Shown here piece after piece: positions 1-35,920 of a stretch of 35,920 nt of DNA. Under the pieces are notes generated by a model. That model saw only the letters and a list, made by a program, of their open reading frames with translations. It had not been told where the DNA came from and did no database searches. Position numbers and translations under genes: made by a program. This stretch comes from Acidobacteriota bacterium (lineage in GTDB: Bacteria; Acidobacteriota; Thermoanaerobaculia; Thermoanaerobaculales; Sulfomarinibacteraceae): contig WGCW01000043.1 of assembly GCA_015493585.1 (NCBI GenBank), positions 1 to 35,920 on the forward strand, written 5' to 3'. Positions within the stretch are counted from its first letter, which is position 1, and every line of letters starts with the position of its first letter.

Positions 1-1380
1 CGTTTGGATCTCGGTGTGGCAACAGCCTTCCTGGCCATCGCGCTTGGCGTCGATCCGATCATCGTTGGAGGGACCGAGGAGCAGCGCCGGAAATGGCTCG
101 GCCGGATCGCGGAAGAAGGTCTGATCGTTTCCTACGGAGTGACGGAACCAACTGCCGGCAGCAACGTTGCGGCGTTGCACACGGTTGCCAAGCCGGTCGT
201 TGGGCCGGACGGTGCGGTCACGGCGTACCGCCTCAGCGGGACCAAGCAGTTCATCACCAACGCCGGTGTTGCGCAGATCTACACGATCCTGGCCAAGGCG
301 CCTGGAGGGCCGTGCTTCTTCGTCGTCGAACGTGACACGCCGGGGCTGAGCGTTGGTGCCGACGAGCACAAGCACGGGATTCGGGCTTCGAATACGGCTC
401 AGGTGATTCTTGAGGACGTCGAGGTTCCTGCCGCCAACCTGCTCGGGGAGGTCGAGGGCGAGGGGCTCAACCAGGCCAATCAGGTCTTCGGCTTTACGCG
501 GCTGATGGTAGCCGCTTTCGGGCTCGGCGCCGGGGAAGAGGCGCTGTCCCGCGCCATCGCCTACGGGAAGGAGCGCGAGCAGTTCGGGGCGCCGCTCTTC
601 GCCAAGCAGGGGTTCACGCACAAACTGATCGTGCCGCATGCCGTCCGGCTGGATGCCGTTCGTGCCTACTGTGAGCACGTGGCCGGCCGTCTCGATTCGG
701 GCGAGGCTGGGCTGCAGGTGGAAGGATCCGTTGCCAAGCTCTTCGCGACGGAGGCGGGCAACGCCGCGGCTGATGCAGCAATTCAGGCGCATGGCGGGTA
801 CGGATACACCCGCGAGTACGAGGTCGAGAAAATCAAGCGTGATGTGCGGATCACGACGATTTATGAGGGTACGTCAGAGATCCAGCAGAGCATTATTGGA
901 GCCTATCGCTGGCGCCAGACCGTCCGCTCCAAGGGCGGCTTCTACAGAGACATGGCTGCCGGGATCCGCGAGACCGGCGGTGAGGAGACTGCCGCACTGG
1001 CCGCCGAGGCGTTGGCCGAGACGATCCTCGCCTGTCACCGGACGCGGTTGCCCCATGAGCAGTATGCCCTCTTCGAGCTGGCAAGGCTTTCGGCCGAAGT
1101 AGAGACGGCTGCGGCTCTTGCCGTCAAGGCCGCCGGTACGGAACCTGATGGATGGCTCTCCACGGCGGCGAGATTGCACGGAGGGGCTGTGGCGAGAGAT
1201 GTCGGCGTGACCGGATTGAGGATTCTCAAGGCGAGTGGCCGGTACAGCGACGAGGATGTCGCCGCATGGCGGGAAGCCGCCGGGTTCGAACAGCTGATGG
1301 CGACGGCCAATGGGGAGCTGGCGGTGATGGATGGAGCGGCGAAGTTCCTCGAAGCAAACCAGTGGCCTACAGAGGACTGA
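1..1380 (+). CDS. Acyl-CoA dehydrogenase family protein, 5'-truncated by window edge
   Basis: Open reading frame runs to the window edge. Acyl-CoA dehydrogenase motifs: 'YGVTEPTAGSNVAAL', 'LSGTKQFITNAG', 'QAHGGYGYTREYEVEKIKRDVRITTIYEGTSEIQQ'. Confidence 0.93.
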   Translation, partial: RLDLGVATAFLAIALGVDPIIVGGTEEQRRKWLGRIAEEGLIVSYGVTEPTAGSNVAALHTVAKPVVGPDGAVTAYRLSGTKQFITNAGVAQIYTILAKAPGGPCFFVVERDTPGLSVGADEHKHGIRASNTAQVILEDVEVPAANLLGEVEGEGLNQANQVFGFTRLMVAAFGLGAGEEALSRAIAYGKEREQFGAPLFAKQGFTHKLIVPHAVRLDAVRAYCEHVAGRLDSGEAGLQVEGSVAKLFATEAGNAAADAAIQAHGGYGYTREYEVEKIKRDVRITTIYEGTSEIQQSIIGAYRWRQTVRSKGGFYRDMAAGIRETGGEETAALAAEALAETILACHRTRLPHEQYALFELARLSAEVETAAALAVKAAGTEPDGWLSTAARLHGGAVARDVGVTGLRILKASGRYSDEDVAAWREAAGFEQLMATANGELAVMDGAAKFLEANQWPTED

Positions 1381-1517
1381 GGCCAAACCGCGCCCTGATT
1401 CAGTCAACCTGGTACTGGTGATATCAGGCTGCCGTCCCGGGAGATTTCTGTGGTGTGCGCAACTCCGGGATGAAGATTTCGTACTACCATGAGCGAGGTG
1501 CGATCTTGGAGGTGATC

Positions 1518-4500
1518 ATGAAAGGACAGCGTGTGTTGACAAAGCTCTTGAGTAACCTGCAAGCCGCGGCAGCTGTGGCCGTAGCGGCTGGAATGGCCGT
1601 TGTGGCCATCCCATCTGCCGGTGCAGCAACGAACCCGTTGATGCGGTTTCCGTCGTTGCACGGTCAGACGATCGTTTTTGAAGCGGCTGGTGATCTATGG
1701 ACCGTCAACCGGAAGGGGGGCGTCGCCGAACGTCTGACCACGGACAAAGGCTACGACATGATGCCAAGGTTCTCCCCCGATGGGAAGACGGTCGCGTTCA
1801 CCGGCCAATACGACGGCGGAACCGATGTGTACACAATTCCCGTGGCCGGAGGTGCTCCGGTTCGGATGACCTACCACTCGGATGTCGTCAAGGACGCGCC
1901 GATGCGTTGGGGGCCAGACAACATGGTCGTCACCTGGACCCCTGATGGTGGCTCCATCGTGTTTCTCTCCCGTCGTGATACGTATAACTCGTGGTTTGGG
2001 AGGCTGTTCGAAGTTTCGAAGAACGGCGGATTGCCCCAGGCCCTCCCGTTGCCGAAAGGTGGCGTCCTGTCATTCAGCCCGGATGGCAGGAAGATCGCGT
2101 ACAACCGGATCTTCAGGAATTTCCGGACGTGGAAGCGGTACAACGGGGGGTTGGCCCAGGATATCTGGATCTACGATCTCAAGACACATAAGATCCAACG
2201 TGTCACGACGTGGACGGGAACCGACACGTATCCAATGTGGTACAAGGACACGATCTACTTTGCCTCGGACCGTGATGCCAACCGCCGCATGAACATCTGG
2301 GCGTACTCGCTCAAGGACAAGACGTTTCGCCAGGTGACGCACTTTACGAAGTACGACATCGACTGGCCGAGCCTCGGAGATACGGGGATCGTTTTCGGGT
2401 GTGGCGGGAACCTGTACGTCCTGGATCTCCCGTCCGAGAAGTTGCACAAAATTACGGTCGATGTTCCGGATGACGGCGTGCAACGGCGTGCTCGCTGGGA
2501 GGACGTTTCCAAGAAGATCGAGGAATTCGATATTGCCCCGAACGGGAAGCGCGCCCTCTTTACAGCGCGCGGCGAAGTGCTGACTGTTCCGAAGGAGCAT
2601 GGGAATACGCGGGATCTGACCCGGACCCCTGGCGCCCGGGAGCAGTACGCAACGTGGTCGCCGGACGGTAAGCTGGTTGCGTATGTGACCGACGGAAGCG
2701 GTGAGGCACAGATCGCTGTCCGGGCTTCGGACGGCTCTGGCAATGAAACACTCCTGACGCACTTCAAGACGGGTTACCTGTACGATCCAAGATGGTCACC
2801 GGACAGCTCGAAAATCGCCTTTTCTGATTCGAATCACGTGCTCTGGTACGTCGATGTCGCCTCGAAGAAGTCTGTGCGCGTCGATAAGGATCCGTATGCT
2901 GAAATGCATGACTTTAGCTGGTCTCCCGATGCCGCATGGTTGACCTATTCGAAGGTTGAGGCCAATAACCTGCACCAGATCTTCGTGTACAACCTGGCCT
3001 CGGGGAAGGTCCACCGGGTGAGCAACGGGATGACGAACGATTCCGAGCCCGTCTTTTGCCCGGGGGGCAAGCACCTGTTCTTCATCTCGGCGCGCCATCC
3101 GAACCCGGTCTTCTCGGAGACCGAGTTCAACGAAGCAACGGTGAAGATGGACGGGATCTATGTGGCCACGTTACGTGCCAATATGCCCTCTCCATTTGCG
3201 CCGAGATCGGACGAGGGCGTTGCTTCAAAGAACGAGAAGCACGCAACACAAGGAGCTGCAAACACGGCGAAGAAGGGGGCGGCGAAGAAACCTGCGCCGG
3301 TCAAGATCGACTTTGACGGCCTCTACTCCCGTGCCGTCGCATTGCCGATTCCAGCGGGCGATATCTCGAACTTGCTCGTTGCAAAGGGACGTGTCTACTA
3401 CCAGACGAGACCTGTCATGAGCCTCGACGGTCCGCTCCCCGGTGAAAAACCAGCCCTTCACTGCTTTGACATGAAGAAGCGGAAGGACACGGTGATCGCG
3501 GCCCCGGTCAACGGGTATGCGTTGAGCGCTGACGGCTCTGCTGTGCTGATTGCCTCGCACGGAAGCTACACGATCCGGTCGGCCAAGCCGATGCGGAAGG
3601 ATCCCCATGCCGCCCGCCTCAATCTCTCCGGGATGAAGGTCCTGGTCGATCCCCCCGCCGAGTGGCGTGAGATGTTCGGACAGGCGTGGCGGCTCGACCG
3701 CGACCTCTTCTACAACCCGAAGATGAACGGCGTCGATTGGAAGGCTGTTCGTGCCGCGTACGCGCCGCTGCTTGCCAAATGCCTCTGCCGTGAGGATCTC
3801 AACTACATCATCGGCGAGATGCAGGGCGAGCTTGGCAACTCCCATACGTACGTCGGCGGGGGCGACCGGCCGCACAACGGGTATGTGCCCGTTGGTTTGC
3901 TCGGTGTCGATTTTGCCCTTGATCATTCCAGCGGACGGTACTATTTCAAGAGGATCTATCCCGGCGACAATTCACGTGAAGCGACCCGGTCACCGCTGAC
4001 TGAGCCTGGCATCAACGTACATGAGGGAATGTTCCTCCTGGCGGTCAACGGCGTGCCGCTCAAGGCTCCGACGAACCCATATCAGCCGTTCGTCAATACC
4101 TTGGGGCGCACCGTGAAGCTCACGGTTGCCACGAGCCCCGATGGGAAAGGCGCTCGGACGGTCACGGTCAAACCGATCGCCAACGAGCTCGAGATCCGGC
4201 TCAAGGCCTGGATCGCAGCGAACCGGCGTAAGGTCAACAAGGAGTCGGGCGGCCGGTTGGGCTACATCTACCTCTCCGACATGGAGCAGCAGGGGATGGA
4301 TCAGTTCATCCGCCAGTTCTATCCGCAGATCCGCAAGCAGGGAATGATCATCGACGTGCGGTACAACGGTGGTGGCTTCATCGATCCAATCGTCTTGGAG
4401 CGCCTGCGCCGCGTGCTCGTCGGCATGGAAACGACGCGCCAGGGTGTGCCAGGCCCGATCCCGGGCGCCCTGATCCATGGCCCATTGGCCTGTCTGGCCA

Positions 4501-4895
4501 ATCATTACTCGGCTTCTGATGGCGATATCTTCCCGTTCTACTTCAAGAAGTACAAGCTCGGGCCGGTGATCGGCACGCGAACCTGGGGCGGTGTACGCGG
4601 CATTCGCGGATACTGGCCCCTGATGGATGGGGGGTACATCACGGTTTCCGAGTTCACGCTGTACGGACTGAAGAGCCAGTGGGTTGTTGAAAATCACGGT
4701 GTCGAACCAAATATCCGGGTGGATGACCTGCCAGGGGATGTGATGGCCGGGCGTGACGCCCAGCTCGAAACGGCCATTCGGTACCTGTTGAAGAAGATCA
4801 ATGCCAATCCGCCGGTGTTGCCGAAACGGCCGGCGCTCCTGCCAGCCTATCCACCGGACGGGATGCCATTCGCGCAACCGCATCCTGGGCGGTAG
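1518..4895 (+). CDS. Tricorn-type protease (beta-propeller + PDZ + S41 peptidase domains) with N-terminal signal peptide
   Basis: ATG at 1518 preceded by TTGGAGGTGATC RBS. Repeated WSPDGK/FSPDG propeller motifs, 'LGNSHTYVGGGD', PDZ-like 'GMFLLAVNGVPL', S41 core 'IDVRYNGGGFI' and 'NHYSASDGDIFP', C-terminal 'WVVENHGVEPNI'. Hydrophobic N-terminus 'AAAAVAVAAGMAVVAIPSAGAA'. Confidence 0.92.
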   Translation: MKGQRVLTKLLSNLQAAAAVAVAAGMAVVAIPSAGAATNPLMRFPSLHGQTIVFEAAGDLWTVNRKGGVAERLTTDKGYDMMPRFSPDGKTVAFTGQYDGGTDVYTIPVAGGAPVRMTYHSDVVKDAPMRWGPDNMVVTWTPDGGSIVFLSRRDTYNSWFGRLFEVSKNGGLPQALPLPKGGVLSFSPDGRKIAYNRIFRNFRTWKRYNGGLAQDIWIYDLKTHKIQRVTTWTGTDTYPMWYKDTIYFASDRDANRRMNIWAYSLKDKTFRQVTHFTKYDIDWPSLGDTGIVFGCGGNLYVLDLPSEKLHKITVDVPDDGVQRRARWEDVSKKIEEFDIAPNGKRALFTARGEVLTVPKEHGNTRDLTRTPGAREQYATWSPDGKLVAYVTDGSGEAQIAVRASDGSGNETLLTHFKTGYLYDPRWSPDSSKIAFSDSNHVLWYVDVASKKSVRVDKDPYAEMHDFSWSPDAAWLTYSKVEANNLHQIFVYNLASGKVHRVSNGMTNDSEPVFCPGGKHLFFISARHPNPVFSETEFNEATVKMDGIYVATLRANMPSPFAPRSDEGVASKNEKHATQGAANTAKKGAAKKPAPVKIDFDGLYSRAVALPIPAGDISNLLVAKGRVYYQTRPVMSLDGPLPGEKPALHCFDMKKRKDTVIAAPVNGYALSADGSAVLIASHGSYTIRSAKPMRKDPHAARLNLSGMKVLVDPPAEWREMFGQAWRLDRDLFYNPKMNGVDWKAVRAAYAPLLAKCLCREDLNYIIGEMQGELGNSHTYVGGGDRPHNGYVPVGLLGVDFALDHSSGRYYFKRIYPGDNSREATRSPLTEPGINVHEGMFLLAVNGVPLKAPTNPYQPFVNTLGRTVKLTVATSPDGKGARTVTVKPIANELEIRLKAWIAANRRKVNKESGGRLGYIYLSDMEQQGMDQFIRQFYPQIRKQGMIIDVRYNGGGFIDPIVLERLRRVLVGMETTRQGVPGPIPGALIHGPLACLANHYSASDGDIFPFYFKKYKLGPVIGTRTWGGVRGIRGYWPLMDGGYITVSEFTLYGLKSQWVVENHGVEPNIRVDDLPGDVMAGRDAQLETAIRYLLKKINANPPVLPKRPALLPAYPPDGMPFAQPHPGR

Positions 4896-4913
4896 GGCAT
4901 ACACCGAATGTGA

Positions 4914-4947
4914 CAGCGCCCCCGGGCTGCCTGGTCCGGGGGCGCTG
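4914..4947. terminator. Perfect 12-bp GC-rich stem-loop between convergent tricorn and phasin genes; possible bidirectional terminator
   Basis: CAGCGCCCCCGG-(10 nt)-CCGGGGGCGCTG, just after the tricorn stop. No clear T-tract. Confidence 0.5.
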
Positions 4948-5071
4948 GTGCATGCTGAAGGCAGCGTGAGATCTTGGGCTGAGGAAAGGCACTCGTATGG
5001 CGATGACGGCAGATATCCGGAGTCCGGCAGTCCACGCCGGACGGAACGATAACGAGCAGCGGCGTTCGGAT

Positions 5072-5539
5072 CTATTTGGGTGTTTTTGTTTGTCCAGTTG
5101 TTGTCGTTGAGGAACTGGTCTTCTTTGAAGCCGGTGACGTGCGTTTGGCCGGGCCGCGCCGCGTCGGAGAGGCCTTCTTCTGGAGCTTCTCAATCGCTTC
5201 GGTCAGCTGATCAACCTTGTCAGAAAGGGCGTCAATCTCCCGTTTGGTAGGTACACCAGTCTTGTGCATGACAGCTGTCAGCTTCTCTTCAAAGGTTTTT
5301 CCGAGCGTATCCCAGTAGCTCTTCACGATCTTCTTCGCGCTGGCTCCGGCATCTCCGTCCTTTTGAGTGTTCTTCTTGCCGCGGGCCTCGAACGATGCCC
5401 CACGTTCGACGAGGGTGGAGAAGAGCTTGGAGCCCTCCTCCTGACCGGTGGCCAGTGCGCCGAGACCTGCGAGCCAGATCTTGTGGGCAGATTCCACGAA
5501 CGTGTCCTGGAGCTTCTTTGCCTGTGTCTTGCCGGTCAT
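5072..5539 (-). CDS. Phasin family / poly(hydroxyalkanoate) granule-associated protein
   Basis: 'ESAHKIWLAGLGALATGQEEGSKLFSTLVERGASFE...' matches the PHA granule-associated family pattern, with C-terminal Lys/Ala/Pro/Ser/Thr-rich tail. AAGGAGG-type RBS before ATG on the minus strand. Confidence 0.88.
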   Translation of the reverse strand: MTGKTQAKKLQDTFVESAHKIWLAGLGALATGQEEGSKLFSTLVERGASFEARGKKNTQKDGDAGASAKKIVKSYWDTLGKTFEEKLTAVMHKTGVPTKREIDALSDKVDQLTEAIEKLQKKASPTRRGPAKRTSPASKKTSSSTTTTGQTKTPK

Positions 5540-5791
5540 GTGGACCTCCTTCGCCGGTCGAGCCGATGTTTGAGCGTTGACGCGACCTCCGAATGCCGCT
5601 CTGCGGCATTCTTCGTTCCAGACATAACGCGCTGCGGCAATCCTGTCAACCTTCTTTTCTGCGCCGCGGCAAGATCTTGGGGGAGTGGCCTATTCTGGGA
5701 ATGTGCCGATTGGAGCCCCGCAGCTCCGGCTGTATCAAACCGTCATCGGGGGTTCTTTTGGAACGAGGGTGTGGGGTACACTGTGCGCCTG

Positions 5792-7690
5792 ATGAAAAGG
5801 TTCTCGATCGTGATGTTCTGTCTGCTCATGGTGGTCCCGCTGATGGCGGGAACGCCGCCCAAAGGATCCACACCTCCGCTGATGACCCGGGGGTTGGATC
5901 AGTACATCCAGGCCCGGCTGGCCGAGGCACGCGGGAAGTACCGGGAGGCGCTCAAGCTGTACGCCAGTGCCCTGAAGGCCGACCCGAAAAACTCAGAAAT
6001 CCGGATCAGCTACGCCTCCCTCTTGGCGAATGTTGGCCTCGCCTCGCAGGCGTTGACCATTCTCCAACCGGTGCAGCATCTCGATTGGTACGGTCAAAAA
6101 GTCCGCGCGCTCGCGCTCGCCGCGACGGTGGCGGCTGAACCGGCGCGGCTTGGGGAGGCTGAAAAGGCGCTCAGAGGCGTCCTGGCGCAACGGCCCGGCG
6201 ATCCGAATGTCCAAATGGCCCTCGTCCAGGTGTTACAACGGGAGGGCAAGCTGACCGAGGCCGAGTCCGTGCTTCATGACCTGCGGGTGCGCCGGCCCTC
6301 CAATATGAGACTCCTCCTGATGGACGCGACGATGCTGCGAAGTCTCGGGAAGCTGGATGAGGCGGCGGCGCTCTTCGAGCAATGCGTCGCCTCCGGTCCT
6401 GCCGAGGCGGGATGCCGGGATCAGCTCGTCGATCTTCTGGTTGAGCAGGGGCGTTCCGGAAAAGCGGCCGATGTCCTTGCGCGCGGCCTGAGTTCGGATG
6501 ACCTCGACGGGATGATGCGTGCAGCGACGCTCTACGCGCAGGCTGGGGAGACGAAGAAAGCCTTGGCGATGGTCAACCGGGTTCTCGCGCAGGCGCCGAG
6601 CTCGCCTCCGGCCCGGAGGCTCAAGGCACTGTTGTTGACAGACATGGGGCGGTACGACGAGGCCGCGAGCTTGCTCAGCGAGCTGTACCGGAAGAACAAA
6701 GACGATGTCCAATTGGGTCTCGATCTCGCGTGGGCCGAGGCGCGGGAGGGCCGCGTTCCAAAGGCTCGCCGGCGGGTGACGAAGCTCTGGCAGCGGCTCA
6801 AGGATGACCCGTCGTCTGACAACGCGGTCCAGTGTTGTCTGACAGCGGCCCGGATCGAGCTTTTGGCCGGCCGGACCATGGCCGCACGTGAGTGGCTGGA
6901 CAGGGTGGGAGATCCGTCGGCCGGTGGAACAGAGCTGGTCCGCCTGTTGGCCGAAACCTATCGGCGGGACCAGGACTGGCAGGGTGGGGTCGGCGCGATG
7001 CTGCGCCTGCAGCCAAAAGTCAAGGGACGAGCACGTGCCGAGGCTCTGGCGTTCGAAGCGGAATTCCGGCTGCGGTTGGGGCAGCCCGGCGCCCGGCGCA
7101 GACTGGATCCGCTTCTTCGGTCGAAAGATGTCCGTGAGGTTCGGCTGGCCCTCCAAGTCCTGGCAGCGGTCAAGGATTGGGATGACGTTGCGAGCGATGC
7201 GCTCGCGGCGCTCGCGCGGTTTCCGGGCAATCATGATCTGATGTTTTCCCGGGCTGCGGCACTGGAGAGGCTTGGCCACATCGATGAGAGCGCGAAGCTC
7301 TTTCAGGAGATTCTGAAGAAGGACCCGGACGATGCGCTCTCGGCCAACTATCTGGGCTACACGTGGGCGAATGCCGGGCAACATCTCCCCGAAGCGTTCA
7401 AGCTGATCAGCCATGCGGTCGCGCTCGAACCGGACAATGGGGCCTACCTCGACAGCCTCGGGTGGGTGTATTACAAGATGGGCAAGCTCGACGAAGCCGA
7501 GCAGTGGCTGCGGCGGGCGCTGAAGAAGATGCAGCCCGACGGGACTGTTCTTGCCCATCTTGGAGAAGTGCTGGCGGCCCGTGGAAAGACCGATGAGGCC
7601 CGGCAGACGCTTGAGCAGGCGCTGGCGATGGGATGTGAAAATCCGGCACATGTCAAGAAGCTGCTCAGCCAGCTTCACGCGCCGCAATGA
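5792..7690 (+). CDS. Tetratricopeptide repeat protein with signal peptide
   Basis: Start reassigned to the in-frame ATG at 5792 giving 'MKRFSIVMFCLLMVVPLMAG'; the listed start at 5264 overlaps the phasin gene. Many TPR units, e.g. 'DNGAYLDSLGWVYYKMGKLDEAEQWLRRAL'. Confidence 0.88.
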   Translation: MKRFSIVMFCLLMVVPLMAGTPPKGSTPPLMTRGLDQYIQARLAEARGKYREALKLYASALKADPKNSEIRISYASLLANVGLASQALTILQPVQHLDWYGQKVRALALAATVAAEPARLGEAEKALRGVLAQRPGDPNVQMALVQVLQREGKLTEAESVLHDLRVRRPSNMRLLLMDATMLRSLGKLDEAAALFEQCVASGPAEAGCRDQLVDLLVEQGRSGKAADVLARGLSSDDLDGMMRAATLYAQAGETKKALAMVNRVLAQAPSSPPARRLKALLLTDMGRYDEAASLLSELYRKNKDDVQLGLDLAWAEAREGRVPKARRRVTKLWQRLKDDPSSDNAVQCCLTAARIELLAGRTMAAREWLDRVGDPSAGGTELVRLLAETYRRDQDWQGGVGAMLRLQPKVKGRARAEALAFEAEFRLRLGQPGARRRLDPLLRSKDVREVRLALQVLAAVKDWDDVASDALAALARFPGNHDLMFSRAAALERLGHIDESAKLFQEILKKDPDDALSANYLGYTWANAGQHLPEAFKLISHAVALEPDNGAYLDSLGWVYYKMGKLDEAEQWLRRALKKMQPDGTVLAHLGEVLAARGKTDEARQTLEQALAMGCENPAHVKKLLSQLHAPQ

Positions 7691-8424
7691 TCGTCATGTG
7701 CAGAACCGGTCAGCGGCTTCTTCGACATACCGTCATCGTGGTGGGCCTTGCGACGGCCGTCGGCCTAGCGGCATGCCGGAGCGCCGGGACACCGGTCCTC
7801 TCCTCTGCGGAGTTGCACGCCGGCGTGTCCGTGCTTTCCCGGCCATTGACGGGCGATCTCGCGGCGCTGTATAGGCTGACCGTTCCCTCGTCCGGCGGGC
7901 TCCGGCTTTCGATCCTCACCCATGGCCGTGCGGGCCGGTTAACGGTCAGCGAGCCGTTCGGGAGTGCAATAAGCCTGGCGGCGTGGGGTGTCAAGACGCA
8001 GCTGTTTGATCTTCGCCATGGGTGCCGGCTCGAGGCCACACAACGGCAGGCGCTCTTTTTCGAGGGGCGTATGCCGCTGGAAGAGCTGGCGCGTCTTCTG
8101 GGGGGCCGTCTTCCCAGCGGGCCCGGAGACAGGATTGTGGTCCAGCCGGATGGGCAGGTGGTGATTCTGGGCCATGCGTGGAGTTGCCGGGTGAGGCTTG
8201 CCCGTAATCCGTGGCGCGTCACGTATGTGGAGGGACCGGCCGGTACGGCCGAAGCCCGGTGGCACATTCGTCTGGGACAACACACCTCATCGTTGCCCGG
8301 GTTCCTCCGGGCGGAGTGGGGACACAGAAAGTGGGCGGAGCTGAAGCTGGTCCGGCTCCAGTGGAACACGGTCAGAGCGTTGCCTCCGGTGCCGGAGCTG
8401 CCACCGTGCAGATCCCGGGAGTGA
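7687..8424 (+). CDS. LolB-like outer membrane lipoprotein candidate
   Basis: N-terminal hydrophobic segment with lipobox-like 'LAAC'. Position between a TPR gene and ispE matches typical lolB context. Overlaps the TPR stop by 4 bp. Confidence 0.6.
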   Translation: MIVMCRTGQRLLRHTVIVVGLATAVGLAACRSAGTPVLSSAELHAGVSVLSRPLTGDLAALYRLTVPSSGGLRLSILTHGRAGRLTVSEPFGSAISLAAWGVKTQLFDLRHGCRLEATQRQALFFEGRMPLEELARLLGGRLPSGPGDRIVVQPDGQVVILGHAWSCRVRLARNPWRVTYVEGPAGTAEARWHIRLGQHTSSLPGFLRAEWGHRKWAELKLVRLQWNTVRALPPVPELPPCRSRE

Positions 8425-8428
8425 CGGG

Positions 8429-9316
8429 ATGAGGAGGCTGTCCATCCGTGTTCCGGCCAAGATCAACCTTCATCTCGAGGTGTTAGGACAGCGGCCCGAT
8501 GGGTACCACGAGTTGCGAACGCTGTTCGCCACTGTTGGCCTTTGGGATGAACTTGAAGCATCGCAGGCGGATGATGGCGTGCTCAAGCTGGAGGTATCAC
8601 CGCGTGGCTTCGTCGATGGCGGCGAAGATAACCTCGTTCTCAAGGCCGCGAAGGCGTTGTGGGACGAGGCCGGAAAGCGCCCTGGCGCTCGTTTGAAGTT
8701 GAAAAAAACGATCCCCGTTGGGGCGGGGCTTGGGGGCGGTTCGGCTGATGCGGCTGCTGCGCTGGTCGTGCTGAACCGTCTGTGGGGACTCCGGCTGAGC
8801 CAGCCGGCCCTTCACCGGATCGCTGCCAGCCTGGGGAGCGATGTGCCGTTCTTTCTCGTCGGAGGCCTCGGATGGGGCGTTGGGAGGGGGGAGGAGGTTT
8901 ACCCACTCGGAGATGTGATCGGGGGTGCGGTGCTCATCGGTATTCCGAATGTTTCCGTGTCGACGCGGCTCGTGTATGAAAGCCTTGAGCACCAAGGGGA
9001 TTGGCATCCAGCCGACCCAAAGGTGTATAGTTTTATTGTGGGAACGGCCCCGGCGGTTCCATGGGAGGCGTTGCGGAACGACCTGCAACGGTATGTTGTC
9101 GGGACATGTCCGGAGGTTGGCATCCTGCTGGGAGAGATGGAGAGACGTGGAGGCCTGCGAACGGCGGTCACGGGATCAGGATCGGCCGTGTTCGCATTGT
9201 TCGCGGACGAGGAGGGCGCACGAGAGGCTCAATCGCGGCTCACCGGCAGGTGGCGAACGTTTGTCGCCCCGGTCTTGCCGCGAGCTTTGGCTCGCCTCGA
9301 ACCCCGTCGTTTCTGA
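8429..9316 (+). CDS. ispE: 4-diphosphocytidyl-2-C-methyl-D-erythritol kinase
   Basis: 'VPAKINLHLEVLGQRPDGYHELRTLF', GHMP motif 'IPVGAGLGGGSADAAAAL', 'GSDVPFFL', 'TAVTGSGSAVFALF'. Confidence 0.96.
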   Translation: MRRLSIRVPAKINLHLEVLGQRPDGYHELRTLFATVGLWDELEASQADDGVLKLEVSPRGFVDGGEDNLVLKAAKALWDEAGKRPGARLKLKKTIPVGAGLGGGSADAAAALVVLNRLWGLRLSQPALHRIAASLGSDVPFFLVGGLGWGVGRGEEVYPLGDVIGGAVLIGIPNVSVSTRLVYESLEHQGDWHPADPKVYSFIVGTAPAVPWEALRNDLQRYVVGTCPEVGILLGEMERRGGLRTAVTGSGSAVFALFADEEGAREAQSRLTGRWRTFVAPVLPRALARLEPRRF

Positions 9317-9410
9317 CATCTGATAGACGTTTTCCGGTGTGTGAGGCCCATACAGGTCTTCACAGATCATCGCTCATCGTGGGACGGAACCGATCCAAGG
9401 GAGGGAGCGA

Positions 9411-9806
9411 ATGGATATCACTGAAGTCCGAATCAGCCCCAGCAAAGGGGGCAAGGTTCGTGCGTTCGCCAGCATCGTGATCGACGATTGTTTCATTATC
9501 AACGACCTGCGGGTGATGGAGGGACGCGAAGGCCAGCTCTTCGTAACCATGCCAGCACGCAAGAGCCGGAACGGCCAGATGCGCGACATCGCCCATCCTC
9601 TAAATGCCGAGACCCGTCAGCAGATCGAGGAACGGGTTCTTCAGAAGTTCCAGGAGTCGGTTGCCAACTTGGTCATTCCGGAGCGTCCACGTGCCAACGG
9701 GGGTGGTGGAGCACGAAGGGGCAAGGAATCGCCGATGTCGCGGTTGTCAACCAAACTCTTTTCCGATGAGTATTGGACATCTGGCTCGGGCAAGTCTGGA
9801 GAGTAG
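9411..9806 (+). CDS. spoVG: SpoVG family RNA/DNA-binding regulator
   Basis: 'MDITEVRISPSKGGKVRAFASIVIDDCFIINDLRVMEGREGQLFVTMPARKSRNGQMRDIAHPLNAETRQQIEERVL' is diagnostic of SpoVG. GGGAGGGAG RBS. Confidence 0.95.
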   Translation: MDITEVRISPSKGGKVRAFASIVIDDCFIINDLRVMEGREGQLFVTMPARKSRNGQMRDIAHPLNAETRQQIEERVLQKFQESVANLVIPERPRANGGGGARRGKESPMSRLSTKLFSDEYWTSGSGKSGE

Positions 9807-10021
9807 ATCGTCAAGTCGTTCGGAGCTGGCCGGGAAAACGGTGCCGGACACAGGAGTGAGCCGTTACGCCGTGCCGGCTTTGTTGCCGTTTGCGGACAGG
9901 CCGGGGAAGGTTGACGGCGCTCATTCTGCATAACGGGCCGGGTTGGTGCGTTGTGCGCCGCTTCTTTGCGAGACCGATGGGAAGAGGAACGAAACGCAGA
10001 AGCGCACAGCCATCCCTGCCT

Positions 10022-10180
10022 TGCAATCCTGAGGAGGCGAACGCTTTCCTTCCCTTGTCATCCTGAACCACGTGCCGGAGGTGAAGCCTTTCCTTCCTTG
10101 TCATCCTGAGTGGTGCGCCAAAGGCGCAGCCGCCCCTCAATTGTCATCCTGAGTGGTGCGCCAAAGGCGCACCGCGAAGG
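10022..10180. repeat. Cluster of degenerate interspersed repeat copies (core GTCATCCTGAGTGGTGCGCCAAAGGCGC)
   Basis: Copies begin at about 10057, 10100 and 10143, with a degenerate copy near 10022. The same core (other orientation) occurs at 27659-27717 and 28266-28324. Confidence 0.8.
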
Positions 10181-10652
10181 ATCTGGGCGTGGGTGGGGCT
10201 CTACTACGCCTTGCACCGGACGCGCCCACCCAAGACCGTCACGATCGCTCCAGGACGAACATCTGATCCGCGCTCCTGACGTTTTCAGCGAAAAACTTTC
10301 TTGCGCTGGCGGGGAAAAAGTCACGGCAGCGACACGCTGATATTCAACACTGTCCCCATCTCCTGAAGATCCATCGGGAGAATCTCACCGCGGAGGGCGC
10401 AGAGATTCACAGAGAGAAAAGGAGCGCACAGGCACAAGGCGGGACAGAGACGGTCTGATAGCCGGCCGGTCGCGCGGGTTTCTCCGCGTGGTTTCGCCGT
10501 TTCACCCGCTTTCCGGCGCAAACCCGCAATTCCGGCTGTCTCTTGGGGTGAAGCCGAACCTGACGCCTTGAGATCTCTCGATCCTCATTGGCTTTTCCGG
10601 CAGCGCAACAACCTCCAGGTAGACATGTCGAGCACGCGATGGGGTTATAGGG

Positions 10653-10658
10653 TATACT
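10653..10658 (+). promoter_or_regulatory. Candidate -10 box (TATACT) for the tRNA-Gln/prs transcript
   Basis: 'GGGTATACTGT' ends 10 bp upstream of the mature tRNA 5' end. No convincing -35 seen. Confidence 0.4.
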
Positions 10659-10668
10659 GTCGCGCGCT

Positions 10669-10743
10669 TGGGGCGTCGGCAAGCGGTAAGCCACCGGTCT
10701 TTGGAACCGGCATTCGCAGGTTCGAATCCTGCCGCCCCAGCCA
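10669..10743 (+). tRNA. tRNA-Gln (anticodon UUG), CCA encoded
   Basis: Acceptor TGGGGCG/CGCCCCA, anticodon stem CCGGT-CTTTGGA-ACCGG (loop gives TTG), T-arm GCAGGTTCGAATCCTGC, discriminator G + CCA. Confidence 0.96.
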
Positions 10744-10758
10744 AAGAGTAGGAAGGAC

Positions 10759-11706
10759 ATGCTGAAGGAACACCCGCTCATCGTCTTTTCAGGCCGGAAT
10801 AACCCGGCGCTCAGCTCGGCGATCTGCGATTACTTGCAGATTGAGATGGGGAAGATCCGCCTTGGAAGTTTTTCCGATGGAGAGATTTCCTGTCAGATCC
10901 AGCAGAACGTACGGGGATCAGATGTCTTCATTGTGCAGTCGACCGGGAGACCGACCAACGAGTCGTTGATGGAGCTGCTCGTGATGCTCGATGCGTTCCG
11001 GCGGGCGTCACCGACGCGGGTCACTGCCGTTGTTCCCTACTTTGGATACGCACGGCAGGACCGGAAGGATAAGCCGCGCGTGCCGATCACGGCCAAGCTC
11101 GTTGCCAATCTCATCACGACAGCGGGTGCCAATCGGCTGTTGGCGATGGATTTGCACGCGTCTCAGATTCAGGGGTTCTTCGACATTCCGGTCGATCACC
11201 TCTACGCCGCGCCAGTTTTGATCGACGCGATTCGGAGGCACGAGCTCGAACGCTTGATGCTGGTCGCGCCGGACGCCGGTGGCGTCGAACGGGCGCGTGC
11301 TTTCGCCAAACGGCTCAAGGCCGACCTGGCCATCATGGACAAGCGTAGGCCTGAAGCCAATCGTGCGGAGATCATGAACGTGATCGGCGATGTCGAGGGC
11401 CGGGACTGTGTGATCGTCGACGATATCATCGACACAGCGGGAACTTTGGTCAAGACGGTCGAAGCGCTGATGGACCGCGGCGCACGGAGTGTGTACGCCG
11501 CAGGTGTCCATGCCGTCTTGTCTGGACCTGCCGTCGAACGAATTGAAAATAGCACGGTACAACAGGTCATGGTGACCGATACACTCTCGTTGCAACCCGA
11601 CGCGGCGGCCTGCTCGAAGATCGAGCAGCTTTCTGTGGCGGTTCTGCTGGGGGAAGCCATCCGGCGTATCCATGAGGGGGCGTCGGTCTCAAGCCTGTTC
11701 GTGTAA
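10759..11706 (+). CDS. prs: Ribose-phosphate pyrophosphokinase
   Basis: 'VPYFGYARQDRKDKPRVPITAKLVANLI', 'MDLHASQIQGFFDIPVDHLYA', 'VIVDDIIDTAGTLVK'. Confidence 0.97.
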   Translation: MLKEHPLIVFSGRNNPALSSAICDYLQIEMGKIRLGSFSDGEISCQIQQNVRGSDVFIVQSTGRPTNESLMELLVMLDAFRRASPTRVTAVVPYFGYARQDRKDKPRVPITAKLVANLITTAGANRLLAMDLHASQIQGFFDIPVDHLYAAPVLIDAIRRHELERLMLVAPDAGGVERARAFAKRLKADLAIMDKRRPEANRAEIMNVIGDVEGRDCVIVDDIIDTAGTLVKTVEALMDRGARSVYAAGVHAVLSGPAVERIENSTVQQVMVTDTLSLQPDAAACSKIEQLSVAVLLGEAIRRIHEGASVSSLFV

Positions 11707-11723
11707 AGATCCGGAGGAAAAGA

Positions 11724-12416
11724 ATGACTGAAACTGACAAGGATATCGTGATCACCGTTGAACGCCGGGAGGGTCTCGGCAAGGAAGCGGTCCGGAAGCT
11801 GCGTCAGGTTGGGAAAATCCCTGGCGTTGTGTACGGTGGCGGCAAGGAACCATTTTCGATTGCTGTTGACCGTCATGCGGTTCAGGAGCTTCTCAAACAA
11901 AAAGCGGGTGAGAATACGATCTTTCTTCTCAAGCTCAAGGGCGCGAAGCAACAGCGGCGCGCGATGATCCGTGAGATCCAGATCGATCCTATGACGAGGG
12001 ATTTTATCCACATCGATTTTATCCGCGTGACACGTGGCCAGAAACTGACGGTCTCCGTGCCGGTCGAGCTGGTGGGCGACTGCGCCGGTGTGCGCCACGG
12101 TGGGGTGCTGGATTTCTCGACTCGTGAAATCGAGATGGAGGTCTTGCCGCGGGAGCTGCCGGAGAAGATCACGGTCGATATCAGCGAGCTCGATATGGAT
12201 CAGAACATCACGGTCGAAGATCTGGCCGACCTGATGCCGAAGAGCGCCCGGGTTCGTGAAGATCCGGGCCGTGTGGTCGTGACGATCGCAGCGCCTCGTG
12301 CGGCCGCCGTGGAGGAAGAGGAGGCCGCAGAGGGTGGCGAGGCCCCAGAACTGGTCATCACGGAGCGTGCTGAGCCCGAGGTCATCGGAGGTAAGGGCAA
12401 GGAGGAGTCGGAGTAG
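11724..12416 (+). CDS. rplY: 50S ribosomal protein L25/general stress protein Ctc
   Basis: 'GKEAVRKLRQVGKIPGVVYGGG', 'HIDFIRV...VSVPVELVGDCAGVRHGGVLD', acidic C-terminal extension. Lies between prs and pth. Confidence 0.95.
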   Translation: MTETDKDIVITVERREGLGKEAVRKLRQVGKIPGVVYGGGKEPFSIAVDRHAVQELLKQKAGENTIFLLKLKGAKQQRRAMIREIQIDPMTRDFIHIDFIRVTRGQKLTVSVPVELVGDCAGVRHGGVLDFSTREIEMEVLPRELPEKITVDISELDMDQNITVEDLADLMPKSARVREDPGRVVVTIAAPRAAAVEEEEAAEGGEAPELVITERAEPEVIGGKGKEESE

Positions 12417-12432
12417 ATCCGGCGCCGGGTGC

Positions 12433-13023
12433 ATGGCGATCGAGCTCGTCGTCGGACTGGGGAATCCTGGGAAGGAGTACCAGACAACGAGACACAACAT
12501 CGGGTTTCGGATCGTAGATGCAGTGGCGGAGCGGCTCAGGGCCGGCCGGTGGGAACGTCGCTTCCTCAGCGATGTTGCGTCTACGGGCCGCGGACGGCGG
12601 GTCTGGCTTGCCAAGCCCAGGACCTACATGAATCGCTCTGGTTCGGCCATCGCCGAGTTGATCTCGGGTCTTGGCATTCGCCTCGGCGAAGCTCTGGTCG
12701 TTGTTGACGACGTTGATCTGCCGCTCGGCCGCATCAGGATCCGGCCGTCCGGAGGCCCAGGGACGCACAACGGTCTGCGCGACATCGTTGCGGCCGTCGG
12801 TACCGGGTTCCCGAGGCTCCGGGCCGGTGTCGGCCGTGAAGGTGGTACCAAAACCGATCTGGCAGACTTTGTTCTTTCGCCGTTTGAAGACGATGAGAGC
12901 ATGGCGGCTGAGGCGCTCGTGAAGCGGGCCGCTGAGGCGGTGACCGTGAGCGTTTTCGAAGGGTTGGAGCGGGCGATGAACCGTTTCAACCAAACACCCT
13001 TGTTTCAACAACCGGAGGAGTAA
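12433..13023 (+). CDS. pth: Peptidyl-tRNA hydrolase
   Basis: In-frame ATG at 12433: '[35 protein letters not shown]', '[15 protein letters not shown]', '[21 protein letters not shown]'. Confidence 0.96.
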
Positions 13024-13037
13024 AGGAGGAGGAGACG

Positions 13038-15089
13038 ATGGAGATCACCTATCTGATGTACTGGTTCCCAGCGGCCGGCGTTCTGGCGTTGCTCTACGCC
13101 CTGTGGAAAGCGGGTTGGGTCAACAAACAGGACGTCGGGACGGAGCATATGGCGGAGATCGGGGGGCACATCCGGGAAGGTGCCATGGCGTTTCTCGGGC
13201 GTGAATACCGTGTCATTGCCATTTTCGTTGTGTGCGTCGCCATTCTGTTGCTGATCGGATACAAGGGCAACATGAAGCTCGTAGCGCTGTCCTTTGTGCT
13301 GGGTGCCACCTGCTCGGCGCTGGCAGGCTACTTCGGCATGCGAGTTGCAACCGCGGCTAACTTCCGGACAACGCAGGGATGCCGCACATCATTGGTCTCC
13401 GGGCTCAAAGTCGCCTTCAGTGGCGGGACCGTCATGGGGATGAGCGTTGTCGGCCTGGCCGTTCTGGGTCTCAGCGTTCTGATGATCATCTACACCCGTG
13501 CGTTTGGATTCACGGTGCCCGATCTCAACGGTATGGTTCTTCCCATCATCACGGGCTTTTCCCTCGGCGCATCGTCGATCGCCCTCTTTGCCCGTGTCGG
13601 TGGCGGTATCTACACGAAGGCCGCTGATGTCGGAGCGGATCTCGTAGGTAAGGTCGAAGCTGGCATTCCGGAAGACGATCCGCGCAACCCGGCTACCATT
13701 GCTGACAACGTCGGTGACAATGTGGGCGATGTTGCTGGCATGGGTGCCGATCTCTTCGAGTCGTATGTCGGGGCGATCGTTGGCGCAATGGTCATTGGGG
13801 GGGCGATGAAGTCGGTCAATCTCGTGGTGCTGCCCCTGTTGATCGCATCCGTCGGCATCGTCGTTTCTATTCTCGGGACCTTCGCGGTCAAGGCCTCCGA
13901 AGGTGGCAACCCGCAGGCCGCGCTCAACCGCGGGACTTTCGGGGCTGGCATCCTGATGACGATTCTGACCTGGCCGATCCTGCACTGGGCCGTTCCGACG
14001 CCGGTTGAGCATGCAGGCCGGTCGATCAGCGCCACAGGTATTTTCATCGCCACGATCGTTGGCCTGGCGGCGGGCATCGCCATCGGACTGATTACTGAGT
14101 ACTACACGGCCGAGTCGAAGTCTCAAGCTCGTTCCATTTCCAAGGCTTCTGAAACGGGTGCCGCGACCAACATCATCACTGGGCTTGCGGTAGGCATGCA
14201 GTCAACAGCGTTGCCACTGATCACCATCGCGATCGCCATCGTGCTGTCATACCGCTTTGCCGGGCTGTACGGTATCGCGGTGGCGGCGCTGGGAATGCTC
14301 GCGACGACTGGGATTCAGCTCGCCGTTGATGCGTACGGACCGGTGGCCGACAATGCCGGTGGTATCGCTGAGATGAGCGAGCTCCCGAAGGAAGTTCGTG
14401 CAAGGACCGACAAGCTCGACGCGGTTGGTAACACCACGGCCGCCATCGGCAAGGGGTTCGCAATCGGATCGGCGGCGTTGACAGCTCTGGCGCTCTTTTC
14501 CGCATTCTCACAGACCGCAAAGATTGGGGCGCTCGACATCACCAATCCAAAGGTGATGGCCGGGCTCTTCATCGGGGCGATGATGCCGTTCTTATTTACC
14601 TCAATGGCGATGAAAGCCGTCGGTGCTGCGGCGTTCGACATGATTGAAGAGGTCAGGCGCCAGTTCCGCGAGATCACAGGACTGATGGAAGGAAAGGCTA
14701 AAGCTGATTTCGCGCGGTGCGTCGATATCTCCACGGCCGCGGCGATCAAACGAATGATCGTTCCTGGTTTGATGGCTGTGCTGACACCAGTTGCATTTGG
14801 CTTCTACGACAAGTACATGCTGGGCGGGCTTCTTGTCGGTGTGACCGTGTCCGGTGTGTGTATGGCGATCTTCATGTCCAATGCGGGCGGCGCCTGGGAC
14901 AACGCCAAGAAATACATCGAGTCTGGTGCGTTCGGCGGCAAGGGTTCCGAGCCGCACAAGGCAGCGGTTGTTGGCGACACGGTCGGCGATCCGTTCAAGG
15001 ACACCGCAGGCCCGTCGCTCAACATTCTGATCAAGCTGATGTCGGTCGTAGCCCTGGTGATCGCACCACTCATCGCCAATCTGCACTGA
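13038..15089 (+). CDS. hppA: Membrane-bound ion-translocating pyrophosphatase
   Basis: '[49 protein letters not shown]', '[21 protein letters not shown]'. RBS AAAGGAGGAGG. Confidence 0.97.
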
Positions 15090-15111
15090 TATCTCAGTGA
15101 ATACGTACATC

Positions 15112-15140
15112 GAGGCCGGCCTTCGGGCCGGCCTCTTGCT
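15112..15140 (+). terminator. Intrinsic terminator after hppA
   Basis: GAGGCCGGCC-TTCG-GGCCGGCCTC (10-bp perfect stem, UUCG tetraloop) followed by TTGCTTTC. Confidence 0.8.
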
Positions 15141-15240
15141 TTCCCGGCTTGGCTTGGAGGCGCCGGCAAGGATGGCGCGGCGTTGTCGTGACCCGCGTGC
15201 GGGGTTGTGCGAGAGGGAAGGGGGACCTACCCTGGCTGGC

Positions 15241-16227
15241 ATGGCGATTGACGAGATCCTTTCTGGGTTGTTCCGCATCGAGGTTCCACTGCTGCATTCT
15301 CCGCTCAAGTCGATCAATAGCTGGGTTGTGCCTGGCGGGGCGAGGACCCTGATCATCGATACGGGGATGAATCGGCCGGAGTGTGAAGATGCCTTGCGTT
15401 CCGGGCTCGACGAGCTGCATGTCGATCTTGGCCAGGCAGACCTGTTCATCACGCATTTGCACGCAGACCACATCGGTCTCGTTTCGGCGTTGAAAAGGCC
15501 GGGAACGCGGGTTCTGCTTGGGAGACACGAGGCGTCGATCCTCGAAGGATGGACCGGGCCGGAACAGTTTTTTACCTACATCGAAACGGAGGGGGCGAAG
15601 CTCGGGTTTCCGCCTGACGAGCTCGAACAGGCGAAGCAACGGCATCCCGGGATCAAGTACAGCCCCCGTACGTATCCAAAGTTCGTGCACGTCGACGAGG
15701 GCGACGAGATCCGCGCCGGCACATACGCTTTCCGGGCGATCGAGACACCGGGACATACTCCAGGGCACATGTGCCTGTGGGATGCGGCCAGGAAGCTCCT
15801 GATCTCGGGGGATCACATTCTTGGCGACATCACCCCAAATATCACGTCCTGGCCCGAGCTCGACGACGCCCTGGGCTCATACCTTCGAAGTCTGGCAAAG
15901 GTCGCCCGGCTCAATGCGCGCATCGCGCTCCCAGGTCACCGTTCCGTCATCCGTGATGTCGCGAGCAGGATCCGGGAGCTTGAGAACCACCATCACATGC
16001 GGCTCGAAGAGGTGCTTTCTCTCGTTGATGATCACCCACGGAGCACCTACGAGATCGCCTCGATGATGACGTGGGATATTGATCTCGATCGCTGGGAGGA
16101 TTACCCGGTGGCCCAAAAATGGTTTGCAACCGGGGAAGCTTCGAGTCACCTGGAGCATCTGCGCGTGCTCGGAAAGATCGTGTACGACAGGCCCGGTGGA
16201 GGCTGGCGTTTGGCCGGGCCACGGTAG
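15241..16227 (+). CDS. MBL-fold metallo-hydrolase with C-terminal winged-helix-like region
   Basis: ATG at 15241 (the listed 15097 start would include the terminator hairpin). 'ITHLHADHIG', 'ETPGHTPGHMCLWD', 'LISGDHIL', 'ALPGHRSVI'. Confidence 0.88.
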   Translation: MAIDEILSGLFRIEVPLLHSPLKSINSWVVPGGARTLIIDTGMNRPECEDALRSGLDELHVDLGQADLFITHLHADHIGLVSALKRPGTRVLLGRHEASILEGWTGPEQFFTYIETEGAKLGFPPDELEQAKQRHPGIKYSPRTYPKFVHVDEGDEIRAGTYAFRAIETPGHTPGHMCLWDAARKLLISGDHILGDITPNITSWPELDDALGSYLRSLAKVARLNARIALPGHRSVIRDVASRIRELENHHHMRLEEVLSLVDDHPRSTYEIASMMTWDIDLDRWEDYPVAQKWFATGEASSHLEHLRVLGKIVYDRPGGGWRLAGPR

Positions 16228-16263
16228 GCGGATCGCGGTATCATCGAGGCAGAGGGGGAGAAG

Positions 16264-17034
16264 ATGATGGATTTCACGGAAGGTTTCGGGCTGCAAGGAA
16301 AGGTTGCTCTCGTGACCGGGGCGAGCCGTGGCATTGGTGAGGCGATTGCACGGGCGTTCGCGGCGCACGGCGTGACGGTCGTTCTGGCCTCGAGAAAGAT
16401 GGAGGGGCTCGAAAGGGTCAAGAATGCGATCGTTTCCGCCGGCGGGCGGGCGATCACTGCTGTGTGCAACACAGGCAAACCCGATCAGATCACCGAGGTC
16501 TTCCAGAGGATCTCGGATGAGCTCGGCCGTATCGATATCCTCGTCAACAATGCGGCGACAAACCCCTTTGCCGGCAACGCCGTCGATGTGCCGGAGTGGG
16601 CGTTCGACAAGACTGTGGCCGTCAATATGAAGGGATATTTCATCGCCTCGCAGCACGCCGCGCGCATGATGATTGAACAGGGCTCCGGGGTGATCATCAA
16701 CATCGCGTCGGTGGCAGCTCTCGAGGCGCTTCCGATGCAGACGGTCTATTCGATGACGAAGGCCGCCGTGCTGGCGATGACCCGTGGGCTGGCGCGCGAG
16801 CTCGGTCCCCATGGCATCCGGGTCAATGCGATCGCTCCCGGTGTCGTCAAGACCCATTTCTCGCAGTTCCTTGCGGACACGCCGGAGATTGCTCAGCCTC
16901 TCCTTGACGCGACGGCGTTGAAGCGGTTCGCGGAACCTGACGAGATTGCAGGCGCTGCGCTCTTCCTGGCTTCGGACATGTCAAGCTATACAACAGGAAC
17001 CGTCGTTGTATGCGACGGCGGAGCGCTCGCGTAG
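16264..17034 (+). CDS. SDR family NAD(P)-dependent oxidoreductase
   Basis: 'GKVALVTGASRGIGEAIARAFAAHG', 'DILVNNAATNP', 'YSMTKAAVLAMTRGLARELGPHGIRVNAIAPG'. Confidence 0.94.
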   Translation: MMDFTEGFGLQGKVALVTGASRGIGEAIARAFAAHGVTVVLASRKMEGLERVKNAIVSAGGRAITAVCNTGKPDQITEVFQRISDELGRIDILVNNAATNPFAGNAVDVPEWAFDKTVAVNMKGYFIASQHAARMMIEQGSGVIINIASVAALEALPMQTVYSMTKAAVLAMTRGLARELGPHGIRVNAIAPGVVKTHFSQFLADTPEIAQPLLDATALKRFAEPDEIAGAALFLASDMSSYTTGTVVVCDGGALA

Positions 17035-17111
17035 CGAAGAGGTTCGCGCTTTCTCCCAAAGGGCACACGCCGCGGAGGGGGAAGGTATTGCTTGATCAAA
17101 ACCTCAGGAAA

Positions 17112-17144
17112 GAATCTTGATTCTGAATTCAGAACTGATATTCT
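17112..17144 (+). promoter_or_regulatory. Palindromic operator candidate overlapping a -35/-10 pair upstream of the TetR gene
   Basis: TTCTGAATTCAGAA perfect palindrome at 17121-17134, with GAAT (17112-17115) and ATTC (17140-17143) placed symmetrically around the same centre. TTGATT (17117-17122)-16 bp-TATTCT (17139-17144) resembles a sigma70 promoter. Confidence 0.55.
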
Positions 17145-17165
17145 AACAACCGTGAGGCGTGCTGG

Positions 17166-17774
17166 ATGACGACGCGCCGGGCCCGTGAACGGGAGCTGCG
17201 GCGGCAGGTGATCCTTGAGGCTGCGGAACGGATCTTTGGGAGCCGTCCGTACCACGAAGCGACGATGCAGGCGATCGCGGCGGCATCGGAGCTCGGGATG
17301 CAGGGCCTCTACGATCAATTTCCCTCGAAACAAGCGTTGTACGAGGAGGTCATCGTGGTCCGGGCGCGCGGGTACCAGCGGCGGATGGATCAGGCGCTGG
17401 CCGGGCTCGATGAGCCGGTGGAACAGCTCGCGGCGATCGCGCGTGTGCGCGCGGAGCTCTTCGCCGAAGCGCCGGCCTTTCTTCCCGTTTTTCTGGCCGA
17501 GAAGATTCGCCTCGAATGGGAGACGGGATCACGGATGAGCCGCCGGATCCGGCGGGTGATGCGGGAAGAGAGAGCAAGGCTGCTGAGCATCGTTGAGGAT
17601 GGCATCTCCAGGGGGATGCTGCGTGAGGAAGACGCGGGGTTTCTCGCCAATCTCTTTACAGACGCTGTCACGGCCTCCTTGCACCTCTTCAAAAAACATC
17701 CGGAGGAGGGGATCAAAGCATGTACCGACCGGGCGATGCAGGCTTTTCTCAACGGTGCCGCAGCCTCGTCTTAA
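17166..17774 (+). CDS. TetR/AcrR family transcriptional regulator
   Basis: N-terminal HTH: 'RELRRQVILEAAERIFGSRPYHEATMQAIAAASELGMQGLYDQFPSKQALYEEVI'. Confidence 0.92.
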   Translation: MTTRRARERELRRQVILEAAERIFGSRPYHEATMQAIAAASELGMQGLYDQFPSKQALYEEVIVVRARGYQRRMDQALAGLDEPVEQLAAIARVRAELFAEAPAFLPVFLAEKIRLEWETGSRMSRRIRRVMREERARLLSIVEDGISRGMLREEDAGFLANLFTDAVTASLHLFKKHPEEGIKACTDRAMQAFLNGAAASS

Positions 17775-19099
17775 TGGCGCTCCTGCTTGCGGGAACGGCT
17801 CTGGCAGGGCAGGTGCACCCGGCGCAGGCGGCTGGTGGAGGGACGGTGACACTCTCACAAGCTCTGAAGGCCGTCGTCTCGAGCTCTCATGCTGCGAAGG
17901 TCGCGAAGCTCGATGCGGCTGAGGCTCGTTCCCGTACCCGGGCCGTCCGTTCACGTGAGCTCCCCTCGGTCGGGCTGACCGGCGGGTTCGTGGATCGGGA
18001 CAGTGAGCTGGTCGCCGTTTTCGGCCCGTTCACTGCGCCATTGGGCGGTGATACCTACTGGCAGTACCAGGTGACGGCTACATATCTCCTCTGGGACGGA
18101 GGTGTCCGGCGATCGTCGATTGAGGCCTCACGTGCTGGGGAACGTGTTGCCGAAAGGGCCGGGGCGGCAGCGGTGACGCGGACAGAGATCGAAGGGCTTG
18201 ATGCCTTTCTGCGGGCGGTGGGGGCCCGCGCACGAGGCCAGGCCGTTGCGAAGAGGATTGATGCGGTCAAGGCACATCTGGCCGAGGTGAAGGATCTCTT
18301 CTCCCAGGGCATGGTCGCGCGGAACGATCTGCTTGAAACGCAGGTACGACTGCGCCAGGTTGAGGATGAAAGCTCGGCCGCAGGGGATGACGAGTCCGTG
18401 GCGACACGGACGTTGGCACGTTTGATGGGACGGGATCCGTCCCGGCACCTCCAGTTACCCGGATCGCTCGGGCTTCCGCCTCCGCTGCGATGGACGAAAA
18501 AACAGCTTCTCGAAGCGGCCATCAAGGAGAGCCCGGAGATCCGGGTCGTTGAGGCCCGGCTGGAGGCGGCGGAGAAGCGTGCCGAGGTCAGCCGTCGTGA
18601 CGGGATGCCGCAGGTCTTGACCGAGTTCTCGCACACGTACGAAGAGAATCCGTACCTGCTCTATCCAAACGCCAACGTGCTGTTCCTCGGGGTTCGATGG
18701 AACGTTTTTGATGGTGGGGCACGGGCTGCAAAAAGACGGATGGCGGGCTTGGAAACGGCGAAGGCGCGCCAGGACATGATCGAGGCAAAGCGGCGGGTGC
18801 GCAATCAGCTCGATGCCGCCTACCGTGCCTACCGGAGAGCATTGCGGGAGGCTCGAACCGCCGCGCAGAACGTCGCGTCAGCCGAAGAAAATTTGCGGAT
18901 CGAGGAGGATCAGTACAAGGTGGGGATGGTCCGGACGACGGACGTGCTCGATGCCGAGGCGCTGCTTGCGGCTAGCCGTTTCGAGCTCATCGCTCGCCAC
19001 GAGAGCGCCTACGCGAGGCAGGGACGCCTGCTGCTCTTGGCAGGACGTGATCTGGCGGCTTTCTACCGGGGTGGGAAGGGTGAGGAGGAAGGGTTATGA
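17720..19099 (+). CDS. TolC family outer membrane efflux protein
   Basis: 'TVTLSQALKAVVSSSHAAKVAKLDAAEARSRTRAVRSRELPSVGLTGG', periplasmic coiled-coil repeats, 'LRIEEDQYKVGMVRTTDVLDAEALLAASRFELI'. Start uncertain: 17720 gives a better signal-peptide n-region; 17774 overlaps the TetR TAA as TAATG. Confidence 0.9.
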   Translation: MYRPGDAGFSQRCRSLVLMALLLAGTALAGQVHPAQAAGGGTVTLSQALKAVVSSSHAAKVAKLDAAEARSRTRAVRSRELPSVGLTGGFVDRDSELVAVFGPFTAPLGGDTYWQYQVTATYLLWDGGVRRSSIEASRAGERVAERAGAAAVTRTEIEGLDAFLRAVGARARGQAVAKRIDAVKAHLAEVKDLFSQGMVARNDLLETQVRLRQVEDESSAAGDDESVATRTLARLMGRDPSRHLQLPGSLGLPPPLRWTKKQLLEAAIKESPEIRVVEARLEAAEKRAEVSRRDGMPQVLTEFSHTYEENPYLLYPNANVLFLGVRWNVFDGGARAAKRRMAGLETAKARQDMIEAKRRVRNQLDAAYRAYRRALREARTAAQNVASAEENLRIEEDQYKVGMVRTTDVLDAEALLAASRFELIARHESAYARQGRLLLLAGRDLAAFYRGGKGEEEGL

Positions 19100-20127
19100 A
19101 GAAATGGATCGGTCTCGGCGTCATCCTCGTCTTCACCGGCGCTATGGCCGTGGCATGGCGGGTCTACTGGAAGCATGAGCAGCTCTATCCAAGCACTGGG
19201 GATGCGTACGTTGCCGGAGATATCTATCAGGTGTCTGCGCGCATTCCGGGAACGATCCTCAAGCTGGCGGTTGATGAGAACCAGGTCATCGCGCGCGGCG
19301 CCATCATTGCCGAGTTGGATCCCCGGGATATGGACCGGGCGGTCAATCGGGCGAAGGCCGCGCTCGACCGGGCCAAAGCCGTTCCGGCGACGATTCGCGC
19401 GAGAATCGCACAGGCCCGGGCGGAGGTGCAGGCGGCGGCGAGCGATCTGCGGTTGAAAAAGACGGATCTGGCCCGGTTTACCGAGCTCGTGGCGAAGAGC
19501 TCGATTCCGAAACGAACGTACGATCAGGCGGTTGCGGCTGAGGCTGTCGCCGCGGCCCGGGAGGTGGCAGCGCAAAAGGCTCTCTCCGCCGCGCAGGCGC
19601 AGCTCGTCGTCAGCAGGCGCGCCGTTGAGATCGCACGGCAGGCCCTGATGGAGGCTGAGCTGAAGCGCTCGTACTGCACCATCCGGTCCCCCGTTGCAGG
19701 GGTCGTCAGCAAGAAGACGGCTCACGTAGGACAGGTGATCGCACCGGGCCAGCCGCTCTGCGCCGTGGTGCCACTCGAAGGAGAGCACGTCTGGATCGAG
19801 GCGAACTTCAAGGAAACACAGCTCGCCAGGATTCATCCCGGCCAGCCGGTCCGGTTCCATACCGACGTCGAGCCGGGGAAGGAATATCGCGGGACCGTCG
19901 AGAGCCTCAGCGCGGGCACGGGGGCGGCGTTCTCGTTGCTGCCTCCGGAAAACGCGACGGGCAATTGGGTCAAGATCGTTCAGAGGTTGCCCGTGAGGAT
20001 CGCCGTGGACAAAAGCTCGGATGCGGGCCGCTCACTCCGGCTCGGCCTGTCGGTCCATGTGACTATCGATACGACTGGGGGCGAGCATCCTTTCGCCAGC
20101 GGGGCAGGCAGCTCAAACGGCAGATAG
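19096..20127 (+). CDS. HlyD/EmrA-type membrane fusion protein
   Basis: N-terminal TM 'WIGLGVILVFTGAMAVAWRVYW', 'STGDAYVAGDIYQVSARIPGTILKLAVDENQVIARGAIIAELD', 'SYCTIRSPVAGVVSKKTAHVGQVIAPGQPL'. ATGA overlap with the preceding gene. Confidence 0.94.
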   Translation: MKKWIGLGVILVFTGAMAVAWRVYWKHEQLYPSTGDAYVAGDIYQVSARIPGTILKLAVDENQVIARGAIIAELDPRDMDRAVNRAKAALDRAKAVPATIRARIAQARAEVQAAASDLRLKKTDLARFTELVAKSSIPKRTYDQAVAAEAVAAAREVAAQKALSAAQAQLVVSRRAVEIARQALMEAELKRSYCTIRSPVAGVVSKKTAHVGQVIAPGQPLCAVVPLEGEHVWIEANFKETQLARIHPGQPVRFHTDVEPGKEYRGTVESLSAGTGAAFSLLPPENATGNWVKIVQRLPVRIAVDKSSDAGRSLRLGLSVHVTIDTTGGEHPFASGAGSSNGR

Positions 20128-20149
20128 AGGGAAAGGGGAGGGTGAGGAC

Positions 20150-21700
20150 GTGAGCACAGGCACCGGCGGCAAGTACCTGATCGCGTTTACGGCGATGATC
20201 GGGACGCTGATGGAAGTGGTGGACACATCCGTCGCGAACGTGTCGCTCCCCCACATGCAGGGGACGTTCTCAGCTGGTGTCGATGAGATCACATGGGTTT
20301 TGACCTCGTACCTCGTGGCCAACGCGATCATCCTGCCGGTCACTGGGTGGCTGGGAAACTACTTCGGGCGCAAGCGGTTCTACATCACGTGCCTGGCGCT
20401 GTTTACACTGGCTTCCCTTGGGTCCGGTGCGGCGCCAACCCTCTGGTTCCTGATCCTGATGCGCGTCGTCCAGGGTTTCGCGGGCGGGGCGATGGTACCG
20501 ATGTCCCAAGCAATCATATTGGAATCGTTTCCGAAGGAGGAACATGGGAAGGCGATGGCGCTCTTTGGCGTGGGAGTTGTCTTCGGACCAATCATCGGGC
20601 CGACGCTCGGCGGGTACATCACCGACACGATGACGTGGCGCTGGGTCTTCTACATCAACCTGCCGGTTGGCATCCTGGGAATCCTGATGGCCCTCTTCAT
20701 CATCAGCGATCCTCCATATCTGCGCCGCCCTGAAGGGCGTGTTGACGGATTGAGCTTCCTGTTCATTGCGATTGGGCTTGGAGCGCTTGAGGTCATGCTC
20801 AATCGTGGGCAGCGGTACGACTGGTTTCATAGCAACTTCATCATTCTGTTCGCCTTGATGGCGGCATGTGGGCTTGCCCTCTTCGTGTGGCGATCACTGA
20901 CGGCCGAGCATCCGCTCGTGGATCTGCGCCTCTTCGGCAACAAGGAGTTCGCCAGCGGGACGTTCCTGATGTTCCTGCTTGGCTTTGGGCTCTATGGGTC
21001 GTTCACGATGTTGCCGCTGTATGCTCAACAGCTGATGGGTTATACGGCCACGTGGGCGGGCCTCGTGCTGTCTCCCGGCGGTCTGGCGTCGCTGGTGGCC
21101 ATGGCGTTCGTCGGCTTTCTAGTGGGAAAAGTCGACACGCGGCTCCTCGTACTGATCGGCGCGATCTTCAATATCGCCGCCCTGTTCCTCCTGCATCTGC
21201 TCAACCTCCACGTGGATTTCTTTTTCCTCGCGCTTTCGAGAATCTTGCAGGGTTTCGGCTTGGGCTTCCTCTTTGTACCGATCACCGTCGCGGCTTTCGT
21301 GCGGTTAACGCCCCAACAAACGGGGCAAGGAACGGGGCTCTTTAACCTCCTCAGGAACGAGGGAGGTTCGGTTGGCATTGCGATTGCCGCAACCGTGCTT
21401 GGAAGGCGGGCACAGTTTCACCAGCATCACCTCATCGAGCATGTGACACCGTACACACTCCTGCTGCACCAGCGGTTGACGGCGATCGGGCACTACGTGT
21501 TTGGCGCCGGCGGGTACGATCCGTTCTCGTCGTCACGAGCGGGCGAGGTGCTGATGTACGGTATGCTCCGCAAGCAGGCGGCGGCGATGGCGTACATCGA
21601 TGTCTTTTGGATGCTGATGCTGGCGTTCGTGATCTTTGTGCCCTTTATTTTCCTGCTGTCTGGACGGACGGGCCACACCGTTCCGGAAGAAATGGCATGA
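20150..21700 (+). CDS. DHA2 family MFS drug transporter (EmrB/QacA-like)
   Basis: 'MIGTLMEVVDTSVANVSLPHMQG', 'VLTSYLVANAIILPVTGWLGNYFGRKRFYI', 'GPIIGPTLGGYITDTMTWRWVFYINLPVG'. GTG start with GGTGAGGAC upstream. Confidence 0.94.
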   Translation: MSTGTGGKYLIAFTAMIGTLMEVVDTSVANVSLPHMQGTFSAGVDEITWVLTSYLVANAIILPVTGWLGNYFGRKRFYITCLALFTLASLGSGAAPTLWFLILMRVVQGFAGGAMVPMSQAIILESFPKEEHGKAMALFGVGVVFGPIIGPTLGGYITDTMTWRWVFYINLPVGILGILMALFIISDPPYLRRPEGRVDGLSFLFIAIGLGALEVMLNRGQRYDWFHSNFIILFALMAACGLALFVWRSLTAEHPLVDLRLFGNKEFASGTFLMFLLGFGLYGSFTMLPLYAQQLMGYTATWAGLVLSPGGLASLVAMAFVGFLVGKVDTRLLVLIGAIFNIAALFLLHLLNLHVDFFFLALSRILQGFGLGFLFVPITVAAFVRLTPQQTGQGTGLFNLLRNEGGSVGIAIAATVLGRRAQFHQHHLIEHVTPYTLLLHQRLTAIGHYVFGAGGYDPFSSSRAGEVLMYGMLRKQAAAMAYIDVFWMLMLAFVIFVPFIFLLSGRTGHTVPEEMA

Positions 21701-21767
21701 TGCAGCGTGTAACCGCGGTGCGGCGGGCGGTGTGGATGACCGGGATGCTTGTAAGGAGGAAACTTCC

Positions 21768-22964
21768 ATGGCTGACATGACAATGAAGCGGGGCGCCTCG
21801 AACGGGTCACGGCGGTGTGGCCGGTGGGTCATGGTGATGGCGATCGCAGTGGCCACGGTAATGGGTGGATGTGGGGCTCCGAAGCGCCCGGGACACGCAG
21901 GTGGTCCGATGGGTCAAGGCGGGCCACCTCCCCGTGTCGTTGTGGCCCCTGTCACTCTTCAGGATGTCAATCCGCCCGAACGGTACGTTGGTCATGTCGA
22001 GGCGATCGAGGCGGTGGATCTGCGCGCCCGCGTCGAAGGCTTTCTGGAGAAGGTGTCATTTGACGAGGGGGCCTTCGTGCATGCGGGAGAGCTCCTCTAC
22101 ACCATCGAACAGGCACCGTACGAGGCGAAGGTTGCGGAAGCCGAAGCACGTGTGGCCGCAGCTCAGGCGGCGGTGACCCGGACGGCCAAGTACCTCCACC
22201 GCGTCGAATCGGTCAAGGCGGGGGGCGTCTCCGCGACCGATCTCGAGAATGCGACGGCGGATGCTGCACGTGCTCGTGCTGACCTGAAAGACGCGAAGGC
22301 CGCATTGCGGCTCGCGAAGCTCGATCTGAGCTATACGACGATCACCGCGCCGATCAGCGGCCGGATCGGAACGACGGCATACACGAAGGGGAACCTCGTC
22401 GGCCCATCGTCTGGGGCGTTGGACCGGATCGTTCAGCTCGATCCGATTCGTGTTGTGTATTCGCTCAATGAGAACGATTTACCCGCGATTCAGGCGGCTC
22501 TCCGCGACGCACGGCAGGGCCGGAAGAACCCGATGTTGTCGCCGAGGCTCGAGCTGCCAGATGGCACCATGTACCCCACAACTGGCACGATTGAATACGT
22601 TGATAATCACGTGGATCCGGCAACGGGGACCGTAGCCGTGCGCGTGATCTTTCGCAACCCGAACGGGATCCTCCTGCCGGGACAGTACACGACAGTCTTG
22701 GTCAGCCGGACGGCGCCTCGTTTGATGCCGGCCGTGCCGCAGCGAGCGATCGGTGAAGATCATCGTGGCAGCTACGTGTTGGCCGTTGGCCCGGATCATC
22801 GTGTGGACGTACGGCGGGTGCGGCTCGGACCGGTGATCGGGACGATGCAGGCCGTCACGAATGGCGTGTCCAAGGGGGACCTGATCATCGTGCAGGGGAT
22901 GCAGAAGGTTCGGCCCGGCCAGACCGTCGCTGCGGTTCCGGCCGGCGCATCCAAGGGGCGGTAA
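21768..22964 (+). CDS. RND efflux periplasmic adaptor (lipoprotein)
   Basis: ATG at 21768 preceded by TAAGGAGGAAA. Lipobox 'VMGGC', 'DLRARVEGFLEKVSFDEGAFVHAGELLYTIE', 'LDLSYTTITAPISGRIG'. Confidence 0.94.
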   Translation: MADMTMKRGASNGSRRCGRWVMVMAIAVATVMGGCGAPKRPGHAGGPMGQGGPPPRVVVAPVTLQDVNPPERYVGHVEAIEAVDLRARVEGFLEKVSFDEGAFVHAGELLYTIEQAPYEAKVAEAEARVAAAQAAVTRTAKYLHRVESVKAGGVSATDLENATADAARARADLKDAKAALRLAKLDLSYTTITAPISGRIGTTAYTKGNLVGPSSGALDRIVQLDPIRVVYSLNENDLPAIQAALRDARQGRKNPMLSPRLELPDGTMYPTTGTIEYVDNHVDPATGTVAVRVIFRNPNGILLPGQYTTVLVSRTAPRLMPAVPQRAIGEDHRGSYVLAVGPDHRVDVRRVRLGPVIGTMQAVTNGVSKGDLIIVQGMQKVRPGQTVAAVPAGASKGR

Positions 22965-22967
22965 GCG

Positions 22968-25900
22968 ATGTTCTCGCGCATCTTCATCGAGCGTCCGCGC
23001 CTGGCGATGGTGATCTCAATCATCATCACCTTGGCGGGATTGATCGCTCTTGAGAACATCCCCGTGGCTCAGTATCCGCAGATCACGCCTCCAGAGATCA
23101 CCGTCAATGCGTTCTATCCCGGCGCCAACGCAAAGGTCGTCGCCGACAGCGTTGCGGCCCCGATCGAGGAGGAGGTCAACGGCGCCGACCGGATGCTCTA
23201 CATGTCTTCCTCGTCATCGAATAACGGGTCTTATTCCCTAAGCGTCACCTTCGCCATTGGGAGCAATCCTGACATCGACCAGGTCAACGTGCAGAACAGA
23301 GTGCAGCTGGCGATTCCAAAGTTGCCCGAAGAGGTGCGCAGGGAAGGCATCAGTGTCCGGAAGCGCTCGTCGAACATGATGGCGGTCATCAGCTTCTACT
23401 CTCCACACCATACCCGCGACAAACTTTTCCTCAGCAACTACGTGAGCCGGAACATCAAAGATGATCTGGTCCGGCTTGCTGGCGTGAGCGACGCGCGGAT
23501 CTTCGGGGAGTTCCAGTACAGCATGCGTGTCTGGGTCAACCCAGACCGGCTAGCCGCGCTTGGGTTGACGGTGGGTGATGTTGCCAACGCCATCCGTCAG
23601 CAGAACGCGCTGGCAGCCGTTGGCTCGATTGGAACGACACCCGCCCAAAAAGGCCAGGAGGTCGCCTTCACAGTCCGTTCGAAGGGCCGTTTGAAGAGTG
23701 TCGATGAGTTTAAAAATATCGTCGTCCGGACCAATGGGGCTGGAGGGACGTTGCGGCTGGGGGATGTCGCGCGGGTTGAGCTCGGTGCGCGGAGCTATGG
23801 GAGTCAATCAATTCTCAATGGGAAAACCGCTCTCGGTATGGCCGTGTACAGGATGACTGGGGCAAATGCCTTGGAAACCATGCGCCAGGTTCGGGCCGAG
23901 CTCAAACGGCTCGCGCCGCACATGCCGAAAGACGTTGCGTACCAGGTCGTGTACGACAGCACGACGTACGTTCGGGCAGCGATTCACGAGATTGAGTACA
24001 CCCTCGTGCTGACCTTCTTTCTCGTCCTGCTCGTCAACTTTGTGTTTCTCCAGGATTGGCGGGCAACACTGGTGCCGACGGTTACGATTCCAGTCGCATT
24101 GATCGGCACATTCGCCGTTCTGCTCGCCCTTGGGTACAGCGCCAATACGATCTCTCTCTTTGCGCTCGTCATGGCCATCGGGCTCGTTGTCGATGATGCC
24201 ATCGTCGTCGTCGAAAACGTGCACCGGATCATGGATGAGGAACACCTCGATGCGAAATCGGCAACGATCAAGGCGATGGGTCAGGTGACGGGTCCGATTG
24301 TTTCGACAACGCTTGTTCTCCTTGCGGTCTTCATCCCGGTCGGTTTTCTGCCAGGCATCGCCGGCCAGCTGTACAAGCAGTTTGCCGTCACGATCAGCAC
24401 ATCAGTCGTGTTGTCGGCGATCAACGCCTTGACGTTGAGCCCGGCATTGTGTGCGCTCCTGCTGAAGCCGAGGAAAGCGGCGCAACACGGTCCGCTCGGA
24501 TGGTTTAATCGCGCTCTTGATGCGTCCCGAAAGGGGTACGTTGCCGGTGCGGGCTGGCTGATCCGCCGGCTGGCTGTGTTTGGGATCGTCATGGTGCTGG
24601 TCTGGCTTTCAGCCTACGTCAGCTTCAAGACGTTACCGACGAGTTTTCTGCCAAATGAGGACCAGGGCGTGTTCTTCCTCAACCTCCAGCTTCCGGAAGA
24701 CGCGACGCTGGCGCGAACGAACCAGGTGATGCAGCAGGTCACCCAACAAGTCATGGCCGTTCCGGGTGTTCGTTCATTCCTTGGTGTCAGTGGTTTCAGC
24801 ATGCTGAGCGGGGTGGCCGAGAATGTCGGCCTAGGCGTTGCCACGCTCAAGCCATGGGATGAGCGAAAGAGCTCCAACCTCCACCTCAACGCGATTCTGG
24901 GCCGGGTTCAGATGGAGCTTGCACAGATTCCCGCGGCGAACATCTTTGCCTTTGCGCCACCGCCGATTTTGGGGCTCGGGACCGTGGGCGGTTTCGATTT
25001 CAGACTTCAGGCGCTGCGGGACCAGAGCCCGCAAGAACTGGCCCGGGTTGCCCGGACCATGATGATCGTGGCCAATCAGGACCCGGCCTTGCGGGGCGTG
25101 TTTACGACGTACACGGCCGACACGCCACAGCTCTACGTCAACCTGGACCGGACCAAAGCGGAGACGCTGGGAATTCCTGTCAGTGATCTCTACCAGACGT
25201 TGGGCGCGAATCTCGGATCGATGTACGTCAACGACTTCAACCTGTACGGACGGGTCTACCACGTGACGGTTCAGGACGAAGCCCGTTTTAGGAGCACACC
25301 GGACGACATCCGCCGCCTCTACGTCCGGAGCCGGACGGGCGCCATGGTTCGAGTCGGGAACCTCGCCACACTTTCGACCATCCTCGGCCCCTCCGTCATC
25401 AACCGCTACAACCAGTTTGAAAGTGCTCAGATCAACGGCAACGCGGCGCCGGGCCACAGCTCGGGGGCAGCAATGGCAGCCATGGAGCGGCTCGCCAAGA
25501 AGGTGCTGCCACCGGGATATAGCTTCGACTGGTCGAGTATTTCGTTCCAGGAGCGCAAATCCAGTGGTCAGGTTGGGCTGCTTTTCGCACTCGCATTGCT
25601 CTTTGTCTACCTGTTCCTGGTGGCCCAGTATGAGAGCTGGAACATGCCGCTGGCGATCGTACTCTACATCCCAGTGGCGACCCTCGGCGCCCTGATCGGC
25701 CTCTGGATCACGGGGATCAGCCTCAGTATTTATGCGCAGATCGGTCTGGTGTTGCTCGTCGGCCTGGCGAGTAAGAACGCCATTCTGATCGTTGAGTTTG
25801 CCAAGGATCAAAGGACTGCAGGCCTGACCGCAGGAGAAGCAGCTGTCGAAGGCGCACGGATCCGGTTCAGGCCTGTGTTGATGACGGCGTTTACATTCAT

Positions 25901-26102
25901 CCTTGGTGTCGCACCGATGGTCGTTGCAACCGGGGCTGGTGCCAATAGCCGGCGTCACATCGGGACAGCCGTGTTTGCTGGCATGTTGCTCGCGACGGTT
26001 TTCGGGATCTTCCTGGTTCCGCCGCTGTACTACGTCTTCGAATCATTAAGGGAGAGGGGGCATGCGTGGCGCATGCGGCGGAGGCACGGCGATGCGGAGT
26101 AA
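22968..26102 (+). CDS. RND efflux permease (HAE1/AcrB-like)
   Basis: 'MFSRIFIERPRLAMVISIIITLAG...IPVAQYPQITPPEITVNAFYPGANAKVVADSVAAPIE', proton-relay 'AIGLVVDDAIVVVENVHR', 'ILGVAPMVVATGAGANSRRHIGTAVFAGM'. Confidence 0.97.
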   Translation: MFSRIFIERPRLAMVISIIITLAGLIALENIPVAQYPQITPPEITVNAFYPGANAKVVADSVAAPIEEEVNGADRMLYMSSSSSNNGSYSLSVTFAIGSNPDIDQVNVQNRVQLAIPKLPEEVRREGISVRKRSSNMMAVISFYSPHHTRDKLFLSNYVSRNIKDDLVRLAGVSDARIFGEFQYSMRVWVNPDRLAALGLTVGDVANAIRQQNALAAVGSIGTTPAQKGQEVAFTVRSKGRLKSVDEFKNIVVRTNGAGGTLRLGDVARVELGARSYGSQSILNGKTALGMAVYRMTGANALETMRQVRAELKRLAPHMPKDVAYQVVYDSTTYVRAAIHEIEYTLVLTFFLVLLVNFVFLQDWRATLVPTVTIPVALIGTFAVLLALGYSANTISLFALVMAIGLVVDDAIVVVENVHRIMDEEHLDAKSATIKAMGQVTGPIVSTTLVLLAVFIPVGFLPGIAGQLYKQFAVTISTSVVLSAINALTLSPALCALLLKPRKAAQHGPLGWFNRALDASRKGYVAGAGWLIRRLAVFGIVMVLVWLSAYVSFKTLPTSFLPNEDQGVFFLNLQLPEDATLARTNQVMQQVTQQVMAVPGVRSFLGVSGFSMLSGVAENVGLGVATLKPWDERKSSNLHLNAILGRVQMELAQIPAANIFAFAPPPILGLGTVGGFDFRLQALRDQSPQELARVARTMMIVANQDPALRGVFTTYTADTPQLYVNLDRTKAETLGIPVSDLYQTLGANLGSMYVNDFNLYGRVYHVTVQDEARFRSTPDDIRRLYVRSRTGAMVRVGNLATLSTILGPSVINRYNQFESAQINGNAAPGHSSGAAMAAMERLAKKVLPPGYSFDWSSISFQERKSSGQVGLLFALALLFVYLFLVAQYESWNMPLAIVLYIPVATLGALIGLWITGISLSIYAQIGLVLLVGLASKNAILIVEFAKDQRTAGLTAGEAAVEGARIRFRPVLMTAFTFILGVAPMVVATGAGANSRRHIGTAVFAGMLLATVFGIFLVPPLYYVFESLRERGHAWRMRRRHGDAE

Positions 26103-27588
26103 CAGTCAGGGGTCGCAGATGGACCAAATGGCGTACGGCGCGATGGGAGTCATGAGGCGGCTTGGTGTGGTCCTGGCGATGGGAACACTGCTTGCCGGTT
26201 GCGTCACTGTGGGGCCCGATTATCACGCACCGAAGGTCAAAAGCCCGAAGGCGTGGCACGCACAGCTCGGTGAAGGGCTGACCAAGACGCGCGTAGATTC
26301 GCGTCAGCTCGCACACTGGTGGACGGTACTGGGCGATCCGGAGCTCACGCATCTGGAAAGCCGGGCCGTGCAGGACAACCTCGACTTCAAACAAGCGCTG
26401 GCACGGGTCCGGGAGGCACGAGCTGCTCTCGGCATCGAAAAGGCTGGGCTCTATCCGGCGCTCGACAGCGGCGGGCAGGCGGTCAAGCAACGGGGAAGCG
26501 AGAATGCAGGTATGGCAGGTGAAGGCCGGCTGTACAACCTGGGATTCGATGCAGGGTGGGAGATCGATATCTTTGGGGGTGTCCGGCGTTCAATCGAGGC
26601 AGCGGCGGCTGAGTTGGGTGCCATGCACGACGATCTCGCAGACGTCTTGGTCAGTTTGGAGGCCGAAGTTGCGCGCAACTACGTAGAAGTCCGGACCTTC
26701 CAGGCCAGGCTTGCAGCGGCTCGTGCGAATCTCGCCGCCCAGCAGAAGAGCTATGACCTCAATCTGTCCCGGTTCAAGTCAGGGCTCATTGATCAATTGG
26801 CAGTCGACCAATCGTTGCAGCTCCTGGAAAGTACGCGAGCATTGATCCCCGCATTGAAGACAGGGCTCGCCCAGGCCAAGAATCGTTTGGCGATGCTGCT
26901 TGGCCGCTCGCCGGGAAGCCTCGACGCTGAGCTGGATCCGGAGCGCCCCCTGCCTATGCCCCCGGTGACGGTGGCCGTCGGAATTCCAGCAGACATGCTC
27001 CGGCGGCGTCCCGACGTGCGCCGGGCCGAGCGGGAGCTCGCCGCTCAGACAGCCAGGATCGGTGTGGCAAAAGCGGAGCTCTATCCAAAACTGCGGCTGA
27101 CCGGCAGCATCGGGCTCGAATCGGTTTCGACCGGCAATCTCTGGCAATGGGCGAGCCGGACGTACCGGATTGGCCCGGGCTTCTCGTGGCCGATTTTCCA
27201 CGCGGGCGCCATCCGCCGGAACATCGATGTCCAAACCGAACGCCAGAAGCAGGCGTTGCTGGGTTACGAGAAGGCCGTGCTGGCCGCGCAGGTGGATACG
27301 GAAAACGCGCTGGTCGCCTATGCCAAGGCGCAGCGGCGGCGGGATGCGCTTGCGCGGGCCGAGGCAGCGGCACGCCGGACGCTTGACCTGGCCGAGGATC
27401 AATACAAGGCCGGATTGATCGATTACACGACCGTGCTCGATGCACAACGGACGCTGGAATCCCTTCAGGATGGCCTCGCCCAGAGCCGTGGCGAAGTCGT
27501 GCTCGACCTGGTGCGTCTCTACAAAGCCCTCGGCGGTGGCTGGAGCTCGATGGCAGTCAAGGGTAAAGCGCCGGCCAAACATCCATGA
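26062..27588 (+). CDS. NodT/OprM family RND outer membrane lipoprotein
   Basis: 'MRRLGVVLAMGTLLAGCVTVGPDYHAP' (lipobox LLAGC), 'PADMLRRRPDVRRAERELAAQTARIGVAKAELYPKLRLTGSIGL', 'YKAGLIDYTTVLDAQRTL'. True start may be 26119 or 26152 rather than 26062. Confidence 0.93.
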   Translation: MRGACGGGTAMRSNSQGSQMDQMAYGAMGVMRRLGVVLAMGTLLAGCVTVGPDYHAPKVKSPKAWHAQLGEGLTKTRVDSRQLAHWWTVLGDPELTHLESRAVQDNLDFKQALARVREARAALGIEKAGLYPALDSGGQAVKQRGSENAGMAGEGRLYNLGFDAGWEIDIFGGVRRSIEAAAAELGAMHDDLADVLVSLEAEVARNYVEVRTFQARLAAARANLAAQQKSYDLNLSRFKSGLIDQLAVDQSLQLLESTRALIPALKTGLAQAKNRLAMLLGRSPGSLDAELDPERPLPMPPVTVAVGIPADMLRRRPDVRRAERELAAQTARIGVAKAELYPKLRLTGSIGLESVSTGNLWQWASRTYRIGPGFSWPIFHAGAIRRNIDVQTERQKQALLGYEKAVLAAQVDTENALVAYAKAQRRRDALARAEAAARRTLDLAEDQYKAGLIDYTTVLDAQRTLESLQDGLAQSRGEVVLDLVRLYKALGGGWSSMAVKGKAPAKHP

Positions 27589-27610
27589 GTGAAGGCTGAC
27601 CGGTTCAGTG

Positions 27611-27765
27611 GTCATCCTGACTCAGCGAAGCCTTTCTTTGCTGCCATCCTGAGCAGGCGTCATCCTGAGGAGGCGAGATCCTTCGTGGCGCGCCTTTGGC
27701 GCACCACTCAGGATGACAGGGGAGGGTGTCATTCTGAGCACCCACATGCCCCGGTGCGGGGCACC
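27611..27765. repeat. Interspersed palindromic repeat cluster, including a complete 59-bp copy at 27659-27717
   Basis: GTCATCCTGAGGAGGCGAGATCCTTCGTGGCGCGCCTTTGGCGCACCACTCAGGATGAC: outer arms GTCATCCTGAG/CTCAGGATGAC and near-complementary inner arms TGGCGCGCC/GGCGCACCA. Partial copies at about 27611, 27643 and 27727. Confidence 0.85.
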
Positions 27766-27876
27766 AGGACGGTGGACTAACAGGCATTCGGGTACGGCTT
27801 GGTCGGTTTCTCGAAGTGGCACGGTATCAGTATGTTACGTAACCTCCTCCCGGATGATCCAAGTGCTGTTAGTTGA

Positions 27877-27956
27877 GAGGAGGCGAACCCATCCCTCCAC
27901 CGTCATTCTGAGGAGGCGAAGCCATCCCTCCACCGTCATTCTGAGGAGGCGAAGCC
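27877..27956. repeat. 33-bp tandem repeat, about 2.4 copies
   Basis: GAGGAGGCGAAsCCATCCCTCCACCGTCATTCT at 27877-27909 and 27910-27942, partial third at 27943-27956. Contains the GTCATTCTGAGGAGGCGAAG core of the dispersed repeat. Confidence 0.85.
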
Positions 27957-28144
27957 GACGAAGAATCTGGGCGGGGGAACGACCGCGAGGAAAAGGCAAC
28001 CGCGGAGGTCGCAGAGATTCGCAGAGGAAGGCTGTGATGAGTACAACACTGTCCCCAACTCCGCGGTTTGCACCAACGCGGCCCGCACTGTTTTCGGCTT
28101 GCAGAGGCAACAAGGATTGACCGGCGCATGCGAGCCCCCCTCCC

Positions 28145-28377
28145 AGATCCTTCGCCTTCGGCTCAGGATGACAGGGGGAGGTTTGAGCGGTTCAGGATGA
28201 CATTGTGGGGGGCGTTCCGCGATGGCAGGTACGTTCGCCCTCGACTTAGGATGGCACGAGCAGTTGTCATTCCGAGGAGGCGAGATCCTTCGTGGCGCGC
28301 CTTTGGCGCACCACTCAGGATGACAGGGGGAGGGATGGCTTTGCCCTTGGCGCGCCCCTCAGGATGACAAGGGGGGA
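28145..28377. repeat. Second repeat cluster, with a near-identical 59-bp palindromic copy at 28266-28324
   Basis: 28266-28324 differs from 27659-27717 at two positions in the first arm. Flanking partial copies (CTTCGGCTCAGGATGACAGGGGGAG, GCGCGCCCCTCAGGATGACAAGGGGG). Confidence 0.85.
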
Positions 28378-28455
28378 GAAGATGGCTCTGGATGACAGCG
28401 GCAGTGATCATTCCGGGGAGGATGGGGACGCTGCAATGCAGTGCGTTGATGCTTC

Positions 28456-29790
28456 TCAGTGCATGTACTTCAGCCGTTGGATGTCGGCTCCGAGAGCGGC
28501 AAGACGTTCGGCCAACGATTGATATCCGCGTTCGATCTGGTGCACGTTGTGGATGGTGCTTTCGCCTTCCGCACAGAGCGCAGCGATGACGAGCGCCATC
28601 CCAGCGCGAATATCGGGGCTGGAAAGGCTCTGGCCGTACAGCTTTGAGGGGCCGACGACGACCGCACGATGGGGATCGCACAGGATGATCCGCGCCCCCA
28701 TGCTGATCAGGCGATCGACCCAGAAAAGCCGGCTTTCGAACATCTTTTCATGGATGAGGATGGTGCCGCGGGCCTGTGTCGCCATGACCAGCGCAATGCT
28801 TGTCAGGTCGGGAGGGAATGCTGGCCAGGGCCCATCATCAATTTTTGGGATCGCCCCATGGAGGTCCTCGTGCACAACGAGCTCCTGCTCAGCCGGCACG
28901 AAGAGATCTTTGCCCCGTTGTTCCCATCTGATGCCGAGCCGTTCCATCGCGATCTGCATGGCGCGATGATCGGGTCCCAGGGCGGCACCCTGAATGAGCA
29001 GCTCTCCCCCGGTCGCGACGGCCAGGCCGATGAAACTCCCGATTTCAATATGGTCGGGGCCAACACGTGTGGAAGTACCGTGGAGCTCGGGTTGCCCGTG
29101 GATGTGGAGCACATTGGTGCCGATGCCCTCGACCGAGCCGCCCATCGCGTTCAGCATATGACACAGCTCCTGGACGTGCGGCTCGGAAGCTGCGTTGCGG
29201 ATGGTTGTCTCGCCCCGCGCCATGGCGGCGGCCATAACCGCGTTCTCGGTACCCATGACACTCATTTCATGGAGGAAAATGTCGTTCCCGGTGAGACCGC
29301 GAGGAGTCGTCAGCACGTAGTGATCGGGGAGAACCTCGACCACAGCGCCGAGAGCCTCGAGCGCGTGGATATGTGTATCGAGAGGGCGCCGGCCGATGCG
29401 GTCACCCCCTGGTCTGGGCAGCTCCGCGTAGCCGGTCCGGGCGAGAAGCGGACCAGCGAGGAGAAAGGAAGCACGAATGGCCCTGGCGAGATTGGGATCA
29501 ATGGCGTTGGTTTTCAGATTCCTCGCTTCGATCGTCCACGACCCGGGGCCGGTTTGCGTGACGCCAGCGCCAGTTCCTTCGATGAGGGCTAGCATGGCGC
29601 GGACATCGATGATCTCCGGGATGTTGTCGAGATGAACCGGATCAGAGGTTAACAACGCCGCTGCCAGCATCGGCAGGGCAGCATTCTTGTTCCCCTGTGG
29701 CGTGACCGTTCCCGACAGGGGATGCCCGCCACGAATCCGGTACGCCTCCTGCCCGTCAGATGTTGCCCCGTCGTGCAGCACTCGTGACAT
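28456..29790 (-). CDS. murA: UDP-N-acetylglucosamine 1-carboxyvinyltransferase, Cys115-to-Asp type
   Basis: 'GNKNAALPMLAAALLTSDPVHLDNIP', 'RPGGDRIGRRPLDTHIHALEALGA', 'MSVMGTENAVMAAAMARGETTIRNAASEPHVQEL', 'PPDLTSIALVMATQARGTILIHEKMFESRLFWVDRL'. Confidence 0.96.
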   Translation of the reverse strand: MSRVLHDGATSDGQEAYRIRGGHPLSGTVTPQGNKNAALPMLAAALLTSDPVHLDNIPEIIDVRAMLALIEGTGAGVTQTGPGSWTIEARNLKTNAIDPNLARAIRASFLLAGPLLARTGYAELPRPGGDRIGRRPLDTHIHALEALGAVVEVLPDHYVLTTPRGLTGNDIFLHEMSVMGTENAVMAAAMARGETTIRNAASEPHVQELCHMLNAMGGSVEGIGTNVLHIHGQPELHGTSTRVGPDHIEIGSFIGLAVATGGELLIQGAALGPDHRAMQIAMERLGIRWEQRGKDLFVPAEQELVVHEDLHGAIPKIDDGPWPAFPPDLTSIALVMATQARGTILIHEKMFESRLFWVDRLISMGARIILCDPHRAVVVGPSKLYGQSLSSPDIRAGMALVIAALCAEGESTIHNVHQIERGYQSLAERLAALGADIQRLKYMH

Positions 29791-29847
29791 TGTCCTTCCT
29801 CCCTGGGTACGATACCACCGACCCCTGTCCTGCTACACTGCGATCGT

Positions 29848-30243
29848 ATGGTGCGCCTGATCTTGCATCCGTTGCCGGGAGAAAAACGGGCCGGGAAGCT
29901 GGTTCAGACGATCGAGGAACTGTACACGGGCGGCCGGAAGCTGGTCGTATGGGTGGCCGACGAGAACCGGCGGCAGATTCTCGATGAGTACCTGTGGACT
30001 TTTCGCAAGCTTTCTTTTGTCCCTCATGCTGTTTGGACACGCCAGCCGGACATGCCTGCCGAACCGGTCGTCCTGACCGGTGAGCCGGTCAAGCCGCCCG
30101 GAGCCGATGTTCTCGTCGTCGGTGATGATCTTCCGCCCATCGAGTGGGCGCAGGGTTTTGATGAAATCCACGACTTCGTGCCACCCGGTCCGGCCGGAGA
30201 AGAACGCACGCACCTGTGGCGCGAAGCGGGTCTGCTGGGGTGA
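29848..30243 (+). CDS. holC: DNA polymerase III chi subunit (HolC)-like protein
   Basis: 'ADENRRQILDEYLWTFRKLSFVPHAVW' resembles the HolC signature; about 130 aa. Confidence 0.72.
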   Translation: MVRLILHPLPGEKRAGKLVQTIEELYTGGRKLVVWVADENRRQILDEYLWTFRKLSFVPHAVWTRQPDMPAEPVVLTGEPVKPPGADVLVVGDDLPPIEWAQGFDEIHDFVPPGPAGEERTHLWREAGLLG

Positions 30244-30255
30244 GAAGGAGCGGAC

Positions 30256-30624
30256 ATGTCGTTTCTTGGGAATGTGATTTGGCTGATTTTCGGAGGGTTG
30301 GTCACGGGGCTTGGATACATCCTGGGCGGATGTGTTCTGTTGTTGACGATCATCGGCATCCCTTTCGGCCTGCAATCGATTCGCTTGGGATGGGCAACCT
30401 TCGCTCCCTTTGGCAAGGAGGTCGTGGTCAGTGGGGGAGCCTATGGCCAGCTGAAACTGATCTTCGATATCCTTTGGCTGGTATTCTTCGGGTGGGAGAT
30501 CGCGCTTGCCCATCTCGTTCACGCCGGTATCCTTGCCATCACGATTCTCGGGATCCCCTTTGCGCTCCAACATCTCAAGCTGATCCCAGTCGCGCTTTTT
30601 CCCTTCAGCCACACGTTGCGGTAG
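30256..30624 (+). CDS. YccF domain-containing inner membrane protein
   Basis: 'GNVIWLIFGGLVTGLGYILGGCVLLLTIIGIPFGLQSIRLGWATFAPFGKEVV' and a second copy 'LIFDILWLVFFGWEIALAHLVHAGILAITILGIPFALQHLKL'. Confidence 0.9.
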   Translation: MSFLGNVIWLIFGGLVTGLGYILGGCVLLLTIIGIPFGLQSIRLGWATFAPFGKEVVVSGGAYGQLKLIFDILWLVFFGWEIALAHLVHAGILAITILGIPFALQHLKLIPVALFPFSHTLR

Positions 30625-30731
30625 TGGTTCTGATCCGCCTTCGGCAACTTTTCACCCGGACAGCGAGAACTTTCTCCTGACGCGTGCGTTAACTTCTTTG
30701 ATGGGTGATGAGAGAGCTCTCAAAGGGGGAA

Positions 30732-31736
30732 ATGATGAACGTACGTACGCTGATCCGTCATTGTGTTTTGGCCGTTGTGATTGTCATGCTGTCCGGTGGT
30801 AGCGCTGGCGCGGCGGCGGTGCACTTTCAGAAGAGTTTCCCGGCTCAGGGTATCTCGGCGGTGCATGTCACTGTGTCCTTTCCTGATGTCCACGTGAGGG
30901 TGGCTCAAACGGCGAACGTGAAAATCGCGGTTGATCTGACCTCTCGTGAGACGGAAAAGCGGGCGGCCAAGCTCTTCGCGGCATACAAGCCGGTATATGC
31001 GGTCAAGGACGGTGTCATCACCGTCACGTCCTCGAGAAAACACCGCATGTGGCCATGGCACCATGCATCGATCTCCGGGAAGGTGACGGTCATCGTGCCA
31101 TCCGGGGTTCGTCTGGATGTCAAGACCTCGTCCGGTGACTGTGATGTTCATGGAGATCTCGGCACGGCCCCGGTCACGGCCGATACGGCATCTGGAGATG
31201 TCACGTTTGACGGATCCGCGAGCAGCATCGTTGCAGATACGGCATCGGGTGATGTCCGGCTTCATGTGGTGGGGCCCGCCGAGGCCATCAAGGCGGACAC
31301 GGCGTCGGGCGATATCGTTGTCACAGGCTCCGCGAAGCGCATCGCCGCAGATACCGCCTCGGGGGATGTCGAGCTTCATCTCGATGGAACGGCCGAGGAG
31401 ATCGACATCGTTACGTCATCGGGAGACATCACGGCTGAGGGCTTGCTGGGGAACGTCAAGGCGAGGACGAGCTCGGGTGATGTTGGCCTTTCGTGGAGGC
31501 GGCTCGATCCGGCATCTCACGTGGACGTTGCAACGGTTTCGGGCGATGTGCACCTTGTCTTCCCGGGGAAAACTGCGGTCAACGGTCTCGTCAGAACCGT
31601 GTCGGGAGAGATCCGCTCGGACTTTCCTGGAACGTTCCGCGACCATGCGCATCGTCTGGCGCTCAGCTCGGCTCGTGCCGCCGCGACCGTGACAGTTGCA
31701 ACATCATCGGGCGATGTCACCTTGAAAACCCGCTGA
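30732..31736 (+). CDS. DUF4097-type beta-strand repeat secreted/periplasmic protein
   Basis: Signal peptide 'HCVLAVVIVMLSGGSAGAAA'. About ten (T/S)xSGD repeats: ADTASGDVT, ADTASGDVR, ADTASGDIV, ADTASGDVE, VTSSGDIT, RTSSGDVG, and others. Confidence 0.88.
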   Translation: MMNVRTLIRHCVLAVVIVMLSGGSAGAAAVHFQKSFPAQGISAVHVTVSFPDVHVRVAQTANVKIAVDLTSRETEKRAAKLFAAYKPVYAVKDGVITVTSSRKHRMWPWHHASISGKVTVIVPSGVRLDVKTSSGDCDVHGDLGTAPVTADTASGDVTFDGSASSIVADTASGDVRLHVVGPAEAIKADTASGDIVVTGSAKRIAADTASGDVELHLDGTAEEIDIVTSSGDITAEGLLGNVKARTSSGDVGLSWRRLDPASHVDVATVSGDVHLVFPGKTAVNGLVRTVSGEIRSDFPGTFRDHAHRLALSSARAAATVTVATSSGDVTLKTR

Positions 31737-31738
31737 TG

Positions 31739-31959
31739 AGGTTGTTGCGCTGTGCGGAACCCGTGTGATCCCAGCGGATACGACCACGATGGAAGCACGC
31801 TCACCCCAACGCCACGGCAACCGGTCGCGGGGAGAACGCCCGAGGGAGCGCGGACTTCAGTCCGTATCGTACGCTTAACGCGTTCTGGCACAAAAAGATG
31901 CGGACTGAAGTCCGCGCTCCAAGGCTGCCTCCGGCCGGCGGGGCACAGCGCAACAACCT
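31739..31959. mobile_element. MITE-like non-autonomous element (221 bp) with 17-bp perfect TIRs and 8-bp flanking direct repeat
   Basis: Left end AGGTTGTTGCGCTGTGC (31739-31755), right end GCACAGCGCAACAACCT (31943-31959). Direct repeat CGCTGATG at 31731-31738 and 31960-31967. No coding capacity. Confidence 0.8.
31845..31920. repeat. 20-bp perfect inverted repeat nested inside the MITE-like element
   Basis: GGAGCGCGGACTTCAGTCCG (31845-31864) and CGGACTGAAGTCCGCGCTCC (31901-31920), 36-bp spacer. Each arm also contains the small palindrome CGGACT-TC-AGTCCG (or its complement). Confidence 0.9.
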
Positions 31960-31975
31960 CGCTGATGCAGCAAGC

Positions 31976-32008
31976 TTGACAGACATGGATGGCCTCTGCG
32001 CGTATAAT
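31976..32008 (+). promoter_or_regulatory. Candidate promoter: consensus TTGACA and TATAAT boxes with an atypical 21-bp spacer
   Basis: TTGACA 31976-31981, TATAAT 32003-32008, 18 bp upstream of the ATG at 32026. Confidence 0.4.
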
Positions 32009-32025
32009 TGATGCCGGAGGGACCG

Positions 32026-32538
32026 ATGAAAAAATTCTTGGTGATCGTCATCGTTTTGTTGATTGTGGCTGGGGGGATCGGGTACCTGGTGTTGCAATCC
32101 AGACAGGCCACCGAGCTGAAGAAGGTGCAGGAGACCGCTCAAAAGAACCTCGTTGCTCAGCAGAAGAGGGATCAAAGGACCATCATCGATCTGGCCCAGG
32201 ACCTTTCTCGAACGCTGGCGGTCACGCTCGCCGATGACATCGCGCGGAAGGATTTTACGTCGGTCGAGGGGCAACTCGAGTCGGTTGTTCAGGGGCGCCG
32301 GGTGGCTGGGATCCTCGTCCTCGATCAGGATGGGAACGTTCTGGCTGCAACCGATTTGAGGTATCACGGGAGGAGAATGGACGACGCGGCGACCCGGAGT
32401 GCCCTGGGCGTGACAACCCTGACGGTTGCCTCTGAACCTCCTGCCCCAGGTCAGTTGGAAATCGATGTTCCCGTAAGCTCGGGAGGCCGCCGGATTGCGA
32501 CGTTGCGCGTCTTCTTCGTTGTGACGGCCAAAGCGTGA
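32026..32538 (+). CDS. Membrane-anchored small protein with sensor (Cache/PDC-like) character; function unknown
   Basis: 'MKKFLVIVIVLLIVAGGIGYLVLQSRQ' TM, then a helical region and 'VAGILVLDQDGNVLAATDLRYHGRRMDD'. No HAMP, kinase or MCP domain before the stop. GGAGGG RBS. Confidence 0.65.
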   Translation: MKKFLVIVIVLLIVAGGIGYLVLQSRQATELKKVQETAQKNLVAQQKRDQRTIIDLAQDLSRTLAVTLADDIARKDFTSVEGQLESVVQGRRVAGILVLDQDGNVLAATDLRYHGRRMDDAATRSALGVTTLTVASEPPAPGQLEIDVPVSSGGRRIATLRVFFVVTAKA

Positions 32539-32610
32539 ACAGGCCGTTCCTCTTTGCATCCCGGGACCGGGCGTTTCTGGAAATGTGAGAGGTTTCCGGA
32601 CGGACGTGGC

Positions 32611-33507
32611 ATGAAGATTGAGATCCTCGGTACGGAGTCGCTCGGCGTCCGGGGAATGGCGTGCCTGATCGAGACCAAAGGCCGGACGATCGTCATTGAT
32701 CCGGGTGTTGCACTCGGGTACCGGAGGCATGGACTGCTCCCACATCCGGTTCAAGTGGCCGTTGGTGAGGAGGTGCGCCGCCGGATTGTCGCCGCATTGG
32801 CGGGGGCAACGGATGTTGTCGTCAGCCACTTTCACGGCGATCACATTCCGCTCGCGGATGCAAACCCCTTTCAGCTTTCCCTCGATCTTGTGGCGCCGCA
32901 CCTGAAACGGGCGCGGCTGTGGTTGCACAGATCGGAAGGCTTGCCCCGCAAGATGCAGCAGCGGCGCCTGGATATTGAGGCGGTAGCCGGCCACCCGATT
33001 CAGGCAGCGAACGGGAAAGGCGATGGCCTTCTCTGTTTTTCGGAGCCGGTTCCCCATGGGCGTCCAGGAAGCGCATTGGGGACGGTCATGATGACGCGCA
33101 TTTCTTCTGGAACCTCTGTCTTCGTTCATGCCTCAGACATTCAGCTTCTCAATGATGAGGCTGTCAGGACGATCCTGGAATGGCAGCCGGACGTCGTGCT
33201 CGTGGCAGGACCGCCGCTCTACCGTGAGCTTGGGGAGGAAGACATCCAAAGGGCTTGGGAGAACGCACTGCGTCTCGCCCGAGGCGTCACGACACTGATT
33301 CTCGATCATCATGTGCTGCGCAGCCTGGACGGAGAAGCGTTCTTGGAGAGCCTCCCGAAAGCCACGGCACATCGAGTCTTGTGCGCTGCGGATTTCATGG
33401 GACGCCCGCGGCTGCTCCTCGAAGCGCGGCGGACAGAACTGTACCGGGAAGCATCTGTGCCCAGTGACGGGCATCAGATCTATGCGGCTCGATCAGAAAG
33501 AACGTAG
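32611..33507 (+). CDS. UPF0282-like metallo-beta-lactamase-fold protein
   Basis: 'MKIEILGTESLGVRGMACLIETKGRTIVIDPGVALGYRRHGLLPHP', 'VVSHFHGDHIP', 'SEPVPHGRPGSALGTVMMTRI', 'VHASDIQLLNDEAV', 'LILDHHVLRS'. Confidence 0.85.
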   Translation: MKIEILGTESLGVRGMACLIETKGRTIVIDPGVALGYRRHGLLPHPVQVAVGEEVRRRIVAALAGATDVVVSHFHGDHIPLADANPFQLSLDLVAPHLKRARLWLHRSEGLPRKMQQRRLDIEAVAGHPIQAANGKGDGLLCFSEPVPHGRPGSALGTVMMTRISSGTSVFVHASDIQLLNDEAVRTILEWQPDVVLVAGPPLYRELGEEDIQRAWENALRLARGVTTLILDHHVLRSLDGEAFLESLPKATAHRVLCAADFMGRPRLLLEARRTELYREASVPSDGHQIYAARSERT

Positions 33508-33634
33508 GCATGGGTGCCATTTTCCAAAAAATCGGGTATGCTGTTCGGCGAGCCCGCAATGAGCGGGCTGGATTATGGACTGTGGTAGTTCATGGGGTTG
33601 GACCCGTTGAAGTACCAGCACGTTGGAGGCAAGT

Positions 33635-33916
33635 GTGAAGATCTACGTCGGCAACCTTTCGTACAACACAACCGAAGAAGGACTGCGCTCGAAGTTCGAA
33701 GAGTTTGGAGCGGTTGAAGAAGCTGCTGTCGTGACGGACCGGTACACCGGACGTTCGCGCGGTTTTGGATTCGTGACAATGCCGAACGACGAAGAGGCCA
33801 AGGCTGCCATCGAGGCTCTGAACGAGAAGGAGCTCGACGGCCGTACCCTGAAAGTCAACGAGGCTCGCCCGCGCCGCGACTCCCGCGATCGGAACGAGGG
33901 ACGCTCACGCTGGTAG
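33635..33916 (+). CDS. RRM-domain RNA-binding protein
   Basis: GTG start: 'MKIYVGNLSYNTTEEGLRSKFEEFGAVEEAAVVTDRYTGRSRGFGFVTMPNDEEAKAAIEALNEKELDGRTLKVNEARPR' with RNP1 and RNP2 motifs. Confidence 0.94.
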   Translation: MKIYVGNLSYNTTEEGLRSKFEEFGAVEEAAVVTDRYTGRSRGFGFVTMPNDEEAKAAIEALNEKELDGRTLKVNEARPRRDSRDRNEGRSRW

Positions 33917-33939
33917 AGCTCTGACAATGCAGGATTTGG

Positions 33940-33955
33940 ACGGGGGTGCCCGTTT
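33940..33955 (+). terminator. Weak stem-loop after the RRM gene
   Basis: ACGGG-GGTG-CCCGT followed by TT. Confidence 0.35.
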
Positions 33956-34023
33956 CAATCCTCAAGCACGGCTGATCATCAATTGGTGCAAGGTGGAGCT
34001 GTAGCAAATTTTCCTTGCAGTGG

Positions 34024-35112
34024 TTAGGAGAGCCGTTTCCGTCGCAGCGCGTCGAAGAGTGAGTGTGCCCGTTCGATCGCTTCGAGGCTGACGATACCTC
34101 TTATGTGGCCGTTCTTGCCGGTGACAGGAGCATGGCTGACCGCGGAATCCCGGAGCTGCTCAAGCGCTCGGGGAAGGGGTGTGTCGTCCTCAATGGCAGG
34201 TGCGAGGGGCATCATCAACGTTGTTGCGGGTACCGCAGCATCCGCCTGAACCTGTGTCATGGCCAACACCTTGGCCGCTGGTATGAATCCAAGAATGCGT
34301 TCTCCCGATGTCACGACGAGATCTGGCATGGGTGAGTGGCGCACGAGATCCTTCAGTTGGCCAAATGGGGTCTCGGGCTCTACCTCGATCACGTGGGAGT
34401 TCATCAGGTCGGCCACCGTTTGACGCTGAAGCACGAGAAGGGGCTGAACCTGTTGGACTTCGGCAGCGGCGCCGAGAAAGATGAGGAGACCCGCGAGCCC
34501 CAGCCAGATGTTGACGAGGGCTCCCGTCATCAGCAGCACGAGACCGAGCGCCTGGCCAAGGTTTCCGGTGATATGAGAGGCTTTGAGGTATCCGAGCCGG
34601 GGTGTGAGAAGGCTTCTCAGGATCCAGCCGCCATCGAGAGGAAGAACCGGAACGAGGTTGACGACGGTGAGGAATGCGTTGGCCCAGAAAAGTGATGCCA
34701 GGACAGAAAATCCCGGTTCACCAGGAGTTGCCGGGAGTGGTACATCACAGCCATGTGCCAGCAGCAGAGCGGCTGTCAGCAGACCGTTGGCCATGGGGCC
34801 AGCCAAGGCCACGAGTATTTCATCGGTGCCAGGCGGGACAGGTGAAGCGTAGACGGTGACGCCGCCAAAGGGATAGAGGCAGATTTCCCGGACGCCGAGG
34901 CCGCGGCGTTGAGCTGTCAGTGCGTGGGCAATTTCGTGCACGATGATGGAGCAAAGGACGCCGGTCACGAGCTCTACATTCTGAACGGCAGCACCGCCCC
35001 CGTACGTGATGCCGGGCACCCAGACGAGGATCACGAAGAAAATGAGGAAGGTCCAGTGCACCCGGACTGGTGTGCCACGTATCGTTCCGAGACGAGGGGC
35101 CCAGCGAATCAT
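34024..35112 (-). CDS. Site-2 protease family (M50) membrane metallopeptidase with C-terminal CBS domains
   Basis: 'IIVHEIAHALTAQRRG' (HExxH), 'NLVPVLPLDGGWILRSLL', two CBS-like segments 'VADLMNSHVIEVEPETPFGQLKDLV' and 'PLPRALEQLRDSAVSHAPVTGKNGHIRGIVSLEAI'. Confidence 0.92.
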   Translation of the reverse strand: MIRWAPRLGTIRGTPVRVHWTFLIFFVILVWVPGITYGGGAAVQNVELVTGVLCSIIVHEIAHALTAQRRGLGVREICLYPFGGVTVYASPVPPGTDEILVALAGPMANGLLTAALLLAHGCDVPLPATPGEPGFSVLASLFWANAFLTVVNLVPVLPLDGGWILRSLLTPRLGYLKASHITGNLGQALGLVLLMTGALVNIWLGLAGLLIFLGAAAEVQQVQPLLVLQRQTVADLMNSHVIEVEPETPFGQLKDLVRHSPMPDLVVTSGERILGFIPAAKVLAMTQVQADAAVPATTLMMPLAPAIEDDTPLPRALEQLRDSAVSHAPVTGKNGHIRGIVSLEAIERAHSLFDALRRKRLS

Positions 35113-35173
35113 GCTGCTTCAGTGTACGCGAGACGGAGGCGGGACGCCGAAACGCGCCTCCGGTCGCGGTGCA

Positions 35174-35839
35174 TCACCGTGACCTCGTAACGCCATGGCG
35201 CTCACACAGGTCGACGATGGGGCAGGTGGAGCACCGGGGCGACGTTGGATGACACTGATTCTGGCCAAAAGTCACGAGCAGATCGTTGATGGGAATCCAC
35301 AGATCCTTGGGGAGGAGCCGCATCAGCGCCTGCTCAGTCTGGACTGGATTCGAGGTGGTCACGAGTCCAAGGCGATTACTGATCCGGTGGACGTGCGTGT
35401 CGACGCAGATGGCGGGGATCTGAAACCCCATCCCGAGCACGAGGTTTGCAGTCTTGCGTCCGACGCCAGGTAGCCCCAGTAAGGCGTCCCGCAAAGCCGG
35501 GACCTTCCCGTCAAACCGGTCTATCAAGATGGCTGCGATCTGACGAAGCTGCCGCGCCTTGGTGTTGTAAAACCCGGCGGGATAGATCGCCCGCGCGATC
35601 TCTTCCTCGTCGAGCTGAGCGAGCTCTTCGGGCGAACTGGCCAGTGCGAAGAGACGTTTGGAGGCTGCTTCTGTGACCTCGTCCTTTGTTCTCAGCGAGA
35701 TCACGCACGAGACAAGAATGTGAAAGGGTGATCGTGTGGCGTGTTCGACGGTCGCGAGTGTCGTCGGGCGGCATCTATTTCGGAACGCCTCCAGGCGTGT
35801 CACGAGCTCGCGAATCGTCGTTTCGTTCCAGCGCGTCAT
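35174..35839 (-). CDS. nth: Endonuclease III
   Basis: HhH-GPD 'ALLGLPGVGRKTANLVLGMGFQIPAICVDTHVHRISNRLGLV', 4Fe-4S motif 'CHPTSPRCSTCPIVDLC' (C-x6-C-x2-C-x5-C). Confidence 0.96.
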   Translation of the reverse strand: MTRWNETTIRELVTRLEAFRNRCRPTTLATVEHATRSPFHILVSCVISLRTKDEVTEAASKRLFALASSPEELAQLDEEEIARAIYPAGFYNTKARQLRQIAAILIDRFDGKVPALRDALLGLPGVGRKTANLVLGMGFQIPAICVDTHVHRISNRLGLVTTSNPVQTEQALMRLLPKDLWIPINDLLVTFGQNQCHPTSPRCSTCPIVDLCERHGVTRSR

Positions 35840-35920
35840 GCAACCCTCCTTGGGGGAAGGGCGATTCTAACGCAGTGGGGTGGGGGGATCACGTTCGGGC
35901 GTCACCGCATCCATCTGCGC

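Follow-up and report, generated by a model that had tools for sequence, protein, structure and literature searches.

A multicopy MITE-like element with perfect 18-nt inverted ends lies on the stop codon of a DUF4097 gene in an acidobacterial draft genome

Introduction

Prokaryotic type II MITEs match their autonomous element only in the terminal inverted repeats (TIRs) (review PMC10969869). Members of the IS1634 family carry the terminal consensus C-----YT and generate AT-rich target duplications of 5-6 bp (PMC2266710). The Tn3-derived miniature elements known as TIMEs, of about 262 bp, have conserved 38-bp Tn3-type inverted repeats, 5-6 bp duplications and larger mosaic non-autonomous derivatives (PMC4133298).

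We analysed a stretch of 35,920 nucleotides (the window), which is contig C43 of an Acidobacteriota draft genome of 3.10 Mb in 194 contigs. An initial annotation had proposed that a MITE-like element of 221 bp sits on the stop codon of a DUF4097 gene. Our analysis points very strongly to a MITE, that is, a non-autonomous DNA transposon without a transposase, which is ordinary in kind and, as a family, new to this lineage.

Results

The insertion in the window reads CGCTGATG-AGGTTGTTGCGCTGTGC...GCACAGCGCAACAACCT-CGCTGATG (Table 1). The 17-bp inverted ends recognised initially (31739-31755 and 31943-31959) have the sequence that was claimed for them, and the repeat extends to a perfect 18 nt (18/18 complementary, 100% with the repeat tool). 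The outermost bases are near-invariant among the complete copies found in this genome (G in 22/24, C in 21/24) and the flanks vary; with this G and C counted inside the element, exact 5-6 bp duplications are present in 16/24 copies, versus 6/24 (as repeats of 7-8 bp) with the two bases counted outside. The element is therefore 223 bp long with a 6-bp target-site duplication (TSD), which decides for the alternative reading of 18-bp TIRs with a GCTGAT repeat and replaces the earlier length of 221 bp. The ORFs that overlap these 223 bp are short or cross the boundary and none resembles a gene of its own, as had been proposed, and an Rfam search gave only sub-threshold chance matches.

Table 1. 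Coordinates of the element, its parts and its neighbours in the window.
Feature	Position	Strand	Basis or remark
Degenerate B-type mosaic, 677 bp	9939..10615	+	Second element in the window; similar ends, no TSD left
DUF4097 (PF13349) gene, stop codon kept	30705..31736	+	ORF and Pfam
Left target-site duplication GCTGAT	31732..31737	.	Holds the TGA stop 31734-31736; sequence reading and copy comparison
Complete copy of the element, very probably a MITE, 223 bp	31738..31960	.	Inverted-repeat search and copy comparison
Left terminal inverted repeat GAGGTTGTTGCGCTGTGC	31738..31755	+	Inverted-repeat search
Internal hairpin	31845..31920	.	Arms of 24 nt, 31845-31868 / 31897-31920, 96% complementary
Right terminal inverted repeat, fully complementary to the left one	31943..31960	-	Inverted-repeat search
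Right target-site duplication GCTGAT	31961..31966	.	Sequence reading and copy comparison
Promoter-like site of the next gene, CAGACA-17-TATAAT	31980..32008	+	Directly right of the element, intact
Downstream gene, no Pfam match	32026..32538	+	Protein 80% identical in G001, gene order conserved

A single copy in the genome had been named as part of the outcome that would speak against a mobile element, and the genome search showed instead about 40 or more full or partial copies that are 86-98% identical, a lower bound with 40 of 144 candidates scored. Most complete copies are exactly 223 bp long, and the 24 with both flanks diverge from the consensus by 1-8.5%. Their 16 exact TSDs compare with a mean of 0.15 and a maximum of 2 expected from flank shuffling (2000 trials). 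TIR-like sites with up to three mismatches number 180 in the genome versus 1 for a reversed control pattern, so these sites are not due to chance. Variant copies measure 128 bp (L044:1094-1221, with TIRs and without the hairpin), 190 bp (L043) and 290 bp (L045, a fold-back), and several contigs have one of their ends within a copy. The TSD is missing from 8/24 complete copies. Some flanks of these copies match flanks of other copies or contig ends: matching of flank 5-mers across ends gave 20 cross matches versus about 8 expected, in several cases between A-type left and right ends lying on different contigs; this suggests that the TSD-less copies come from inter-copy recombination or from assembly crossovers at repeats, which the draft cannot separate, and not from a different mechanism. 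At L048:1-190, a TIR end is accompanied by a long inverted repeat (CCACACCATCCGGAGTTGCCCGCCAGCC) on both sides, possibly a foldback or an assembly artefact.

The whole-length fold of the element has a z of -8.4, mostly through the TIRs and the internal 24-bp hairpin, each arm of which contains a small palindrome, GCGGACTTCAGTCCG(C). The arms are the least variable region among copies, and with one two-sided change in 1845 cells the paired positions hold too little variation for covariation to be shown. Half-sites of the hairpin were also seen in relatives with no TIRs around them (L037, L038), which makes the hairpin look like a nested module. The palindrome GGAGCGCGGACTTCAGTCCGC also stands alone, with no TIRs, at L037 in G007 and L038 in G001; a literature search for the palindrome found no bacterial repeat paper. 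On the minus strand, window positions 31915-31900 form a terminator-like hairpin with a T-run inside the element, which would act on minus-strand transcripts only.

Neither the DUF4097 protein nor the promoter-like site ahead of the next gene is damaged by the insertion. The protein is unchanged because its TGA lies in the left duplication, in agreement with the initial proposal that the left repeat contains the upstream stop, and the insertion is probably neutral for the gene rather than disruptive. The comparison with relatives that had been suggested, in search of an empty site, led to the congener G001 (locus L202), where gene order is conserved: a DUF4097 orthologue (57% identity) precedes the counterpart of the next gene (80%), whose TATAAT is also present. 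The spacer between the two is 88 bp and element-free; it is too diverged to place the insertion point base by base, so that the element-free locus was confirmed while the exact pre-insertion bases could not be aligned. The allele preceding the insertion at 31738-31960 would read ...AAAACCCGCTGATGCAGCAAGC.... A scan of the genome-contig set with the DUF4097 protein gave no match.

The genome also holds larger sister elements, here called B-type, of 0.45-1.3 kb, which are gene-free and have the left TIR in common with the 223-bp element. Their right TIR has diverged (GAGGGCGTTGCGCTGTCC), and about 40 such right ends were found in this genome. Duplications of 5 bp (ggcca, aatcc, aggtt, cagca, gagat) flank several B-type elements, and we saw no gene of transposase size between paired B-type ends. 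The interiors combine other repeats (TCATCCTGAGCC..., ATTCAACACTGTCCCC...) in a mosaic; L043, L083, L095, L099, L100 and others are gene-free mosaics of the repeat families TCATCCTGAGCCGAAGGCGAAGGATCTGGG, ATTCAACACTGTCCCC and CTCTGCG...CCGCGGTT between common TIRs. The degenerate B-type mosaic in the window sits between a GHMP-kinase gene and a PRPP synthetase gene. At L089, an apparent IS21-type transposase ORF, as read from the sequence, lies inside another B-type element.

The same ends recur in G001, G002, G005 and G007, four relatives belonging to the window's own taxonomic family, as single TIR sites or as elements some 230 bp long bounded by the same TIRs. Within the class, more than scattered single TIR sites occurred only in the window's own family (G000, G001, G002, G005, G007). 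The ORFs next to isolated TIRs in G001 and G002 had no Pfam match, and contig-end repeats in G002 show an overlap of 127 bases. Across GTDB genomes the TIR pattern occurs in at least 62 stretches, which among the matches listed are mostly single sites without a partner. JACQVV, a Planctomycetota MAG, has three exact TIR sites (L145, L153, L184), two of them followed by the same CCCCCCGGTGG, and no transposase was seen at these sites; their presence in another phylum reflects either transfer or bin contamination. Viral contigs gave six single TIR sites and no good pair, and plasmids gave no TIR match.

A search for an IS carrying the same TIRs had been suggested: among the DDE_Tnp_1 genes and the sampled TIR sites of the element's own draft, which is fragmented at these repeats and so limits the search, and of its relatives, we found no transposase gene flanked by GAGGTTGTTGCGCTGTGC ends. 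The genome has three PF01609 (DDE_Tnp_1) genes, at L059, L060 and L061. The gene at L059:946-2646 encodes an IS1634-type transposase (NF033559, E 6e-91) and has an exact TIR copy about 220 bp away. This proximity, together with the 5-6 bp duplications that IS1634 elements also produce (PMC2266710), would fit an IS1634-family MITE mobilised by the L059 enzyme, an explanation that we nevertheless regard as improbable. The element's ends, GAGGTTGT, start with GAGG and depart from the IS1634 terminal consensus, its TSDs are mixed in composition versus AT-rich for IS1634, and L059 has no left TIR upstream; the best inverted repeats flanking this gene differ (about 78% over 18 nt), and the exact TIR nearby belongs to the end of a B-type element. 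L060 (IS4-like) adjoins the right end of a B-type element, yet the inverted repeats around the gene are different; L059 and L060 both appear to have other ends. L061 has perfect inverted repeats of its own. A profile search with PF07592 gave no match, but its control was silent too. The IS family of the element is left unassigned, as its ends do not fit IS1634 and no partner was found among the DDE_Tnp_1 genes or sampled TIR sites.

Discussion

We observed TIRs, a fixed length of 223 bp, TSDs of 5-6 bp, many copies with differing flanks and a relative whose corresponding locus is free of the element, and the initial reading of a non-autonomous, MITE-like element is well supported by the copies, their duplications and the G001 locus. 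In the mechanism that we propose, a DDE-type transposase made elsewhere would recognise the GAGGTTGTTGCGCTGTGC ends and move the element in trans, making a staggered cut of 5-6 bp. At this site the cut would have spanned the DUF4097 stop codon, and its duplication would keep the TGA in frame. The B-type mosaics, which have the same ends, were probably moved by the same enzyme. More tentatively, and with the odds against it, the TIR and its 5-6 bp TSDs may define an undescribed IS group, mostly confined to one Acidobacteriota family, whose ends bound both the hairpin MITE and the mosaics, all spread by one transposase. These results add a well-bounded, abundant MITE family and a set of mosaic sisters for a little-studied acidobacterial lineage, and the copies help to explain breaks in the draft assembly.

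A palindromic repeat of REP/BIME type, mobilised by a REP-associated tyrosine transposase (RAYT), in which the hairpin would be the unit and the TIRs accessory, is a very unlikely reading of the element. The hairpin is indeed built of small palindromes (GCGGACTTCAGTCCGC) that are also found without TIRs in G001 and G007, but the TIRs mark the precise ends of the copies, which carry TSDs of 5-6 bp, and the 128-bp copy keeps its TIRs without the hairpin. Single-strand HUH transposition is not known to produce such TSDs. A Tn3-derived TIME, which would account for the miniature size, the 5-6 bp duplications and the larger mosaic derivatives, is likewise very unlikely, since the perfect repeat here spans 18 bp rather than the 38 bp of Tn3-type repeats and its ends are, we presume, unlike those of Tn3.

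The MITE that we propose differs from each known system that it resembles. It has small palindromes nested inside it like REP/BIME repeats (PMC3733652), but possesses a TIR/TSD pair, whereas the REP/BIME unit is not known to make TSDs. The length of its duplications and the presence of a family transposase in the genome recall IS1634, from which it is set apart by its terminal bases and by the AT-rich target preference of that family (PMC2266710). As with TIMEs, miniature and larger mosaic elements have common ends and 5-6 bp TSDs, but the TIR differs in sequence and length and the mosaic cores here consist of other non-coding repeats (PMC4133298). From prokaryotic type II MITEs, which likewise are short, TIR-bounded, TSD-flanked, gene-free, high in copy number and able to fold back, it differs in that the searches run here identified no autonomous partner, and it otherwise agrees with them (PMC10969869).
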